Positions 1 to 64,000 of a stretch of 64,000 nt of DNA are shown here, one piece after another. Numbering within the stretch: the stretch's first letter is position 1; every line of letters starts with the position of its first letter. The notes beneath the pieces are model-generated. The model worked only from the letters and a program-made list of their open reading frames with translations, was not told the origin of the DNA and searched no databases. The DNA lies in assembly GCA_018702955.1 (NCBI GenBank), contig JABJEK010000038.1, positions 62,001 through 126,000 on the forward strand, written 5' to 3'. Position numbers and translations under genes: made by a program. This DNA is from Rhodospirillaceae bacterium (GTDB taxonomy: Bacteria > Pseudomonadota > Alphaproteobacteria > UBA6615).

Positions 1-2
1 AT

Positions 3-482
3 GTGATGAACGCGAATTTCGTTGGCGGCGACAAGCTTGCCCGCCGGGTCGCGCCGCTGATGATCGAGCAGGGTTGGGGCCGGATCATCAATGTCACCAC
101 CATGTATCGGACCATGACCAAACAGGGCTCGTCGCCCTACGGGCCGTCCAAGGCCGCGCTCGAATGCGCCACGGAGATCTGGCACAAGGATCTTGAGGGC
201 ACGGGCGTCACCGTCAACATTCTCAATCCCGGTGCCGGTGCCGCCACGCCCGGCATGTCCGATGAAATGAAGGCACGCAGCGAGGCGATGGCGGTCCCGA
301 ACCTGATCGAGGCGGACCTGATGAAGGCGCCGATCGTCTGGCTGATCTCCGACGTGACGGATGGGATCAGCGGTATGCGGTATGACGCCAAGCCCTGGGA
401 TCCGAACAACCCCGCCGCCGATGAAGCCGAACGGATTGGTGCGCAGGCCGGCGTCCTGCTCTATTCGATGCCCGACTATTAG
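3..482 (+). CDS. SDR-family oxidoreductase, C-terminal part (5' end outside window)
   Basis: This is the C-terminal part of a short-chain dehydrogenase/reductase, an NAD(P)-dependent enzyme. The visible 159 residues contain the catalytic YxxxK as Y46-G-P-S-K50. The position 13 residues before the Tyr, usually Ser, is Thr33 in a NVTTM stretch. A VNILNPG segment follows, as in SDRs after the active site. The glycine-rich cofactor loop is missing because the reading frame runs in from beyond base 1, so the first ATG here is internal. An MFS transporter follows 20 bases later on the same strand and may share the transcript. The substrate cannot be deduced. Confidence 0.85.
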   Translation: MMNANFVGGDKLARRVAPLMIEQGWGRIINVTTMYRTMTKQGSSPYGPSKAALECATEIWHKDLEGTGVTVNILNPGAGAATPGMSDEMKARSEAMAVPNLIEADLMKAPIVWLISDVTDGISGMRYDAKPWDPNNPAADEAERIGAQAGVLLYSMPDY

Positions 483-502
483 ACCCGACGGACCATCAAT
501 CC

Positions 503-1705
503 ATGAGTGAACGCGCCGCCTATGTCGGCCCGACGATCCTGCTCACCCTGATTCAGGCGATGATCTCGTGGGCGGTGTTCGCGCCGCCCGTACTCGCCAA
601 GCAGGCATTACCGGAGATGGGGCTCGATCCGGCCTGGATCGGGCTACAGCCAACGATCCTGTTCACCGCCGCGATGTTCAGCGGGATGATGTCTGCGGGA
701 CTGGTCGCGCGGTTCAATCCAATGCGCGCGTCGCAGGCCATGGTCCTGTTGTGCGCACTTGGAAGCGCGTGCATCGCCACCGGCAATCTTGCCCTGGTCG
801 CACTCGGCAGCGCGCTGATCGGGGCCGGCCTTGGCCCCGCGACACCTGCGAGTTCCCATATCCTGTCGCGAACAACGCCGCGCCATCTGCAGCCGCTGGT
901 CTTTTCGATCAAGCAAACGGGCGTCCCCATCGGCGGCGCAATGGCCGGATTCCTCGCCCCTCCCCTGATGCTGCTATGGGATTGGCAGACCGCGATGCTG
1001 GTCGTGGCGATGGCCTGCCTGATCACAGCCGTGATTGTCGAAATCTGGTCACGTGGATACGCACAGCATGCTGACGCATCGATCCGGGTGAAACTCGAAC
1101 TGATCGGCCCGGTACGGCTCGTCCTGCAGAGCCCCATCCTGCGCTGGATGCTTGCGGGTTGCGTGCCGCTGGTCATCGCGCAATACGCCCTCACAACATT
1201 TATCGTGCTCTATCTGCAAGAGGATATCGGGCTGTCCGTGGTGACCGCCGGTGCGATACTCGCCGTGGCCCAGGCGAGCGGCGGCGCCGGCCGGATAATC
1301 TTCGGCGCCATTGCATCCAGATATCTGAGCCCGTTGACCACGCTCCTGGCGCTGGCGCTTCTGGGCTCTCTGGCCGCCTTCCTGACAGCATCCTTCACCG
1401 CGTCGTGGCCCCTCGCGCTGATCTATGGCGTGGGTGTGATTTTCGGTGCCGGTGCGGCCGGCTGGAACGGTGTTTACCTGGCCGAAGCCGCACGTCGCGC
1501 GCCCGGTGGCGAGGTCAGCCGAACCACAGGTGCCATCGGCTTTATCATCTTCGGCGCGGTCGTGATCGGCCCGGCCGTCTTCGGCGCGGTCGTCGCGACA
1601 CTGTCGTTCGAGATGGCCTATACGGGGATCGGTTTTCTCGTGCTCACGAGCGTCTTTTCGTTCCTGCGAACGATGAAGCATATCCGCAGCGACGCAAACG
1701 GCTAG
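503..1705 (+). CDS. MFS transporter
   Basis: This 400-residue protein is almost entirely hydrophobic helices, consistent with 12 membrane spans. It has the two-half major facilitator layout, with a charged central loop around residues 180-200. The end of the first half has a proline- and glycine-rich stretch (GAGLGPATPASSHIL), common in the CynX/NimT-like and organic-anion MFS groups. It should work in the inner membrane as a secondary transporter, direction and substrate unknown. It follows a truncated SDR gene and converges on the 1710-2591 dehydrogenase, with only 4 bases between the stop codons. No strong ribosome binding site is visible ahead of the ATG. Confidence 0.85.
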   Translation: MSERAAYVGPTILLTLIQAMISWAVFAPPVLAKQALPEMGLDPAWIGLQPTILFTAAMFSGMMSAGLVARFNPMRASQAMVLLCALGSACIATGNLALVALGSALIGAGLGPATPASSHILSRTTPRHLQPLVFSIKQTGVPIGGAMAGFLAPPLMLLWDWQTAMLVVAMACLITAVIVEIWSRGYAQHADASIRVKLELIGPVRLVLQSPILRWMLAGCVPLVIAQYALTTFIVLYLQEDIGLSVVTAGAILAVAQASGGAGRIIFGAIASRYLSPLTTLLALALLGSLAAFLTASFTASWPLALIYGVGVIFGAGAAGWNGVYLAEAARRAPGGEVSRTTGAIGFIIFGAVVIGPAVFGAVVATLSFEMAYTGIGFLVLTSVFSFLRTMKHIRSDANG

Positions 1706-1709
1706 CGGA

Positions 1710-2591
1710 TCAGTCCGTCACTTCGTTGTCGGCTTCAAGTGCTTCAAAGATGATCGCCAGTTCCTTGTCGAGCAGTCCCATTTCCGCGACCTTGTCGTAA
1801 TAGTCCCGGGTGATGGTGGAGACCGGGGCCGGCACGCCCAGGGCCCGCGCATGATCGACGATGTAGTGCGTGTCCTTGAGTACCAGCCGCGCCGGCGCGG
1901 TCGGCGGATCCCATTTGCGCTCGGCCATCAGGGGACCGCGCAGCTCGAACTGGGTCGAGGTCGCGACGCTCGGTTTCACCACGTCGATGATCTGCTGCGG
2001 ATCAAGCCCCGAGGCGATCCCCATGTTCAACGCCTCGGCCGTGACGAGTACATGGTTGGTGACCAGCGCATTGAGCACGAATTTGAGTTTCATGCCGTGA
2101 CCGAACGGGCCCACGAAAGGGCATTTGGGGGCCAGCGCCTCAAGCACCGGCCGCACTTGATCGCACGCCGCCTCGTCGCCGCTCAGCATGATCACGGCCC
2201 GCCCGGTTTCCATGGCCTGGGGGGTACCGCTGATCGGGGTGTCGAGAGCGATCGCCCCCTTCCCTTCCAACGCGTCGCGAACCCGCTCCTTGAGTGCCAC
2301 GGCAAACGTGCCCATGTCGGCGACGATCAGTTCGCCCCCGGCCCCCGCGGCGAGGCCTTTATCACCAAATATGGCATCCTCGACGGCGTCTTCGGTGGCC
2401 AGCAGCAAAATGACGATGTCGGACTGTGCCGCCAGGGTTTTCGCGTCGGCGACCAACGTGCCGCCCGCCTCGGGTAACCAGGCAGCACTGGGGCGATCCA
2501 CGGCCGATACCGCCATGTCCCGTGCCAGCAGGAGGCGGGCCGCCATGCCGCCCATTTCGCCGAGACCCAGAATACCGATGCGTTGGCTCAT
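1710..2591 (-). CDS. NAD(P)-dependent 3-hydroxyisobutyrate dehydrogenase-like oxidoreductase
   Basis: This 293-residue protein belongs to the beta-hydroxyacid dehydrogenase family. A Rossmann GLGEMG motif lies at residues 8-13. The substrate-binding stretch DTPISGTPQAMETG follows the nucleotide domain. The conserved lysine segment GHGMKLKFVLNAL leads the all-helical C-terminal domain. Family members oxidise 3-hydroxyisobutyrate, tartronate semialdehyde or other short 3-hydroxyacids. It is the last gene of a minus-strand operon with the acyl-CoA ligase, quinone oxidoreductase and SDR upstream, so a role in degrading an organic acid is likely. The exact substrate cannot be assigned. Two further paralogues lie at 54257-56082. 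Confidence 0.88.
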   Translation of the reverse strand: MSQRIGILGLGEMGGMAARLLLARDMAVSAVDRPSAAWLPEAGGTLVADAKTLAAQSDIVILLLATEDAVEDAIFGDKGLAAGAGGELIVADMGTFAVALKERVRDALEGKGAIALDTPISGTPQAMETGRAVIMLSGDEAACDQVRPVLEALAPKCPFVGPFGHGMKLKFVLNALVTNHVLVTAEALNMGIASGLDPQQIIDVVKPSVATSTQFELRGPLMAERKWDPPTAPARLVLKDTHYIVDHARALGVPAPVSTITRDYYDKVAEMGLLDKELAIIFEALEADNEVTD

Positions 2592-2608
2592 GATGTGAGG
2601 CCGGCGCG

Positions 2609-4165
2609 CTAGACGGCGCGGTCCCGGCCCTCCCAGAATTTCTCGCGCATGTCCTTCTTGCGCACCTTGCCGACCGGCGACCGCGGCAGTTCATCCCAGA
2701 ATTCGACCGTCTTGGGAGCCTTCACGCTGCCCAGTTCGTCCTTGCACAGGGCGATGATCTCGTCTTCGTCCGCGCGCTGCCCGGGTTTGAGCTCGACGAT
2801 CGCCTTCACCGCCTCGCCCCACTTGTCGTCGGGCACGCCGATCACGGCGCAATCCTGCACGGCCTCATGCCCCCACACGACCTGCTCGATCTCGGACGGG
2901 TAGATGTTGAACCCGCCGGAGATGATCATGTCCTTCTTGCGATCGACGATATAGATGAAGCCGTCCTCGTCCTTCAGGCCGATATCCCCGGTCCGGTGCC
3001 AGCCGTTGGACGTCGAGACCTCATCGGTCGCTTCCTTGTTCTTGAAGTAGCCGGCCATCACCAGCGAGCCGCGGACCACGATCTCGCCTCTCTCGCCCGG
3101 CGGCATGAAATTCTCGTCATCGTCCATGATCTCGACGGGCGTCAGCAACGCCGGTTGCCCGCAACTCGCCAGTCGGTGGGCCTTGTTGGTCTCCAGTGCC
3201 TCGATATGCGTTTCCGGAGACATATAGGTGCAGATCATCGGCGCCTCGGCCTGACCGTAGGACTGCGCCATCACCGGGCCGAACACGTCGATCGCCTCTT
3301 TCAGCTTGTCGACCGACATGGGGGCGGCGGCATAGACAAAGTATTCCAGCGACGAGTAGTCGTAGTTGCGCACATCGGGGTGGGCCAGCATCACGTAAAT
3401 CGCGGTGGGCGGCAGGAACATCGTGGTGACGCCGTGCTTCTCGATGTTCTCCATGAGCTTGGGAAGTTGCACCCCGTTCATGATGATGTTGGTCGTGCCT
3501 TCGGCCATCATCGAAAGGGCCACCACACCGGCCGCGTGGGTCATGGGCGCTGCGCATAGATGCACCGGCGGCTTCTTCGGCGGCAGATGGGCCAGCCAGG
3601 CTGCGGTCATTGTCTCGAACAACTGGTTGGTCCAGAGGATCCCCTTGGGGCGGCCTGTCGTGCCGCCGGAGGCGAATATTCCGCAGATGTCGTCGGGGTT
3701 GTCGGGGAAGTCGGGCGCCACCCCTTCATGGCCGGCGATGAAGTCTGCATAGGACGGCGCATCAGCACCCTGCCGGTCCAGGCAGACATAGTTCTTGATG
3801 CGTGGACACTTGTCTCTCAGAACTTCAATATTTTCCTCGAAGTCACTGTGATAAAACAGAAAATCTGCTTCATTGTGATCGAGTATATAGGCATTCTCGG
3901 CGATCGCGTTACGCGCATTGATCGGCACCCATGCACCACCGGCCCGGTAAATACCGAGCAACGCATCGAACGCGCTGGGCGCGTTCGGACTGTATATCGC
4001 CGCATTCTTGCGATAGCCAAACCCGGCCGCGATCATGGCACGCGCCGTCTGGTGCGACAGGTCGCGCGCCTCGCGGTGCGTGGTCACCGCACCATCCTCG
4101 GCGATCATGAAGGCACGGTCCGGGTGGAGCAGTGCTCCACGGTCGAAAAAATCGATCACGCGCAT
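2609..4165 (-). CDS. Acyl-CoA synthetase (AMP-forming), class I adenylate-forming
   Basis: This enzyme of about 518 residues activates a carboxylic acid with ATP and CoA through an acyl-adenylate. The motifs appear in the usual order: P-loop-like SGGTTGRPKG, YGQAEAP, HRTGDIG, the hinge DRKKDMIISGGFNIYPSE, and a C-terminal SPVGKVRKKD with the catalytic lysine. The frame is open to 4243, but I chose the ATG at 4165 because GGAGG lies just upstream of it and the family N-terminus (VIDFFDRGALLHPD) starts there. It sits between a quinone oxidoreductase and a HIBADH-like gene in one operon. Chain length and substrate cannot be read from the sequence. Confidence 0.92.
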   Translation of the reverse strand: MRVIDFFDRGALLHPDRAFMIAEDGAVTTHREARDLSHQTARAMIAAGFGYRKNAAIYSPNAPSAFDALLGIYRAGGAWVPINARNAIAENAYILDHNEADFLFYHSDFEENIEVLRDKCPRIKNYVCLDRQGADAPSYADFIAGHEGVAPDFPDNPDDICGIFASGGTTGRPKGILWTNQLFETMTAAWLAHLPPKKPPVHLCAAPMTHAAGVVALSMMAEGTTNIIMNGVQLPKLMENIEKHGVTTMFLPPTAIYVMLAHPDVRNYDYSSLEYFVYAAAPMSVDKLKEAIDVFGPVMAQSYGQAEAPMICTYMSPETHIEALETNKAHRLASCGQPALLTPVEIMDDDENFMPPGERGEIVVRGSLVMAGYFKNKEATDEVSTSNGWHRTGDIGLKDEDGFIYIVDRKKDMIISGGFNIYPSEIEQVVWGHEAVQDCAVIGVPDDKWGEAVKAIVELKPGQRADEDEIIALCKDELGSVKAPKTVEFWDELPRSPVGKVRKKDMREKFWEGRDRAV

Positions 4166-4196
4166 GGCGTTTCCTCCACCCGGTAAATGCCCGGCC

Positions 4197-5174
4197 CTAG
4201 GGGACCAGCATGCTGATGCCGGCCAGCTTGCGGGATTCCACATCCTTGTGGAGCTTCGCGGCGTCTTTCAGCGGGTAGCGCTGTTTGATCTTCACCTTGA
4301 CCTTGCCCGAGCGGATCATCGCGAACACACGCTTGGAGCTGTGCAGAAGATCCTCGCGGCCGGCGGTGTAGTTGAACAGCGAGGCCCGGGTCAGGCGCCA
4401 TGCCCGTGCCATGTAGCGGAATTCGTTGAGATTGACGTCCGGTACCGGGCCCGACGCGCCGCCGAAGCTGGCGAGCAGACCGCGATCCTTCAGACAGGCC
4501 AGCGACGTCTCGTAGGTGTCCTTGCCGACGGGATCGAACACCACATCGACGCCCTGCCCCTTGGTGATCTTGGCGACCTCCTTGGCGACGTCCTTCTTGG
4601 AGGTGTCGATGGCGTGCTTGGCACCCGCGCGGGTGATCTCCTTGCACTTCAAGGCCGAGGACGCAGTGCCGATGACCGTCGCACCGCGCGCCTTGGCCCA
4701 CTGGCACAACAGCAGGCCCACGCCACCCGAAGCGGAATGCATCAGGACCACATCGCCCTTCTTCACGTTGCCAACACGCTCGACAAGCATCTCGGTCGTC
4801 ATGCCCTTGAGATGGGTCGCGGCGGCGACTTCGTCGGTGATATCGCGCGGGATCGGCACGCAGATCGCGGCCGGGACGTTTTGGGCTTCAGAGTAAGTGC
4901 CGACGGCGCCGATATAGACCACGCGCTGGCCGACCTTCAGGTCGGTCACACCGCGGCCGACAGCTTCGATCACGCCGGCGGCTTCGGACCCGATACCGGT
5001 CGGCAGTTCGAGCGGGTAGCGGCCCGTGCGGTGGTTGATGTCGATGAAGTTGAACCCGATAGCGGTGTGCCGGACCGTGACTTCGCCCTTTTTCGGCTTC
5101 GGCAGGTCGATCGTCTTCCACTTCATGACCGACGGGCCGCCTGTCTTGGCGATCTGGATGGATTTGATTTCCAT
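4197..5174 (-). CDS. Quinone oxidoreductase-like MDR protein (zinc-independent)
   Basis: This 325-residue medium-chain dehydrogenase/reductase is of the QorA type. A GroES-like N-terminal domain (LPTGIGSEAAGVIEAVG) is followed by a Rossmann domain with the NADPH motif SASGGVGLLLCQWAK. The cysteine cluster that binds structural zinc in true alcohol dehydrogenases is absent. Quinone oxidoreductases reduce quinones or enones with NADPH. It lies 31 bases before the acyl-CoA ligase and 33 bases after the SDR gene, so it is probably co-transcribed with both. A related protein is encoded at 47401-48441. Confidence 0.88.
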   Translation of the reverse strand: MEIKSIQIAKTGGPSVMKWKTIDLPKPKKGEVTVRHTAIGFNFIDINHRTGRYPLELPTGIGSEAAGVIEAVGRGVTDLKVGQRVVYIGAVGTYSEAQNVPAAICVPIPRDITDEVAAATHLKGMTTEMLVERVGNVKKGDVVLMHSASGGVGLLLCQWAKARGATVIGTASSALKCKEITRAGAKHAIDTSKKDVAKEVAKITKGQGVDVVFDPVGKDTYETSLACLKDRGLLASFGGASGPVPDVNLNEFRYMARAWRLTRASLFNYTAGREDLLHSSKRVFAMIRSGKVKVKIKQRYPLKDAAKLHKDVESRKLAGISMLVP

Positions 5175-5207
5175 GAAACTTCCTCTTTGTTTGGATGAGC
5201 GGCCGCC

Positions 5208-5960
5208 TCAGGCAGAGGTTCGGCCGCCGTCAACTTTCAGCAATGTGCCGGTCATATGCGGTGCCTCATCGGACAACGCGAATGCGACCAGCGCGGCAAT
5301 TTCCTCGGGCTCTACGACAGCATTCATCGGGACCATCTTAAGTCCGGTCTCGATGTAACCTTCGGTATCTTCAACGGGTGGGGTGCGCGCCATGCCCGGC
5401 ACGATTGTGTTCACCCTGATGTTGTGGGGGGCGAGTTCGACAGCCAGCGCCCGCATCAACTGGTGGACGCCGCCCTTGCTGGCCACATAGGGCAATGCGT
5501 TCGGGACCGGACGGATCGCCGTCGACGACCCGGTCGCCAGTAGCGAGCCGCCTTCACCCTGCTCAATCAGCACACGCGCGGCGGCCTGCAGGGTCATGAA
5601 CACGCCGGTCAGGTTGACCGCAAGCACCCGGTGCCAGTCGGCAGGGTCCCAGTCCTGGAAACTGGTCGCCGTGATAAAGGCGCCTGCGTTGGCGATCGTG
5701 CCGTCCAGGCGCCCAAATTCACCAACCGTCCCGTCGATCATGGCCTGCAGCGCGACCGGATCGGTGACATCGGTGGGAATGGCGATACCGGTTCCCTCGA
5801 AGTTGGACATCGACGCGACCGTCTCGTCGAGCCCCTGGGAATCCAGACCGGCGGCCGCAATCTGTGCCCCTTCGCTGGCGGCACGCAGTGCCATCGCGCG
5901 TCCGAGCCCGGATTCAGCGCCCGTGATAGCAACGACTTTTCCAGCCAACCGACCCGACAT
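5208..5960 (-). CDS. SDR-family oxidoreductase
   Basis: This is a complete classical short-chain dehydrogenase of 250 residues. It has the cofactor loop TGAESGLG (residues 13-20), NAG at 91-93, catalytic Ser145, Tyr158 and Lys162 (YVASK), and a C-terminal GTLLKVDGG typical of the FabG-like group. It should catalyse reversible NAD(P)-dependent oxidation of a hydroxy or keto group. It is the first gene of the minus-strand operon running down to 1710. The 169-base region to the divergent gene at 6130 must hold its promoter, though I see no clear -35/-10 pair. Confidence 0.9.
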   Translation of the reverse strand: MSGRLAGKVVAITGAESGLGRAMALRAASEGAQIAAAGLDSQGLDETVASMSNFEGTGIAIPTDVTDPVALQAMIDGTVGEFGRLDGTIANAGAFITATSFQDWDPADWHRVLAVNLTGVFMTLQAAARVLIEQGEGGSLLATGSSTAIRPVPNALPYVASKGGVHQLMRALAVELAPHNIRVNTIVPGMARTPPVEDTEGYIETGLKMVPMNAVVEPEEIAALVAFALSDEAPHMTGTLLKVDGGRTSA

Positions 5961-6129
5961 GTCTCCCCCCGGAATTTATCATTTGCGTCACGACCCGAAC
6001 CCGGGCGCGACGTATTTATCGGCACAGACTGTATTACATCAAAGATATCCACGCGACCGATTGAAGGTACAACCAACGGAATTGTCAGAAGTGACGGGGG
6101 TGTCCCGATCACGATAAAAGGATCGGTAT

Positions 6130-6555
6130 ATGGTGATCCTGCGAACATTTTGTCTTGGCGTGCTGCTGACCGTCATCGCGGTTTCCGATGAGGCCACATC
6201 CCAGGAAAAGGATTCGCCGAAAACCATCTTCTACTGCACCGGCTCAGTGGACACTCAGGCCGGACGCGCACCCCAAGAAACCAGCCACCATGCCGCGACA
6301 TCGGTCCTCCTCGAAATCGAAGCTGAACGCCTCGTCCTGCTGGGCCCCGATACCACTTCGGCGTTGAATTTTATCCGTGTTGAACAAACCGGTTCGCAGG
6401 CGGTCTACCATTTTGGCGGTATCTCGGGTGAGATGGTTTACAAGGGCACATTCAGCATCCCGGACTTTCAACTCCGTGTGCTTGGCGCAGGCGAACACCT
6501 GGAAATTGAAATCACCATGAACTGTGACAGGACCTCGCCGTTGCTGCTCTTCTGA
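6130..6555 (+). CDS. Hypothetical small secreted protein
   Basis: I do not recognise this family. It is 141 residues, with a hydrophobic N-terminus (ILRTFCLGVLLTVIAVS) that looks like a Sec signal peptide. A region predicted to be mostly beta strand follows, with two cysteines (in FYCTG and MNCDR) that could form a disulfide in the periplasm. AAGGATC lies just upstream of the ATG. It ends at an LLLF terminus. It is transcribed divergently from the SDR operon and is followed after 80 bases by the rhodanese gene. No function can be given. Confidence 0.6.
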   Translation: MVILRTFCLGVLLTVIAVSDEATSQEKDSPKTIFYCTGSVDTQAGRAPQETSHHAATSVLLEIEAERLVLLGPDTTSALNFIRVEQTGSQAVYHFGGISGEMVYKGTFSIPDFQLRVLGAGEHLEIEITMNCDRTSPLLLF

Positions 6556-6635
6556 GGCACAATCCGCTGGTCCAAACAAAGTCGGCGGCTCAATATCGAC
6601 GCCGGTCCATGCAGAATGCGGGGAAAACAAAAACA

Positions 6636-7520
6636 ATGTCCGACAACAACAATTCTCAACTGAACCCCGAGTTGCTGGTCTCTTCCGAGTGGTTGGAAGC
6701 CCATCTCGACGATCCGGACCTGCTGGTCTTCGACGCAACGACGGTGCTGGTCCCGGACCCGGAACTCGAATACCGGGTCGAGGGTGATCGTGACGGCTGG
6801 GCGGCCGGGCATATTCCCGGCGCCGGCTATATGAATTGCCAGGACGACATGTCGGTCACGCCCCATGAATTCCGCTTCATGCTGCCCGACCCGGAAGATT
6901 TCGCGGCACGCATCGGCGCGCTGGGTATCGGCGACAACACCCGCCTCGTCCTGTACAGCCGGACCCAGCCATTCTGGGCGACCCGCGCCTGGTGGGCGCT
7001 CTATGCCATGGGCTTCGACGGCGGCATGGTCCTCGACGGCGGCTACCCCAAATGGGCCGCGGAAGGGCGTGCGGTGGCGACGGGCGAGGAAACCCACGCC
7101 TCCGCCACGTTCACGGCCCGGCCGCGCCGCGAGGTCATCTTCGGCAAGGATGATGTCCGCGCCGTGCTCGACAACCCCGACGTGGCCGTCGTGAACGCCC
7201 TGTCGGCGGAACAGTTTCACGGCACCGGCGGGCTCGTATTCGGACGCCCGGGCCGGATCGCCAACAGCACCAACGCGCCCTATGCCGATGTGTGCGACAT
7301 GGAATCCAATGTCTTCGCCGACGCCGCGTCCCTCAAGCGCATGTTCGATGCGGCGGGAGCGACCCCCGACAAGAAAATCGTCAACTATTGCGGCGGTGGC
7401 ATCTCCGCGACCCTGGCCTTCTTCGCCCAGAAGGCGCTTGGCTACGAAGACGTGGCGCTCTACGACGCGTCGATGCAGGAATGGGGCAAGGACGATACCC
7501 TGCCCATGGATATCGGATAA
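6636..7520 (+). CDS. Thiosulfate/3-mercaptopyruvate sulfurtransferase (tandem rhodanese)
   Basis: This protein of about 294 residues has two rhodanese domains. The N-terminal domain (residues ~10-140) lacks the active cysteine, as is normal. The C-terminal domain carries Cys252 in the loop CGGGIS, which differs from the CRxGxR/T loop of thiosulfate sulfurtransferase and the CGTGVT of mercaptopyruvate sulfurtransferase. It should move sulfane sulfur from a donor to cyanide or a thiol. I chose the ATG at 6636 over the in-frame ATG at 6609 because a GGGG stretch precedes it. The flavin reductase-like gene starts 15 bases downstream. Confidence 0.88.
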   Translation: MSDNNNSQLNPELLVSSEWLEAHLDDPDLLVFDATTVLVPDPELEYRVEGDRDGWAAGHIPGAGYMNCQDDMSVTPHEFRFMLPDPEDFAARIGALGIGDNTRLVLYSRTQPFWATRAWWALYAMGFDGGMVLDGGYPKWAAEGRAVATGEETHASATFTARPRREVIFGKDDVRAVLDNPDVAVVNALSAEQFHGTGGLVFGRPGRIANSTNAPYADVCDMESNVFADAASLKRMFDAAGATPDKKIVNYCGGGISATLAFFAQKALGYEDVALYDASMQEWGKDDTLPMDIG

Positions 7521-7535
7521 GGATTTACCCCCGTC

Positions 7536-8192
7536 ATGTTTTTCGACCCCCGCGAAGTCGGCATGAAGCCGGAACCCTTCAAACATTCCGTCTACAGCGC
7601 ACTCGTCGTGCCCCGCCCGATCGGCTGGATATCGAGCCTGAGCGCCGAGGGCGTGGTCAATCTCGCCCCGTTCAGCTTTTTCAACGCGCTGTCCGGTGAC
7701 CCGCCTTGCGTGATGTACTGCCCCAACGCGGTCAAACCAGGTACGGGCGAGAAGAAGGATTCCTATCAGAACGTCCAGGACACGGGCGAGTTCGTCTTCA
7801 ACATGTGCACCTGGGATCTGCGCAACGAGATGATCGCGACCGCCGAGCACGCGCCGGCCAGCGTCGATGAAATGGCCAAGGCCGGGATCGAGGCCGCACC
7901 CTGCAACAATGTCAGCCCGCCGCGGGTCAAGGCGTCCGCCATCGCGCTGGAGTGCAAGCATATCCAGACGATCGACCTGCCACCCGGGCGCAACTCTCAA
8001 TCACATGTGGTGATGGGCGAGGTCGTGGGCGTCCATATCAATGACGACGTCATCACCGACGGCATCGTGGATATTCACAAGATGGAACTGATCGCCCGGC
8101 TTAGCTATCTCGACTATGCCAAGATAGAATCCGAAAACATTATCGCCCTGAAGCGCCCGGACAATGTGGTGCATCCGAGCGAGCAAAAATAA
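7536..8192 (+). CDS. Flavin reductase-like domain protein
   Basis: This 218-residue protein has the flavin reductase-like/FMN-binding split-barrel fold. The PRPIGWISSL motif (residues ~27-36) and NLAPFSFFNALS (~45-57) bind FMN in this family, and a central strand reads TGEFVFNM. Members either feed FMNH2 to a monooxygenase or act as small flavoproteins of unknown role. It lies 15 bases after the rhodanese gene and 33 bases before an amidohydrolase gene with a strong GGGGGGAG site, so the three are probably co-expressed. The electron acceptor is unknown. Confidence 0.87.
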   Translation: MFFDPREVGMKPEPFKHSVYSALVVPRPIGWISSLSAEGVVNLAPFSFFNALSGDPPCVMYCPNAVKPGTGEKKDSYQNVQDTGEFVFNMCTWDLRNEMIATAEHAPASVDEMAKAGIEAAPCNNVSPPRVKASAIALECKHIQTIDLPPGRNSQSHVVMGEVVGVHINDDVITDGIVDIHKMELIARLSYLDYAKIESENIIALKRPDNVVHPSEQK

Positions 8193-8225
8193 ACAGCGGC
8201 GAATTCACGCCGGGGGGAGAAAACC

Positions 8226-9038
8226 ATGATGATCGCAGACTCACAGGTCCATCTCTGGAGCTTCCGGGGTGACGGCAATCCCTGGCATCGCATGGTGCCG
8301 GCTTTCACCGCCGACGAACTGATCGCCGAGATGGACGAAGCCGGCGTGGACCGGGCGGTGGTCGTGCCACCCATGTGGATGGGCAACGACAATTCGCAAG
8401 CCTGTGAGGCCGCCGCCAAGTTCCCTGACCGGCTCGCCATTCTTGGCCGAATGGACCTGTTCGACCCGGCGGGCGCCGAACGGTTGCCCGACTGGACCCA
8501 ACAATCCGGCATGCTCGGCCTTCGTTTCACCATGGGTAAACCCGAGGAACAGGAGCTCCTGAAATCCGGCGGTCTGGAATGGCTGTGGTCGGCCGCGGAA
8601 GCCAATGATTTGCCGGTGATGTTCATGCTGGCCGGGAGTGCGGCCGAGACCGCGAAGATCGCCGCGGCCCATCCGAACCTGCGCCTCACCGTGGACCATC
8701 TCGATCTGCCGGGACGGAAGGTCGACGACGAGGCCTTCGGCGGCCTGCAGACACTGCTCGACCTGGCGCAATACGAGAATGTCTCGGTGAAAGCCTGCAC
8801 GATCGGGGCCTATTCCTCGCAAGACTATCCCTGGCCCAACACCAGCGACCCCCTGAAGCGTGTCGTCGATGCGTTCGGGCCCAGCCGCGTTTTCTGGGGC
8901 TCCGACCTGACCCGCCTGCCCTGCACCTACCGTCAGTGCGTCACGCAGTTCACCGAAGAACTCGACTGGTTGTCGGGCGATGATCTGGAACTGGTGATGG
9001 GACGCGCACTGTGTGACTGGATCGGCTGGGCGTACTAA
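8226..9038 (+). CDS. Amidohydrolase family protein (amidohydrolase_2 type)
   Basis: This 270-residue TIM-barrel hydrolase belongs to the amidohydrolase_2 (COG3618-like) group, which includes lactonases, decarboxylases and dicarboxylate hydrolases. It begins with ADSQVHLW at the first metal/substrate strand. VDHLDLPG lies at mid-length and WGSDLTRLP near the C-terminus, with the conserved Asp of the last strand. The first strand has V-H rather than the usual H-x-H, so metal binding may differ. Its start is well supported by a purine-rich site. The cupin gene follows after 20 bases. Substrate unknown. Confidence 0.85.
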   Translation: MMIADSQVHLWSFRGDGNPWHRMVPAFTADELIAEMDEAGVDRAVVVPPMWMGNDNSQACEAAAKFPDRLAILGRMDLFDPAGAERLPDWTQQSGMLGLRFTMGKPEEQELLKSGGLEWLWSAAEANDLPVMFMLAGSAAETAKIAAAHPNLRLTVDHLDLPGRKVDDEAFGGLQTLLDLAQYENVSVKACTIGAYSSQDYPWPNTSDPLKRVVDAFGPSRVFWGSDLTRLPCTYRQCVTQFTEELDWLSGDDLELVMGRALCDWIGWAY

Positions 9039-9058
9039 CTCAAACAAGGACACGAACG

Positions 9059-9634
9059 ATGGCGCATGACGAAACCGAACTCACACCCGAAGACATGCAA
9101 AAGCGCGTGGCCCGCTTTGCCGACCTGGTGCCCTATAAGGACACCATGAATGCGGCACACGGGATTGCCCCCGAAGCGATGCAACTGATGTCGTCGGACA
9201 AGGTCTTCCCGGTGATGAGCCCCGAGGGTTGGGCCGGCCGCAGCAAGATTGCACCAATCAAGGGTGCACCCGGGCTGACCGTCACCATCGCGGAATGTCC
9301 ACCCGGCGACAGTTCGGGCCTGCACAAGCACACGGACACCGTCGAGAATTTTTTCTGCATCGAGGGAGAAATCGAAATCGTCTGGGGCAGCGAAGGTGAA
9401 AACGCGATCACGCTCGGGCCGCTGGACTTCGTTTCCATTCCCGCCGGCGTGTACCGGGAGTTCCGCAACAACGGGACCGAGATGGGGCGCCTGTTCGTGG
9501 CCATCCAGACCCCACCCGAGGAAACCAAGGACACGGTCATCCACGCCGCCGCCGCGGGCGAAGAAGTCGAACGCCGCTTCGGCCGCGAGACCCGCGACGC
9601 CATGGCGGGAATCGGCATCCGGTTCGGCGAATAA
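9059..9634 (+). CDS. Cupin domain protein
   Basis: This 191-residue protein has one cupin barrel at residues ~70-150. The first cupin motif is SSGLHKHTDTVENFFCIEGE, giving two His and one Glu as metal ligands. The second region GPLDFVSIPAGVYREFRN lacks the usual closing His, so the metal site may be incomplete. Cupins of this size are isomerases, dioxygenases or sensor-like proteins. It is in the run from the rhodanese gene to the TauE/SafE permease and may act on the same substrate as the amidohydrolase upstream. Confidence 0.85.
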   Translation: MAHDETELTPEDMQKRVARFADLVPYKDTMNAAHGIAPEAMQLMSSDKVFPVMSPEGWAGRSKIAPIKGAPGLTVTIAECPPGDSSGLHKHTDTVENFFCIEGEIEIVWGSEGENAITLGPLDFVSIPAGVYREFRNNGTEMGRLFVAIQTPPEETKDTVIHAAAAGEEVERRFGRETRDAMAGIGIRFGE

Positions 9635-9664
9635 CGCCGACCCGATCGCTTGTTCGACCTGGCC

Positions 9665-10399
9665 ATGCCCGCCGACCTGTTCGGCAACGACTTCCTGATC
9701 GCGAGCCTGGCAGTTTTCGCCGCGTCGCTGATCCGCGGGTTTTCGGGTTTCGGCTCGGTCCTGATCACCGCTCCGATGCTGAGCCTGGTCTGGGGCCCCA
9801 CCGTGGGCGTGCCCGTCGCCGCCCTGATCGAGGTGGTGCCGGCCGTACAGATGACACCACAGGCGATACGTACCGCGCATTGGCCGACCGCCTGGGCGAT
9901 GGGACTGCCTGCGGTGCTGCTGCTGCCGCTTGGCTCACTCGTGCTCCTCAACGCGCCCGCCGAGGAAATGCGCCGCGTGATCGCGGCGATCGTGCTGTTG
10001 CTGGCAATCGTCATGTGGATCGGCTGGCGCTATCGCGGCCCGCGCGGCTTGGTACCATCGGGTGTGGTCGGCGCGCTTGGCGGTGCGCTCGCCGGGGCGA
10101 CAGGCATGGGTGGACCGCCCGCGATCCTGTATCTGATGTCGGGCGACGACCCCGCGGCCGATGTCCGCGCCAACATGGTTGCGTATTTTTCGATCATCTT
10201 CGTGGGCATCGTGATCACCTTCGGCTTGCTGGGCCTCGTGACGACCGAGGTCCTCTGGCGGATTGCCCTGATGGTGCCGGTCTATGTGGTGGGCGTGGTG
10301 ATCGGCACCAGGATGTTCGGGCTCGCGAGCGAACGCACATTCCGTAACATCGCGCTGGCAACGCTCGCCGCGTCCTCGACCTGGGTATTATTCGCATAG
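9665..10399 (+). CDS. TauE/SafE (TSUP) family membrane permease
   Basis: This permease of about 244 residues has seven to eight hydrophobic helices. It shows the typical N-terminal repeat IRGFSGFGSVLITAPMLSLVWGP and a matching second-half motif GALAGATGMGGPPAILYLM, the internally duplicated signature of the TSUP/sulfite exporter family. Members move organosulfur compounds, sulfite or short organic acids. The frame also allows a TTG start at 9650; I favour the ATG at 9665, but neither has a clear ribosome binding site. It lies 30 bases after the cupin gene. A rhodanese earlier in the run makes a sulfur compound an attractive but unproven substrate. Confidence 0.87.
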   Translation: MPADLFGNDFLIASLAVFAASLIRGFSGFGSVLITAPMLSLVWGPTVGVPVAALIEVVPAVQMTPQAIRTAHWPTAWAMGLPAVLLLPLGSLVLLNAPAEEMRRVIAAIVLLLAIVMWIGWRYRGPRGLVPSGVVGALGGALAGATGMGGPPAILYLMSGDDPAADVRANMVAYFSIIFVGIVITFGLLGLVTTEVLWRIALMVPVYVVGVVIGTRMFGLASERTFRNIALATLAASSTWVLFA

Positions 10400-10458
10400 G
10401 AGGACGGACTGGCCTCCTCGCCCGCGCAGTGTCAGTATTTCGACGGGGAGAAACAGTC

Positions 10459-12048
10459 ATGAAACGCACACTCTTTGCCGGCCTGGTGCTGACCGCAGCG
10501 ACGATAGGGGCAACCACGGGCGCACAGGCGGATTCGACGTCCACCGCCATGTATTTCCACAGCCAGGTCCGTGATGCGCCGGAATGCACGGCCACCGCCA
10601 CCGACGGCAAAACCTCCTTCCCCGCAGCGATCAACAGCCCCGCCGCCACCTGCGCAGATACCTTTGCCTGGGCATCCTTCCTGGAGACGATCCAGTCCGA
10701 GTTCTGGAACCAGTGGGCGAATGACGAGACGGTCTGGGTCGCCGATCCGAAGCCGATTTGTTCGAGCGATGGTGCGACCGATTGCTGTTTCGTCGACATC
10801 GGTGCGACACCGCAGGTTGGCTATCGCGACGCGTCAGGGAACGTGCGCAAACCCGACGACGTCGGCGCACCGGGCAAGTACTGCCCCTACATCCCCGGTG
10901 ACTGGGGCGGTTCGGCCGAGACAAGCTTCGCCGGCGGCAAGCCCGGCAACAGCCACAACGCGACCTTCCTGCGCACACTCGATCCCGCCCGGGTCGCGCG
11001 TCAGGGCCAGGTCGAGATCGTGTACCGGAACGACGCCTTCGTCCGCTACACGACCGCACAGGAGCTCTATTCCCGGCCCGGCCTCGCAAAACTGTTCGCC
11101 CGGGTCGCCGGTGAGGCCAAAAACTCCCGCCCCCATCGCCCGACCGGCCAACCCGTCGCCTATCCGTCCTCTGCCTTGATGTTCAAGGTCGCCTGGATCG
11201 ATCAGGAAACAATGCTCGCGCTCGGCTATGTCACCGACCACGACAAGGACGCGAAGACTCCGCCGCAGAACCCGGATCTCCCTTACATCACCCAGAAGAT
11301 CAGGGCCTCGTCCGACAACGGCAAGACCTATCACGAGCGGATTTACTATCTCGCGAGCGTTGCCGCCTCTTCCAAGGCGCTGCCCGGCTGGCACTGGTTT
11401 GCGTTCGAGCATGCAGCCAATCTCGGCCGCTGCGATTTCATCGGCTGCAACGACAGCTTCGGCGCATTGCATGAGGTGACCGTCGCGGCACCACTGCAAC
11501 CCGAAGCGGGCAAGACGCTCACCACCACCTTCGAAAGCAACTTCATCGCCCCCAACATCATGGACGACGCGTTGAACGACAATCAGGACCTGTTCGATCT
11601 CGGCAAACGCTACCCCGCAGGCGAAATGACGAAGGCGCTGACGGACATGTTCGCCGGCATGGGCATCGGTACCGGAGACGGGACGGTCGATCCGGAGCAC
11701 CCGGATCTCAACGACCCGGCGTGGAAGAGCTACCGGCTCAAGGGCTCGCAGACCCGGTTCACCAACTTCGACGGCTACCCGACGCTTCTCGGTTCCTCGA
11801 TCAACGAGGGCGGCTTCGTGAACTCCGCATCCTGCATCAGTTGCCACGTCCAGGCGTCGGTGAATGCCGACGGGGGCAACGGCGCGCCGGGCGTCGGCGC
11901 CTCGGGCCGCCTCAACAATTTCGGCATCGGCACCCAGGTAAGCGGCGAACCGGAAAACGGTGACTTCTATGACCGCGGCACCGCCAACCGGCGTGCGGTG
12001 CAGACGGATTTCGTCTGGGGAACCCTGTTCGCCAAGGACCCGAAGTAG
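10459..12048 (+). CDS. Secreted protein with a single c-type haem motif
   Basis: This 529-residue protein begins with a clear Sec signal peptide (MKRTLFAGLVLTAATIGATTGAQA). It has one haem-attachment motif C459-I-S-C462-H463 close to the C-terminus. The region before it is long, beta-rich and cysteine-containing (DCCFVDIG, CDFIGC) and I do not recognise it as a catalytic domain. The protein should be a periplasmic cytochrome. I chose the ATG at 10459, preceded by GGGGAG, over the in-frame ATG at 10429 because the signal peptide begins there. It ends 31 bases before a type B palindrome. Electron partner and function are unknown. Confidence 0.7.
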   Translation: MKRTLFAGLVLTAATIGATTGAQADSTSTAMYFHSQVRDAPECTATATDGKTSFPAAINSPAATCADTFAWASFLETIQSEFWNQWANDETVWVADPKPICSSDGATDCCFVDIGATPQVGYRDASGNVRKPDDVGAPGKYCPYIPGDWGGSAETSFAGGKPGNSHNATFLRTLDPARVARQGQVEIVYRNDAFVRYTTAQELYSRPGLAKLFARVAGEAKNSRPHRPTGQPVAYPSSALMFKVAWIDQETMLALGYVTDHDKDAKTPPQNPDLPYITQKIRASSDNGKTYHERIYYLASVAASSKALPGWHWFAFEHAANLGRCDFIGCNDSFGALHEVTVAAPLQPEAGKTLTTTFESNFIAPNIMDDALNDNQDLFDLGKRYPAGEMTKALTDMFAGMGIGTGDGTVDPEHPDLNDPAWKSYRLKGSQTRFTNFDGYPTLLGSSINEGGFVNSASCISCHVQASVNADGGNGAPGVGASGRLNNFGIGTQVSGEPENGDFYDRGTANRRAVQTDFVWGTLFAKDPK

Positions 12049-12079
12049 AAGTAGTCGAAAATATCGGCCGACGTGACCT

Positions 12080-12144
12080 GCGGGCGGGTTTGAAACCCGC
12101 TCCTACCGGTTCCTTACGTAGGGGCGGGTCTGCGACCCGCCCGC
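12080..12144. repeat. Type B intergenic palindrome (copy 1)
   Basis: The left arm is gcgggcgggtttgaaacccg and the right arm is gtaggggcgggtctgcgacc, separated by about 15 bases. Each arm is itself a near-palindrome around a gcgggt/acccgc core, so the element can form two hairpins. Related copies lie at 13551-13618, 59988-60060 and, as a half, at 43026-43068. All are between genes. It separates the cytochrome gene from the convergent GST gene. Confidence 0.85.
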
Positions 12145-12155
12145 GGTGACGAAAC

Positions 12156-13034
12156 CTAAAGACCGGCGGCGGCCATCATCTGCTGCAGGCCCTTGCCTTC
12201 GGCCTCGCAAGCCGCCTGATGCGCCTTTGACACCTCGATCATCTCGGGCGGCGGGGCGACCTCGCGGGCGAAATCCTCGCGCGCGAGCAGCTTCTCATAC
12301 CAGGCAAACAGCTTCGGGAAGCGATCCGTCGGGAAACCCAGCTTGGTGATCCGGAACACGGTGATCCACCAGGCAATGTCCAGCGCCGACAGACCGCTGG
12401 CCAACAGATATTCGTGCTGCTCGAGGCGTTCCTCGAGCTTGCCGAACGCCTTGAGAAACTCGCCCGCGGCGTCGATGACCTGTTCATCGGTGATGCCGTT
12501 ATTCGCATTCATCTTGCGCCAGAAATCGACTTCGATCGCCTTGCGGCCATCGACCTTGCCGCCGACGGTCTCCGCACCCTCGGCCTCATAGACGTCCACC
12601 GCCTCTTCCGGCTTCTTCATCATTTCGACGGGCAGGAGGTAACGAAAGGTCAGCGCGCGCACGCACAGATGCAGGTCGTCTTCATACTTCATCGAGGCCT
12701 GCATGAACGCCTGCTCTTCGGGATCGGTCGGGAACAATTTCGGGCCGTCGAACGTCGCGTCGACATATTCGATGATGTCGTTGCTCTCGATATGCACGTC
12801 GCCGTCATGCACCAGGGTCGGCATCAGGCCGCGCGGGTTGATGCCCATGAACCACTCGGTGAAATTCTCGAAATGGGCGATGTCCACATGGTGGGATTCC
12901 CATTCCACGCCCTTGGCCGCAAACGCGATCCGGGTTTTCTGGGAGCAGGACGAGCCCATGAAGTGGAAAAGATGCAGCCCCTTCCAGTCCAGGACTTCCG
13001 TCGTCTTGATATCCGATGTCGCGAGTTTCACCAT
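12156..13034 (-). CDS. Glutathione S-transferase family protein (long form)
   Basis: This is a 292-residue GST-fold protein, longer than the usual 200-230. The thioredoxin-like domain starts about 20 residues in, with FMGSSCSQKTRIAFAAKGVEW; the cysteine of SSC is where Cys- or Ser-type GSTs place the catalytic residue. The cis-proline stretch is GLMPTLVHDG and the glutathione-gamma-Glu contact is ESNDIIEY. A helical domain with an insertion (~110-200) follows. GGGAGAAC precedes the start codon. It is divergent from a small cupin gene. Its role could be detoxification or a glutathione-dependent catabolic step. Confidence 0.85.
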   Translation of the reverse strand: MVKLATSDIKTTEVLDWKGLHLFHFMGSSCSQKTRIAFAAKGVEWESHHVDIAHFENFTEWFMGINPRGLMPTLVHDGDVHIESNDIIEYVDATFDGPKLFPTDPEEQAFMQASMKYEDDLHLCVRALTFRYLLPVEMMKKPEEAVDVYEAEGAETVGGKVDGRKAIEVDFWRKMNANNGITDEQVIDAAGEFLKAFGKLEERLEQHEYLLASGLSALDIAWWITVFRITKLGFPTDRFPKLFAWYEKLLAREDFAREVAPPPEMIEVSKAHQAACEAEGKGLQQMMAAAGL

Positions 13035-13137
13035 CTTCGTTCTCCCAAACCCTGAAACTGTTGTTCGCGCGGTTGGTCCGCGCGGTGATTCGGTGCGATC
13101 ATACCGGCCAATAATCCGGAATCACAGGAGTGCCGCC

Positions 13138-13527
13138 ATGTCCGATGAACTGCAAACCACCCGCCATGCCAGCCTGATCCATCAGCTCGACGATATACCG
13201 GTGCACAAGATGCCGGGCGGCGAAGTGAAGGTCCTCGCGGGCGACCAGGTGCAGGCCCTCTGGGCCAATTTCGAGGCGGGAACCCATATCCCGTCCCACT
13301 CCCACCCGAACGAGCAGATCACCTGGCTGCGCAAGGGCCGGTTCGACTACAAGTTCGGCACCGGCGAGACGGCGACCTGCGAGGCGGGATCGCTGGTGCT
13401 CATCCCCGGCGGGATCGAGCACGAGGTCTGGTACGTCGAGGACTGCGAGATCGTGGAGTTCTTCTCGCCGCCGCGCACGGACATGTGGCCCGCACTGGCG
13501 AGGAACCCGTATGGGCACGAGGAATAA
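13138..13527 (+). CDS. Small cupin domain protein
   Basis: This 129-residue protein is a single cupin barrel. Motif 1 has the metal ligands in GTHIPSHSHPNEQITWLRKG (two His, one Glu/Gln region) and motif 2 has GSLVLIPGGIEHEVWYVED with the closing His. It resembles cupins that act as isomerases or quercetinase-like dioxygenases, but the substrate is unknown. I chose the ATG at 13138 rather than the far upstream start of the open frame because CAGGAG lies 7 bases before it and the upstream part overlaps the divergent GST gene. Confidence 0.87.
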   Translation: MSDELQTTRHASLIHQLDDIPVHKMPGGEVKVLAGDQVQALWANFEAGTHIPSHSHPNEQITWLRKGRFDYKFGTGETATCEAGSLVLIPGGIEHEVWYVEDCEIVEFFSPPRTDMWPALARNPYGHEE

Positions 13528-13550
13528 CAAAACTGCGCCCGAGGCGAAGT

Positions 13551-13618
13551 GCGGGCGGGTCGCAGACCCGCCCCTACATTGGTTGATTCCCGTAGGGGCG
13601 GGTTTCAAACCCGCCCGG
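13551..13618. repeat. Type B intergenic palindrome (copy 2)
   Basis: The arms are gcgggcgggtcgcagacccg and gtaggggcgggtttcaaacc, in inverse order of internal loop compared with copy 1 (the tcgcaga and ttcaaa halves are swapped). This shows that the whole element can sit in either orientation. It lies 24 bases after the cupin stop codon and before the convergent ParB-like gene, a place where it could act in transcript ending. Confidence 0.85.
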
Positions 13619-13652
13619 GCATGACGACGGAAGAGACGTCTCGTGACAGTTC

Positions 13653-13898
13653 CTAGCGCTGACGCGCCTGCACAAGAATGCCGACGATGGTCTCCTCGCC
13701 GAGTGACCTGCAGGCCTCGAGGCGTTGCAGGCCCTCGACCAGAATCAGGCGTTTGCCGTCGTCGCGCACCATGATCGGGACCTGCTGGCCCTCTTCGAGG
13801 ATGCTCTCGGCGATTTCCGCCACCTTTTCGGGGTCGATCTCCGTCCGGCGCTTTGTCGGCACGTATATTTCATCGATCTTGTAGTGCAGGTCTTTCAT
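13653..13898 (-). CDS. Solitary ParB N-terminal-like domain protein
   Basis: This 81-residue protein is one ParB/sulfiredoxin-like domain. An N-terminal IDEIYVPTKRR is followed by the helix PEKVAEIAESILEEGQQVPIMVR and the signature LILVEGLQRLEACRSLGEETI, equivalent to the GxxRxxAxxxLG motif of ParB. There is no helix-turn-helix or dimerisation domain, so it is not a chromosome partitioning ParB. Recent work on ParB shows this fold binds CTP; whether the short form does is unknown. I chose the ATG at 13898 (GAGGG upstream) over the longer open frame to 14024. It faces away from the cyclase gene. Confidence 0.8.
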   Translation of the reverse strand: MKDLHYKIDEIYVPTKRRTEIDPEKVAEIAESILEEGQQVPIMVRDDGKRLILVEGLQRLEACRSLGEETIVGILVQARQR

Positions 13899-14035
13899 CG
13901 GCAAAGCCCTCTTGATCGCGGGTGGCGCTGGAGCGCATGGCTGACGCCGGGCGCATGAAAGCCTAACATTGTTTCCCGCCCTTGCTGCCTTGCACATGGG
14001 GCGAACGATCCACAGCCACGACACAGGAACGCGCC

Positions 14036-14815
14036 ATGCAAATCCCCGGAAAGATCGTCGATATCTCCATGGCCCTCGACGACGAGATCATCGTCGACCC
14101 GCCGGCCATGCGCCCGAAGATTTCCATGATGAGCCACGGGGACAATCTGGACCGGCTGCAGAAGAACTATCCCGGCCTCGACCCGGCCGACCTGCCGGGC
14201 GGACTCTATTCGGCCTACGAGACCATCACACTGGCCACCCATAACGGCACCCATGTGGACGCGCCCAAGCATTATCATCCGGTCGACAAGAACGGCGACC
14301 CGATGCCCGGGATCGACGAGATGCCGCTCGACTGGTTCATGCGGCCGGGCGTGAAGTTCGACTTCCGGCATTTCGATGATGGTTATCTGGTGACGGAGGC
14401 CGACATCGAGGCCGAGCTGGCGCGCATCGGACACGATCTGCAGCCGCTGGACATCGTGCTGGTGAACACCTCCGCCGCGGCCGCTTATGGCACCGATCAT
14501 TTCGTGGATTCCGGCTGCGGCATGGGCCGCGAGGCGACGCTGTATCTCACGTCACGCGGCGTGCGGGTGTGCGGCACGGATGCGTGGACCTGGGACGCGC
14601 CCTTCAAGCACACGGCGGAACGCTGGAAGGAGACCAAGGACGCCTCGATCATCTGGGAGGGCCATTATGCCGGGATCGAGGAACCCTATTGCCAGATCGA
14701 GAAGCTGCAGCACCTGGAAGACCTACCCGACAACGGCTTCATCGTGGCGTGCTTCCCGACGAAAATCCGCGGCGGCACGGCCGGGTGGACCCGCGCAGTG
14801 GCGCTGTTTTCCTAG
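14036..14815 (+). CDS. Cyclase-family metal-dependent hydrolase (kynurenine formamidase-like)
   Basis: This 259-residue enzyme has the family motif HxGTHxDxPxHxxP as HNGTHVDAPKHYHP at residues ~72-85, whose His and Asp residues bind the divalent metal. A second conserved site, DSGCGMGREATLYL, lies at mid-length. The family includes kynurenine formamidase, isatin hydrolase and polyketide cyclase-like proteins. CAGGAA precedes the ATG at 14036; in-frame upstream codons overlap the divergent ParB-like gene. It converges on an RraA-type aldolase gene 8 bases away. The substrate may be an amide or lactone of an aromatic acid, but this is not proven. Confidence 0.88.
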   Translation: MQIPGKIVDISMALDDEIIVDPPAMRPKISMMSHGDNLDRLQKNYPGLDPADLPGGLYSAYETITLATHNGTHVDAPKHYHPVDKNGDPMPGIDEMPLDWFMRPGVKFDFRHFDDGYLVTEADIEAELARIGHDLQPLDIVLVNTSAAAAYGTDHFVDSGCGMGREATLYLTSRGVRVCGTDAWTWDAPFKHTAERWKETKDASIIWEGHYAGIEEPYCQIEKLQHLEDLPDNGFIVACFPTKIRGGTAGWTRAVALFS

Positions 14816-14823
14816 AGGGGAGC

Positions 14824-15453
14824 CTAGTCCCGCGTCCACCCACGCATTTTCACCAGCGTCGTCTCGCCGGCTTTGAGGATTTCCATCGTCGCGGCCTCGT
14901 TCGCCTCGCGGGTGATGGACGCCTCGATGGTCGCCGCCGCCATGGCCTTGGGGATGACCACCACGCCGTCGGTGTCACCGACCACGAGATCGCCCGGCTC
15001 GATGATGGCCTCGCCGATGGCGATGCGTTCGTTGATCCGCAGGTCGCCGTTGAGATCTTTCAATGTTCCCCGCATGGCGAGCCCGCGCGAGTACACCGGC
15101 CAGCCCATCTCGGCCAGCTCCGCGCCGTCGCGCACGCAGCCGTCGATCACCAGACCGCCGAGCTTGCGCGCCCGGGCCGAAGTGCACATCACCTCGCCGA
15201 AATAGCCGCCCTCGTAATGGCCGCCCACGTCGGCGATGACCACGTCGCCGGGTTGCGCCTCGTCGATGCCGAAATGCAGGGCGAGATTATCCAACGGCGG
15301 GCCCTTCACGGGAAAGGCCGGGCCGCAGATTTTCATGCCGGGCGCGACGGCCTTGATCGACGACGGCAACGCGCCGATCCGGCCCGCGGCCTCGTGGAGG
15401 GTCGAGGACGCGATCTTCGCCGCCTCGGCAAGCAATTCCGGTGTGAGTGCCAT
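14824..15453 (-). CDS. RraA/HMG aldolase-family protein (oxaloacetate decarboxylase-like)
   Basis: This 209-residue protein has the RraA-like fold. The substrate/metal motif G-x(20)-R-D is visible, ending in GLVIDGCVRDGAEL, where the Arg binds pyruvate and the Asp the metal in 4-hydroxy-4-methyl-2-oxoglutarate/4-carboxy-4-hydroxy-2-oxoadipate aldolases. The stretch GDVVIADVGGHYEGGYFGE precedes it. Members cleave oxo-acids to pyruvate or decarboxylate oxaloacetate; the true RNase E inhibitor RraA lacks the Arg-Asp pair. The ATG at 15453 has AGGGA upstream; a TTG at 15462 is less likely. Confidence 0.87.
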   Translation of the reverse strand: MALTPELLAEAAKIASSTLHEAAGRIGALPSSIKAVAPGMKICGPAFPVKGPPLDNLALHFGIDEAQPGDVVIADVGGHYEGGYFGEVMCTSARARKLGGLVIDGCVRDGAELAEMGWPVYSRGLAMRGTLKDLNGDLRINERIAIGEAIIEPGDLVVGDTDGVVVIPKAMAAATIEASITREANEAATMEILKAGETTLVKMRGWTRD

Positions 15454-15543
15454 GCGTGACAATCCCTAAAAATGATATGGTGAAAACACATTGTAGACGC
15501 CGAACCGGCGCAGGTCATTGGGACAGACGAAACAGAATATTAT

Positions 15544-15629
15544 CGTCATGCCCGGACTTGATCGGGGCATCTAGCGGAACGGTATCGTCTGATAGCGACA
15601 AGATACGCGGATCAAGTCCGCGTATGACG
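15544..15629. repeat. Type A intergenic palindrome (copy 1)
   Basis: The left arm is cgtcatgcccggacttgatc and the right arm is gatacgcggatcaagtccgc ending in gtatgacg. The two ends (cgtcat and atgacg) pair, and each arm has its own gggc/gccc or gcgg/ccgc hairpin around a cttgatc/gatcaag core. Five full copies and one half copy occur in this window. It ends 20 bases before the ATG of mct, placing it in the 5' untranslated region. Confidence 0.87.
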
Positions 15630-15648
15630 ACAGGAGTGAAGGTTTCAA

Positions 15649-16869
15649 ATGAGCGGCGTACTGGATGGTTTGCGCGTGATCGAGGGTTCGGCCTTCGTTG
15701 CCGCGCCCACGGCGGGGATGACGCTGGCCCAGATGGGCGCGGACGTGATCCGCTTCGACATGATCGGCGGCGGCATCGACTACCGGCGCTGGCCGGTCAC
15801 GAAAGACGGCAACTCGATCTACTGGGCCGGGATGAACAAGGGCAAGCGCTCGCTCGCCGTGGATTTCCGCAAGCCCGAGGGCCAGGAGTTGCTCTCGGCG
15901 CTGATCACCCAGCCGGGCGAGGACCGGGGCATCCTGCTGACCAACTTTCCGATGCGCGGCTGGCTGGCTTACGAAACCCTGAAAGCCAGGCGCGACGACC
16001 TGATCGCGCTCAACATCATCGGCAACCCGGATGGCTCTGTCGCGGTCGACTACACCGTCAACGCCGCGGTGGGCTTTCCCTTCGTGACCGGGCCTGACGC
16101 CGAGACCGACCCGGTCAACCACGTGTTCCCGGGTTGGGATGTCTCGACGGGCTACGCCGCCGCGACCGGCCTGCTGGGCGCCGAGCGCCACCGGCGGCGC
16201 ACCGGCGAGGGCCAGTATGTCTCGCTGTCGCTGGCCGACATGGCCTTCGCCACCGTGGGCAATCTCGGCTACATCGGCGAGGTGCAGATCAACGGCGAAT
16301 CCCGGCCCAATATCGGCAACGACGTGTATGGCAGCTACGGCCATGATTTCCCCACATCCGACGGCCGGCGCGTGATGATCATCGCGGTCTCGGTCTCCCA
16401 ATGGAAGAAGCTGGTCGAGGCGACCGAGACCGAAGAGGCGATGGATGCCCTGGAGGCGGAGCTGGAGATGAACTTCACCCGCGAGGAACATCGCTTCGCC
16501 GCGCGCGACGCCATCAACGTGCATATCGGTGCGTGGTGTGCCGCCCACAGCCTGGACGACATCCGCAACGTGTTCGATGCCCATAATGTCTGCTGGGGGC
16601 CGTATCAAACCTTCCAGCAGATGGTCGCGGAAGACCCGCGGGCCTCGACCGAAAACCCGATGTTCCGGGAGATCGACCAGCCCGGGATCGGACGCTACCT
16701 CGCACCGGGTACACCCAACAATTTCACAGCCGTCCCCCGCAACGTGCCCCGCGCACCAGTGCTGGGAGAGCACACCGACGAGATCCTGACCGGCGAGCTC
16801 GGCCTGTCGGACGGCGAGATTGGAAAACTGCATGATGCCGGCGTTGTCGCCGGACCGGAGGACGCATGA
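15649..16869 (+). CDS. mct: Probable 2-methylfumaryl-CoA isomerase (mesaconyl-CoA C1-C4 CoA transferase)
   Basis: This 406-residue protein is a family III (CaiB/BaiF) CoA transferase. It resembles, from memory of the protein, Chloroflexus Mct along most of its length: an N-terminal GLRVIEGSAFVAAP, GADVIRFDMIGGGIDYRRWPV, NKGKRSLAVD, NHVFPGWDVSTG with the expected catalytic Asp164, and a C-terminal GEHTDEIL. Mct moves CoA within mesaconyl-CoA from C1 to C4. The gene directly downstream encodes methylsuccinyl-CoA dehydrogenase, which produces mesaconyl-C1-CoA, strongly supporting this call over a generic CaiB. An AGGAG-containing site lies upstream of the ATG, just after a type A repeat. The second CaiB at 45855 lacks these stretches. 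Confidence 0.83.
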   Translation: MSGVLDGLRVIEGSAFVAAPTAGMTLAQMGADVIRFDMIGGGIDYRRWPVTKDGNSIYWAGMNKGKRSLAVDFRKPEGQELLSALITQPGEDRGILLTNFPMRGWLAYETLKARRDDLIALNIIGNPDGSVAVDYTVNAAVGFPFVTGPDAETDPVNHVFPGWDVSTGYAAATGLLGAERHRRRTGEGQYVSLSLADMAFATVGNLGYIGEVQINGESRPNIGNDVYGSYGHDFPTSDGRRVMIIAVSVSQWKKLVEATETEEAMDALEAELEMNFTREEHRFAARDAINVHIGAWCAAHSLDDIRNVFDAHNVCWGPYQTFQQMVAEDPRASTENPMFREIDQPGIGRYLAPGTPNNFTAVPRNVPRAPVLGEHTDEILTGELGLSDGEIGKLHDAGVVAGPEDA

Positions 16870-16882
16870 GAACCAATAACGT

Positions 16883-16965
16883 GTCATGCCCGGACTTGAT
16901 CCGGGCATCTCATCGCCGACCCGACCACTTCAAGCAAGATGCGCGGATCAAGTCCGCGCATGACG
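16883..16965. repeat. Type A intergenic palindrome (copy 2)
   Basis: The element starts gtcatgcccggacttgatcc and ends in cgcggatcaagtccgcgcat followed by gacg. It fills nearly all of the 109-base gap between mct and mcd and ends 13 bases before the mcd start codon. As an intercistronic palindrome it could shape the relative stability of the two mRNA parts, as REP elements do in enterobacteria. The centre between the arms differs fully from other copies. Confidence 0.87.
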
Positions 16966-16978
16966 GGACTTTTGGACT

Positions 16979-18637
16979 ATGACGCAATCAACCGAAGAAC
17001 TGCTCGGCCTGTGCCGGGACTCCCTCGACGATGTGCGGGCCTTCCGCGATGCCGGGCAACGCGCGGCGACCGGTATGGCCGCACCGGGCGGGCCCGTCGA
17101 GCCCGCACTGCTCGAGAAGCACCAGTATGCGGTTCACGGGTTTGCCTGGATGGCGACCTATGCGGCGGCACTCGAACAATTGCTGGGATGGGCCGAAAGG
17201 CTCAACACTGCCGGACGGCTCGGTGATCTGGAACGGCTGATGCTGTCGGCCGGCTTCGGCGCCTATCTAAACCAGCTCAAATACGGCATCGCCATGAGCC
17301 AGGACGAAATTGTCCGGCCCGGCGACCTCGGCCTCGACGAGAGCGAATTTTTCAACAGTGCCGCCGCGCGGCAATTGATGGCCAACGGCAACGCCATCGC
17401 CGTGCGCCAGGCAATCGCGGAATGCCTGCGCGACCGCAGCGGTGATTTCGGTGATCGCGATCTCGACGAGACGAACACCATGATCGCCGATCAGTTTCAC
17501 CGTTTCGCCGACGCGCGCGTCAGCCCCTATGCTCATGGCTGGCATGTGCGTGATGAACTGATCCCGATGGATGTCATTCAGGACATGGCCGAGCTGGGCG
17601 TGTTCGGCCTGACCATCCCCGAAGCCGATGGCGGGCTGGGCATGGGCAAGGTCTCGATGTGCGTCGTGACGGAGGAATTGTCGCGCGGCTATATCGGGGT
17701 CGGCTCGCTGGGCACCCGGTCCGAGATCGCGGCCGAACTCATCCGGCTCAACGGCACCCCGGAACAGAAGGAACGCTATCTGGCGCCGATCGCTGCGGGC
17801 TCGCTTTTGCCGACGGCGGTCTTCACCGAACCGAACCATGGCTCCGATCTGGCGCGTATCCGCACGCGCGCCGCACGAGACGGCGCTGTGTACCGGGTGA
17901 CGGGCAACAAGATCTGGATCACCCACGCCGCACGCACGGACATGATGACCCTCATGGCGCGGACCGACCCCGACGAGAACGGCTACCGGGGCCTCAGCAT
18001 GTTCCTGGCGGACAAGCCCCGGGGGACGGAGGACAACCCCTTCCCCGCCAATGGCATGACCGGCTCGGAAATCCGCGTGCTCGGCTATCGCGGCATGAAG
18101 GAATATGAACTCGGCTTCGACGGGTTCGAAGTGTCGGCCGACGGTCTGTTGGGCGGACGTGAGGGCGACGGGTTCAAGCAGCTCATGACATCGTTCGAAA
18201 CCGCGCGCATTCAAACCGCCGCGCGGGCCATCGGTGTGGCCCAGAACGCGCTTGAACTCGGCTTTGGGTATGCGCAGGATCGCGAACAATTCCGCAAGCC
18301 GATCGTCGAATTCGCGCGCGTGGGCGGCAAGCTCGGCTGGATGGCCACCGAGACGATGATCGCCCGTCAGCTCACCTATTTCGCCGCCCGGCAGAAGGAT
18401 TCCGACCAGCGCTGCGACATCGAGGCCGGCATGGCGAAGCTGCTCGCAGCGCGTGTCGCCTGGTCGAATGCCGACAACAGCCTGCAGGTGCATGGCGGCA
18501 ACGGCTATGCCGAGGAGTACGACATCAGCCGCGTTCTGTGTGATGCCCGAATCTTGAACATCTTCGAGGGTGCCGCCGAAATACAGGCCGGTATTATTGC
18601 GCGCGGCCTCCTCGGACGCCCCAACCGCCCCGCCTAA
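16979..18637 (+). CDS. mcd: (2S)-methylsuccinyl-CoA dehydrogenase
   Basis: This 552-residue flavoprotein oxidises (2S)-methylsuccinyl-CoA to mesaconyl-C1-CoA, passing electrons to ETF. It has the roughly 160-residue N-terminal extension that sets Mcd apart from ordinary acyl-CoA dehydrogenases of about 380 residues (YAVHGFAWMATYAAALEQ is typical). A full ACAD core follows: ELSRGYIGVGSLGTRSEIAAEL, TAVFTEPNHGSDL, GNKIWITHAARTD, LGYRGMKEYELGFDGF, and the C-terminal catalytic-Glu segment NIFEGAAEIQ. The enzyme is a hallmark of the ethylmalonyl-CoA pathway. It follows mct, suggesting that its product goes to the C4 isomer. Alternative: methylsuccinate or itaconate breakdown. Confidence 0.92.
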   Translation: MTQSTEELLGLCRDSLDDVRAFRDAGQRAATGMAAPGGPVEPALLEKHQYAVHGFAWMATYAAALEQLLGWAERLNTAGRLGDLERLMLSAGFGAYLNQLKYGIAMSQDEIVRPGDLGLDESEFFNSAAARQLMANGNAIAVRQAIAECLRDRSGDFGDRDLDETNTMIADQFHRFADARVSPYAHGWHVRDELIPMDVIQDMAELGVFGLTIPEADGGLGMGKVSMCVVTEELSRGYIGVGSLGTRSEIAAELIRLNGTPEQKERYLAPIAAGSLLPTAVFTEPNHGSDLARIRTRAARDGAVYRVTGNKIWITHAARTDMMTLMARTDPDENGYRGLSMFLADKPRGTEDNPFPANGMTGSEIRVLGYRGMKEYELGFDGFEVSADGLLGGREGDGFKQLMTSFETARIQTAARAIGVAQNALELGFGYAQDREQFRKPIVEFARVGGKLGWMATETMIARQLTYFAARQKDSDQRCDIEAGMAKLLAARVAWSNADNSLQVHGGNGYAEEYDISRVLCDARILNIFEGAAEIQAGIIARGLLGRPNRPA

Positions 18638-18660
18638 CCCCCGATATTCCCAGAGAATTA

Positions 18661-18683
18661 TCGCGTTTTAGACGCGAATTTTA
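18661..18683 (+). terminator. Candidate intrinsic terminator after mcd
   Basis: tcgcgt and acgcga form a perfect 6-bp stem with a tttag loop (18661-18677), followed by atttta. It lies 23 bases after the mcd stop codon and marks a likely end of the mct-mcd transcript. The U tract is short (attttaaat), so strength is uncertain. Confidence 0.5.
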
Positions 18684-18829
18684 AATCAATACTCTACTTA
18701 TACGGTTCATTTTAACTTTCGATACACGCAATGGTATGCCCTTTATTGCCCCCTTACCACGCACTAAGTCCCGGAGACCAAACGGCTTCTGTCTTGTCAG
18801 TGAAACACTAACTAGTCGGTGTTGTTTCA

Positions 18830-18844
18830 TTAACCATTTTTTAA
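18830..18844 (+). promoter_or_regulatory. CtrA-type box upstream of rpfF-like gene
   Basis: The sequence ttaaccattttttaa is an exact TTAA-N7-TTAA, the full recognition pattern for CtrA, the alphaproteobacterial cell-cycle and motility regulator. It lies 34 bases upstream of the rpfF-like ATG, in an A/T-rich region that contrasts with the surrounding GC-rich DNA. A binding site so close to the start could overlap the promoter, for activation or repression. The motif is short, and one chance match in an AT-rich tract is possible. Confidence 0.5.
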
Positions 18845-18859
18845 GCACCTGGCGGTGCT
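18844..18859 (+). promoter_or_regulatory. Hairpin in the rpfF-like 5' leader
   Basis: agcacc and ggtgct form a perfect 6-bp stem with a tggc loop, ending 6 bases before the very strong gaggagg ribosome binding site (18866-18872). It may stabilise the leader or mark an overlap of promoter and operator. No U tract follows, so it is not a terminator. Confidence 0.45.
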
Positions 18860-18877
18860 CCATCCGAGGAGGCAATT

Positions 18878-19852
18878 ATGAACACACTCACCAATGTTTC
18901 GAATTTCAGGTCCCGACTGGACGACGCACCTGTTTCGCGCAGCGACGCACTGACAGGTCCGGCACTGCCCGTGGGCCCACTCGCCCCGGAACAGATCAAG
19001 GAGATCCTGGAATCCCAGACCTATGAAGAACTGACGATCGAATTTGACATCCACGAGCGCATTCTCTGGTACTTCATGTCGCCCGTGTCCCGCCCCAGCG
19101 CCAACGTCGGCCTGATGCACGACATCAAACGCCTGCAGGCCCTGGTTCGGACTATATTCGATGCCCACAACAACCCGACCGACCCGCCGATCCGTTACAT
19201 GGCCTTGAGCTCGCGGATGCCCGGCATCTTCAATCTGGGCGGCGACCTGGCGCTGTTCGCACAACTGATCCGCGAGCGTAACCGTGACGCGCTCGAGCGT
19301 TATTCCCGCCTGTCGATCGATGTGATCCATGCCAATTCGGCCAGCCTCGATCTCCCGCTCGTCACGGCGTCGGTGGTCCAGGGAGATGCGCTCGGCGGCG
19401 GATTCGAAGCCGCGTTGTCATCGAACCTGATCATCGCCGAGAAAAGCGCGAAGTTTGGCCTGCCCGAGGTGTTGTTCAATCTGTTCCCGGGCATGGGCGC
19501 CTACACGTTCCTGGCCCGGCGGATCGACCCGGCCAAGGCGGAACGTATGCTCCTGAGCGGTCAGATTTTCAGCGCCGAGGAATTGCTCGAAACTGGCGTG
19601 ATCGACGCCGTCGTCGAGGACGGCACGGGTGAACAGGCCCTGTATGATCACATCATCAAACACGGTCGTCAGTTCGTGTCTCACCGCTCGATCTACAAGG
19701 TGCGCGGCATCGTGAACCCGATCACCTATGACGAGATGGCGCAGATCACCGACGTGTGGGTGGATGCAGCCATGTCGATCGGCGAAGACGATCTGAGCCG
19801 TATGGAGCGGCTTGCCGCGGCACAGGACCGCCGATGGGCGAAACAGAGCTAG
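18878..19852 (+). CDS. rpfF: RpfF-like DSF synthase (crotonase family)
   Basis: This 324-residue protein is a crotonase-fold enzyme that matches RpfF, which makes the diffusible signal factor (cis-2-unsaturated fatty acid) from acyl-ACP by dehydration and thioester cleavage. The key region is GDALGGGFEAALSSN with Glu177, then LPEVLFNLFPGMGAYTFLARR with Glu197. The 20-residue spacing equals that of the two catalytic glutamates of Xanthomonas RpfF (141 and 161). The oxyanion segment is FNLGGDLALFAQLIRERNR. The C-terminal ITDVWVDAAMSIGEDDLSRMERL also fits. The gene converges on an RpfC-like kinase. It has a strong ribosome binding site and a CtrA box upstream. Confidence 0.88.
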   Translation: MNTLTNVSNFRSRLDDAPVSRSDALTGPALPVGPLAPEQIKEILESQTYEELTIEFDIHERILWYFMSPVSRPSANVGLMHDIKRLQALVRTIFDAHNNPTDPPIRYMALSSRMPGIFNLGGDLALFAQLIRERNRDALERYSRLSIDVIHANSASLDLPLVTASVVQGDALGGGFEAALSSNLIIAEKSAKFGLPEVLFNLFPGMGAYTFLARRIDPAKAERMLLSGQIFSAEELLETGVIDAVVEDGTGEQALYDHIIKHGRQFVSHRSIYKVRGIVNPITYDEMAQITDVWVDAAMSIGEDDLSRMERLAAAQDRRWAKQS

Positions 19853-19931
19853 GCACCGCTGTCTGCGCCAGCATGAACATGCCGCAAGACGGGTAGAGTC
19901 AGACTCTGTTCGAAATCGGTTTTTTTGAGTA

Positions 19932-19966
19932 GGCGACGCCTGCCACCGCCTCCGGTGGGCGTCGCC
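19932..19966. other. Long hairpin between rpfF-like and rpfC-like genes
   Basis: ggcgacgcc (19932-19940) pairs perfectly with ggcgtcgcc (19958-19966). Inside this, caccg and cggtg form a second 5-bp stem with a cctc loop. A run of seven T (just before, after tcgg at 19918) lies on the 5' side, and read on the minus strand it becomes an A run, so neither strand has the classic stem then U-tract order. It lies in the 150-base space where two convergent transcripts meet and may help separate them. Confidence 0.5.
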
Positions 19967-20002
19967 GCGACAATGTCGCGAAACATGGAGGCGTCAAGTT
20001 CT

Positions 20003-22798
20003 CTAGTGTAACCGGTCGGCGTCGCTGACCGCGGCAACCGCCTCTTCGAGCGCCTCACGCACGACCTCGAACTCGGTGCGCAGAAGTTCCAGCAACTCGC
20101 GCCCCCGCCCCTTGAGTTCCTCGGGGCTCAAATCATAAAGATCACGAGTTACCGTATGCAGGCGCGTTGCACCGACATGTGCCGCACTGCTGCGAAGCGC
20201 GTGAGAATGTTCGCGAACACTTCCCACATGACCAAGGTCTATGGCGTTCTCGAGGGACTGGATGATTGCGTGACCGTCCATCAGGAAGTCGGCGATCACG
20301 CCCGCAAAGAACGTGTCGTCGCCACCGAGCGCACGCAAGCTGGCGATGGCACGCTGGTCAACCGGCGCCTCTGCGACAACCTTCAGGTGAGGATGCGCAA
20401 CGATATTCGGGCGCACCGGATCCGTCACCTCGTCGGGCTCGTCGCTCATTTCGGCACGTCGGCCATGTTTCGCGACCATCGCGTCGAGTATCTCGAGGAG
20501 GGTTCTGGCCTCGACCGGTTTTGTAATGACGGCGTCCATGCCTGCATCCAGACATTCTTCGCGCGTCTCCAGGGTGGCATCCGCGGTCAGCGCAATAATC
20601 GGGAGGTGCTGCTCGTCGATATGGGAAAATCGATAATGTTTGGTCGCATCCGGACCGCTGATACCCGGCATGTTCACGTCCATCAGGACAACATCGAACG
20701 TGTTGGTATCCAGGGCATCAAGAGCCGCATCGCCATTGTCGACCACGAATGCCCGGTGACCGGCGCGCGTGAGGATCTTGTTGATCACCTTCCGGTTGAC
20801 GATATTGTCTTCGACGACGAGGACCGAGAGATCGCGGACCGCTCCCTTGCGCTCCAGCAGGCTTCGCTCTTCCTCCGCCGCGACATGGCCGGCCGAGCCG
20901 ACAATCGTCTGTGCCAAACGAAGACTGCGGAACAGCATGGATTCATCGACCGGCGTGCGAAGCCTTGCCAACGGTGCGGGCAAAGAGTGGGGCCGGGTAA
21001 CATCCGCGCTCGTCAGGTAGATCAGGACGGGTTCGCGATCCCCGGTTTCCGCACGGATTTTAGTGATCGCCGTTTCCGCCTCCGACCAGCCCGCATCCAG
21101 AAGTATGACCGGTCGACGCGCGCCACGGGAAAGGCCGTTCAACAATCGCGCCACCGCCTCATCCGCGGACTCGATTGAAGCGACCTGCACGCCCCAACGC
21201 ATCATGGCCATGTCGAGCCCGGAAAACTTCTCGATGTCGGGCGACAGGAGGAAAACCTGGTCGGGATCGAACGACAACGTGACTTCATCGACCTCCTCGG
21301 CCGGCGCACGACGCAAATCGAGGTCAAACCAGAACCGACTGCCGCTCCCTATCTCGGATTCGACATGGATGTCGCTGCCCATATGCTCGATCAACTGGCG
21401 CGAAATCGTCAGGCCAAGGCCGGTGCCGCCATACCGGCGGGTTATCGAATTGTCGGCCTGCGTGAAACTGTCGAAGATCGAATTGACCTGATCCTGCTCA
21501 ATGCCGATCCCGGTATCGACAACTTCGAAGCGCAAGCGGTGACTTTCGGCGTTTGTCTCAACCGGGCTGACGCGGAGGCCAACACTTCCCGTGTCCGTAA
21601 ACTTCACGGCATTCGCCACGAGGTTCACCAGCACTTCCTGAAGATGTTCCGGGTCTCCCATCAGATCAGGAGCAATGGCCGGTGCGACGGTGACATCGAG
21701 CCGGATATTCTTCGCGACCGCCTGCGGCCGCATGATCGCCTCGACGCCGGCGACCGCACCGTACAGATCGAATGTCCGGTCTGCGATATCGACGCGACCG
21801 GCCTCGATTTTCGAGAAATCCAGAATCTCGTTGACCTGAGACAGCAGACTGCGCGCCGCCGTCCTGACGGTGCGCGCCATATCATATTGTTCGGCATCCA
21901 GCGGGGTCTCACGAAGAAGGTCACCGGTGCCGATGATGGCGTTCAGCGGTGTCCGAAGTTCGTGGCTCATGGCCGCGAGGAAGCGGGTCTTGGCCCGGTT
22001 GGCTTCCTCGGCCAATTCGATCGCCAGGCGAAGCTTCGTGATCAGGGTCGAGACATAGGCCGGCAGAACCAGTAGTGCGACCAGAAGACCGATGGAGAGA
22101 AGAAGATTCTCCGACCAGAACGGGGTTGTCGCCACCACGGCGGAAAACCCGACGGCACTGATTCCGGCCGACACAAAAAGATACCGCTCGCCATAGCGAA
22201 AGCCGTTGCCAAAAGTGACCCACAGATAAATCAGATACCAGGGCGCCATCACCTGCGGGCTCAAGTGGAGCAGTGACGAGAGAATGCTCACATCAGCGAT
22301 GTTCGCCAGGATACGTCGCGGCACCGACGGCGTGGGCCGATGCCAAATGGCGACAAGAAACAGCCAGGAAATCACCATGCCCGCCGACATCGAGACAGCC
22401 GAAAGCGCGATGTTTCCGGTCTCCGGCACGGTGGCTTCCAGCGCGAACAGATAGATCAGAATGATCGCGACCAGTGCGACCCTGAGCAGAATTTGTTCGT
22501 GCTCGCTATCCGGGCGGCCGGCGAGGCGCGCGCGTGCGGCATCCAGACCAATCACGGTCGCATGCGCCACCAGCCAGATCGGCGCCAGGAGCAGCGCGCC
22601 CAAAAGGGCATAGGCAGTCCATACCGGGATGATGCCATCGATCGATGGCAGGGTGATGCTGGCAAACCCGCCGGCCGTGACGACCATCGAAAGGGCGACC
22701 AACAACGCGGACAAACGGAAACGTCGCGCGAGCCGGCTGTTCGTTTGGGATCCAGCGTCCGCAGACACTTGTCCGTCGTTTAAGGGTTCGTCCGTCAT
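20003..22798 (-). CDS. rpfC: RpfC-like membrane hybrid sensor histidine kinase (TM-HisKA-HATPase-REC-Hpt)
   Basis: This is a 931-residue kinase. Residues ~28-255 form several membrane helices and include APWYLIYLWVTFGNGFRYG (186-204), the signature of the RpfC DSF-sensing input region. Phospho-acceptor His279 lies in FLAAMSHELRTPLN. An ATPase domain, then a degenerate receiver-like segment (~535-670), then a true receiver with the acceptor Asp in VVLMDVNMPG, and a C-terminal Hpt with HALRSSAAHVGA follow. I chose the ATG at 22798 because the upstream frame overlaps the preceding gene. It lies 31 bases after the RpfG-receiver kinase, in one operon, and faces the rpfF-like gene. It should sense DSF in the inner membrane. 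Confidence 0.87.
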   Translation of the reverse strand: MTDEPLNDGQVSADAGSQTNSRLARRFRLSALLVALSMVVTAGGFASITLPSIDGIIPVWTAYALLGALLLAPIWLVAHATVIGLDAARARLAGRPDSEHEQILLRVALVAIILIYLFALEATVPETGNIALSAVSMSAGMVISWLFLVAIWHRPTPSVPRRILANIADVSILSSLLHLSPQVMAPWYLIYLWVTFGNGFRYGERYLFVSAGISAVGFSAVVATTPFWSENLLLSIGLLVALLVLPAYVSTLITKLRLAIELAEEANRAKTRFLAAMSHELRTPLNAIIGTGDLLRETPLDAEQYDMARTVRTAARSLLSQVNEILDFSKIEAGRVDIADRTFDLYGAVAGVEAIMRPQAVAKNIRLDVTVAPAIAPDLMGDPEHLQEVLVNLVANAVKFTDTGSVGLRVSPVETNAESHRLRFEVVDTGIGIEQDQVNSIFDSFTQADNSITRRYGGTGLGLTISRQLIEHMGSDIHVESEIGSGSRFWFDLDLRRAPAEEVDEVTLSFDPDQVFLLSPDIEKFSGLDMAMMRWGVQVASIESADEAVARLLNGLSRGARRPVILLDAGWSEAETAITKIRAETGDREPVLIYLTSADVTRPHSLPAPLARLRTPVDESMLFRSLRLAQTIVGSAGHVAAEEERSLLERKGAVRDLSVLVVEDNIVNRKVINKILTRAGHRAFVVDNGDAALDALDTNTFDVVLMDVNMPGISGPDATKHYRFSHIDEQHLPIIALTADATLETREECLDAGMDAVITKPVEARTLLEILDAMVAKHGRRAEMSDEPDEVTDPVRPNIVAHPHLKVVAEAPVDQRAIASLRALGGDDTFFAGVIADFLMDGHAIIQSLENAIDLGHVGSVREHSHALRSSAAHVGATRLHTVTRDLYDLSPEELKGRGRELLELLRTEFEVVREALEEAVAAVSDADRLH

Positions 22799-22829
22799 GA
22801 GTTCGAAACGCGACCTGATCTGTTTCGTT

Positions 22830-24809
22830 CTATTCAGCGGCCTGGCCGTCGGCCCTGGACGCCGCGCTACGCGAGGACGGGAACACCAGCGAGAAGCATG
22901 TGCCCTCGTCAGGCGTGCTTTCGATCCGAATTTCACCGTCGTGCAATTCGATCATCGATTTGACCAGAGAAAGCCCGAGCCCGGTACCACCCGTCGACCG
23001 GCTCAGCGCGTTCTCGACCTGGCCGAACGGCATCAGAATTTTCTCGAAGTTCTCCTCGGCGATTCCGACGCCGGTATCGCGCACCCGCAAGATGCTCTCT
23101 CCCGCCTCGGTGCGCAGGCTCTGCACGGAAATTGTGCCGCCCTCGGGTGTGAATTTCGCGGCATTGGATAGCAAATTGAGGAGCATCTGGCGGACCATGC
23201 GCTCATCCGCCAGCACTTCCGCCAAGTCAGCGTCGCAAGAAATATCCAGGGTCAGCCCAGCCTGTGTTGTGCGGTCGCGCACCATTCGCGCAACAGAATC
23301 GACGACCATATTGAGATCGACATCGCGTTCGACGAGTTGCCAAACACCGGTCTCAAGGCGGGAAACATCGAGAATATCATTCAGGATCGCGAGCAGGTGC
23401 TTGCCGCTTTCATGAATATTGTTGGCGTATTCACGATAACGCTGGTCATCCAGCGGACCATAGCTTTCCTCAGCCATGACCTGGGCGAAACCCATGATGT
23501 GATTGAGCGGTGTGCGCAGCTCGTGGCTCAGATTCGCGAGAAATTCGGTCTTGTTCCGGTTGGCCGCTTCCGCCTGCTCTTTGGCTTCGCGCAACACTTC
23601 CGCGGCATTCCGATGCGCCGAAACTTCCGTCGTAACGTTCAGGACCTCGATATCGCCGGTTGAGCTGACGAATGGCAGCTTCACCGTTTGCAACCATTGA
23701 CGCTCACCGAACACATCCGAGGTGCAGACTTCCGGCAAATGCTCCGGCTTGCCGGAACGCAACACGTCGACGCTCGCGCGACGGTCATTCTCGACCTGAT
23801 CGTCATTCTCCACGAAGTCAGAGAGCGTTTTGCCCACCATTTCGTCCGGCGTTGTGCGGAAGGCGCGCGCAAATGCCAGATTGGCGAGCGTGATCTGGTG
23901 GTTCTCGTCGGTCGCGTAAATCCAGTCAGGAATATTGTCGATGACGACGCTCAGATGATTGCGTTGACGCTGTGCGACCCGCTCGACCTCTTTGCGGTCG
24001 GTGATATCGATGGCCACCGTCACCACGCCCTGTATGTCGTCCTCGGCCCCGCGCAGCGCCGACTTCACCGTCAGGTAAGTGCCAATCGTGCCGTCGGGCG
24101 CGGTGAGCTCTTCCTCAAAGGTCAGAACCTCATCCGTTCCACTGTAGAGCCGCTTGTCCAGCATCATGTGGCGTTTCGAATCCGCCGCCACCAGACCATC
24201 CGCGCGATCCATACCGACCGCATCGGCCGACGAGATCCCGAGCCGGTTCGCGGCAGATGAATTCGCGAACAAAACCTTCCCGGCCTCATCCGTCGCACAA
24301 ACAAGTGCCGGAACTCCGTCAATCACCTGGCGGAGTAATTCGCGGGATTCGCGCAGCTTTTCTTCATGCAACAGATTGTCGTTTGCCAGACGGCGCTCGA
24401 GTGAACGGGTCCGGCGATGGATGATCTTCTGCTGATTGCGCATGCGCAGCAGGTTCCGCACCCGCGCCTTGAATTCCTGGTGATCAACCGGGCTGATCAG
24501 AAAATCCGTTGCGCCGGCATCAAGCGCGCGATAGCGGAACGAACGATCCTCATAGATCGTCACCACAATCACCGGGACGTCGTAGCAAAGCGGCTGTGCA
24601 CGGAACTGGCGGGTGAACTCCGCGCCATCCATACCGGGCATCTTGTAGTCCGTGACGACCAGATCGGGCGTATTTTCCGTCGCCCAGGCAATCGCATCGC
24701 GCGGGTCGGCAAATGTGTATACGACCGCGTCCTCGTCGGCCTGACTCGCCAGACGGCTGAGGACGTGACGGTTGGTCACTCGATCGTCGATCACCAAAAC
24801 AGTAGACAT
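22830..24809 (-). CDS. Response-regulator/PAS hybrid histidine kinase with RpfG-like receiver
   Basis: This soluble 659-residue protein starts with a receiver domain (acceptor Asp54 in VVTDYKMPGMDGAEF). Its sequence, including DVPVIVVT, ALDAGATDFLISPVDHQEFKARVRNLL and RTRSLERRL, resembles the receiver of RpfG as I remember it. RpfG then has an HD-GYP c-di-GMP phosphodiesterase; here instead come two PAS domains (~150-270 and ~285-405), HisKA with the acceptor in EFLANLSHELRTPLNHI, and an ATPase domain with GGTGLGLSLVKSM. No membrane segment is seen. It is the first gene of the operon with the RpfC-like kinase, whose Hpt probably phosphorylates this receiver. Confidence 0.85.
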   Translation of the reverse strand: MSTVLVIDDRVTNRHVLSRLASQADEDAVVYTFADPRDAIAWATENTPDLVVTDYKMPGMDGAEFTRQFRAQPLCYDVPVIVVTIYEDRSFRYRALDAGATDFLISPVDHQEFKARVRNLLRMRNQQKIIHRRTRSLERRLANDNLLHEEKLRESRELLRQVIDGVPALVCATDEAGKVLFANSSAANRLGISSADAVGMDRADGLVAADSKRHMMLDKRLYSGTDEVLTFEEELTAPDGTIGTYLTVKSALRGAEDDIQGVVTVAIDITDRKEVERVAQRQRNHLSVVIDNIPDWIYATDENHQITLANLAFARAFRTTPDEMVGKTLSDFVENDDQVENDRRASVDVLRSGKPEHLPEVCTSDVFGERQWLQTVKLPFVSSTGDIEVLNVTTEVSAHRNAAEVLREAKEQAEAANRNKTEFLANLSHELRTPLNHIMGFAQVMAEESYGPLDDQRYREYANNIHESGKHLLAILNDILDVSRLETGVWQLVERDVDLNMVVDSVARMVRDRTTQAGLTLDISCDADLAEVLADERMVRQMLLNLLSNAAKFTPEGGTISVQSLRTEAGESILRVRDTGVGIAEENFEKILMPFGQVENALSRSTGGTGLGLSLVKSMIELHDGEIRIESTPDEGTCFSLVFPSSRSAASRADGQAAE

Positions 24810-24949
24810 ACGTATATTTTACAATGTTTTAGGGATGTGCACTAACGTGTTTATGTAACTATTGTTTACAACTTAAGAGAGAATTCGAGAAACCTGTCGA
24901 AACTGGCGTAAATCCAAGGCACATATAGATTTTCCAGCCTCTAGAAATA

Positions 24950-24998
24950 GTTTCGCACGCGAAACGTTAACAATTTGCTAACCATCGTAAACACGATG
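24950..24998 (+). promoter_or_regulatory. Inverted repeats and CtrA-like box in divergent promoter region
   Basis: This lies in the 221-base AT-rich space between the divergent kinase operon and the gene at 25031. It holds gtttcgcacgcgaaac (6-bp arms, 24950-24965), then ttaacaatttgctaac (24967-24982), which differs by one base from TTAA-N7-TTAAC, then catcgtaaacacgatg (6-bp arms, 24983-24998). The two palindromes are plausible operators, and the middle one resembles the exact CtrA box upstream of the rpfF-like gene. I cannot tell which of the two transcription units they control. Confidence 0.45.
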
Positions 24999-25030
24999 TT
25001 ACCGTCTGTCGCCGGAGCGCAAGGAAGAAG

Positions 25031-25834
25031 ATGATGAGCGAATCCGAGATTCTCATTTTGGACTCCGCGACCAAGTTCGGGGCAGATTCGCCTGGAAAGG
25101 TTGCCATCGCCGCCTCTCATGGCGCGATTTACGCCGGGTACCTTGGCGTACGCGCCGGCCTCCGGGGCATCATCCTGCACGATGCCGGGATCGGACGGGA
25201 CGCTGCGGGGATCAATTCGCTGCCCTATCTCGATGAGTTCACCGTCGCTGCGGCGACCGTCGACCATCACAGCGCGAGAATCGGTGACGGTGCCTCGATG
25301 GCGACGACCGGCCGCATCAGCCATGTCAACGAGACCGCACGCGCCGCCGGCTGCGCGCCGGGACAGACAAGCATGGAATGCGCCCATGCAATGCGATCCG
25401 CGCCGGGATCCACGGGCACGCCGCCGCCTCTCGACGAAGCACGCTTTTTCATTCGCGATACAGCCGGCGCGCCGCGCATCATTGGCTGTGATTCCGTATC
25501 CCTCGTGGGCCCCGACGACATCGGAGATATCGTCATCACCGCATCCCACGGCGCCCTCCTGAAGGAAGCGCCAAGCTGGGGCAATCGGCCCGATGTGCTG
25601 GCGGCCGTGTTCAACGATGCCGGATCGGATTTCCCGACCCGCCTGCCCGATCTCGACGAGAGGGGCATTGCAGGTGCGACCGTTACGGCCGAGAGCGCGC
25701 GGATCGGGGACGCCAGGTCCACCTACGAAGACGGCATTATTTCCCATGTGAACGAGACGGCGCGGATATCGGGCGCCACACCCGGAACGACCTGCCGGGA
25801 ATTTGTCGAGATGATATCCGCCGCGAAGCCCTAG
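25031..25834 (+). CDS. Unknown protein with two internal repeats
   Basis: I cannot assign a function. The 267 residues contain a duplication: residues ~22-118 and ~165-259 share, in order, ASHGA, (H/N)DAG, LPxLDE, AATV/GATV, SARIGD, then xISHVNETARxxG, and PGxTxxE. The repeated ASHGA, DAG and ISHVNETAR stretches suggest two related binding sites or a pseudo-dimer within one chain. There is no signal peptide or membrane helix, so it is probably cytoplasmic. AAGGAAG lies upstream of the ATG. It is divergent from the DSF kinase operon and its stop overlaps that of the E1 beta gene by 4 bases. Confidence 0.75.
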   Translation: MMSESEILILDSATKFGADSPGKVAIAASHGAIYAGYLGVRAGLRGIILHDAGIGRDAAGINSLPYLDEFTVAAATVDHHSARIGDGASMATTGRISHVNETARAAGCAPGQTSMECAHAMRSAPGSTGTPPPLDEARFFIRDTAGAPRIIGCDSVSLVGPDDIGDIVITASHGALLKEAPSWGNRPDVLAAVFNDAGSDFPTRLPDLDERGIAGATVTAESARIGDARSTYEDGIISHVNETARISGATPGTTCREFVEMISAAKP

Positions 25835-26796
25835 GCGAGCATCTCCTTGACACGGCCGGCGATCCGGTCCGCCTTGATCTTGTAGGCTTCTTCCAACGGG
25901 ATCGAGAATGGGATCGGAATTCGTTCGCCCCCGAGGCGTGCAACGGGCACGCCCAGCGTTTCGGCCACCTCCGCCGCGACCTCACCGCCGAACCCACCGA
26001 CCCTCACGGCCTCGTGCACAACAAGCAACTTGCCGGTTCGGGCTGCCGAGTTCATCACCGCATCCCGGTCCCAGGGGTAGAGCGTGCGCAGATCTATGAC
26101 CTCTGCCGAGATCCCGTCCGCTGCCAGCACATCGGCGGCCTCTGCCGCGACGCCGACCTGGGCGGCCCAACTCACGATGGTGATGTCACTCCCCGCACGT
26201 ACCGTCGCCGCGACACCCAGGGGGATAGGCTCCTGATCGTTTTCATCAACCTCACCAAGCATTCCCCAGAGGCCCTTATGCTCCATGTACACCACCGGAT
26301 CGTCACAGCGGATAGACGCCTTCAGGAGTCCGCGATTGTTGGCCGGTGTCGACGGCGTGACCACGACCAATCCGGGTGTATGGGCATACCAGGCCTCCGG
26401 TGACTGGGAATGCTGGGCGGCAATCCCGCCACGTATGCCGATCGGCATGCGGGCAACCATGGGCACCCGCGCCTGACCACCGAACATGTACCGGGCCTTG
26501 GCCGCCTGATTGACGAGTTCCGAGACCGAACACATCGCAAAGTCGGAGAATCGCATCTCCGCAATTGGCCGCGTACCTGCCAGCGCCGCCCCAACCGCTG
26601 CCCCCATGATCGTCGATTCCGATATCGGTGTGTCGACGATCCGATCCGGCCCGAATTCGGCCTGCAGATCGTTATACTGACCAGCCATTCCGCCTTCGTA
26701 GCCAAGGTCTTCGCCCAGCGCCCAGACCTTGGGGTCACGGGCCATTTCTTCCTGAAGACCGAGCCGAGCGGCCTGCGCATAAGTCATTTCGGTCAT
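25831..26796 (-). CDS. 2-oxo acid (pyruvate/acetoin) dehydrogenase E1 component, beta subunit
   Basis: This 321-residue protein is the E1 beta half of a thiamin diphosphate-dependent 2-oxo acid dehydrogenase (pyruvate, acetoin or branched-chain type). It has the transketolase-like pyrimidine-binding domain with ALGEDLGYEGG, then TPISESTIMGAAVGAALAGTRPIAEM. A C-terminal domain contains VIDLRTLYPWD and VVHEAVRVGGFGGEVAAEV, as in AcoB/PdhB. I chose the ATG at 26796 because GGGAGAAAG precedes it and it overlaps the E1 alpha stop by 4 bases (ATGA), which suggests translational coupling. No E2 or E3 genes are present in the window. Confidence 0.92.
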   Translation of the reverse strand: MTEMTYAQAARLGLQEEMARDPKVWALGEDLGYEGGMAGQYNDLQAEFGPDRIVDTPISESTIMGAAVGAALAGTRPIAEMRFSDFAMCSVSELVNQAAKARYMFGGQARVPMVARMPIGIRGGIAAQHSQSPEAWYAHTPGLVVVTPSTPANNRGLLKASIRCDDPVVYMEHKGLWGMLGEVDENDQEPIPLGVAATVRAGSDITIVSWAAQVGVAAEAADVLAADGISAEVIDLRTLYPWDRDAVMNSAARTGKLLVVHEAVRVGGFGGEVAAEVAETLGVPVARLGGERIPIPFSIPLEEAYKIKADRIAGRVKEMLA

Positions 26797-27800
26797 CGGC
26801 TTTCTCCCGGAAATTCGGGTGCACCGACATCCTGTACATCGGTGAAGGCGAGAGCGCCGTCCGGCCATGCCGCATTCGCCGCCTCATCCACATAGCCAGC
26901 GATTTCACCATCGACCTCGGCCTTCAGCGCCGCGATTTCATCTGCGTCGACCCCGTTCTTCAGCAGCCATGCCTCGGTCCGGGCCATCGGCTCGCGCCCC
27001 AGCGCCTCTTCAAGTTCCTTGGGGTCGCGGTAGCCGGCAGGATCATGAGCGAAATGCCCACGCAGCCGATAGGTCATCGCCTGAATCAGCTGCGGACCAC
27101 TGCCATTGCGAATTTCAGCAACCACACGGGCGGTGGTGCTGTCGACCTCGAACAGATCGTTTCCATCGATGGTGATTGCCGGGATTCCGAAACTCTCGGC
27201 CCGCTTGGCGATCCCCTCACCCGCGGTGACCAGACGCGTGGTCGTCGTTGCGGCAATCTGGTTGTTCTCGCACACGAACAGGACCGGCAGCTCATAGACC
27301 TTGGCCCAGTTGAGGGCCTCCATGAACGGCCCCCGGTTGATGCCGCCGTCGCCGATGAAGTTCACGACGATACGATCCTGTTTCAGAAGGCGGATCGATT
27401 GGGCCGCCCCGACCGAGATCGTGCAACCGTCTGCGATAACGCCGTTCGCACCGAGCATACCGACCGAGAAGTCGGCGATATGCATCGACCCGCCCTTGCC
27501 ATCGCTGGTGCCGCCCACACGTCCGAACAATTCGAGCATCATCGCGCGCGGATCTGCACCCTTCGCGATGGAATGACCGTGACCACGATGATTGCTGGTC
27601 AGCAAATCGTCGTCGCGCAGATTCGCACAGATGCCAACCGCAATGGATTCCTCGCCGATGTACTGATGCACCGAGCCGCGCACCTGGCCGGCGTGAAACG
27701 CCTCGCCCGCCGCCTCCTCGAAGGCGCGGATCACCAGCATCTTCCGGAACATCTCGACGACACGCGCAGGCTCATTGGCCAGATTGCTGGACACAGGCAT
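26793..27800 (-). CDS. 2-oxo acid (pyruvate/acetoin) dehydrogenase E1 component, alpha subunit
   Basis: This 335-residue protein is the thiamin diphosphate-binding E1 alpha subunit. The ThDP motif is GDGGINRGPFMEALN to CENN. The segment QVRGSVHQYIGEESIAVGI and the phosphorylation-loop region YRLRGHFAHDPAGYRDP match PdhA/AcoA. With the beta subunit it decarboxylates a 2-oxo acid or cleaves acetoin and passes the acyl group to lipoyl-E2. The ATG at 27800 is chosen over the open frame to 27857, as the family N-terminus begins near MFRKMLVIRAFEE. The partner E2/E3 must be elsewhere, or this is a pair of the AcoAB-like orphan type. Confidence 0.92.
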   Translation of the reverse strand: MPVSSNLANEPARVVEMFRKMLVIRAFEEAAGEAFHAGQVRGSVHQYIGEESIAVGICANLRDDDLLTSNHRGHGHSIAKGADPRAMMLELFGRVGGTSDGKGGSMHIADFSVGMLGANGVIADGCTISVGAAQSIRLLKQDRIVVNFIGDGGINRGPFMEALNWAKVYELPVLFVCENNQIAATTTTRLVTAGEGIAKRAESFGIPAITIDGNDLFEVDSTTARVVAEIRNGSGPQLIQAMTYRLRGHFAHDPAGYRDPKELEEALGREPMARTEAWLLKNGVDADEIAALKAEVDGEIAGYVDEAANAAWPDGALAFTDVQDVGAPEFPGESR

Positions 27801-27912
27801 TCCCCCTCGACCCGATGCAGGTGCACGTTTACCGGCACCCGTTTCGAGGAGTATCACCCGCTTTCCCCGGCTCGGTAAAGCTCAGGCTCTATCGGACAGG
27901 TTTACGCAGTTG

Positions 27913-29001
27913 TCAGGCGCCGATTGCCTTGTTGACGCGCGGCATGACCTCGGTGGCCATGAGTTCCATCGAGCGTTTGCCTAGCTTGGCATCGACCCAG
28001 TCATGGCCTGCATAGACCAGGGTTCCGAAATCCCCGACTTCTTCGCGGAAGGCCAGGATTTCGTCCACGACCTTGTCGACGGTGCCGGCAATGACGAGAG
28101 AATTGACCATGAAATCATCCGTGATCTCTTCGTCAGGCTGGTCTCTGTCTGTCTTGAAGAGACCCAGCTTACCGCCGTTCCGGAGTTTGCTGCCGAGTTG
28201 ATAGAAGTAGAATCGGTAGGGCGATTGCGGGCCCTTGCCGTATTCCTCTGCCACCTTGTCGTCGTCAGCAACGAAAATCGAGCGCGCAACTCGCCACTTG
28301 GACGTGTCCGCCTCTCGACCCACATTCGCACAACCCTCGGCATAGTTCGGCCAATGGGTCGCGACCCATTTCGGCTGCAGGAAGTTGGCGGACACCGGAA
28401 TCCAATCCCGCTCGCCGAGCCCGATGATCCCTTTTGAAAATGGCGCGACGACCGTCCCGAAAATCGGCGGGGTCGGCTTTTGGTAAGGCTTCAGGATGAC
28501 GCCCTGGCCGAGGTCCTCGACATAATGTTGCATCGTGGAGATCGAGTTGTACTTGCCCTTGATGTCGTAGGGCGGGTCTGTCGTCCAGATTTCGATGATC
28601 TGGTTCAAACACTCGATGAACTTCTCGTTCCGGTCGATATCGAGTGTCCCGAACACTTCGGAATCGGACGGCAGGTTGCCCGGGCTGACTCCCAGCATGA
28701 ACCGACCCTCGAGCATGTGATCGAGCATCGCCGCCTCGGCGGCCACGGCTGCGGGATGATGGTGGCCCAGATTCACCGTCCCGGTCGCCAGGGTCATATT
28801 CTTGATCTCGCGCGCCACCCAGCACAGGAACATCATGGAGTTCGGGACCGGCTCGAAACTGTCGGTCACATGCTCGCCCATATAGGCTTCGGAGAAGCCC
28901 AGCTCGTCGGCCAGGATAAACGCTTCCCGGTCCTCATTCAGGGTTTCCGTGAGGGGACGATCCGCCGGGTGAAGCGGCATCGTGAAAAATCCGAGTTCCA
29001 T
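27913..29001 (-). CDS. LLM-class flavin-dependent monooxygenase
   Basis: This 362-residue bacterial luciferase-like protein is a TIM-barrel FMN/F420-type oxidoreductase. It begins MELGFFTMPLHP, with the family strands GFSEAYMGEHV, TGTVNLGHHHPAAVAAEAAMLDHMLEGRFMLGVSPG, and a C-terminal AGTVDKVVDEILAFREEVGDFGTLVYAGHDW. It resembles limonene monooxygenase/alkanal monooxygenase relatives, which use reduced FMN from a separate reductase to oxygenate small organics. The ATG at 29001 is taken as start because the family consensus begins there. The gene stands alone on the minus strand before the divergent ThDP enzyme gene. Substrate unknown. Confidence 0.88.
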   Translation of the reverse strand: MELGFFTMPLHPADRPLTETLNEDREAFILADELGFSEAYMGEHVTDSFEPVPNSMMFLCWVAREIKNMTLATGTVNLGHHHPAAVAAEAAMLDHMLEGRFMLGVSPGNLPSDSEVFGTLDIDRNEKFIECLNQIIEIWTTDPPYDIKGKYNSISTMQHYVEDLGQGVILKPYQKPTPPIFGTVVAPFSKGIIGLGERDWIPVSANFLQPKWVATHWPNYAEGCANVGREADTSKWRVARSIFVADDDKVAEEYGKGPQSPYRFYFYQLGSKLRNGGKLGLFKTDRDQPDEEITDDFMVNSLVIAGTVDKVVDEILAFREEVGDFGTLVYAGHDWVDAKLGKRSMELMATEVMPRVNKAIGA

Positions 29002-29225
29002 TTTAACTGCCTCGTGTCTTTTGGTTTCCTGCAACGAAACAAAGCATAGGTCCTCGTGCCTGCAGTGATTTGCGTCAGGTCAACTCTGTCTCACCTTATG
29101 AGCGCAGGGCTTGGCGTTGACTGTCCGCGACGCATGAAGAACATTGGTATCAAGTGCGCATTTGGACCGCGTCGTGGTTCCAGTTCCTGCGCCATAAAAA
29201 CAAGTCCGACGTCTCGGGGGAAAAC

Positions 29226-30983
29226 ATGAACGACAAGGCAACCGACACGGGCGACAACCTCACAGTCGAAATGTCCGGCGGCGAAGCCATCGCCCGGATG
29301 CTGCAGCAGCATGAGGTCGGCCCGATGTTCGGCATGGCCGGGTTTCAGCTCCTGCCCTTCTACGCCGCCATCCGCGAACTGGGCCTCGCCCATACGCTGA
29401 TCAACGACGAACGCAGCGGTGCCTTCATGGCCGACGCATGGTCCCGCGTGACCGGCCGGCCCGGGGTTTGCGACGCAACACTGGGACCGGGCGCCACCAA
29501 TCTGCTCACGTCACTCACGGAATCACTCAACGCCGGCATCCCGATCATCGCCATCGCCGGTGATGCGAACCGCACCCATGCCTGGAAGAACATGACCCAG
29601 GAGACCCGGCAGGTCGAAATGCTGCGCCCCGCGGTCAAGGAAGTGATCCGCGTGGAAGTCGGCGAACGCATTCCCGAGCATGTGCGCCGCGCCTACGCCG
29701 TGGCCACATCGGGCCGTCCCGGCCCGGTCCTGCTCGACGTGCCGGAAGACATCAGCCACGGCATGTTCGAGTTCGCCGCCAGCGAGCTCTATGCCGACCC
29801 GGCGACCACCCACGCCCCGTCGCGACGCACCCGCCCCGCTCGCGCGGATGTGGACCGTGCCGCCACTTTGCTGGCCGACGCGAAGCGCCCGGTGATCCTG
29901 GCCGGCGGCGGTGTGCATATTTCCGGTGCCCAGGATGTCCTGACCTCATTTGCCGAAGACCAGGCGATCCCGGTGGCGCACACGCTCTCGGGCAAAGGCG
30001 CGATCGCCTGCACCCATGACCTGTCGCTGGGCCTGTTCGGGCGATACGACCGCACGGCCAACGGGTTGCTGGATTCCGCCGACGCGATCCTCGTGGTCGG
30101 CTGCAAGCTGGGCGAGATCGCGACCAAGCGCTACACGATCCCGCGGCCCGGCATTCCGATCATCCATCTCGATATCCTGCCCGAGGAAATCGGCCGCTGG
30201 GCCCAGACCGACATCGCCTTGTGTGGTGATGCGCGCGAGGGCCTCGCCGACCTGCACGACGCGCTGGCCGACGGTGCCGAGGCGCGCCGCGACGCGCGCG
30301 CCGGATATATCGCCGAGGCCGGCGCCGGCAAGGCCAAGTGGCGCGCGGAAGTCGAGGAAAGGCTCACTTCCGAAGAGGTACCGGTCAACATGGCCCGCAT
30401 GGTCCACGAGCTGAACAACATCCTGCCCGAGGACGCGATCCTGGTCGCCGACGGGGGCTTTGCCGCCCACTGGACCGGGCTGCTTTACGACACCAAGCGC
30501 GCCGGCCGCGGTTTCATCGTCGATCGCGGCATGGCCTCGATCGGTTACGGCGTGTCCGGCGGCATCGGCGCGCAGCTGGCCGCCCCCGACCGTCCGGTCT
30601 TTACGCTCACCGGCGATGGCGGGCTGAACATGACCCTCGGCGACCTGGAAACCGCCGCGCGGCTCGGCGTTCCGGTGACGGTCCTGGTCGTCAACAATGC
30701 GGCATCGGGCTACATCAAGGCCCTCCAGCACGCGATGTTCGGCGGCAAGTACCAGTCGGCCGACCTGTCCGACCTCAACTACGCCGCCATCGCCGAACAT
30801 CTGGGTTGCCGCGGCATTCGCGTCGAGCACCCCGACCAGCTGGCCGACGCCTTCCGCACGGCGCTGGACAACCGTGACAAGCCGAACGTCATCGACATCG
30901 TCGTGACCCGCGATGCCGGCAAGATGCTGCCGGGCGTCGACAACCGGACCGCACCCATCAAGAAGGGCGATCGCATCGCCTGA
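29226..30983 (+). CDS. Thiamin diphosphate-dependent acetolactate synthase-like enzyme
   Basis: This 585-residue ThDP enzyme is of the acetolactate synthase/benzoylformate decarboxylase family. The N-terminal pyrimidine-binding domain (~15-180) has NDERSGAFMADAWSRVTGRPGVC, with the expected cofactor-activating Glu, and LGPGATNL. A central domain (~200-340) lacks the obvious FAD-binding features of true AHAS. The C-terminal domain has the ThDP motif GDGGLNMTLGDLETA to VVNN. The ATG at 29226 has a GGGGGA site 4 bases before it. It is followed by a fumarylacetoacetate hydrolase-family gene 51 bases downstream, suggesting joint breakdown of an oxo acid. Substrate unassigned. Confidence 0.87.
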   Translation: MNDKATDTGDNLTVEMSGGEAIARMLQQHEVGPMFGMAGFQLLPFYAAIRELGLAHTLINDERSGAFMADAWSRVTGRPGVCDATLGPGATNLLTSLTESLNAGIPIIAIAGDANRTHAWKNMTQETRQVEMLRPAVKEVIRVEVGERIPEHVRRAYAVATSGRPGPVLLDVPEDISHGMFEFAASELYADPATTHAPSRRTRPARADVDRAATLLADAKRPVILAGGGVHISGAQDVLTSFAEDQAIPVAHTLSGKGAIACTHDLSLGLFGRYDRTANGLLDSADAILVVGCKLGEIATKRYTIPRPGIPIIHLDILPEEIGRWAQTDIALCGDAREGLADLHDALADGAEARRDARAGYIAEAGAGKAKWRAEVEERLTSEEVPVNMARMVHELNNILPEDAILVADGGFAAHWTGLLYDTKRAGRGFIVDRGMASIGYGVSGGIGAQLAAPDRPVFTLTGDGGLNMTLGDLETAARLGVPVTVLVVNNAASGYIKALQHAMFGGKYQSADLSDLNYAAIAEHLGCRGIRVEHPDQLADAFRTALDNRDKPNVIDIVVTRDAGKMLPGVDNRTAPIKKGDRIA

Positions 30984-31034
30984 CGATCTCAACCAAATTC
31001 GGTGCTTCCACGCACCGCAAGGATTGGAAATTCA

Positions 31035-31889
31035 ATGAAGCTCCTCACCTATGACGCCGGTTCCGGTGCCCATGTCGGCCTCGCCACCGATGACGGCATT
31101 GTCGACCTCACCAGCCGCGCGGGCGTCACCTCACTGCGTGAACTCATCGCCGCAGGCCGGGTCGCCGAGATGGCCGAATTCGCCGGCGAAACCCCCGATC
31201 ATGCGCTCGACGGCGTGACCTATCTGCCCGTTATTCCCGACCCGGATCACATCTGGTGCGTCGGCGTGAACTACATGGACCATCTCCAGGAAGCCATCGA
31301 CGCCGGGCTGCCGCGTTCCAAGTCCGAATATCCGATGATCTTCGGCCGCTACGCCGACACGCTGGTCGGTCACCAACAGCCGATGCTCAAGTCGCCTGTG
31401 GTCAACAAGCTCGACTATGAGTGCGAGCTCGCGGTGATCATCGGCAAGCCGGGCCGCTACATCAGCAAGGAAGACGCGCTGGAATACGTGGCGGGTTATT
31501 CCTGCTTCAACGAGGGCAGCGCGCGGGACTGGCAGTACCACACGGCCCAGGTCGTCCCGGGCAAGAACTTCCAGGGCACCGGCGGGTTTGGCCCGTGGAT
31601 GGTGACCGCGGACGAGATCCCTGACCCCCAGGTCCTCGACATCTCGACGGTCCTCAATGGCGAAACGCTTCAGTCGGCCAACACGAAGGATATGATCTTC
31701 GACGTGGCGACGACCATCTCCTACGTCTCGCACATCTCCGAGTTGCAGCCCGGCGACGTCATCGCCTCGGGCACCCCGGCGGGTGTCGGGCAGTCTCGGG
31801 AGCCACAGGTTTTCATGCAGATCGGCGACAGCTGCGAAATCCGGATCGAGAATGTCGGCACCCTGGTAAACGGGATCGCCGAGGGTTAA
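31035..31889 (+). CDS. Fumarylacetoacetate hydrolase-family protein
   Basis: This 284-residue protein has the FAH-family C-terminal fold. The metal ligands lie in LDYECELAVIIGK (the E-x-E pattern), WCVGVNYMDHL precedes it, and a conserved GxG/P loop GDVIASGTPAGVG lies near the end. The family cleaves or isomerises acylpyruvates, oxo-acids and 2-hydroxymuconate relatives, and includes oxaloacetate decarboxylases. The ATG at 31035 is preceded by AAGGATTGGAAATTCA. It follows the ThDP enzyme gene on the same strand. Its stop overlaps the convergent DMT exporter stop by 3 bases. Confidence 0.9.
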   Translation: MKLLTYDAGSGAHVGLATDDGIVDLTSRAGVTSLRELIAAGRVAEMAEFAGETPDHALDGVTYLPVIPDPDHIWCVGVNYMDHLQEAIDAGLPRSKSEYPMIFGRYADTLVGHQQPMLKSPVVNKLDYECELAVIIGKPGRYISKEDALEYVAGYSCFNEGSARDWQYHTAQVVPGKNFQGTGGFGPWMVTADEIPDPQVLDISTVLNGETLQSANTKDMIFDVATTISYVSHISELQPGDVIASGTPAGVGQSREPQVFMQIGDSCEIRIENVGTLVNGIAEG

Positions 31890-32806
31890 CCCGCGCGCCG
31901 CCGCTGAAACAGCCGTCCGTCGATGAGGGCGAGGCCGAGCGCAATGAACGCCATACCGATCATCTGTTCGGTCGTCAGCACCTCGCCGAGGATGAACACC
32001 CCGAGCAGGATCGCGCTGACGGGCACCAGGAAGTTCACCAGCAGGATGTTGACCGCCCCGGCCCGCGCGAGGATCCGGAAGAAGATCAGATAGGCGAAAG
32101 ACGTCGACAGCACCGCGAGGCCGAGAACCGCACCCCAGGCCTGCATGCTGGGGATCGCGAGTTCCCAGGGCCGGTCGATGATCACCGTGAACGGCAGCAG
32201 CAAAAGCGCGGCCATCGTGATCTGGCCGGTCGCGACCATCATCGGCGGCGTCTCGCGCCGGGAGAAACGACGCCCGTAGATCGCCGACACGGCGTAACAC
32301 ACCGCGGCCCCCAGGACAGACAGCTGGGCAATCAGGTCCTTGCCGATATCACCGAGGAACTGCGGCCCGATCAGCACGACCACCCCGACCAGGCCGGCCA
32401 GCACACCCAGCACCTTGCCCGGTGACATTTTCTCGTCGCTGGTCATGAAATGTGCGGCCACGACAGCGAACAGCGGCGTCGTCCCGATCATGATCGAGGC
32501 CAGCCCGCTGGCGATATGGACCTGCCCCCAGGCAATCAAAAAGAACGGCAGCGCCGAGTTCAGCGCCGCCATGATCACCAGATCGATCCAGGTCGTCGCA
32601 TCGCGCGGCACCTTGATGCCGCCGGCGAAGACGAACAGCCAGAGGATGACCGACGCGATCGCCACACGGAAGAAGATGACGACGAGCGGGGGAATCTCGG
32701 GGATGGCGATGGCGTTGAAGAAGAAGGTGCCGCCCCAGACGCCGCCGAGGATAAACAGCAATATCCACTCGACGGGGGTCATGTGCAGGCTGGTGGGAGT
32801 TGTCAT
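31886..32806 (-). CDS. DMT superfamily (EamA) transporter
   Basis: This 306-residue inner membrane protein has about ten hydrophobic helices in two EamA repeats. The first starts LLFILGGVWGGTFFFNAIAIPEIPP and the second near VLGAAVCYAVSAIYGRRF. EamA proteins export amino acids or other metabolites or act as permeases. It converges with the FAH-family gene by 4 bases. It may be the first of three EamA paralogues here (others at 42098 and 62874), which share little sequence beyond fold motifs. Substrate unknown. Confidence 0.88.
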   Translation of the reverse strand: MTTPTSLHMTPVEWILLFILGGVWGGTFFFNAIAIPEIPPLVVIFFRVAIASVILWLFVFAGGIKVPRDATTWIDLVIMAALNSALPFFLIAWGQVHIASGLASIMIGTTPLFAVVAAHFMTSDEKMSPGKVLGVLAGLVGVVVLIGPQFLGDIGKDLIAQLSVLGAAVCYAVSAIYGRRFSRRETPPMMVATGQITMAALLLLPFTVIIDRPWELAIPSMQAWGAVLGLAVLSTSFAYLIFFRILARAGAVNILLVNFLVPVSAILLGVFILGEVLTTEQMIGMAFIALGLALIDGRLFQRRRAG

Positions 32807-32824
32807 CCGTAGAACCTAACGCGC

Positions 32825-33499
32825 TCAGGTGGCGAGCAGCGCACGCATTTTCGCAACGGCGGTATGCGGTGCCGTGAGAACCGGGCGGCCCTCGATCGGC
32901 GTGATCTTTTGCGGCACCAGCCCCATGGAGAACTGGCCGAGCAGCAGGCTGTCGCAGTCGGTGACAGTCTCCGCCGCCGCGACGACGATGTCGTCATGGC
33001 CGGGCCGGTCACCGCCGATGAGCGTCTCGAATGCGCCCTCGGCGACTTTGCCGGAGAGCGTATAATCCAGATTGTGTTCGTCGGCATAACGTTCGATGTC
33101 GCCGGACAGGCAGTCCACCGTGCCCTGGGTCGTCGCCAGAATGCCCATCCGCGAACCGTTGGCGAAGGCAGCCTCGATCATCCCCTCGTAAGACGTCAGC
33201 ACCGGCACATCGAGAGCCTCGCGTCCCGCCTCCACCAGGCGGCCAAACACCGAACCGCAGAAAATGATGCCGTCGACCCGACAATCGCGGCTGTAGCGCA
33301 GGACGGACGCGATTCTTTCATACGCAGCCTCCGGCATCGGATCGGGCACCGTCATGTCGTCATTAATGAAGTCGAGATAGAGCGACTGGTCGAGCTGGCA
33401 GGCGATCTCCGCTTCGGGCCAGAGCTCCGCGAAAGCCGCACGGACGGTGGGAAATGCCACCTCGGTGGGCGACACGACGCCGATACGGGGAGCGGTCAT
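32825..33499 (-). CDS. Aspartate/glutamate racemase-family protein (paralogue A)
   Basis: This 224-residue protein shows the Asp/Glu racemase superfamily layout: an N-terminal GVVSPTEVAFPTV, then DGIIFCGSVFGRLVEAG with Cys81 at the first catalytic cysteine position, LDVPVLTSYEGMIEAAFANGSRMGILATTQGTVD, and a C-terminal LLLGQFSMGL. In classic racemases the last motif reads LGCT; here Gln189 replaces the second cysteine. A one-cysteine site fits arylmalonate decarboxylase-like or lyase chemistry more than two-base racemisation, but the other half of the site has the cysteine. It is paralogous to the gene at 33655, with which it shares LYLDF, GSVFGR and DCD-LLLGQFSM. Confidence 0.8.
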   Translation of the reverse strand: MTAPRIGVVSPTEVAFPTVRAAFAELWPEAEIACQLDQSLYLDFINDDMTVPDPMPEAAYERIASVLRYSRDCRVDGIIFCGSVFGRLVEAGREALDVPVLTSYEGMIEAAFANGSRMGILATTQGTVDCLSGDIERYADEHNLDYTLSGKVAEGAFETLIGGDRPGHDDIVVAAAETVTDCDSLLLGQFSMGLVPQKITPIEGRPVLTAPHTAVAKMRALLAT

Positions 33500-33546
33500 G
33501 GGTGGCTCGTAATCCGCAGGTTCAACTTATCTCTCCACCCTATATT

Positions 33547-33620
33547 CGTCATGCCCGGACTTGATCCGGGCATCTCTTGCAGCGGCGCATGAGATACGCG
33601 GGTCAAGCCCGCGTATGACG
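33547..33620. repeat. Type A intergenic palindrome (copy 3)
   Basis: It runs from cgtcatgcccggacttgatc to gatacgcgggtcaagcccgc and gtatgacg. It lies between the two paralogous racemase-like genes. Compared with copy 1, the right arm carries two compensating changes (gcgggtcaagcccgc instead of gcggatcaagtccgc), which keeps the hairpin paired. This is evidence for selection on the folded form. Confidence 0.87.
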
Positions 33621-33654
33621 GGAGGAGTTGGAGGCTACACGTCATTTTTGTTCC

Positions 33655-34308
33655 CTAGCCGAGCAACCGCTGGAGCTTGCGCACCGCGGTGTGGGCGGAG
33701 GTGAGCACCGGGCGGTCGGGCATGTCGGTGAACAGCTTCATCGCGCCGGTCATCGAAAACTGGCCGAGCATCAGGCAGTCGCAGTCGGTCATCTTGTCCG
33801 CCGCGTCGGCAACCATCCGGTCATGGGTCTCGACGTCGCCCGCCAGGATGATCGGCCGGGCCGCATCCTCAATATGGTCGGTGATCGTCACTGGCTTGCT
33901 GGTTTCCTTGGAATAGCGATCGATATCCTCGACCAGGCACTTCAGGGACCCCGGCGCCGTCGTCAGGATACCGAGGCGTGATCCCAGTGCGACCGCCTCC
34001 TCGATCATCGCCTCGTGGGACGTCAGGCAGGGGATATCCATATCGGAACGCGCAGCCTCGACCCAGCGCCCGAAGACCGACCCCGTGAACAGCAACCCGT
34101 CGGCGTGGCAGTCGGCGGCATAGTGCAGCAGCCTGGAGACCCGCTCGCCGGTCTCGTCGGTCTGGGGCTTGCCGCCCGCGAAATCCAGATAGAGGGATTC
34201 ATCGAGCACATGGAACAACTCCGCCTCGGGCCACAGCTCGGCGAAGGCCGCGCTGATGGCGTCCATCGCGTTGTCCATGGGCGACACGGCCCCGATACGT
34301 ACTGACAT
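33655..34308 (-). CDS. Aspartate/glutamate racemase-family protein (paralogue B, active-site degenerate)
   Basis: This 217-residue protein is a second copy of the 32825 family. It has MSVRIGAVSPMDNAMDAIS, LYLDFAGG, GLLFTGSVFGRWVEAA with Thr75 where paralogue A has Cys81, CLTSHEAMIEEAVALGSRLGILTTAPG, and DCDCLMLGQFSMTG with Gln183 at the second cysteine position. By eye, both canonical catalytic cysteines are missing. It may use another mechanism, bind without catalysis, or form a mixed oligomer with paralogue A. A strong ggggagag site precedes its start. Functionally unassigned. Confidence 0.8.
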   Translation of the reverse strand: MSVRIGAVSPMDNAMDAISAAFAELWPEAELFHVLDESLYLDFAGGKPQTDETGERVSRLLHYAADCHADGLLFTGSVFGRWVEAARSDMDIPCLTSHEAMIEEAVALGSRLGILTTAPGSLKCLVEDIDRYSKETSKPVTITDHIEDAARPIILAGDVETHDRMVADAADKMTDCDCLMLGQFSMTGAMKLFTDMPDRPVLTSAHTAVRKLQRLLG

Positions 34309-34463
34309 GATAACTCTCCCCCTCTTTCGGCCAGTCTAGGCGTTGCAGTTACCCGGCGGTAGAGGGAGCGGTACGGGTCTTACATCGCGAGCAAACAAAC
34401 TCCAAAAGTGGCACTCGCGTGTCCAACCGGGCAATATTCGTCTCCCCAACAAGGAACGCGACC

Positions 34464-35702
34464 ATGACGGACATCTACATCGTCGGCATCGGCATGACGC
34501 CGCTCGGCAAATTCCCCGACCGGAGCGTCAAGCAGCTCACCGACGACGCGGTGAATACGGCGCTCACCGACGCCGGTGCGAAACTGGAAGACATCGAGGC
34601 CGCGTGGTTCTCCAACACGCGCCAGGGGATGATGGAGGGCCAGAATACCGTGCGCGGCCAGTGCGCACTGCGCTCCATGGGCTTCCAGTCGATCCCCATC
34701 GTCAACGTGGAGAACGCCTGCTGCTCATCATCCACCGGGCTGAACCAGGCGTTCGCGTACCTTAAGGCAGGCATGGCTGGGGTGGCGCTGGTCGCGGGCT
34801 CGGAGAAGATGTTCTACCCCGAAAAACGCGAGCTGATGTTTCAGGCATTTCGCGGCGGTTGGGACGTGCACACGCAAGTTGAAACCGAAGCGCGGTTGCT
34901 GTCGCTCGGTGAGGGCCTCGCGCTGCCGCCAGAGGCCGGCGAGGATTCCGGCGAACGCAGCGTGTTCATGGACATCTATGCCGCGCTGGCCCGTCAGCAC
35001 ATGAAGCATTTCGGCACGACCCAGCGCCAGATCGCGGCCGCCGCCGCCAAAAGCCATTTCCACTCGACCCTCAACCCGCTGGCGCAATACCAGAAGGACT
35101 TTTCGGTCGACGAGGTCATGGCCGACCGGTTGATCTCCTGGCCGCTCACCCGCTCCATGTGTGCGCCGCTGTCCGACGGCGCGGGCGCGCTGGTGCTGTG
35201 CACCGGCGATACGCTGGATCGTTTTGATAAATCCCGCGCCGTGAAGGTGCTCGGCACGTCGGTCGTCAGCGGCTCGGACCGGGACCCGGACGATTTCGAG
35301 CATCACATCGGCCGCATGGCCGCCACGCGTGCCTACGAACAGGCAGGCGTCGGCCCAGATGATGTCGACGTCGCCGAGGTGCATGACGCGTCGGCCTACG
35401 CGGAGATCGTGCAGGTCGAAAACATGGGCTTCTGCGCGCGCGGCGAAGGCGGCAGCCTGGCCGAGCGCGGCGAGACCAAGCTCGGCGGCAAGATCCCGGT
35501 GAACACATCCGGCGGCTTGCTGTCGAAAGGCCACCCGATCGGGGCCACGGGCGCCATCCAGATCCACGAGCTGGTGACACAGCTGCGCGGAGAAGCCGGC
35601 AAGCGCCAGGTCGAGGGCGCGCGTATCGCCGCGGCGGAAAATGGTGGCGGATTCTTCGGCATCGAGGAAGCGGCGACCGTCGTGACGGTGCTGGGGCGGT
35701 AA
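34464..35702 (+). CDS. Thiolase-family protein (SCP2-type)
   Basis: This 412-residue thiolase-fold enzyme has the nucleophile Cys in NACCSSSTGLNQAFAYLKAG. The second conserved region is AEVHDASAYAEIVQVENMGFC, the histidine motif is GGLLSKGHPIGATG, and the C-terminal end reads AAENGGGFFG, where degradative thiolases have CxG. That is the pattern of SCP2/lipid-transfer type thiolases, which act on bulky or branched 3-oxoacyl-CoA. The frame opens at 34419, but the ATG at 34464 (AAGGAA upstream) matches the family N-terminus. It ends at a good intrinsic terminator. Its substrate is not evident. Confidence 0.88.
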   Translation: MTDIYIVGIGMTPLGKFPDRSVKQLTDDAVNTALTDAGAKLEDIEAAWFSNTRQGMMEGQNTVRGQCALRSMGFQSIPIVNVENACCSSSTGLNQAFAYLKAGMAGVALVAGSEKMFYPEKRELMFQAFRGGWDVHTQVETEARLLSLGEGLALPPEAGEDSGERSVFMDIYAALARQHMKHFGTTQRQIAAAAAKSHFHSTLNPLAQYQKDFSVDEVMADRLISWPLTRSMCAPLSDGAGALVLCTGDTLDRFDKSRAVKVLGTSVVSGSDRDPDDFEHHIGRMAATRAYEQAGVGPDDVDVAEVHDASAYAEIVQVENMGFCARGEGGSLAERGETKLGGKIPVNTSGGLLSKGHPIGATGAIQIHELVTQLRGEAGKRQVEGARIAAAENGGGFFGIEEAATVVTVLGR

Positions 35703-35719
35703 CCGCACCTCCGACCTGC

Positions 35720-35746
35720 CCGGACATGGTCCGGGTTTCTTCTTTG
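35720..35746 (+). terminator. Intrinsic terminator after thiolase gene
   Basis: cccggac and gtccggg form a perfect 7-bp stem with an atg loop (35720-35736), followed by tttcttcttt. It lies 18 bases after the stop codon. The stem resembles the left arm of the type A palindromes, so it may be a remnant of one now used as a terminator. Confidence 0.75.
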
Positions 35747-35876
35747 TGTCCGTGAGAATTCGCCCGAACTGCATTCCTGCGGCGACGTTGACTTTCCAGT
35801 TACTGGAAGGTGTAGCGTTCGCACGAGATGACGCGTGGGTCCCGTCCACGCCTGAACCAGCCTGGAAGGCCAGAAG

Positions 35877-37391
35877 ATGAAAAGCTCCACCCGGCGTACT
35901 TTTCTTGCCGGACTGGCGACAGCCGCCGCGACGCCCCTACTGACCCGTCTGAGCCATGCCGATACCGCAGGACGCCCCCTTCCCGTCCCGCCGGTCATGG
36001 AAACGCATGGCGAGCCCGTCACCCTCGACGCGATATCGGGGTCATCCATTTTTCAACCGGGTCTTTCGACTCCGACACTCGGTTTCAGTCAGCCCTATCT
36101 CGGACCGACACTGCGGTTCCGGCGCGGCACGTTGGCCCGCGTCAACGTACGCAACCGGCTCAACACACCGATCACCAGCCATTGGCACGGCCTGCACGTC
36201 CCCGCGATCCTCGACGGCGGGCCGCAGCTGCAAATTTTGCCCGAACGTCAATGGTCCGTGGAAATGCCGATCGATCAACCGGCAGCGACACTTTGGTATC
36301 ATTCACACGTGCACGGCCGCACGGCGGAACAGGTCTATCAGGGCCTCGCCGGCATGATCATCGTCGACGATCCATCCGCACCCGACAGCGGCCTTCCCGT
36401 CGATTACGGTGTCGACGATCTGCCGCTGATCATTCAGGACCGCGCCTTTCGCGAGGACGGCGCGTTTCATTATGCGAACCGTGGGCCGGCACGCATGATC
36501 GGCTTTCGCGGCGACACCATTCTCGTCAACGGCGCCATCCGTCCGGTCGCAGCACCGCCGACAGGTCTTGTTCGCCTGCGACTTCTCAACGGATCCAATT
36601 CCAGAACCTATCTGTTGCGTTTCTCCGACGAACGCGGCTTCCATCAGGTTGCAAGCGATGGCGGACTGCTCCCGAAACCCGTGCCGCTGACATCGATACA
36701 GCTGGCGCCCGCCGAACGGGCCGAAATTCTGGTCGACTTCAGCGATGGCCGTCGGGTGACCATGCTGAGCGGCCCTGATCACAACAACCCAATGGGCCGG
36801 AACATGCCGGCCATGATGCGACAGATGCTCGGGGGCGACCCCGCGCAATTCCCCGAAGGAAAACCGGGCGAGTTCGAGATTCTCTCATTCGAGCCGCACG
36901 GGAAACCACGTGCAGCAGGTAAAATTCCCGACGCCTTTCCAGGCGCACCCCGGCCACAATTCGGCGATCCGGCCAGGACCCGTGAACTCGTACTGAACAT
37001 GCATGCGGATGGACGCGGCCCCGGGATGCCACGGGGCGGCCAGCCATCCGTCGGGCAGATGGGCTCCATGGGGATCAACGACAACCCATTCAGCATGGAC
37101 CGGGTCGACATCGCCATGAACCGCGGGGAAACCGAACTCTGGACCATCCGGGCCGCGGAAATGAAGCACCCCTTCCATGTCCACGGCACCTCGTTTCAGG
37201 TCCTGCACAATGGTCGCCGGGATGTCGCCTTCGATTCAACCGGCCTCAAGGATATAGTTCTGGTAGAGGGCGAGGCGCGGATACTCGTGCGGTGCAACCA
37301 CGTTGCCACGCCCGACATCCCCTACATGTTCCATTGTCACATACTCGAGCATGAAGACGCCGGCATGATGGGGCAATTTACCGTTGCCTGA
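35877..37391 (+). CDS. Multicopper oxidase, Tat-exported, CueO-like
   Basis: This 504-residue copper enzyme has a Tat signal peptide (SSTRRTFLAGLATAA) followed by three cupredoxin domains. The copper ligands are complete: HWHG (His102, His104), HSH (His142, His144), HPFHVHG (near 438) and HCHILEHEDAGMM (486-498; Cys487 for the type 1 site). A Met-rich stretch (GRNMPAMMRQML and GQMGSMG nearby) recalls the copper-binding helix of CueO, which oxidises cuprous ions. A periplasmic role in copper tolerance is likely, though metallophenolase activity is possible. GGAAGG lies upstream of the ATG. No copper chaperone or pump is nearby. Confidence 0.92.
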   Translation: MKSSTRRTFLAGLATAAATPLLTRLSHADTAGRPLPVPPVMETHGEPVTLDAISGSSIFQPGLSTPTLGFSQPYLGPTLRFRRGTLARVNVRNRLNTPITSHWHGLHVPAILDGGPQLQILPERQWSVEMPIDQPAATLWYHSHVHGRTAEQVYQGLAGMIIVDDPSAPDSGLPVDYGVDDLPLIIQDRAFREDGAFHYANRGPARMIGFRGDTILVNGAIRPVAAPPTGLVRLRLLNGSNSRTYLLRFSDERGFHQVASDGGLLPKPVPLTSIQLAPAERAEILVDFSDGRRVTMLSGPDHNNPMGRNMPAMMRQMLGGDPAQFPEGKPGEFEILSFEPHGKPRAAGKIPDAFPGAPRPQFGDPARTRELVLNMHADGRGPGMPRGGQPSVGQMGSMGINDNPFSMDRVDIAMNRGETELWTIRAAEMKHPFHVHGTSFQVLHNGRRDVAFDSTGLKDIVLVEGEARILVRCNHVATPDIPYMFHCHILEHEDAGMMGQFTVA

Positions 37392-37400
37392 TCAGTGGTG

Positions 37401-37436
37401 GATTGAGGTCCGTATCCGACCTGCACGACCTCAATC
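37401..37436 (+). other. Perfect 10-bp hairpin after multicopper oxidase gene
   Basis: gattgaggtc (37401-37410) and gacctcaatc (37427-37436) are exact reverse complements around a 16-base loop. It begins 9 bases after the stop codon. No U tract follows, so it may protect the mRNA 3' end or be a Rho-type or bidirectional element rather than a classic intrinsic terminator. A type A palindrome follows at 37471. Confidence 0.55.
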
Positions 37437-37470
37437 GCGGTGACAGTGCCGGGGCGGTAACGTCAAATTC

Positions 37471-37545
37471 CGTCATGCCCGGACTTGATCCGGGCATCTT
37501 CTCGACATCGCGCAAGAGATACGCGGATCAAATCCGCGTATGACG
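37471..37545. repeat. Type A intergenic palindrome (copy 4)
   Basis: The arms are cgtcatgcccggacttgatc and acgcggatcaaatccgcgta with the closing tgacg. One base in the right arm core differs from copy 1 (aaatcc for aagtcc). After it, gcggctctgtgacccgcccg looks like a remnant half of a type B element. Together these fill the 217-base gap between the multicopper oxidase gene and slyX; I see no gene in that gap. Confidence 0.85.
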
Positions 37546-37608
37546 GTGATTTTGCGGCTCTGTGACCCGCCCGCGACAGGACTCACGAACGCCTGATAAA
37601 TTCGGCTC

Positions 37609-37818
37609 ATGTCTGATGCCGACAAAATTGCCGATTTGGAATCCCGCCTCGCCCAGCAGGAGCACACGCTCGACGAACTCTCCGGGGTGGTGGCCGAACA
37701 GGCGCGCGTGATCGATTTGTTCCGCGAGCAGCTCCGGCGGCTGACCGACCGGATGGGGCATGTCGAGGACACGGTCCCCGGCAAGGGCCCGGACGAACCG
37801 CCGCCGCCGCACTATTAG
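37609..37818 (+). CDS. slyX: SlyX family protein
   Basis: This 69-residue protein has the SlyX pattern: an acidic N-terminal helix with heptads (IADLESRLAQQEHTLDELSGVVAEQARVIDLFREQLRRL) likely forming a coiled coil, and the conserved C-terminal PPPPHY. SlyX is a small conserved protein of unclear role, sometimes linked to FKBP-type SlyD. No strong ribosome binding site is seen. The GIY-YIG gene starts 3 bases after its stop codon. Confidence 0.85.
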   Translation: MSDADKIADLESRLAQQEHTLDELSGVVAEQARVIDLFREQLRRLTDRMGHVEDTVPGKGPDEPPPPHY

Positions 37819-37821
37819 CCG

Positions 37822-38085
37822 ATGCCCGCCGTTCAGGCCGATTTCTTCGTCTATGTGCTGCGCAACGACGCGGGCACGACCTACACCGGCATTGCGAAAG
37901 ACGTGGACGCGAGGCTCGCCGCCCATAACGACGGCAATGGCGCCAAGTTCACCCGCGGGCGCGGCCCCTGGTCTGTCATCCACACCGAAGGCCCCCTGCC
38001 CCACGGTGATGCGCTGCGCCGGGAGACCGCAATCAAGCGCGATCGGGTATTCAAGGCGAAGTTGAAGTCTGAGGCCCTACCTTAG
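37822..38085 (+). CDS. GIY-YIG nuclease-superfamily small protein (UPF0213-like)
   Basis: This 87-residue protein is a stand-alone GIY-YIG domain of the YhbQ/UPF0213 type. The strand FFVYVLRNDAGTTYTGIAKDVDARLAAHN contains the Y..(10)..YTG core, and FTRGRGPWSVI follows. The catalytic-type Arg lies in DVDARLAAHN. The family is of uncertain role, proposed in DNA repair or structured-DNA handling. It overlaps nothing but sits directly after slyX and is probably co-transcribed. A type A repeat begins 2 bases after its stop. Confidence 0.88.
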   Translation: MPAVQADFFVYVLRNDAGTTYTGIAKDVDARLAAHNDGNGAKFTRGRGPWSVIHTEGPLPHGDALRRETAIKRDRVFKAKLKSEALP

Positions 38086-38086
38086 T

Positions 38087-38174
38087 CGTCATGCCCGGAC
38101 TTGATCCGGGCATCCACGTCTCAATGCCCAGCGGGTCGCTTGGATGGATACCCGGATCAAGTCCGGGTATGACG
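38087..38174. repeat. Type A intergenic palindrome (copy 5)
   Basis: It starts cgtcatgcccggacttgatc and ends atacccggatcaagtccggg followed by tatgacg. The right arm uses cccgg/ccggg in place of cgcgg/ccgcg, a compensated double change that keeps its hairpin. The middle (cacgtctcaatgcccagcgg) differs from every other copy. It starts almost at the GIY-YIG stop codon. Confidence 0.86.
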
Positions 38175-38255
38175 GTATTGGGTGTGGGCTAACCCTCTGG
38201 CGCTTCGACATCCTCGATCCGAAGGCCTATTCTGCCCGCCAAGGGAGCAACACCA

Positions 38256-38783
38256 ATGCACGACAAGAGCTATCTGCGCACGCTGATCGATTTCAACGCC
38301 TGGGCCAATGAGGAGATGTACCAGAAGGTCTCTGAACTGCCGCCCGAAGAGGTCAAGAAGGAGCGCCCGACGCCGCTCGTCTCGATCTACGTCAGCCTGC
38401 ACCATCTGTGGAATGTCGACGTGATGTGGATGGGCCACATGACCGGCCAGACCCACGACTACAAGACCCTGCGCGACGTGAAGATCGAGGAGTTCGACAA
38501 ACTCTGGGCCGCCCGCAAAGCGATGGATAAAACCCTGCAGGACTATGTCGACGGGCTGAGCGACGCGGAACTCGAAGAGATCGTCGATTATGAACTGATC
38601 GGCGGCAACACCGGCTCCATGTCGCGGGTCATGTGCCTGACCCACCTGGCCATGCACGGCGCGTATCACCGGGGCTGGATCTCCGACATGTTCGGTCAGG
38701 CGGGCGCCCAGCAGCCCTCCATCGACATCCCGGTCTATGAGCGCGCGCTGCGCGAAGGCGGCCTGCCCCCCATGCCGGTCTAG
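38256..38783 (+). CDS. DinB-family putative metal-dependent protein
   Basis: This 175-residue protein has a four-helix DinB fold. The three histidine ligands that usually bind divalent metal are in HHLWNVDVMWMG (residues ~49-50) and LTHLAMHGAYHRGWISD (~127-137). DinB relatives include bacillithiol- and mycothiol-dependent transferases; others are of unknown role. CAAGGGAGCAAC lies upstream of its ATG. It is transcribed with the 2OG oxygenase gene starting 36 bases later. Substrate unknown. Confidence 0.85.
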   Translation: MHDKSYLRTLIDFNAWANEEMYQKVSELPPEEVKKERPTPLVSIYVSLHHLWNVDVMWMGHMTGQTHDYKTLRDVKIEEFDKLWAARKAMDKTLQDYVDGLSDAELEEIVDYELIGGNTGSMSRVMCLTHLAMHGAYHRGWISDMFGQAGAQQPSIDIPVYERALREGGLPPMPV

Positions 38784-38818
38784 GACCCATTCCTAACCCC
38801 GACGACAAGGAGAAACCG

Positions 38819-39802
38819 ATGCCTATCGAACCCGTCAGACAAGCCGACCCGAGCGAAATTCCAGTCATCGACCTTTCCGCCCTGATCGACGGCGATGCGG
38901 ATGCAAAACGCCGTGTCTCGGCCGAGATCGTCCACGCGGCCGAAAACACGGGCTTCTTCTATGCCGCCAACCACGGCGTCCCCCAGGAGCTCGTCGACGG
39001 CGTGTTCGCCACCGCCGCATCTTTTTTCGCGCTGCCCGCGGAGGAGAAGCTGAAAATCGGGCTCGAGACCTCGACCTGTTACCGCGGCTACCTGCCGCTG
39101 GATTCCAAGGGCTCCGACCCGCGCCAACGCAATTTCCTTGAGGCTTTCCAGATGGGCGAGGAACGGCCCGAGGGAGACCCCGAGGCGCCGGCCGGCAAAA
39201 CCCTGGCCGGCCCCAACCAGTGGCCGAACCAGCCGTCGAACGCCAAGGACGTCATGCTCGCCTACCATGCCGCAATGGGTGATCTGGCGAACCGGTTGCA
39301 CCGCGCCTTCGCAATCGGCATCGATTTTCCCGAAGACTATTTCCTGCGCTACTACAAGAACGCCCTCAACCAGCTGCGCCTGCTGCACTATCCGCCGCCG
39401 CCGGAGGATCTCGATGACGGGGTCATGGGCGCGCGTATTCACTCCGATACCGGCTCCTTCACCATCCTGCTGCAGGACACGAATGGCGGCCTCGAGGTCG
39501 AGGCCCGGTCCGGTGAGTGGATCGCGGCCACGCCAATTGAGGGCACCTTCGTCATCAACATCGGCGACATGCTCGAGAACTGGACCAACGGCCGCTTCAT
39601 TTCGATCAAGCACAGGGTGGTCAACCGTTCGGGTGCGGAGCGCTATTCCATCCCGTATTTCCTGAACCCGGACTATGATGCGGTTGTAGAGCCCTTCCCC
39701 GAGTTCGTGAGCCCGGACAATCCACCCCGTTTTGATCCGGTCCATGTCGGGGATTTCCTGTCCCACCGGTTCGATTCAATCTGGCCACGCAAGGCCATCT
39801 GA
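38819..39802 (+). CDS. 2-oxoglutarate/Fe(II)-dependent oxygenase (isopenicillin N synthase-like)
   Basis: This 327-residue protein has a DIOX_N-like N-terminal segment (IPVIDLSALIDGDADAKRRV, then GFFYAANHGVP). A core follows with the Fe(II) ligands in ARIHSDTGSFTILLQD (H-x-D) and the distal His in SIKHRVVN. The RYSIPYF segment binds the 2-oxoglutarate carboxylate (R-x-S). Members hydroxylate or cyclise small molecules. AAGGAG is placed well before the ATG. It precedes cinA by 24 bases. The substrate cannot be deduced. Confidence 0.9.
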   Translation: MPIEPVRQADPSEIPVIDLSALIDGDADAKRRVSAEIVHAAENTGFFYAANHGVPQELVDGVFATAASFFALPAEEKLKIGLETSTCYRGYLPLDSKGSDPRQRNFLEAFQMGEERPEGDPEAPAGKTLAGPNQWPNQPSNAKDVMLAYHAAMGDLANRLHRAFAIGIDFPEDYFLRYYKNALNQLRLLHYPPPPEDLDDGVMGARIHSDTGSFTILLQDTNGGLEVEARSGEWIAATPIEGTFVINIGDMLENWTNGRFISIKHRVVNRSGAERYSIPYFLNPDYDAVVEPFPEFVSPDNPPRFDPVHVGDFLSHRFDSIWPRKAI

Positions 39803-39826
39803 GCAGACCCATTCCGGAGTATTTCC

Positions 39827-41011
39827 ATGCGTTGTGAAGTCGTCGCCGTCGGCACCGAGTTACTGCTCGGCCAGATCGTGGATACCAATTCTTCCTGGAT
39901 CGGCGAGAACCTCGCCCTGATCGGGATCGATTCCCTGTTCCAGGTGAAGGTCGGCGATAATTTCGGGCGCATGGAGGCGACCATCCGCCAGGCGCTGGAG
40001 CGCTCCGACGCCGTGATCTGTTGCGGCGGGCTCGGTCCCACGCAAGACGACATCACCCGCGACGTGATCGCCGCCATCATGGGGGTCGAGATGGTCCGCG
40101 ACGACGCGATCGCCGACCATATCCGCGATATCTTCGAGGGCCGCGGCCGCCCCATGCCCGAGAACAACCTGCGTCAGGCCGACGTGCCCGCGGGTGCCAC
40201 CACCATCGCCCAGATGCCGGGCACCGCGCCGGGGCTGGTTTGCCCTGTTGGTGACAAGGTCATCTACGCCGTGCCGGGCGTGCCTCATGAGATGCGCGAA
40301 ATGATGGCGGGCACCGTGCTCGACGATCTGCGCCGCCGCTCGGGCGAAACATCCGTTATCCATTCCCGCGTCATCCGCACCTGGGGTTATGGCGAGTCCG
40401 CGCTGGCCGAGACCCTGGCCGACCATGTGGATGCGCTGGACGAGAGCGGCCACGCGACCATCGCGTTTCAGGCGAGCGGCATCGAAGGCATCAAAGTGCG
40501 CGTGACGGCGAAAGCCGAAAGCCATGCGGCCGCCGAGAAGATCATCGCGGCAGAGGTCGAGCTGATTAACGAACAAATTGGCGATCATATTTTCGGTTAT
40601 GACGACGAGACCATGGAATCGGTCGTGCTCGACACGCTGCGGGAGCACGACCTGACCGTCGCGGCGGGCGAGAGCCTGACCGGCGGCATCCTGTCGACGC
40701 GGATCACGGCGCTCGACCCGAACATGGAAGTCTTCCGGGGCGCCGTCGTGTCACCGGTCGGAGACCTTGATGGTGAAGACGGTGCCATCATTGCAGCGCG
40801 GGCTGCGCGCGACGCGATCGGCACCGATATCGGGATCGCCGTGATCGGCCCCAATGATCCGGACGCCCACCCACCGGGCACCGTGTTCGCGGCCGTGGCC
40901 CTGCCCGATGGCGATCATGCAAAGACCGTGGCCCTGCCCGGTGTGCTCAGCCGGATGCGCTCCTACGCGGTGATCACCTTGCTCGACTTGCTGCGCAAGC
41001 GTCTGGACTAA
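39827..41011 (+). CDS. cinA: CinA-family protein (MoCF-like plus CinA C-terminal domain)
   Basis: This 394-residue protein has an N-terminal molybdopterin-binding-like domain (~1-175) with GTELLLGQIVDTNSSWI and CCGGLGPTQDDITRDV. After a linker, a C-terminal nicotinamide-nucleotide amidase-like domain (~250-394) begins AAGESLTGGILSTRITALDPN. In the C-terminal domain the usual C of AESCTGG is L, as in several CinA proteins, and the loop after GAVVS is shortened. CinA acts in pyridine nucleotide salvage (NMN deamidase and ADP-ribose pyrophosphatase). GGAG lies before the ATG. Its stop converges on the nitronate monooxygenase gene. Confidence 0.88.
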   Translation: MRCEVVAVGTELLLGQIVDTNSSWIGENLALIGIDSLFQVKVGDNFGRMEATIRQALERSDAVICCGGLGPTQDDITRDVIAAIMGVEMVRDDAIADHIRDIFEGRGRPMPENNLRQADVPAGATTIAQMPGTAPGLVCPVGDKVIYAVPGVPHEMREMMAGTVLDDLRRRSGETSVIHSRVIRTWGYGESALAETLADHVDALDESGHATIAFQASGIEGIKVRVTAKAESHAAAEKIIAAEVELINEQIGDHIFGYDDETMESVVLDTLREHDLTVAAGESLTGGILSTRITALDPNMEVFRGAVVSPVGDLDGEDGAIIAARAARDAIGTDIGIAVIGPNDPDAHPPGTVFAAVALPDGDHAKTVALPGVLSRMRSYAVITLLDLLRKRLD

Positions 41012-41988
41012 CGTTCCCTTACCAGCCCGGGCAGACGCGCGGTCATGATCTCTTCGGCCTCCGCCACCATGCGCGCGATGAGATCGCCCGCTGCGGGCAG
41101 ATCGTTGATCAAGCCCGCGTCCTGTCCGAGCAGGAGCGAGCCCTCGTCCACGTCCCCGGCCTGCTGCGCGGCCTTCAGCGCCGCGGCCGCCGAGGCCTGA
41201 TTCTGGCGCAAAGCCCACTCGCGTCCGGCCCAACGATCGATAAAGCGATTTCGCAGCGCGCGCGCCATGGCGCCCGGCCAGACCCGGCCACCGGCCACGT
41301 CCGGCACCTCGGTCAGGACCGTGTCGTGGCCGTCACTGTCGAGGATCGCCTGTTTGAAATTCGGGTGCAGCGGCGATTCAACCGTCGCGAGGAACCGGGT
41401 GCCGAGCAGCGCGCCATCCGCCCCCAGCGCCAGGGCCGAGGCCAGCCCGCGTCCGTCGGCGATGCCGCCCGCCGCCAGCACCGGGACCGGCGCCACGGCA
41501 TCCACGATCATCGGAACGAGCACCGATGCCGCCATCCACGCCACATGCCCACCGCCCTCGGTGCCCTGGGCGACGATGATGTCCGCTCCGGCGTCAGCTC
41601 CACGGACCGCGCCCGCGACGCTGTCGGCCATGAACATGACCTTGCTGCCCGCTTCGTGTGCCTGGTCGAACCAGGGCGCCAGGTCCTGGCCGTCAGCGGG
41701 CCAGGCGAATGCCATCACGGCGGGGGCTTCCTCGAGCGCCGCGGCAAAGGCGTCCCTATTGTCGACGAACAGCAGGAAGTTGATGGCGAAGGGCCGCTCG
41801 GTCATGTCACGAATGCCCGCCGCAACATCGCGCATACGCGCCGCGTCGATATAGCTGCCGCCGACCGCCCCCATGCCGCCGGCCTCGGAGACCGCGACCG
41901 CCAGTTCGGGCGCGGTCACGGACGCCATGCCCCCCAGGAGGACGGGATGCTCGATACCCAGAAGCTGGGTGATACGGGTCTGGATCAT
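41008..41988 (-). CDS. Nitronate monooxygenase (2-nitropropane dioxygenase type)
   Basis: This 326-residue FMN enzyme has the family N-terminus TRITQLLGIEHPVLLGGMASVTAPELAVAVSEAGGMG. The FMN/nitro site is AQGTEGGGHVA, and a phosphate-binding stretch PVPVLAAGGIADGRGLASALALGADGALLGTRFLAT follows. It should oxidise alkyl nitronates or act on enoyl-like flavin substrates (FabK-like proteins share this fold). The frame is open to 42075, but the ATG at 41988 is chosen because GGAG lies upstream and the earlier stretch would overlap the EamA gene's leader. Its stop overlaps cinA's by 4 bases. Confidence 0.9.
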   Translation of the reverse strand: MIQTRITQLLGIEHPVLLGGMASVTAPELAVAVSEAGGMGAVGGSYIDAARMRDVAAGIRDMTERPFAINFLLFVDNRDAFAAALEEAPAVMAFAWPADGQDLAPWFDQAHEAGSKVMFMADSVAGAVRGADAGADIIVAQGTEGGGHVAWMAASVLVPMIVDAVAPVPVLAAGGIADGRGLASALALGADGALLGTRFLATVESPLHPNFKQAILDSDGHDTVLTEVPDVAGGRVWPGAMARALRNRFIDRWAGREWALRQNQASAAAALKAAQQAGDVDEGSLLLGQDAGLINDLPAAGDLIARMVAEAEEIMTARLPGLVRER

Positions 41989-42097
41989 GTCGATCTCCGA
42001 AAAAGGCGACGATTGTGCGTTGCGCGATCGATTGTGTGGGAACCGCGCAGATGCCACAACGGAAACGGGGAACAATCACAGGCATGTGCTGGTGGCG

Positions 42098-43024
42098 ATG
42101 AACGACGATAACGGGGGCGATAGCCGCCTGACGAACGCCTGGCCGTATCTGATCATCGCGGGCGCGTCATTGATTTTCGCGTCGAACCACATCATCGCGC
42201 GCTACCTGGGCGGCGTTATTCCGCCCATGGGCTTCGTGTTCTGGCGCATGGTGATCGGTGCGATTGTCCTGTTGCCTTTCGCGGCTCCCGGACTGCTGGC
42301 GCAACGACACCTGATCCGCAAACACTGGAAACTGTTCGCATTGATGGGGTTTCTGTTCGTGCCACTGGGCAATGGCGGTATCTATGCCGCCTACTCCTTC
42401 ACAACCGCCCTCAATGGCGCCGTTGTATCGGCAGCCCAACCGGTCATCACCGTGCTGCTTTCCGCCCTTCTGTGGCGCGACCTGATCAACGGCAAGCAGG
42501 GCATCGGCATCCTGATCGCCGCGACCGGCGTGCTCGCCATCATCGCGCGCGGTGACCCGGGCACGATCCTGGCGCTGGAATTCAATATCGGCGACCTGCT
42601 GATGATCGTCGCGATCGGCGCGGCAGCACTGCACAATGTGCTCGTCCGCAATGTGCCGCGCGATATCTCCATTCCCCAGTTGCTGGTCATCGTCCAGCTG
42701 TTCGGGCTGATGTTCACGACCCCGCTGTATATCGCGGAAACAATCTATGTCCGGCCGGTCCCGTTTACGGGTGAATCCGTTGCCGCCCTGATCTGGGTCG
42801 GGATCGCCGTCACGGCCGTCGCGGTTGGCCTGACGAACGCTGCAATCCGCAGCCTCGGACCCAACAAGGCGAGCATTTCGAATTACATGCGGGTGCTGTT
42901 TACCGCCGCGCTGGCCATCCTCCTGCTGGGGGAGACCTTCGAGGGCTTCCACCTGTTCGGGCTGGTCGCGGTCGTCGGCGGGGTTTACCTGATGACCCGG
43001 GGCAAAACGGTCCCGGCGAAGTAG
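42098..43024 (+). CDS. DMT superfamily (EamA) transporter
   Basis: This 308-residue inner membrane protein has two EamA repeats: LIIAGASLIFASNHIIARYLGGVIPPM first, and the second near NIGDLLMIVAIGAAALHNVLVR. The GLTNAAIRSLGPNKASI stretch before the last two helices is typical of the fold. I chose the ATG at 42098 preceded by GGTGG; the open frame extends upstream but overlaps the divergent gene. It may export an amino acid or metabolite. A half type B palindrome follows its stop codon. Confidence 0.88.
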   Translation: MNDDNGGDSRLTNAWPYLIIAGASLIFASNHIIARYLGGVIPPMGFVFWRMVIGAIVLLPFAAPGLLAQRHLIRKHWKLFALMGFLFVPLGNGGIYAAYSFTTALNGAVVSAAQPVITVLLSALLWRDLINGKQGIGILIAATGVLAIIARGDPGTILALEFNIGDLLMIVAIGAAALHNVLVRNVPRDISIPQLLVIVQLFGLMFTTPLYIAETIYVRPVPFTGESVAALIWVGIAVTAVAVGLTNAAIRSLGPNKASISNYMRVLFTAALAILLLGETFEGFHLFGLVAVVGGVYLMTRGKTVPAK

Positions 43025-43025
43025 A

Positions 43026-43068
43026 CGGGTGGATTTCAAACCCACCCGTCCCTTGTATCCACCCCTAC
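43026..43068. repeat. Half type B palindrome (copy 4)
   Basis: acgggtggatttcaaaccca and cccgtcccttgtatccaccc plus ctac are visible. The outer palindrome arm gtaggggcgg is reduced to its inverted end, and the tgg/cca changes keep part of the stem. It sits directly between the EamA stop and the convergent NIPSNAP stop codon, covering the whole intergenic space of about 40 bases, with its last bases overlapping the NIPSNAP gene end. Confidence 0.7.
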
Positions 43069-43385
43069 TGCATCGGCGAGAACGGTACCGGGCGGAGAAT
43101 TTTGTTTTCCATCCGCACCATCAGGCCGGAGTTCTTGAGCTCGGTGACATATTCGAGCCAACCCGGATCCTGATACATGGCGTCGCGGCGGCGCTCGCGA
43201 TCACCCTGATCCTCGTATTGCCACATGTGCAGGACCTGGCTGAGATCCCCGACGTCGCAGGTGAACATGCCCACGAAGTTCTCCAGGTACTTCATCTGAT
43301 AGGGCAGCGCCATGCGTTCCCACAGGGCGAGGAAATCGCCGGTGCGCGCGGCCTGGGTGTAGTAGGTGCGATGGTCGATGATCAT
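43065..43385 (-). CDS. NIPSNAP family protein
   Basis: This 106-residue protein has the ferredoxin-like NIPSNAP fold: MIIDHRTYYTQAART, then LWERMALPYQMKYLENFVGMFTCDVGDLSQVLHMWQYEDQGDRERRR, which is the family core. NIPSNAP proteins are small, often dimeric, and of poorly known function; bacterial ones frequently sit near catabolic genes. Its ATG overlaps the stop of a 45-codon membrane protein gene by 4 bases (ATGA) with GGAG just upstream. The aldolase gene precedes that. The operon suggests translational coupling of the two small proteins. Confidence 0.88.
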   Translation of the reverse strand: MIIDHRTYYTQAARTGDFLALWERMALPYQMKYLENFVGMFTCDVGDLSQVLHMWQYEDQGDRERRRDAMYQDPGWLEYVTELKNSGLMVRMENKILRPVPFSPMQ

Positions 43386-43519
43386 GAAAACTCTCCTGCA
43401 ATCTGAAGCGTAACGGTCTTAATAGGTGACACGGGCATATCTCCGCGCGATTCACTGATCCAGGTCGCGACCACAAAGGCGAGCGCGGCGAGGATCACAT
43501 AGCGGATCAGGCGGAACAT
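43382..43519 (-). CDS. Small single-pass membrane protein (45 residues)
   Basis: The minus strand reads MFRLIRYVILAALAFVVATW then ISESRGDMPVSPIKTVTLQI and AGEFS, ending in a TGA that overlaps the NIPSNAP start codon. The first helix (residues ~3-20) is hydrophobic and long enough to cross the membrane, with positive residues before it, so the C-terminus would face the periplasm. Small proteins of this pattern are common in alphaproteobacteria. It has no strong ribosome binding site, which fits translation tied to the aldolase gene 18 bases upstream. Function unknown, but the tight ATGA overlap supports reality. Confidence 0.65.
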   Translation of the reverse strand: MFRLIRYVILAALAFVVATWISESRGDMPVSPIKTVTLQIAGEFS

Positions 43520-43537
43520 CGGCGGTCAGGCCAACAA

Positions 43538-44314
43538 CTACTGCGCGTAGGACGGATCGATCCGGTCGAGGCGGCGTAGCCAGCCCGGCCAATCGGCCGA
43601 GCCGCGTCCGGCGTTATGGGTTTTACGCTGGGCGGCATATTGCTCGAGCACGGCCTCGTTCGGCATGGTGAATGACGTGCCGGCGGCCTGCTGCTGCAGC
43701 TGCAATTTGCAGGAAACCTCGAGGTCGTGCATCAGGACGAAGGCATCGCGCATCGACTTGCCCACGGTGACGGGCCCATGGTTGCGCAGCATCAGCGTGT
43801 GCTTGTCGCCAAGCGCCGCCGCGATCTCCGCACGCTCATCGAGGTTTTCGGTGATGCCCTGGTAATCGTGATAGCCGACATTTCCCCAGAACTGCATCGC
43901 CGTTTGCGCCAGGGGCAGCACGCCATCGGGCTGGTTCGCCACCGCGATACATTCGGGAATATGAGTGTGAAAGGCCGCATTCACGTCCGGGCGCGCGCGC
44001 ATCACGCCGCCGTGCAGGGTGAAACCCGGCTTGTTCACATGCTGGGATTCATCGACGTCGTCATCGCGGCAATCGACCTTGACCAAATTCGATGCCTTGA
44101 CCTCTTCATAGAGAAGCTCATGGGCCTTGATCAGGAAGAAATCCGGCTCGCCGGGCACCCGGATCGAGATGTGGTTGTAGATGTTGTCGGCCCAATTATA
44201 GATGTCCGCCAGACGGTAAGCGGCCGCGAGGTCGATACGCGCCTGCCACTCCTCGGGGCTGACCCGATCACGGACGGACGCGACGTCCCGCAACTGCACT
44301 ACATTCGATGACAT
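43538..44314 (-). CDS. Class II aldolase/adducin-family protein
   Basis: This 258-residue protein has the class II aldolase (FucA/AraD) fold. Zinc-type histidines are in AAFHTHIPECIA (H-T-H) and in MLRNHGPVTVGKSM. An acidic residue in DAFVLMHDLEVSCK fits the base position. Family members cleave fuculose phosphate, epimerise ribulose phosphate or decarboxylate (HpcH-like relatives), and a substrate-free structural role (adducin) exists. CAGGAGG precedes the ATG. It lies 16 bases after the GlcD-like oxidase gene, so it probably works on a related 2-hydroxyacid. Confidence 0.88.
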   Translation of the reverse strand: MSSNVVQLRDVASVRDRVSPEEWQARIDLAAAYRLADIYNWADNIYNHISIRVPGEPDFFLIKAHELLYEEVKASNLVKVDCRDDDVDESQHVNKPGFTLHGGVMRARPDVNAAFHTHIPECIAVANQPDGVLPLAQTAMQFWGNVGYHDYQGITENLDERAEIAAALGDKHTLMLRNHGPVTVGKSMRDAFVLMHDLEVSCKLQLQQQAAGTSFTMPNEAVLEQYAAQRKTHNAGRGSADWPGWLRRLDRIDPSYAQ

Positions 44315-44330
44315 CCTGGCCTCCTGCTGG

Positions 44331-45731
44331 CTAGATCCGGACCATCTTGCCCGGGTTCATGATGTTCTCGGGGTCGAAGGCGCGCTTCAGCGTACGCATC
44401 AGCTCGACCGCCTCGCCGTGTTCGTCTTCGAGATAATCCATCTTGCCGACGCCCACGCCATGTTCGCCGGTGCAGGTCCCGCCCATGGCGATTGCCCGCT
44501 CGACGATGCGGCGGTTGCAATCCTTGACCCGGCGAACCTCATCTTCGTCGTCGGGATCGAGCATGAACAGCACATGGAAGTTGCCGTCGCCCACATGGCC
44601 GACGATCGGGCAATCAAAGCCGGAACCCTTGGTGTCCTGTTCCGTCGCCAGGATACATTCCGCCAGCCGCGAGATCGGCACGCACACATCCGTGGACATG
44701 CCGAGTTTGGTGGGCTCCGCCGCGATCCCCGCATAATAGGCATCGTGGCGCGCCTGCCAGAGATGGTTGCGCTCCTCGGTATCGACGGTCCACTGGAAGG
44801 CAGAACCGCCGAAATCATCGGCGATCTCGCGGACCAGCTGCGCCTGTTCCTCGACCCCGGCCTCGGTGCCGTGGAATTCGTAGAAGAGCGTCGGCTTGGC
44901 CTCGTAGCCCTTGAGGTCCGAATAGGCGATCGAGCGCTCCATCATCAGGCTATCCAGCAACTCGATCCGGGCGATCGGCACCCCGGCCTGGATCGTCAGA
45001 ATGACACTGTTCACCGCCTCCTCGAGGGACGGATACTGGCAGACCGCCGAGGCGATCTTCTCGGGAATGCCATAGAGCTTGAGGTGGACCTCGGTGATCA
45101 CGCCCAGCGTGCCTTCGGAACCCACGAAAATCCGCGTCAGGTCATAGCCCGCGGCCGATTTCTTGGCCCGGCCGCCGGTCTTGATGATCCGGCCATCGGC
45201 CGTCACCACCGTGAGCCCCAGCACGTTTTCCTTCATCGTCCCGTAGCGCACCGCGTTGGTGCCGCTGGCGCGGGTGGCCGCCATACCGCCTATCGACGCA
45301 TCGGCACCGGGATCGATCGGGAAGAACATGCCCGTATCGCGGAGATACTCGTTGACCTGTTTGCGGGTCACACCCGCCTGCACCCGGCAATCCATGTCCT
45401 CCGGATGTACCTCGAGGACGTTGTTCATCTGCATCAGATCGATGGTGATGCCGCCATGGGGTGCCGTGACATGCCCCTCCAGCGAGGTGCCGGTGCCGAA
45501 CGGAATGACCGGCACCTTGTGGGCGGCGCAGAGCTTGACGATCTCGGCCACTTCCTCGGTCGAATGGGGAAAACACACGGCGTCGGACGGCACGGGCTTG
45601 AAATAATCCTCGCCACGCCCGTGATGCTCGCGCACCGCCATCGACGTCGTTATCCGGTCGCCGAGCAACTCTTCCAGCGCGCCAATCACTTCGGAAATAG
45701 CGTCGTCTTGCACAACAGCCTGTTCAGTCAT
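44331..45731 (-). CDS. FAD-binding 2-hydroxyacid oxidase/dehydrogenase (GlcD/D-lactate dehydrogenase family)
   Basis: This flavoprotein of 466 residues has an FAD_binding_4 domain (~35-215) with VIPFGTGTSLEGHVTAPHGGI, PGADASIGGMAATRASGTNAVRYGT and VGSEGTLGVITEVHLKLYG. A C-terminal FAD-linked oxidase domain ends in GTCTGEHGVGVGKMDYL and DPENIMNPGKMV, the GlcD/D-lactate dehydrogenase signature. It oxidises glycolate, D-lactate or D-2-hydroxyglutarate. There are no GlcE or GlcF genes here, so it is likely a single-subunit enzyme. I chose the ATG at 45731 over an in-frame GTG three bases earlier. It leads the operon to the NIPSNAP gene. Confidence 0.9.
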   Translation of the reverse strand: MTEQAVVQDDAISEVIGALEELLGDRITTSMAVREHHGRGEDYFKPVPSDAVCFPHSTEEVAEIVKLCAAHKVPVIPFGTGTSLEGHVTAPHGGITIDLMQMNNVLEVHPEDMDCRVQAGVTRKQVNEYLRDTGMFFPIDPGADASIGGMAATRASGTNAVRYGTMKENVLGLTVVTADGRIIKTGGRAKKSAAGYDLTRIFVGSEGTLGVITEVHLKLYGIPEKIASAVCQYPSLEEAVNSVILTIQAGVPIARIELLDSLMMERSIAYSDLKGYEAKPTLFYEFHGTEAGVEEQAQLVREIADDFGGSAFQWTVDTEERNHLWQARHDAYYAGIAAEPTKLGMSTDVCVPISRLAECILATEQDTKGSGFDCPIVGHVGDGNFHVLFMLDPDDEDEVRRVKDCNRRIVERAIAMGGTCTGEHGVGVGKMDYLEDEHGEAVELMRTLKRAFDPENIMNPGKMVRI

Positions 45732-45799
45732 CACGATGTTCCCAAGGGTCTTTTGATCGGCAGTATCATATCATCACCTCCAATCATGGCCTAGCCAGA

Positions 45800-45841
45800 G
45801 CGCCGACCAGAGTGCGCCGACCAGAGTACGCCAGACAGAAT
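45800..45841. repeat. 14-bp tandem repeat, three units
   Basis: gcgccgaccagagt occurs at 45800-45813 and exactly again at 45814-45827. A third diverged unit, acgccagacagaat, follows at 45828-45841. It ends 2 bases before the caggag ribosome binding site of the CaiB-type gene. It lies in the 123-base divergent promoter region and could be a repeated regulatory site or a replication-slippage expansion. Confidence 0.75.
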
Positions 45842-45854
45842 GCAGGAGATCACC

Positions 45855-46979
45855 ATGAACAACGCCCTGGACGGAATACTGGTCGTGAGCATCGAACAGG
45901 CGGTCGCGGCACCCTATGCCGCATCGCGGCTCGCCGATTCCGGCGCCCGCGTCATCAAGATCGAGCGTCCGGAAGGTGATTTCGCGCGGACGTATGACCG
46001 GGCCGCACAGAATCAGAGCGCATATTTCGTCTGGCTCAACCGGGGCAAGGAATCCATCGCGCTGGACTTCAAGGCACCCGACGATCAGGCCCTGCTGCAC
46101 CGTTTGATCGGACAAGCCGATGTGTTCATCCAGAACCTCGCCCCCGGCGCTGCGGCGCGCGCCGGGTTTGGCTCCACCGACCTGCGGCGGAAATTTCCAC
46201 GCCTGATCACCTGCGACATCTCCGGCTACGGCGACAGCGGTCCCTACCGGGACATGCGCGCCTACGACCTGCTGGTCCAGGCCGAGAGCGGTTTGTGCGA
46301 AGTCACGGGCACGCCGGACGGCCCCGGCCGGGTCGGCGTCTCGGTCTGCGACATCGCCTGCGGCATGGCTTCACATGCCGCCATCCTGGAGGCGCTCTAT
46401 CATCGTGAACGCACCGGGCAAGGCCGCGCCATCAACGCATCCCTGTTCGCCGGCATGGCCGACTGGATGACCGTGCCCTATCTGCAGGAAGTCTATGGCG
46501 GCAAGGCCCCCGAACGGGCCGGCCTGCACCACCCGTCGATCGCGCCCTATGGCGCATACGATACTGGCGACGGCAAGCAGGTGGTGATCGCTATCCAGAA
46601 CCAGCGCGAGTGGCGGCGCCTGTGTGAAGAGGTACTGCAGTTGCCCGACCTCGCCGACCATCCCGACTTCCATGAAAATGTCGCCCGGGTCGCCAACCGG
46701 CCCGCGCTCGACCGGGAGATCGACAAGGTATTCGGGTCCCTGCCCCGCGACGAAATCGTCTCGCGGCTTCTGGATGCGAAAATCGCCCATGGCGCGGTCA
46801 ACAATGTCGCGGACTTCGCCGCACATCCGCAGTTGCAGAAGGTCGAGGTGGAAACGCCCGAGGGCCCGCTTGTGATGATCGCCCCGCCGGCACGGATCGA
46901 CGACGAAGATCCGCATCTGGGACCGGTCCCCGCCCTCGACGCAAACGGCGCGTCCATCCGTGCGGAGTTCGCAGGCTAG
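45855..46979 (+). CDS. CaiB/BaiF-family CoA transferase
   Basis: This 374-residue family III CoA transferase moves CoA between organic acids. It begins ILVVSIEQAVAAPYAASRLADSGARVIKIERPEGDFAR. The catalytic Asp lies in RAYDLLVQAESGL, and the long second segment VVIAIQNQREWRRLCEEVLQ follows, with a C-terminal PPARIDDEDPHLGPVPAL. CAGGAG lies before the ATG at 45855. It is divergent from the GlcD operon. It is distinct from mct at 15649, lacking that gene's Mct-type stretches; substrate unknown. The convergent DUF1761 gene ends 4 bases away. Confidence 0.9.
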   Translation: MNNALDGILVVSIEQAVAAPYAASRLADSGARVIKIERPEGDFARTYDRAAQNQSAYFVWLNRGKESIALDFKAPDDQALLHRLIGQADVFIQNLAPGAAARAGFGSTDLRRKFPRLITCDISGYGDSGPYRDMRAYDLLVQAESGLCEVTGTPDGPGRVGVSVCDIACGMASHAAILEALYHRERTGQGRAINASLFAGMADWMTVPYLQEVYGGKAPERAGLHHPSIAPYGAYDTGDGKQVVIAIQNQREWRRLCEEVLQLPDLADHPDFHENVARVANRPALDREIDKVFGSLPRDEIVSRLLDAKIAHGAVNNVADFAAHPQLQKVEVETPEGPLVMIAPPARIDDEDPHLGPVPALDANGASIRAEFAG

Positions 46980-46982
46980 GCG

Positions 46983-47390
46983 TCAGCTGGCGACCAGCCC
47001 AATCACGACCGCCTGGATCACGAAGACGCCCAGCCAGTGCGCGCCATCAATGATGGTGTGCGACCAGTTGGATTGCTGGAAGCGGTGGTTAATCGTCATG
47101 GTCGGGATAACGAAGGCGAGCCACATCGACAACGCCATCGTGACGCCGCCAGCGATCGATCCCACGGCAAGCGACACCATCAGGACCGAGAGCATATAGG
47201 CGATCAGGATATGGCCGATGATCGCAACGACATAGGCCACGGGGCTGGCCCCGGCTTTGATTTCGGCTTCGGTCTTGCCGATGGCCGCCATCCACGGTTT
47301 GCCCAGCGTGATGTAATACGCAGCACTAAAGGCGTAGCTCGCCACGAAGGCGGCAACCAACGCGATCCAATCAACGTTCCCGAATGCCAC
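46983..47390 (-). CDS. DUF1761 family membrane protein
   Basis: This 135-residue protein has four hydrophobic segments, with conserved FGNVDWIALVAAFVASYAFSAAYYITLGKPWM and GGVTMALSMWLAFVIPTMTINHRF. These are typical of DUF1761. Its function is unknown. I favour a GTG start at 47390 because GAGGAG precedes it closely, giving V-A-F-G-N-V-D; the frame upstream has no typical ribosome binding site. It lies 10 bases after the quinone reductase-like gene and probably ends the long minus-strand operon. Confidence 0.8.
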   Translation of the reverse strand: MAFGNVDWIALVAAFVASYAFSAAYYITLGKPWMAAIGKTEAEIKAGASPVAYVVAIIGHILIAYMLSVLMVSLAVGSIAGGVTMALSMWLAFVIPTMTINHRFQQSNWSHTIIDGAHWLGVFVIQAVVIGLVAS

Positions 47391-47400
47391 AATAATCTCC

Positions 47401-48441
47401 TCAGTCGAGGGTGGGATCGAGCACCACTTTGCCGGTCCCGGCACGTGACTCCACGCGCCGATGGGCGTCCGCCGCCTGGCTCAGGGGCAACACCTGATCG
47501 ATGAGCGCCTTCACGCCGCCCTCACCGGCCCGGACAAACGCCGCTTCGAGCCCGCCGGGGGCTTCGCGCGGCTCACCCACGATGTTCAGGAAATAGAGAT
47601 ACAGACGCCGCACGCTCAACGGAACATCGGGCGCACCCGACGCGTTGCCGGCGGTGACCAGGGTCGCGCCGCGGGCCATGCCATGGATCACCTGGTTGAA
47701 GGTTTCCGGGTCGGCGACGCTGTCGCACACCCCCGTGACGCCCTGACCATCGGTCAGTTTGAGGATTTCCTCGGTCAGATCATGGGTACGGTAGTTAATG
47801 GCGTGATCGGCACCCAACCCGAGCGTCGCTGCCACACGGTCATCCGTCCCCGCCGCTGCGATCACCGTCGCACCGCTCCACTTGGCCACCTGCACGCACG
47901 CAGCGCCGAGGCCGCCGGTGGCCCCCATCACCAGCACCGTATCGCCCTCTTTGGCCTTCAGAACGTTATCGACCTGGTTCACCGCCGTGGCCAGATGACG
48001 ACCGATCACCGTCGCCTCATGAAAGTTCAGATTGTCGGGAATGGGTACGGTTCGCGAGGCCATCGTGCGGATATACTGCGCATAACCGCCCCACACCGTG
48101 ACCCCGAGGAAATCGACCGGCCCAAGGCCCGGCAGAGACATGTAGGGGTCGGGTCGGGTTGTCGGTACGAAGATGCTGCAGAACACACGGTCGCCGACCT
48201 TGCGGTCGGTGACGTTCTCGCCCACCGCCGTGATCACGCCCGAGGGGTCGACGCCGAGGATATGCGGCAACTCCGGCGTGTAGGCATAGGTGTCTTCACG
48301 CATGAACAGATCGAAGGTCCGGTTGATCGAAACCGCATGCACCTCGACCAGCACATCGTCGGGGCCGATCTCTGGCGTCTCGACATCCTGATAGTTGAGG
48401 ACATCGGGGCCCCCGAACTCGTTCATCACAACGGCTTTCAT
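47401..48441 (-). CDS. Zinc-independent alcohol dehydrogenase/quinone reductase family protein
   Basis: This 346-residue medium-chain dehydrogenase has a GroES-like domain (VLVEVHAVSINRTFDLFMRED, GVDPSGVITAVGENVTDRKVGDRVF). A Rossmann domain with VLVMGATGGLGAACVQVAKWSGATVI binds NADPH. The structural zinc cysteines are lacking. It should reduce enones or quinones, or act on a hydroxyacid. A GGGAGAGAG site lies before the ATG. It forms an operon with DUF1761 downstream and a Gfo/Idh/MocA gene upstream, all below the ABC importer. Confidence 0.86.
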   Translation of the reverse strand: MKAVVMNEFGGPDVLNYQDVETPEIGPDDVLVEVHAVSINRTFDLFMREDTYAYTPELPHILGVDPSGVITAVGENVTDRKVGDRVFCSIFVPTTRPDPYMSLPGLGPVDFLGVTVWGGYAQYIRTMASRTVPIPDNLNFHEATVIGRHLATAVNQVDNVLKAKEGDTVLVMGATGGLGAACVQVAKWSGATVIAAAGTDDRVAATLGLGADHAINYRTHDLTEEILKLTDGQGVTGVCDSVADPETFNQVIHGMARGATLVTAGNASGAPDVPLSVRRLYLYFLNIVGEPREAPGGLEAAFVRAGEGGVKALIDQVLPLSQAADAHRRVESRAGTGKVVLDPTLD

Positions 48442-48484
48442 TTACTCTCTCCCTGTTTCTCTGGATCGGGCTGCACGTGTGTGC

Positions 48485-49474
48485 TCAGCCGATCTTCTCT
48501 TCGACGCCGCTCGCGGCGGACTTGATGATGGCTTCCAGCACGGCCACCACGTGAATGATCTCGTCCCGCGAAACCGGATAGGCTTCCTGGCCCATCGCCG
48601 CCGCACCGAAGGCATCCAGCTCGGCCGTCAGCGCATCCGTGTCGCGCCCGAAGTCATAATTGAACTGCTCCGGCTCACCACCCTCGCGCGGGGCAAACTC
48701 GAAACTGTCATACATCCGGCCGATCATGCGTGCCGTGGCATCACGGCCGTAGATCGCGGCATGGAAATCCGGGCGCGCCGTGACCATCACCGCCAGGTAA
48801 CCGGTCATGCCGCTTGAGAATTTCAGCAGGACCGACGTGGTGTCATCGATGTCGGCTTCGGCCGCACGGCGCACCGCCTGGGCGTTGACACTTTCGACGG
48901 TGCCGAACAGGTCGACCATGTTGTCGATCAGATGCACGCCCATCGGGGTCATGCCACCGGCCGGCCATTCGGAACGCTGAAACCGCCAGCTGTCCTGTGG
49001 CATCACAATCGCCGCGGGGCCGGTCTCGGTCATCTCCACATGCAGGAGTGTCCCAAATGAGCCATCCGCGATCTTCTTGCGCAGCTCGGCCATCGACGGC
49101 ACGAAGCGGCGGTTATGCCCCACCACCGCGGTTACGCCAGCCGCATCAGCCGCATCGAGAACACGCTCGGCGTCCGCCTTCGACATGGTGAACGGTTTCT
49201 CGCTGAGGACGTGCTTGCCGGCCTCGATGGCCAACAACATTTGTTCCACATGCAGTGAATGGGGCGTCGCCAGCACGACCGCATCCAGATCGGCCTCGTT
49301 CAGCATGGCTTCGAGGCCGGTATGGAGGGTCATGCCCTTCTCATCCGCATACTCCGCGACCTTGTCCGGGTTACGGACGGCGCCGGCGATGATCTCGATA
49401 TTCTTGGCGGCACCCGATGCGTTGACCAGATTCTGGCCCCACCAACCCACGCCGACTATTCCTGCTGCGAGCAT
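48485..49474 (-). CDS. Gfo/Idh/MocA-family oxidoreductase
   Basis: This 329-residue protein has a Rossmann fold at the start (AAGIVGVGWWGQNLVNAS) and the EKP catalytic-type motif in VLSEKPFTMSKADAERVLD. The substrate/helical region SEWPAGGMTPMGVHLIDNMVDLFG contains the conserved GVHLID. It should be an NAD(P)-dependent dehydrogenase of a sugar, inositol or similar. CAGGAG lies before its ATG. It is separated from the ABC permease gene by 117 bases, so it may belong to the same transcription unit. A second Gfo/Idh member is at 60998-62134. Confidence 0.88.
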   Translation of the reverse strand: MLAAGIVGVGWWGQNLVNASGAAKNIEIIAGAVRNPDKVAEYADEKGMTLHTGLEAMLNEADLDAVVLATPHSLHVEQMLLAIEAGKHVLSEKPFTMSKADAERVLDAADAAGVTAVVGHNRRFVPSMAELRKKIADGSFGTLLHVEMTETGPAAIVMPQDSWRFQRSEWPAGGMTPMGVHLIDNMVDLFGTVESVNAQAVRRAAEADIDDTTSVLLKFSSGMTGYLAVMVTARPDFHAAIYGRDATARMIGRMYDSFEFAPREGGEPEQFNYDFGRDTDALTAELDAFGAAAMGQEAYPVSRDEIIHVVAVLEAIIKSAASGVEEKIG

Positions 49475-49591
49475 TCGAATTCTCCTGTGTTCGGGGTCTT
49501 GGCGTGATCTTGCGATACGCGCACGCGCCCTGGCCGCAATATTACGGGCTGGCCGGGGTCTTGTCTGCTCCGGATCGACGTTTTTGGAGGC

Positions 49592-50422
49592 TCAATCGGC
49601 CTTGGTTTCGCGGCGATACCAGGGGAAGAAACGGCGGGTGGTCCAGTTCATCGTGATCTCGAACATCAACCCGAACGCGACCAGCGCCACGACCCCCACG
49701 ACGGCGACGTCATGGTTGAAGTTCCGCGCGTTGAACAGCACGAACATGCCGACCCCGTCCTGTAGCGACACGAAAAACTCCGCAATGACCGCCGCAACGA
49801 GCGCGCGCCCCGCCGCCAGGCGGAAGCCGGCAATGAGATACGGCAAGGAAGCGAACACCGTGATGTCGAACCAGACATAGCGCGCCTTGGCGCGGTATGC
49901 CTTGCACACTTCGAGATACTCGGGCGGCACCGAACGCGCGCCATCGCGCACATTTATGACAATCGAGAAGAACGCCGCGAAGATCACCGTCGCAAGCCGC
50001 GCATCGCCGCCGTAGCCGAACCAGATCGTCAGCAGCGGCAGCAGCGCGATCATCGGCATGGTGTAGAAGCCGCTGACATAGAAGTTCAGTGCCCGGTCAA
50101 AGACTTTCATCCGACCCATGGCGACACCGACGACGGTGCCGAAAACCAACGCGATGGCGAGCCCCTGGAACACGGCCAACAGCGTGCCCTTCGATGCGAT
50201 CAGGAACACTTTACTGGTCACCACGCCAGGGAAAGCGAGCGCCACACCGATCGGCGTGGCGACGAACGACGGCGCAAACAACGTAACGCCCACCTGCCAG
50301 ACCAGCAGGATAAGGATACCGGCCGTCACCTTGGCCCGTAACGACGTCCCCCAGAATATGTTCGAAAGCAGCGAACCCATGGACCTGCTATCGGCGGGCT
50401 GCGTGAGCGCGTCCGTTGTCAT
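49592..50422 (-). CDS. ABC transporter permease (SsuC/TauC type), second
   Basis: This 276-residue membrane protein has six helices and the inner-membrane EAA-like loop (GDARLATVIFAAFFSIVINVRDGARSVPPEYLEVCKAYRAK, in which EYLEVCKAYRA is the core). The loop matches nitrate/taurine/sulfonate-type permeases (BPD_transp_1). Its ATG overlaps the first permease stop by 4 bases (ATGA), so they are coupled. Two different permeases alongside one ATPase and one binding protein suggest a heterodimeric channel. It is the last gene of the importer set. Confidence 0.9.
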   Translation of the reverse strand: MTTDALTQPADSRSMGSLLSNIFWGTSLRAKVTAGILILLVWQVGVTLFAPSFVATPIGVALAFPGVVTSKVFLIASKGTLLAVFQGLAIALVFGTVVGVAMGRMKVFDRALNFYVSGFYTMPMIALLPLLTIWFGYGGDARLATVIFAAFFSIVINVRDGARSVPPEYLEVCKAYRAKARYVWFDITVFASLPYLIAGFRLAAGRALVAAVIAEFFVSLQDGVGMFVLFNARNFNHDVAVVGVVALVAFGLMFEITMNWTTRRFFPWYRRETKAD

Positions 50423-51228
50423 CGATCAAGCCCCCGCCAGGCGGAGTATTTCTGTTCGAAGACGCCGGCGATTTTCATGAAGGAGATGCCGAGCCCGGTG
50501 ATAACAAGGATCGTCGCCAGCACACCGGCCATGTCGAAGTTGCGCGACGCGGTCTGAAGTTCCTCACCCAGCCCGCTGGTCGAAAGGAAGAACTCCGCGG
50601 CAACCATGCCCACCAATGCACGCCCCGCCGCCTGCCGGATGCCGGTCAGCGCAAAGGGCAGCGTGTAGGGAATTAGAATATCGGTCCAGATCGCGAACTC
50701 ACTGGAACGAAACGACTTGGCAACCTCGAGCATCTCTGGTTTGACGCTGCGCGCGCCTTCCAGCGTGTTGTAGAGGATCGGGAAAAACGCGAAGAGATAG
50801 ACAACCAGCACCTTGGGCCAGAAGTCGAAACCGAGAATCGACAGGATGAACGGGATCAACGCGATCATCGGCGTGACGTAGAGCATCAGAATGTAGGATT
50901 CGAGCGCCACGCGAAGCATGACCAGCCGGGCCAGGATGATGCCGAACGGCAAGGCGATCAGAAGCGCCAGGCCGAACCCGGTCGCGAACAGCTGGATCGA
51001 CTGCAACAGCGACAACAGATACTCCGGATCGTCGAACAGATAGCGACCGAGACGCGGCAAGGTGCCCGGATGATCCACACCGTCGCCGATCAACGGCGCC
51101 ATGATCGCCTGGTTGAACTGGAGGCCGACGACCTCCCAGAGCAAGCCGCCCGCCAACAGCGCGAGCAATACGGTGCCCCACCGGACATAGGCCCGGTCGG
51201 AGTTCACAAAAGTCAGAACGCGATCCAT
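50419..51228 (-). CDS. ABC transporter permease (SsuC/TauC type), first
   Basis: This 269-residue protein has six hydrophobic spans and the coupling loop KVLVVYLFAFFPILYNTLEGARSVKPEMLEVAKSFRSS, the counterpart of the second permease's loop. I chose the ATG at 51228 because the preceding codon in the frame is TTG (51231) with no better ribosome binding site. It lies downstream of the binding protein gene by 55 bases and overlaps the next permease start. It should form a channel with that protein in the inner membrane. Confidence 0.9.
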   Translation of the reverse strand: MDRVLTFVNSDRAYVRWGTVLLALLAGGLLWEVVGLQFNQAIMAPLIGDGVDHPGTLPRLGRYLFDDPEYLLSLLQSIQLFATGFGLALLIALPFGIILARLVMLRVALESYILMLYVTPMIALIPFILSILGFDFWPKVLVVYLFAFFPILYNTLEGARSVKPEMLEVAKSFRSSEFAIWTDILIPYTLPFALTGIRQAAGRALVGMVAAEFFLSTSGLGEELQTASRNFDMAGVLATILVITGLGISFMKIAGVFEQKYSAWRGLDR

Positions 51229-51283
51229 CAATCTATCCGCAAAAGGATCGGGGCGACCGATGCGGCCGCCCCGTCCGTTTTCG

Positions 51284-52351
51284 TCAGTTGGTCTTGGCGA
51301 TCAGCGCCAACGCGTCCTTAACGATCGACGCGTCGGTCAGATCACCATAGGCCACCGGAGACTTCGCAGGGTTGATCCCGGCCTTGCCCTTGGTGCGTTT
51401 GCCAACGCCGGTCTGAATGGCGATAGCCTTCTCGATGCGCTTCTGATCGAGCCCCGCCGCATTTCGGGGCCAGTAATCGATGTTGGTGAAGAGCTCGAGC
51501 GCCTTGATGGCGTCCCCGGGGCTGCGGCCCGTCGGTGCAGCGATCTTGGCGATCTCGTCCCACTTGCTCTTGTCGTAGAGCAGGTTCATCGCCTCGATAT
51601 GCGCTGCGGCCATCCGTACGAGCGCATCGCGTCGTTCCGCGACCACCTTGTCGTTCGATACGATCACAGCATAGTGGCTGCCCGGCGAGGTTTCCTCGAC
51701 ACGGGCCACGATGGTGACCTTCTTGCCGCTTTCCCGCTCGATGACCGGAATGTCATCGCTGTGGAGCACGCCCAGCTTGAGCTGGCCCGACACCATGGCG
51801 GCGCCGACATTTGTGGAAAGGTTGACCGTCTGGACGTCCTTGTCCGGGATCAGCTTGCACGGGCGGACCATGTTGGCGAGCTGGATCCAGCGCGCACCAC
51901 GCGGGCTGTCGACACCAACGGCCTGGCCTTTGACGGCCTCGCAGCTGTTGATCGCCGGGTCCATGGAACCCAGCATCCAGTCGTTGATCTCCATGCCGCT
52001 GATAACCTTGAGCGGCACACCGGCGTTGGACACCATCACCGCGACGGGCGGGGTCGGCGACATGGACACGTCCACATTGCCCGACACAACGGCGCGTGCG
52101 GCACCCACGCCCGAATTCATCGGGCGGAGTTCGACATCGACGCCATACTTGTCATAGAGGCCCATATCCTTCGCGACATAGGTGAAGACGCTGCCGAAGA
52201 TCGGCGGCACGCCCGGCAGTGCGAGGACCAGCTTCTCCTTGTCCTGCGCCACGGCTTCGCCCGACGATATCGCCGCCGAAGCCAGCATGCCGACCGCAAT
52301 AGCGGTCGCCGCCAGCGGCTTGGTTAGTTTGATTTGTGACAGAAGTGACAT
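51284..52351 (-). CDS. ABC transporter substrate-binding protein (SsuA/THI5-like)
   Basis: This 355-residue periplasmic protein has a signal peptide (PLAATAIAVGMLASAAISSGEAVA). The NMT1/THI5-like binding fold follows, with GKEKLVLAL-like strand PGVPPIFGSVFTYVAKDMGLYDKYGVDVELRPM and SGNVDVSMSPTPPVAVM. Relatives bind sulfonates, taurine, nitrate, or pyrimidine/thiamin precursors; the ligand here is unknown. The ATG at 52351 has AGGGAGAAAACGG upstream. It sits between the ATPase gene and the permease genes, matching a complete importer. Confidence 0.88.
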   Translation of the reverse strand: MSLLSQIKLTKPLAATAIAVGMLASAAISSGEAVAQDKEKLVLALPGVPPIFGSVFTYVAKDMGLYDKYGVDVELRPMNSGVGAARAVVSGNVDVSMSPTPPVAVMVSNAGVPLKVISGMEINDWMLGSMDPAINSCEAVKGQAVGVDSPRGARWIQLANMVRPCKLIPDKDVQTVNLSTNVGAAMVSGQLKLGVLHSDDIPVIERESGKKVTIVARVEETSPGSHYAVIVSNDKVVAERRDALVRMAAAHIEAMNLLYDKSKWDEIAKIAAPTGRSPGDAIKALELFTNIDYWPRNAAGLDQKRIEKAIAIQTGVGKRTKGKAGINPAKSPVAYGDLTDASIVKDALALIAKTN

Positions 52352-52407
52352 CCGTTTTCTCCCTGTTGCAATTGTATCCAAACGGTTGGGAAGCTCTTCG
52401 TGGCTTC

Positions 52408-53208
52408 TCAGTTCAATTCGTATTCGGCGGCACGCACCTCATCCATGAGGGTGGTCCAGACATGCTCGCGAATTTCGGTAAAGCGCGGATGGGCGAGCGT
52501 CGACCGGTCGCGCGGCGCGGGCAGATCCACGTCGATGACTTCGAAGACGCTACTCGGCCGCCCCTTCAAGACCACAACCCTGTCGCCCATCAGAACCGCC
52601 TCTTCGATCGAATGGGTGACGAAGACCATGGTCATCGGACGCATGCGCCAGATTTTCAGCAGCTCGAATTGCAGGATTTCTCGGGTCTGGGCATCCACCG
52701 CCGCAAACGGCTCGTCCATCAGCAGCACACTCGGTTCCATGGTGAGTGCGCGCGCCAGGCCACAGCGCTGCTGCATCCCGCCGGAGAGCTGATAGGGATA
52801 GGCGTCCTCGAAACCCTTCAGGCCCACCAGGTCGACGTAATAGGGGACCTTCTCGGCGATCTCTGCGCGCGGGGCCCCCGCCAGCTTCAGTCCATAACCG
52901 ACGTTCTGGCGAACGGTCTTCCACGGGAACAGGCCGAAATGCTGAAACACCATCGACACGCCTTCGCGCGGCTGAGTGATCACGTCGCCTTCTATGCGAA
53001 TTTCGCCTTCGTTGACCGGCAACAATCCGTCGATGCATCGAAGCAGGGTCGTCTTGCCGCAACCCGACGGGCCCACGATCGTAACGATCTCGCGCTCGCG
53101 AAACTCCAGATTGATGTCCTTGAATACCTGAAGATCACCATAGCGCTTGCCCACGCCATTGATCTCGATACGGGACGACTGACCGTCCGCTTCAGCTTCT
53201 GCGCTCAT
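52408..53208 (-). CDS. ABC transporter ATP-binding protein (SsuB/TauB type)
   Basis: This 266-residue ATPase has Walker A GPSGCGKTTLLR, Q-loop VFQHFGLFPW, signature LSGGMQQRCGLARAL, Walker B VLLMDEPFAAVD, and switch His in TMVFVTHSIEEAVLMGD. The set matches nitrate/sulfonate/taurine-type importer ATPases (NrtD/TauB). It leads the minus-strand operon ATPase, binding protein, two permeases. There is a 57-base space to the binding protein gene. The 124-base region upstream, shared with the convergent hydratase end, should contain the operon's promoter. Confidence 0.93.
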   Translation of the reverse strand: MSAEAEADGQSSRIEINGVGKRYGDLQVFKDINLEFREREIVTIVGPSGCGKTTLLRCIDGLLPVNEGEIRIEGDVITQPREGVSMVFQHFGLFPWKTVRQNVGYGLKLAGAPRAEIAEKVPYYVDLVGLKGFEDAYPYQLSGGMQQRCGLARALTMEPSVLLMDEPFAAVDAQTREILQFELLKIWRMRPMTMVFVTHSIEEAVLMGDRVVVLKGRPSSVFEVIDVDLPAPRDRSTLAHPRFTEIREHVWTTLMDEVRAAEYELN

Positions 53209-53332
53209 CCTGCCCTGACTTGATACGTTTTATTGTTGTCCCGACGCTATCATGATTGCAGCGCAGGTCATCTATAAGATTCCTGCATGCACCCGCCGGA
53301 AGAGATCACTCTCGCGTGATCGACAGTTGCGC

Positions 53333-54133
53333 CTAATTTCCGGTCCATTTGGGCTCGCGTTTCTCGAGGAATGCGGCAATACCTTCCTTCGTATCATCGG
53401 TGTCGAACGCTTCGGGTATGACGCTCTCTACATGGGCGTAGGCAGCGGCCCGATCGAGGTCATATTGCGCATGAAACGAGCGTTTCCCCCGCGACACGGC
53501 GGCCGAGGATTTCGACGCAATCCTGGCCGCCAGCTCGCCAACCGCCGCATCGAGCGCATCATCTGGCACGACCCGGTTCACGAGCCCCATGCGCAACGCC
53601 TCGTCGGACGGATACAATTCACCGGTGAGCAACATCTCCAGCGCGTGCTTGCGTGACACAGCCCGGCTCAATGCCACCTGCGGTGTGTAACACCAGAAAC
53701 CGATATTCACGCCGGGTGTCGCAAAACGGGCCGACTGCGCCGCGACGGCCAGATCACAGCTCGCCATGAGTTCGCAGCCGGATGCCGTCGCCGTGCCGCG
53801 CACCTTGGCGATCACCGGCTGCGGCAGGTCGACGATCGCCTGCATCATCGCGTTGCATGCCGCATTCGATGCGCGCTTCTCGTCCCCGGTCTTTGTCGCA
53901 ATCGATTCCTTGAGATCATGGCCGGTGCAGAAATGTTTGCCGTTCGCGGCCAACACGACAACCCGCACATCCGCGTCCGTTGCGATCTGGCGCAGCATCG
54001 TCGAGAGGTCATCGACCAGCGCGTGGGACAGGCTGTTGCCGGAACCCGGTCGGTTCAGTGTGAGGGTCGCAATACCGTCGGCATCGTCACGCAACAGAAT
54101 TGGTTCGTCATCCGGGGATTGGGCCTGTGCCAT
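53333..54133 (-). CDS. Enoyl-CoA hydratase/isomerase family protein
   Basis: This 266-residue crotonase-fold protein has the oxyanion segment AANGKHFCTGHDLKE, and the active-site region VRGTATASGCELMASCDLAVAAQSARFATPGVNIGFWCYTPQVALSRAV. The glutamate that follows the CELMASCDL core and a second position (GVNIGF, usually with Glu/Asp) are typical for ECHDC3-like hydratases. It should add water to or shift a double bond in an enoyl-CoA. The ATG at 54133 is chosen because AAGGAA lies before it and the earlier codon is ATT. It faces the divergent HIBADH pair. Confidence 0.88.
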   Translation of the reverse strand: MAQAQSPDDEPILLRDDADGIATLTLNRPGSGNSLSHALVDDLSTMLRQIATDADVRVVVLAANGKHFCTGHDLKESIATKTGDEKRASNAACNAMMQAIVDLPQPVIAKVRGTATASGCELMASCDLAVAAQSARFATPGVNIGFWCYTPQVALSRAVSRKHALEMLLTGELYPSDEALRMGLVNRVVPDDALDAAVGELAARIASKSSAAVSRGKRSFHAQYDLDRAAAYAHVESVIPEAFDTDDTKEGIAAFLEKREPKWTGN

Positions 54134-54256
54134 CGCCAATTTCCTTCCTGTTCTCGTAAGGCAGAAGTGTAGGCGGCCTTCAGGCCAGCCGCTATAGTCG
54201 GCGCAACACAGCGATGCGCGTGGCGTCGCGGCAAAACATCATTGGGGAGAAGAAAT

Positions 54257-55186
54257 ATGTCATTGCGCGTTGGCGTTTGCGGTCTCGGAATCATGGGCGG
54301 CGCATTTGCCGCCAACCTGGTCAAGGCCGGTTTCCAGGTCACCGGTTTCGACCCGGTGAAGTCCAAGGTGAACGTGCTGGTGAAGGCCGGCGGCAAGGCC
54401 GGCAAGAGCCCGGCCGACGTGGCCCGCAAGTCCGACGTGGTCATCACCTCCCTCACCTCCCCGGCCATTCTCGATGCGGTGGTCAACGGAAAGGGCGGCA
54501 TGGCGTCGGGCGCGCACAAGGGCATGATCCTGATCGAGACATCGACCCTCGACATCGCCGACAAGGAAGAAATCCGCGACACGCTCGCCAAGAAGGGCGC
54601 GACCATGGTGGACTGCCCCGTTTCCGGCGCCGGGCAGCAGGCCGCGTCGGGCCAAATCACGACCATGGCGAGCGGCACGAAGAAGGATTTCAACGCGGTC
54701 CGTGAAATCCTCGAGGGTTTCTCGATGATCCAGTACTACGTTGGTCCGTTCGGCAACGGCATGCGGCTGAAACTGCTGATCAACATGCTGATCAGCGTGC
54801 ATGGTGCGGCCTTCGCCGAGGCGATCACCCTGGCGCGCCTGTCGGGCATCGACCTGGACGTGTTTGCCGAGGCCCTGACGCAATCGGCCGGCAACTCCCG
54901 GGTCATCGAGTATCGCGGCCCGCTGATGCTCGACGACGATTACAACAACCCGAAAACCAAGACCGCCGATCTGACCGTGATGATCAAGGACAACAATCTG
55001 ATCGAGCAGTATGCGAAGGACTTCAACGCCCCGGTGCCCGTGTTCCAGGCCAGCATGTTCTCGACCTACGCCGCCCTCGCCCAGGGGTTCGGGCAGGAGG
55101 ACCCCGGCGTGGTCACCCGCGTCTACGAACAGATGGCCGGAATCCCGCGCAAGAAACGCGCGCCGGCCAAGCGTAAGAAAAAATAA
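54257..55186 (+). CDS. NAD(P)-dependent HIBADH-like oxidoreductase (tandem copy 1)
   Basis: This 309-residue beta-hydroxyacid dehydrogenase has GVCGLGIMGGAFAANL at the start, DCPVSGAGQQAASGQITTM, and GNGMRLKLLINMLISVHGAAFAEA. In the last of these an Arg/Lys-Leu-Lys stretch carries the conserved Lys. A Lys-rich tail (KKRAPAKRKKK) extends the C-terminus and is not shared by its downstream paralogue. The ATG at 54257 is preceded by GGGGAGAAG. Its TAA overlaps the ATG of the next gene by one base (TAATG), so the pair is translationally coupled and may form a heteromer or act in sequence. Confidence 0.89.
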   Translation: MSLRVGVCGLGIMGGAFAANLVKAGFQVTGFDPVKSKVNVLVKAGGKAGKSPADVARKSDVVITSLTSPAILDAVVNGKGGMASGAHKGMILIETSTLDIADKEEIRDTLAKKGATMVDCPVSGAGQQAASGQITTMASGTKKDFNAVREILEGFSMIQYYVGPFGNGMRLKLLINMLISVHGAAFAEAITLARLSGIDLDVFAEALTQSAGNSRVIEYRGPLMLDDDYNNPKTKTADLTVMIKDNNLIEQYAKDFNAPVPVFQASMFSTYAALAQGFGQEDPGVVTRVYEQMAGIPRKKRAPAKRKKK

Positions 55187-56082
55187 TGGCGCTGACAGCC
55201 GGCGTCATCGGCCTCGGAAATATCGGCGGCGGCGTGGCGAGAAACCTCGCCGCTGCCGGACACCACGTCATCGGTTATGACCTCGACCCGGAGCGGATCA
55301 CCGACGCGGGTGCGGAAGCGGGTGTGGATGCGGCAGATGTTGCGGCGCGGACCGATCTGGTCGTGCTGGCCGTCGCTACCATGACGGCCTGGCGCGCCAC
55401 GCTCGCAGCGATCTCCGCCAGCGGCCGGCGCGGGCTTGTGGTCGTCGACCTGTGCACCTTCCCGATCGCCGAAAAGGAAGGCGCCCATGAGGAACTCGCG
55501 CGGGCGGGCATAGACCTCCTCGATTGTCCGGTCAGCGGCGCGCGTCCCCAGGCACAGGCCGGTGATTTGGCCATGCTCGTCAGCGGCAGCAAGGACGCGT
55601 TGGACCGGGTGCGACCCGCGCTCGAAAGTTTCTGCCGCAGCGTGCTCCATGTCGGCGGGTTCGGTGAATCCGCGAAGATCAAATACATCCTCAACCTGAT
55701 CATCTCGATCCACAACATGGCCTGCGCCGAGGCCTTCCTGCTGGCCCGCAAGGCCGGCGTCGACCTCCAGCTCATGACCGACGCCGTCATGGAAAGTGCG
55801 GCCTACTCCAAGATCTTCGAGGTTCGGGCGGAGAAGTGGATCACCGGCGACTATGACGACCCGACGGCCGAGCTGGCGATCCAGCTCAAGGACAAGGATG
55901 TGATCCGCGACTTCGCCGCTGCACTGGACTGCCCGACACCCATGTTCGATGCGACCATGCCCTACTACATCGCCGCAGCGTCCCAGGGCCGCCAGCAACA
56001 GGACGCGGCCTCAATTCTGGCGGTGCTGGAGCATATGGCGGGGATACCAAGGGACAAGCCGCCGGGTCCCGACCGCGGCTAA
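55186..56082 (+). CDS. NAD(P)-dependent HIBADH-like oxidoreductase (tandem copy 2)
   Basis: This 298-residue protein is a paralogue of the 54257 gene. It has GVIGLGNIGGGVARNLAAAG, DCPVSGARPQAQAGDLAML, and FGESAKIKYILNLIISIHNMACAEAF with the conserved Lys. The substrate is unknown, and the two paralogues differ in the substrate stretch (GAGQQAASG versus GARPQAQAG). It overlaps the gene upstream by one base. Its stop overlaps the methyltransferase-like gene on the other strand by 4 bases. Confidence 0.89.
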   Translation: MALTAGVIGLGNIGGGVARNLAAAGHHVIGYDLDPERITDAGAEAGVDAADVAARTDLVVLAVATMTAWRATLAAISASGRRGLVVVDLCTFPIAEKEGAHEELARAGIDLLDCPVSGARPQAQAGDLAMLVSGSKDALDRVRPALESFCRSVLHVGGFGESAKIKYILNLIISIHNMACAEAFLLARKAGVDLQLMTDAVMESAAYSKIFEVRAEKWITGDYDDPTAELAIQLKDKDVIRDFAAALDCPTPMFDATMPYYIAAASQGRQQQDAASILAVLEHMAGIPRDKPPGPDRG

Positions 56083-56543
56083 ACCCAGCGCCGCACCCGC
56101 GCCTTGTAGGCCAGATATTCATCACCGAACTTCGCCGTGAGGAACACTTCTTCGCGCCGGATCACCATGCGGTCGATGACCAGCACCGCGACCGCCGTTG
56201 CCGCCAGGACCCAGACCCGGTCGGCGGTGATCGCCACACCAATGCAACCGAGCGTCATCGCCACGTAGATCGGGTTGCGCGACATCCCAAACAGACCCCG
56301 GGAAATGACCCTGGTCGTCGGGCGTTCATGCAGCGGGCTGGTGCCCGCCCGCCACAACTCCCAGGCGGACATCAGCACAAGCACAATCGAGAGCACGACA
56401 ATCGGCACCCCGACCGTGAGCTGGATTTCCCGCGACAGCATGCGTACCGGGACCAGCCAGTCGACCCCGAATCCCAGACCTACGCCGGCCAGATAGACCA
56501 GCGGCGGCAAGGGTACATGCTCGCGATCGGCACTTTCGTTCAT
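56079..56543 (-). CDS. Isoprenylcysteine carboxyl methyltransferase-family membrane protein
   Basis: This 154-residue protein has four hydrophobic helices with the SAM-binding-type C-terminal motif FGMSRNPIYVAMTL, and REEVFLTAKFGDEYLAYKARVRRWV at its end. This is the signature of the PEMT/ICMT membrane methyltransferase superfamily. Bacterial members (NnrU-like or MddA-like) may methylate thiols, lipids or other small molecules. It overlaps the upstream dehydrogenase's stop by 4 bases. The MBL-hydrolase gene ends 6 bases from its start, so they may share a transcript. Substrate unknown. Confidence 0.86.
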   Translation of the reverse strand: MNESADREHVPLPPLVYLAGVGLGFGVDWLVPVRMLSREIQLTVGVPIVVLSIVLVLMSAWELWRAGTSPLHERPTTRVISRGLFGMSRNPIYVAMTLGCIGVAITADRVWVLAATAVAVLVIDRMVIRREEVFLTAKFGDEYLAYKARVRRWV

Positions 56544-56549
56544 ACTTGC

Positions 56550-57404
56550 CTACTTCGTCAGGGCCGCGTGCATCACACGCAGGAAGCGCTCGGGGTTCAG
56601 GAATCCGCCACCCCAGTCGGCGTCGAACTCCGCCGTCGGTTTCGCCGCGACAATGTCCTCAACCGATTTCCCATCGGCAATCAACGGGCTGATGCTCTCT
56701 CGCGCCTTGGTCAGCATCTCGCGATAGGCGATCAGATCGGCGCGATCACCGACCGGACCGTGGCCGGGGATAATGATCGTGTCGGCGTCGGCTAGTGCCA
56801 AGACCGTGTCGATGGCGGCGAACACCCCTTCCACCGAGCCGCCGGACTTTGCATCGATGAAGGGATAGAAGCCGTTGAAGAACGTGTCGCCCATGTGGAT
56901 GACGTCGGCCTCCTGGAAATGGATCATCGCGTCGCCGTCGGTATGCGCGTTCGACGTGTGGAACACCCGCACCGTCTGGCCGTTCATGTGAAACGTGGTC
57001 GCGTCGTTGAACGTCACCACCGGTAGGGCCGCCTTGGGCGCATCACCGGCGAGCAAGCGCGCGCGCACATTGTCATGGGCGAAGATCAACACGCCCGCAT
57101 TGCCGAGGTTTTCGTTGCCCCCGGTGTGATCCCGGTGGAAATGGGTATTCAGGAGGAACCGCACCGGCTGATCGGAGACGGTCTTGATCTGGTCGAGGAT
57201 CGCCTGGGTCGCGGGGGCGAACTGATCGTCGATCATGAAGACACCGTCAGCACCGACCGAGACGCCGATGTTGCCGCCGCGCCCTTGAATGACGTGAATG
57301 CCCTCGGCGACGCTGGAAATCTCTTGTGCGCTGGCAACGCCGGGCATCGACATCGCGGCAATCGCAGACGCCCCGATGAGCGCCAGTTTCAGGCCTCTGT
57401 TCAT
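56550..57404 (-). CDS. MBL-fold metallo-hydrolase, exported
   Basis: This 284-residue protein has a signal peptide (LKLALIGASAIAAMSMPGVASA). A metallo-beta-lactamase fold follows with THFHRDHTGGNENLG (the HxHxDH zinc motif), a histidine in NAHTDGDAMIHFQ, and the distal IIIPGHGPVG. Such periplasmic enzymes are usually thiolesterase- or glyoxalase II-like, beta-lactamase-like or quinoprotein relatives; substrate unknown. GGGAGAAG lies before the ATG. The upstream region (57405-57551) is divergent to the selenoprotein-like GST. Confidence 0.9.
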   Translation of the reverse strand: MNRGLKLALIGASAIAAMSMPGVASAQEISSVAEGIHVIQGRGGNIGVSVGADGVFMIDDQFAPATQAILDQIKTVSDQPVRFLLNTHFHRDHTGGNENLGNAGVLIFAHDNVRARLLAGDAPKAALPVVTFNDATTFHMNGQTVRVFHTSNAHTDGDAMIHFQEADVIHMGDTFFNGFYPFIDAKSGGSVEGVFAAIDTVLALADADTIIIPGHGPVGDRADLIAYREMLTKARESISPLIADGKSVEDIVAAKPTAEFDADWGGGFLNPERFLRVMHAALTK

Positions 57405-57551
57405 GATCTTCTCCCGCAGGTTTGTGTTGGGGCAAAACTAGCGTCGGCTGGAGGCACGGACAATCGCCCACCCACTCACAACATCGTCAGAGGCATTTTG
57501 ACCGCCAGCCGCGACGGCCCTATGATTTGCGCCTGTCATAAGGGGAAATTC

Positions 57552-58244
57552 ATGACCGTCAAATATCATCTGATCAGCTCGTTCACCTGACCATGGGTCC
57601 AGCGCGCCGTGATCCTTTTGCGCGCCAAAGACGTCGAGTTCGATGTCACCTACATCAATCTCCGTGAGAAGCCCGACTGGTTCCTCGAAATCTCGCCCCA
57701 TGGCAAGGTTCCGGTCCTGAAGGTCGGCGACGAAATCCTGTTCGAATCCAACGCCATCGCCGAGTTCCTCGACGAGATGGTCGCGCCGCGGCTACACCCC
57801 GAAGACCCGATCGCGCGCGCCAAGAACCGTGCCTGGACAGACTTTACGGCGACCTTTGCCGGCGCCCTGAGCAAGATCCATTATGCCAAGACCCGCGAAG
57901 ACATGGAGGCGGCGGTCGAGGCTGCACCCGAGGTTCTCCTGAAGGTCGAGAAGGCCCTCGCCGGACGTGGCAACACCGGGCCGTTCTTCAACGGGCCTGA
58001 TCTGTCGCTGGTGGACGCGGCCTATGCCCCCTTCCTGCAGCGTTACCTGCTGATCGACGACGGCCTGAAGAACGATGTGCTGAAGGACTTCCCTCTGATC
58101 CGGGCCTGGGCCGAAACGCTGATGGCCGACGAACGGGTGACCGGCGCCGTGCCGGACAATTTCGAGGCGGAGTTCATCGGCAATCTGCACCGGCGCGATT
58201 TGTATGCGCGGGAGTTCTTCGAGAACACGGTCGCCGCCGAATAA
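57552..58244 (+). CDS. Omega-like glutathione S-transferase with UGA at the catalytic cysteine codon (probable selenoprotein)
   Basis: The reading frame starts at ATG 57552 (AGGGGA upstream) and reads MTVKYHLISSFT, then TGA (57588-57590), then PWVQRAVILLRAKDVEFDVT. If the TGA is read as selenocysteine (Sec13) the protein is 230 residues, the normal GST length. It has cis-Pro54 in GKVPVL, the glutathione-gamma-Glu contact E65-S66 in FESNAI, and a helical C-terminal domain (~90-215). Cys-Pro-(W/F) here is the omega-class catalytic motif, so Sec replaces the nucleophile. A SECIS-like hairpin follows. Without readthrough, the frame restarts only at a GTG (57609), cutting away the active site. The two genes downstream follow by 1 and 4 bases. 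Confidence 0.78.
57602..57625 (+). promoter_or_regulatory. Candidate bacterial SECIS hairpin for the GST
   Basis: gcgcgc (57602-57607) pairs perfectly with gcgcgc (57620-57625), giving a 6-bp stem with a 12-base loop, cgtgatcctttt. The loop starts 18 bases after the UGA and has G as its second base. This matches the bacterial SECIS rules I recall (apical loop 16-37 bases from UGA, G among the first two loop bases, short GC stem). It lies inside the coding sequence, as bacterial SECIS elements do. Confidence 0.6.
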
Positions 58245-58245
58245 G

Positions 58246-58941
58246 ATGGCGAACGATCCGAGCAACCCGGGTGGCTACCGGCCCGACGACCCGCGATACG
58301 GGCTGTCGGGTCAGGCGCTGCAGGATTATTACCTCGCGCAACCGCCGCAGTGGTTCATTCGCAGCTACTACAAGCCCGACAGCCTGCATCTGCGCGAAGC
58401 GGCGATGGACGTGCATCTGGCCCACCTCCGCGCCCACGCCGACAAGATCCACTTCGCCGGGCCGCTGCTGAGCGACGACGGCGAAACGCCGATCGGCACC
58501 ATGGCGATCATCGAACTACCGGACAGGGCCGCCGCCGAGGCCTATGTGGCGGGCGACGGTTTCGCCAAGGCCGGCATGCTCGAGGCACCGGAAATCATCC
58601 GCTTCGTCAGTTCGAAGCGCCTCAAACAGGGCGACCGCGAACCCGACCCGGATCAGCAGCTGTTCGTTTGTGAGTGTATCGACGGGCCCGACGCGAAGGC
58701 GCTCCGTGCTCAATCCGCAGCCGACCATCACGACTATCAGGGCTCACTCATCGAGCGGTATTTCGCGCACGGCCCGCTGCGCAACGACGATGGCACTGGC
58801 CTGCTCGGGAGCCTGTTCCTCATCGAAGTCGCCGACCGGAATACTGCGGAACTCCTCGTCGCCAACGAACCCATGACCGCCGCCGGCGTGTTCTCCGAAG
58901 TACGCATCAACCGCTGGCGGTTTGGGAAGTCGATTTCATAG
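58246..58941 (+). CDS. Protein with two YCII-related domains
   Basis: This 231-residue protein contains two YciI-like (ferredoxin-fold) domains. Domain 1 (~33-120) has SLHLREAAMDVHLAHLRAHADKIHFAGPLLSDDGETPIGTM, and domain 2 (~140-225) has LIERYFAHGPLRNDDGTGLLGSLFLIEV. Both share a pattern H..HL..H or DYQ..L...FAHGPL..DDG...G. In single-domain YciI relatives this His-Asp pair is proposed as catalytic. The duplication may give a pseudo-dimer. ATG 58246 follows the GST stop by one base, so the two are translationally coupled; a role on the same electrophile is possible. Confidence 0.8.
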   Translation: MANDPSNPGGYRPDDPRYGLSGQALQDYYLAQPPQWFIRSYYKPDSLHLREAAMDVHLAHLRAHADKIHFAGPLLSDDGETPIGTMAIIELPDRAAAEAYVAGDGFAKAGMLEAPEIIRFVSSKRLKQGDREPDPDQQLFVCECIDGPDAKALRAQSAADHHDYQGSLIERYFAHGPLRNDDGTGLLGSLFLIEVADRNTAELLVANEPMTAAGVFSEVRINRWRFGKSIS

Positions 58942-58945
58942 CTTG

Positions 58946-59974
58946 ATGACCAAACGCATCGCCATCATGGGTTCCGGCGCCAACGGCAGCGCCATCGGGG
59001 CCGACCTCGTTCGTGCCGGGCTCGACGTGAAACTCATCGACCAGTGGCCGGCCCATGTGGAGGCCATGCGGGCGGATGGCGTCACCATCAAAATGCCCGA
59101 CGAGACGATCCACGCCGACGTCGATGCCTATCATCTGTGTGACATCGCGACCTTCACCGAGCCCTTCGACGTCGTGCTGATGTTGTTCAAGGCCTACGAC
59201 ACGCGCTGGGCCGCCGAGCTGATCAAGCCCCATCTGGCCGAGGACGGGCTGCTCGTAGGCGTTCAGAACGGCATGACCTACGAAACCATCTCCGATGTTG
59301 TCGGGCCCGAACGCACCCTGCCCTGCGTCATTGAACTGGCGGGCGAACTGGAAGGTCCGGGCGTCGTGATCCGCCGTTCGCCCCCGGACAACGGCTCCTG
59401 GTTTGCGCTCGGCAGCATCGACCCCGCGACGGACGGGCGCGAGGAGGAGATCGCGGAATTGCTCCGCCATGTCGGCGCGGTCGAGATCGTCCCCGACATC
59501 CTGTCGGCGAAATGGATGAAGCTGGTCATGAATTCCATGACCCTGGCGACCTCCGCGCTGCTGGGCTCGGGACTGAACGAATCCTACGAGATCCCCGGCA
59601 TGCGCGACCTGATGCTGAAGGCCGGGGCCGAGGCTCTCGCTGCCGGTGCTGAACGCGGCCACAAGCCGGTGCCGATCGTGGGCCTGCAACAATCCGAAAT
59701 CGAAAACTCGAACCATCTGCTCGAACTGCTGGTCGAGAAGCTCGAATCCTTCACCCTGCCCGACACGCCCACGACTATTCTGCAAGACCACAGCAAGGGC
59801 CGGATGAGCGAGACCGACGGCATCAACGGGATCGTGGCGGAAACGCTCATCGCCGCCGGGCAAGTGGCCCCCGCCAGCCAGGCGATCGTCGAGGTGACAC
59901 GCCGGATTCACGCCGGCGAGATCGAGACCGACGTGTCCAACATGGATTTGATTCGCGAGCTGGTCGCGATCTGA
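58946..59974 (+). CDS. Ketopantoate reductase (PanE)-family protein
   Basis: This 342-residue protein has an N-terminal Rossmann domain (AIMGSGANGSAIGADLVRAGLDVKLIDQWP). The conserved VGVQNGMTYETI region follows, then the C-terminal Lys in SAKWMKLVMNSMTLATSALLGSG, and a Glu/Asn segment NSNHLLELLV. PanE reduces 2-dehydropantoate with NADPH for pantothenate/CoA synthesis; many relatives have other 2-oxo or 3-oxo acid substrates, and residues beyond the core differ here, so I call only the family. It starts 4 bases after the double-YCII gene and ends the operon with the GST. Confidence 0.86.
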   Translation: MTKRIAIMGSGANGSAIGADLVRAGLDVKLIDQWPAHVEAMRADGVTIKMPDETIHADVDAYHLCDIATFTEPFDVVLMLFKAYDTRWAAELIKPHLAEDGLLVGVQNGMTYETISDVVGPERTLPCVIELAGELEGPGVVIRRSPPDNGSWFALGSIDPATDGREEEIAELLRHVGAVEIVPDILSAKWMKLVMNSMTLATSALLGSGLNESYEIPGMRDLMLKAGAEALAAGAERGHKPVPIVGLQQSEIENSNHLLELLVEKLESFTLPDTPTTILQDHSKGRMSETDGINGIVAETLIAAGQVAPASQAIVEVTRRIHAGEIETDVSNMDLIRELVAI

Positions 59975-59987
59975 ATAGGAACTTAAC

Positions 59988-60060
59988 GCGGGCGGGTCAC
60001 AGACCCGCCCCTACATCGTTCATCTGGACCATGTAGGGGTGGGTTTTAAACCCACCCGCG
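59988..60060. repeat. Type B intergenic palindrome (copy 3)
   Basis: The arms are gcgggcgggtcacagacccg and gtaggggtgggttttaaacc with the final cacccgc. It begins 13 bases after the PanE-family stop codon. Two changes (g to t, c to a) in the second arm compensate each other, so the hairpin remains (ggtgggttttaaacccacc). It lies directly beside a half type A element, forming a composite repeat. Confidence 0.86.
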
Positions 60061-60062
60061 CA

Positions 60063-60118
60063 GACGGGCATCTTCTGGGCCGGTGCACGAGATACGCGGA
60101 TCAAGTCCGCGTATGACG
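60063..60118. repeat. Half type A palindrome (copy 6)
   Basis: The right arm is intact (gatacgcggatcaagtccgc to gtatgacg), with a middle gggcatcttctgggc in front. The left arm cgtcatgcccggacttgat is missing apart from gggcatct. The break coincides with the end of the type B copy 3 (gacgggcatc), suggesting the type B element inserted into or recombined with this type A copy. It lies before the convergent meh-like gene. Confidence 0.8.
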
Positions 60119-60128
60119 GAAGGTCGCT

Positions 60129-60971
60129 TCAGTCGAAAATCGTCCGGCCCTTCATCGCCAGATGTCCGTCGCCGTTCGCGATCCAGATGTCGAGCGCGTC
60201 CGCGCCATCCGGTTTGGCACATACCGCGAAGTTCTCGATGTCGAAGACCGGGCGATGCCCCCGGAACTCGAAGCCTGAAACATGGCGATCGGGCCAGGAA
60301 CGCCCGGCAAGACCGCACATCAATGTTGCCAACAATGGTCCATGGACCACGAGCCCGTCATAGCCTTCGACGTCACGGGCGTAATCACGGTCATAATGGA
60401 TGCGGTGGCCGTTGAAGGTCAGGGCCGAATAGCGGAACAGCAAGGTCGAATCCGGCTCGACCGCCTCGGTCCATTGAGCATCGTCGGGTGCCGGCTCACC
60501 TGGCCGGGCAGACGCGCCCTTGCCCGTATCCTCGCGGTAGACGATGTCATGCTCATCGACGATGGCGATCCCCTCGCCACCTGCAATCTCATGACGCACG
60601 GTCACGAAGACCAGACGGCCGGACCGGCCGGTCTTTTCGGTCACACTCTCGATGGTGGACACGCGCGTCGCCGGCTGACCGAGCCGCAGGACGCCCGGGA
60701 ACGAGACCCGGCTGCCCGCCCACATGCGCCGGGCCGGACCCACGGGCGGCAGAAACTCGCCGAGCGCGGGATGACCATCCCTTCCCAGGCCAGACCGCAG
60801 CGCGATGTCCCAGAAATAGAGCCAGTGCCAGAGCGGCGGCAACGCGTCGCCATCCGCGAGCGGGCCCTCCGAATTATCGAGGGCGGCCTGCATCGCGACG
60901 CAGCGTTCGGCGCCGATTACGTCGTGGCGCGTCTCGGTGCGGCCAACCCAGGCCTGGAGGTCATAACTCAT
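60129..60971 (-). CDS. meh: Probable mesaconyl-C4-CoA hydratase-like MaoC/FAS1 dehydratase-domain protein
   Basis: This 280-residue protein is a double hot-dog hydratase of the MaoC/FAS1_DH type. A first hot-dog domain (~1-150) is followed by the catalytic second with LFRYSALTFNGHRIHYDRDYARDVEGYDGLVVHGPLLATLM, whose N..HRIHYD gives the catalytic Asn/Asp-His pair. Mesaconyl-C4-CoA hydratase (Meh) of the 3-hydroxypropionate bi-cycle and itaconyl-CoA hydratase have this architecture and these motifs as I remember them. It would hydrate mesaconyl-C4-CoA to citramalyl-CoA. The ATG at 60971 (GGAG upstream) is used, not the longer open frame to 61193. Related C5 hydratases cannot be excluded by eye. 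Confidence 0.75.
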   Translation of the reverse strand: MSYDLQAWVGRTETRHDVIGAERCVAMQAALDNSEGPLADGDALPPLWHWLYFWDIALRSGLGRDGHPALGEFLPPVGPARRMWAGSRVSFPGVLRLGQPATRVSTIESVTEKTGRSGRLVFVTVRHEIAGGEGIAIVDEHDIVYREDTGKGASARPGEPAPDDAQWTEAVEPDSTLLFRYSALTFNGHRIHYDRDYARDVEGYDGLVVHGPLLATLMCGLAGRSWPDRHVSGFEFRGHRPVFDIENFAVCAKPDGADALDIWIANGDGHLAMKGRTIFD

Positions 60972-60997
60972 CGCAAGCTCCGGCTTCGTGTGCCCAA

Positions 60998-62134
60998 CTA
61001 GGCCTCGAGGCCCGCCATCAGCTCGTCCGGCGAGATCGGGAGCTTGATCTCCTTGCCGGTCTTGGCCGACAGGTCCATCGCCATGGTCAGCATCAGGTTG
61101 CGATGCCCCTCCGCCGCCGTGGCGTGAGGTGTGTCCTTCTTGTTGTAGATGCGCTGGAACCAGTTGTTGGTCTCCTCGCGCATCGGCCCCCACAGCTCAC
61201 CGCGATGGGTATCTCCCGGCGGGAAGCTGGTCAGGAAGTCAACGGGCCGCTCGGCCTCGATGACCAACCCATCCGGCTGATAGGCGGGACCTTGCGGATT
61301 TTCGGACGCGAGGATCACATCACGATGGGTATCCTCGATGTCGATCACACCTTCGGTGCCGACGATACCGATTTCGAGACCATACACCGCGCCCGGCCAC
61401 ACCTTGGGCAACGCCCAGCAGATGTTCATGGAGAACATCGAGCCGTCCGCCATGTGGAACAGGCCGAAAGTCGCATCCTTGACGCCGAGATCGTCTTTCA
61501 GAATCTTGTCGGTCGATTTGGCATAAACCGAGACCGGATCGCCCGCATCGCCCATGAGCCAGAACGCCATGTCGAGGCTGTGGGTGCCGGACACGACCAT
61601 CGGCGACAGGAAGCGCCGGTCCTGGGTCAGCCGCGTCTCGCCTGTCGGCGCCATCCGGTTCATGAACGCGCGGACAACGGCGGCCGTGAAGTCACCGATC
61701 TGGCCGGTCTGGATACGCTCCTTGACCACGAGGAAACGCCGGCGGAACCGCTGGGTGTAGCCAACCACCGCATCGACACCCGCCGCCTCGATCGCCGCCA
61801 ACACTTGCGCGGATTCGCGTGCATCCGTCGCCAGCGGTTTCTCGATAAACAGCATATGGCCCTGCTCGACAGCGGCCAGGGTGGGCTCCACATGAGCCCA
61901 GGTCGAGGTCGCGATAATTACGGCATCCACCTCGGGGCGCTTGATCAATTCACGGAAGTCATTGGTGATGAAATCTGCGTCGATGTCCTCGCCCAACTTG
62001 TTCATGACCTTCTCGTTGACGTCACTCAGGCCAATCCAGCCGATGCCCGGAAAATCCCTGGCCAGTTCCGCACGCATGCGCCCGACCACGCCACATCCCA
62101 CGACCGCCAGGCCGAGCTGTTTCTTGTCTGCCAT
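60998..62134 (-). CDS. Gfo/Idh/MocA-family oxidoreductase
   Basis: This 378-residue NAD(P)-dependent dehydrogenase has GLAVVGCGVVGRMRAELARDFP at the start, then FIEKPLATDARESAQVLAAIEAAG (the EKP motif) and VVSGTHSLDMAFWLMGD (the conserved GxHxxD). It lies 26 bases upstream of the meh-like gene and shares its direction. A sugar or cyclitol substrate is usual, but the substrate cannot be deduced. Its C-terminal half, AAEGHRNLMLTMAMDLSAKTGKEIKLP, is family-typical. Confidence 0.9.
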   Translation of the reverse strand: MADKKQLGLAVVGCGVVGRMRAELARDFPGIGWIGLSDVNEKVMNKLGEDIDADFITNDFRELIKRPEVDAVIIATSTWAHVEPTLAAVEQGHMLFIEKPLATDARESAQVLAAIEAAGVDAVVGYTQRFRRRFLVVKERIQTGQIGDFTAAVVRAFMNRMAPTGETRLTQDRRFLSPMVVSGTHSLDMAFWLMGDAGDPVSVYAKSTDKILKDDLGVKDATFGLFHMADGSMFSMNICWALPKVWPGAVYGLEIGIVGTEGVIDIEDTHRDVILASENPQGPAYQPDGLVIEAERPVDFLTSFPPGDTHRGELWGPMREETNNWFQRIYNKKDTPHATAAEGHRNLMLTMAMDLSAKTGKEIKLPISPDELMAGLEA

Positions 62135-62176
62135 TCAAACCACTCCCAAAGACTTGGATTACTGTTTATCGAGCAC

Positions 62177-62809
62177 TCAGAAGGTCGTTTTACCGCCCTC
62201 GCGCGCCAAACTATCGACGATCACCTTCGACACAAACTCCATCAGGAGAGCCCGGTCACTCGTGAGCGGCTGGCAACTGACGGTCGCCAGCCAGGCGACC
62301 CGGCCCGTGGCGCGGTCGCGCAGTTCCACCTTGGCGTCGATTTCCTGTCCGACCCCGGATCGCGTGCCCCGACCCGCGTCATCCCCGCGGATCGTGTTAC
62401 GGAGTTCGCTCACGCCCACCTCGGACCCGGAATCCTTGACCCCGCGGTTATCGCTCGCGAACCGGCTGCCGGTCGATCGCGGCACCAATCCCAGGAAATT
62501 CGACTGGGACTCGAATGTGAATACCAGCTGGCCGTCCTTACCGGTGCCCCGACCGGAATTCTGAAGCGTGGCCAGAAAAACGTCGCGGAACTTAAGCGCC
62601 TCGTCCGTTTTGTCGAAGATATCGACCCAGTAGCGAGGGCCGCTCGGCACATTGCCAAGCACGAATGTTGAAATTTCGCCTTCACAGATCGGGACATCGA
62701 AGCCAGGCTGAGATTGGCGCTGGGCCAAAGCCTGATGGGGGCCGGGCACGGCGACAGAGGCTGCCAGCACCAGTGCTGCCCCCAACAAACTCTTGTCCAA
62801 CTTACGCAT
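62177..62809 (-). CDS. Hypothetical exported protein
   Basis: I do not recognise this 210-residue protein. An N-terminal signal peptide (SLLGAALVLAASVAVPGPHQALA) suggests export to the periplasm. The mature part has two cysteines (PICEG and TVSCQP), one near each end, which may form a disulfide. The central part has the motif FTFESQSNFLGLVPRSTGSRF and an acidic GDDAGRGTRSG. It lies 42 bases downstream of nothing obvious on its strand, and precedes the Gfo/Idh gene by 42 bases. No function is given. Confidence 0.6.
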   Translation of the reverse strand: MRKLDKSLLGAALVLAASVAVPGPHQALAQRQSQPGFDVPICEGEISTFVLGNVPSGPRYWVDIFDKTDEALKFRDVFLATLQNSGRGTGKDGQLVFTFESQSNFLGLVPRSTGSRFASDNRGVKDSGSEVGVSELRNTIRGDDAGRGTRSGVGQEIDAKVELRDRATGRVAWLATVSCQPLTSDRALLMEFVSKVIVDSLAREGGKTTF

Positions 62810-62873
62810 CGCGTGACCTTTTCGTTCCGTCCTCAGACCCGCGCACTTTACAGGGATTTATCCGCTCGCCCAA

Positions 62874-63818
62874 TCAATCCCCGGGACTGGGGTCCACCGT
62901 CGATACGTTGGGATCGACCCGGCGCGGCACGCGGCGTGTTTCCTTGCGCGCCAGCAGCGTCGTGCCGACCACAATCACCCCGGCCCCCGCCCAAGTCCAA
63001 GGGCTCGGGAATTCGGCAAACAGCACCAGACTGATCAGCGCAGCCCAGATCATGCGGGTGAACATGGCGGGCTCGACCAGGCTCATATCGGCCAGCTTGT
63101 AAGCCTGGACGAACAGGAGATGGCCGATGGTGCCAAACACGCCGATCAAGGCCATGAAGAAGAGCTGATACAGGGACGGCGTTTGCCAGACGAAGAATGC
63201 GGGCACGAAGGTGATCGGGATCATCAGGATCGTCATATACGCAACGATCGTGGTCGGGCTGTCATGGCGGGTCAGGATCTTGGCGATCAGCTTGGAATTG
63301 GAGACCGCGACGGCCGAGAACAGGACCAGCCAAACGCCGGAGCTGATTTCGGTAAACCCCGGTCGAACGACGATAAGGCCACCGACGACGGCCAGGAAAA
63401 TCCCCAGCCAGCGCATCGGCCCCACATGCTCGCCCAGGAAGACCATGGCGAGGATCGCCACAAACACCGGGCCGATCAGGCTGACGGCGGTCGCATCGCC
63501 GACTTCCATCAGGCTGAGCGCCATGAACCAGGACAACATGGAGGTCGCATTGATGAAGGCACGCCCAATATGCCATGTCAGTTTTTCCGTCCGGAGAATG
63601 CCGATCCCCGAACGCATGAAAAACGGGATGAACACGACCAGTCCGAAGGCGACCCGGAAGAAGGCCATCTCAAACGGGTGGATATCCTCGGTTTGAGACA
63701 TGAAACGGATCGTGTTGTGCATGCTGGCGAAGAATGCACTCGCCATCACGACCAACAGGAGACCGAGGATCGGGGCCGGAATGCCCGTAATCCTCTGGTT
63801 TAAAGATGCCGGCATCAT
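62874..63818 (-). CDS. DMT superfamily (EamA) transporter
   Basis: This 314-residue inner membrane protein has about ten helices in two EamA repeats. The first begins PILGLLLVVMASAFFASMHNTIRFM and the second lies near SGVWLVLFSAVAVSNSKLIAKILTR. A long tail of charged residues (LARKETRRVPRRVDPNVSTVDPSPGD) is on the C-terminus. It probably exports a metabolite. The ATG at 63818 is used; another lies 3 bases later. It ends 64 bases from the secreted hypothetical gene start. Confidence 0.88.
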   Translation of the reverse strand: MMPASLNQRITGIPAPILGLLLVVMASAFFASMHNTIRFMSQTEDIHPFEMAFFRVAFGLVVFIPFFMRSGIGILRTEKLTWHIGRAFINATSMLSWFMALSLMEVGDATAVSLIGPVFVAILAMVFLGEHVGPMRWLGIFLAVVGGLIVVRPGFTEISSGVWLVLFSAVAVSNSKLIAKILTRHDSPTTIVAYMTILMIPITFVPAFFVWQTPSLYQLFFMALIGVFGTIGHLLFVQAYKLADMSLVEPAMFTRMIWAALISLVLFAEFPSPWTWAGAGVIVVGTTLLARKETRRVPRRVDPNVSTVDPSPGD

Positions 63819-63833
63819 GCCGCCGGACCGCCA

Positions 63834-64000
63834 CTAGCCATGAATGGCGCGCCAGACCTTCTCGGGTGTCGCCGGCATGTCGATATTGTCGACACCAAAC
63901 TCGGCAAGGGCATCGGCCATCGCGTTCATGACCGCCGGCAACGCACCGCTGACACCCGCCTCGCCTGCGCCCTTTGCGCCCAGCACATTGGTCTTCGCCG
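63834..64000 (-). CDS. CoxL/xanthine dehydrogenase-family molybdopterin-binding subunit, C-terminal end only
   Basis: The minus strand encodes the last 55 residues, ending in VWRAIHG, with [20 protein letters not shown] and [28 protein letters not shown]. This is the highly conserved C-terminus of the large subunit of molybdenum hydroxylases (carbon monoxide dehydrogenase/xanthine oxidase family), where KGxGEAG contains the catalytic-base Glu equivalent. The gene continues beyond the window's right edge, so the substrate class is unknown. CO dehydrogenase itself needs the VAYRCSFR loop, which is not visible here. Confidence 0.88.

What the first reader, a model, noticed from the sequence alone, without database searches (positions are those of the whole stretch)
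57552..58244. In-frame UGA at the catalytic residue of a GST: probable selenoprotein
The DNA shows a GST N-terminus with a good ribosome binding site, then TGA where omega-type GSTs have the nucleophilic Cys (SFT-UGA-PWVQR), then 217 intact codons with cis-Pro54 and E65-S66. Apart from the UGA the frame is clean, and two genes downstream are packed by 1 and 4 bases, arguing against a decaying pseudogene. I recall that marine metagenome selenoproteome surveys list GST-like selenoproteins, but none with this gene neighbourhood known to me. The inference is that Sec13 replaces Cys. A single nonsense mutation or sequencing error is the rival explanation.
Basis: partly seen in the sequence, partly recalled or inferred. 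Interest (0 to 1): 0.88.

Follow-up and report, generated by a model that had tools for sequence, protein, structure and literature searches.

The report
Selenocysteine-containing omega-like glutathione transferase gene
This marine bacterium very probably reads a mid-gene "stop" codon as the rare amino acid selenocysteine at the active site of a glutathione transferase; enzymes of this kind have been listed as selenoproteins since 2005, so it is a well-supported new member of a known kind.

Summary
ATG 57552, UGA 57588-57590 and TAA 58242-58244 form one clean GST frame. The genome (a MAG, 93% complete) carries selA, selB, selD and tRNA-Sec on one contig. The UGA is not a private mutation: 42 non-redundant homologues down to 58% identity keep TGA at this codon. 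Every other aligned homologue has TGC or TGT there. Just downstream is a SECIS-like stem-loop (57602-57625). Its codons are frozen at synonymous sites only in the UGA genes: Val20 is GTG in 40/42 UGA genes against 1/8 of Cys genes. The published bSECIS model is met by 32/42 UGA genes, 1/11 Cys genes and 10-15/42 synonymously recoded controls. UGA genes sit in selA-positive genomes (11/12 in an even class sample, p = 3e-9; 24/26 in a second set). All 8 genomes of the Cys group nested among the UGA genes lack selA. A second conserved UGA gene (GrdB/PrdB-like) lies beside the sel genes. The fold is a GST, closest to the omega class, with Sec13 at the Cys32-equivalent position. "GST" has been a listed bacterial selenoprotein family since 2005, so this is a new member of a known kind. 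Sec incorporation and substrate remain experimentally unproven.

The parts
57540..57546 (+). Probable ribosome-binding site AAGGGGA, 5 bases before the ATG
   Evidence: Read from sequence
57552..58244 (+). Selenoprotein GST gene, 230 aa with Sec13 read through
   Evidence: Translation with TGA=U; Pfam GST_N/GST_C; 42 UGA and 20 Cys non-redundant homologues; AlphaFold model pLDDT 93 with GST fold
57588..57590 (+). In-frame UGA read as selenocysteine (Sec13), aligned with the catalytic Cys of Cys-homologues
   Evidence: TGA or TGC/TGT at this codon in all aligned homologues, nothing else
57602..57625 (+). SECIS-like stem-loop: GCGCGC (57602-57607), loop CGUGAUCCUUUU (57608-57619), GCGCGC (57620-57625)
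   Evidence: Six pairs intact in 37/42 UGA genes; mean 5.79 pairs against a synonymous-recoding null of 4.42 +/- 0.17; GC to AU double change in 2 sequences; meets the published bSECIS criteria; codons 17-20 and 24 synonymously conserved
58246..58941 (+). Downstream gene 1: double YCII-domain protein (1 base gap), probably co-transcribed
   Evidence: PF03795 E 7e-27; synteny kept only within the window's family
58946..59974 (+). Downstream gene 2: ApbA/PanE-like ketopantoate-reductase-family protein (4 base gap)
   Evidence: PF02558 E 2e-25; synteny in nearest relatives

Best explanation
The gene encodes a selenoprotein: a cytosolic, omega-like glutathione transferase whose nucleophilic Cys13 is replaced by selenocysteine. 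Inferred decoding: Sec-tRNA-Sec (made by SelA with selenophosphate from SelD) is delivered by SelB, which binds the stem-loop 14-37 nt after the first base of the UGA, so UGA13 is read as Sec. Inferred chemistry: Sec13, at the N-cap of helix 1 of the thioredoxin-fold domain beside cis-Pro54 and the Glu65-Ser66 glutathione site, attacks an oxidised, glutathionylated or electrophilic substrate. The resulting Se-S glutathione intermediate is resolved by GSH, as omega-class GSTs do with Cys32 (thiol-transferase or reductase type chemistry). Shown here: frame, homology, machinery, SECIS-like constraint, Sec/Cys exchange and its match with selA. Inferred: actual Sec insertion, reaction and substrate.
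For: Machinery on contig C82: tRNA-Sec 71 bits, anticodon UCA; selA 592 bits; selB 467 bits; selD 290 bits, all above curated cut-offs. Codon 13 is TGA in 42 and Cys in 20 non-redundant homologues, never anything else. SECIS: Val20 GTG in 40/42 UGA genes vs 1/8 Cys genes (p = 3e-6); codons 18-20 homozygosity 0.82-0.91 vs 0.29-0.38 expected; bSECIS model met by 32/42 UGA genes vs 1/11 Cys genes vs 10-15/42 recoded controls. Phyletic match: 11/12 UGA genomes have selA against 56/385 overall, p = 2.7e-9; 24/26 UGA genomes vs 0/8 nested-Cys genomes. Fold nearest to GSTO1. A second conserved UGA gene in the same genome.
Against: No proteomic or 75Se evidence. RNAfold z-score of the stem-loop in the window alone is modest (-1.21), so the SECIS case rests on comparison. 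The 6-bp stem is GC-rich and varies little, so true double-sided covariation is limited to 2 sequences. Three UGA genomes lack a selA hit (G034, 77% complete; those of L064 and L086), plausibly missing from MAGs. Ten of 42 UGA genes fail the strict bSECIS rule.
Confidence: 0.96

Rival explanations
1. A single nonsense mutation or sequencing/assembly error turned a Cys codon into TGA, making a pseudogene or an artefact.
For: A single base separates TGA from TGC/TGT, and the window's genome is a fragmented, incomplete assembly.
Against: The same TGA is in 42 non-redundant homologues from many assemblies and studies, down to 58% identity, with the frame intact after it and third-position-biased change.
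Confidence: 0.01
2. The true protein starts downstream (GTG 57609) and the upstream part is not translated, so UGA is not decoded.
For: A mechanical ORF of 211 aa starts at GTG 57609. GTG at that codon is almost invariant in UGA genes, which a start codon would also explain.
Against: The residues before the UGA are highly conserved (KYHLISSxT) in UGA and Cys genes alike. The alternative start would drop strand 1, the catalytic residue and half of helix 1 of the predicted fold. GTC also occurs at that codon, and GTA. The good ribosome-binding site precedes ATG 57552. UGA tracks selA.
Confidence: 0.02
3. UGA is decoded, but by near-cognate suppression or as another amino acid rather than Sec.
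For: Not excluded by sequence alone.
Against: Cys is the only alternative residue, SECIS-like constraint is confined to UGA genes, and UGA tracks selA. UGA is used as an ordinary stop elsewhere in this genome, for example at the end of the GrdB-like frame.
Confidence: 0.01

Closest known systems
GST selenoprotein family of the Sargasso Sea and GOS surveys (COG0625/PF13409; PMC1088965, PMC2398784; listed in reviews PMC9312934 and PMC13188914)
   Same: GST-fold protein with in-frame UGA aligned to Cys in homologues, bacterial SECIS downstream, found in marine bacteria
   Different: The survey sequences could not be fetched here, so identity of the subfamily is likely but untested; the passages on GST found in those papers give no neighbourhood or Sec/Cys versus sel-loss analysis
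Omega-class GST (human GSTO1, PDB 1eem; also thiol-dependent reductase 1, PDB 4ags)
   Same: Catalytic Cys-Pro motif at the N-cap of helix 1, cis-Pro, Glu-Ser, two-domain fold; best profile and fold matches
   Different: Sec instead of Cys; no N-terminal omega extension (12 residues before Sec against 31 before Cys32); about 24% identity
Cys-containing homologues in alphaproteobacteria (L058, L059, L061, L076, L078, L079, L083, L084)
   Same: 56-64% identical proteins with the same motif CPWVQR
   Different: TGC/TGT at codon 13, SECIS signature mostly lost, genomes without selA
Bacterial SECIS consensus (PMC13188914, Fig. 2)
   Same: Upper stem, G in first two loop positions, 16-37 nt spacing, MFE at or below -7.5
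   Different: The loop reaches the 3-9 nt size only through a weak G-U closing pair in the window

Membership tests
Bacterial selenoproteins | In-frame UGA aligned with Cys of homologues | tested here: met
Bacterial selenoproteins | selA, selB, selC, selD in the genome | tested here: met
Bacterial selenoproteins | SECIS-like stem-loop just downstream of UGA fitting the bSECIS model | tested here: met
   the window's own sequence meets the model
Bacterial selenoproteins | Selenium physically present at the UGA position | not testable with these tools
   Needs 75Se labelling or mass spectrometry
GST selenoprotein family (COG0625) of marine surveys | GST-domain protein with Sec at the catalytic position | tested here: met
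GST selenoprotein family (COG0625) of marine surveys | Same subfamily as the deposited survey sequences | not testable with these tools
   PPR62222.1 and MEK9676863.1 (named in the reviews) could not be fetched
Omega-class GST | Catalytic Cys (here Sec) followed by Pro at the start of helix 1, cis-Pro, Glu-Ser | tested here: met
Omega-class GST | N-terminal omega extension | tested here: not met
   Only 12 residues precede Sec13; GSTO1 aligns from its residue 26
Omega-class GST | Thiol-transferase / dehydroascorbate reductase activity | not testable with these tools
   Needs assay

The most novel reading that the evidence does not exclude
This clade of GSTs is a natural Sec/Cys switch. The enzyme arose from Cys-GSTs inside a selenium-using lineage, acquired a SECIS and Sec, and reverted to Cys with loss of the SECIS where the sel genes were lost. 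The Sec form would then carry out a specific reduction for which Cys is only a fallback, a dependence not described for GSTs in the papers found here.
Probability: 0.55. Interest if true: 0.5.

Novelty: new member of a known kind. Interest (0 to 1): 0.42.

Why it matters
Selenoprotein GSTs appear as a line in survey tables, and the 2026 review states that the functions of such predicted selenoproteins remain largely uncharacterised (PMC13188914). Here the family gets whole-genome context, a UGA-specific SECIS signature and a set of closely related Sec and Cys enzymes in sel+ and sel- genomes. That makes it directly testable what selenium adds to a GST. Mechanical ORF calling cuts off the active site of this gene, so such genes are probably under-reported.

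Tried and rejected
An NCBIfam number guessed from memory for the sel search was a wrong family. First DNA alignments mixed strands and were discarded, then redone. Rfam gave no SECIS match here. Neighbourhood as a clue to function was rejected, since the YCII/ApbA/HIBADH synteny holds only within the window's family and other UGA genes stand in varied contexts. The AU test did not reject Sec genes as one clade (p = 0.143), so reversion to Cys is favoured by the tree but not proven. A scan of the window for other TGA read-through frames gave seven weak candidates, judged from their flanking residues only and not followed up. Literature searches found no characterised Sec-GST.

Full report
Observation. 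The sequence is as described: AAGGGGA ribosome-binding site, ATG 57552, TGA 57588-57590 as codon 13, 217 further codons, TAA 58242-58244. The next two genes start 1 and 4 bases downstream: a double YCII-domain protein and an ApbA/PanE-family reductase. Pfam places GST N- and C-terminal domains over the read-through product. A mechanical ORF finder starts at GTG 57609 and drops the active site.

Machinery. The window lies in an assembly of 3.37 Mb, 145 contigs, about 93% complete. On one contig, C82, it has tRNA-Sec (71 bits, anticodon UCA), selA (592 bits), selB (467 bits) and selD fused to an oxidoreductase domain (290 bits). The same contig carries a second UGA gene, a GrdB/PrdB-like protein with a UPQC motif. 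Its TGA is kept in all full-length relatives found. The genome therefore has everything needed to use Sec.

Conservation of the UGA. Homologues were gathered from whole genomes and GTDB contigs, and the codon aligned with position 13 was read for each. It is TGA in every homologue from 95% down to about 64% identity. Between 64% and 56% it is TGA or TGC/TGT, and below that only Cys codons occur. No other codon was seen. After removal of duplicates there are 42 Sec and 20 Cys sequences. Against the 95%-identical neighbour the changes at codon positions 1/2/3 are 6/5/49. A private nonsense mutation or a sequencing error is excluded.

SECIS. From 57602 to 57625 the mRNA can form GCGCGC-CGUGAUCCUUUU-GCGCGC. 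In the 42 Sec genes, codons 18, 19 and 20 have homozygosity 0.82-0.91 where codon usage predicts 0.29-0.38, while Val16, four codons before Val20, is fully mixed. Val20 is GTG in 40/42 Sec genes but in 1 of 8 Val-bearing Cys relatives (p = 3e-6). The six stem pairs average 5.79 in Sec genes against 4.42 +/- 0.17 after synonymous recoding. Two sequences have a compensatory GC to AU exchange. The published bSECIS criteria (3-9 nt loop, G in the first two loop positions, 16-37 nt spacing, MFE at or below -7.5; PMC13188914) are met by 32/42 Sec genes including the window, 1/11 Cys relatives, and 10-15 of 42 recoded controls. The single-sequence fold is not remarkable (z -1.21), so the comparative evidence carries the claim.

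Match with selenium genes. In an even sample of 385 genomes of the class, 12 carry the UGA gene, and 11 of these have selA against 56/385 overall (p = 2.7e-9). The exception, G034, is 77% complete, and its best tRNA-Sec hit is below the cut-off. In a second set, 24/26 UGA genomes have selA, while all 8 genomes of the nested Cys group have none. By hand, from those counts, the chance of that split is about 2.5e-6. The 8 are mostly one clade, so they represent one or two events rather than eight. Two more distant Cys genomes (L088, L090) do have selA. The tree needs two changes of state once long branches are removed: most simply Cys to Sec once, then back to Cys with loss of the SECIS signature in a lineage without sel genes. 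Sec monophyly is not rejected (AU p = 0.143), so the reversion is favoured but not proven.

Fold and function. AlphaFold gives a confident two-domain GST model (pLDDT 93, pTM 0.90). Residue 13 lies immediately before helix 1 (14-25). Foldseek and profile search rank omega-class GSTO1 first or near first, with tau-class plant GSTs, DHAR and SspA behind. The catalytic Cys of GSTO1 aligns with Sec13. From established omega-class chemistry, the inferred role is a GSH-dependent thiol-transferase or reductase reaction with a Se-S glutathione intermediate. The substrate is unknown. The neighbouring catabolic-type genes are not conserved beyond the window's family and are a weak guide.

Relation to the known. 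GST was among the 15 new selenoprotein families of the Sargasso Sea survey (4 sequences, PMC1088965). It was found again in the GOS survey (12 sequences, PMC2398784) and is listed in the 2022 and 2026 reviews. Whether those deposited proteins belong to this very subfamily could not be tested here, but COG0625/PF13409 and the marine origin agree. The finding is a new, well-supported member of a known kind. What is added is genomic context, the UGA-specific synonymous signature and the Sec/Cys-versus-selA match.

Noticed in passing
L095:1301-2530 (G000:C82:38900-40129): A second probable selenoprotein beside the sel genes: a GrdB/PrdB-like protein with in-frame UGA at codon 154 (VPVUPQC), the TGA kept in all full-length relatives found.
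   Followed up: partly
L095:498-1190 (G000:C82): A Cys-containing GST paralogue (about 36% identical, SSSTCPFAQR) lies next to selD and the GrdB-like gene; comparable GSTs lie within about 20 kb of selA in several relatives.
   Followed up: no
L095:2600-4825 (G000:C82): selD is the C-terminal part of a 741-aa fusion with a pyridine-nucleotide-disulfide oxidoreductase domain (TIGR03169 plus selD).
   Followed up: no
window 54257-56082: Two tandem, diverged 3-hydroxyisobutyrate-dehydrogenase-family genes, conserved as a pair near the GST in relatives.
   Followed up: no
L058, L059, L061, L076, L078, L079, L083, L084: Cys-GST lineage lacking selA: natural comparison set for what Sec adds.
   Followed up: partly
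window 51284-53208 (-): Substrate-binding protein and ATPase of a nitrate/sulfonate/taurine-type ABC transporter by appearance, next to an enoyl-CoA-hydratase-like gene; named from sequence only, not searched.
   Followed up: no
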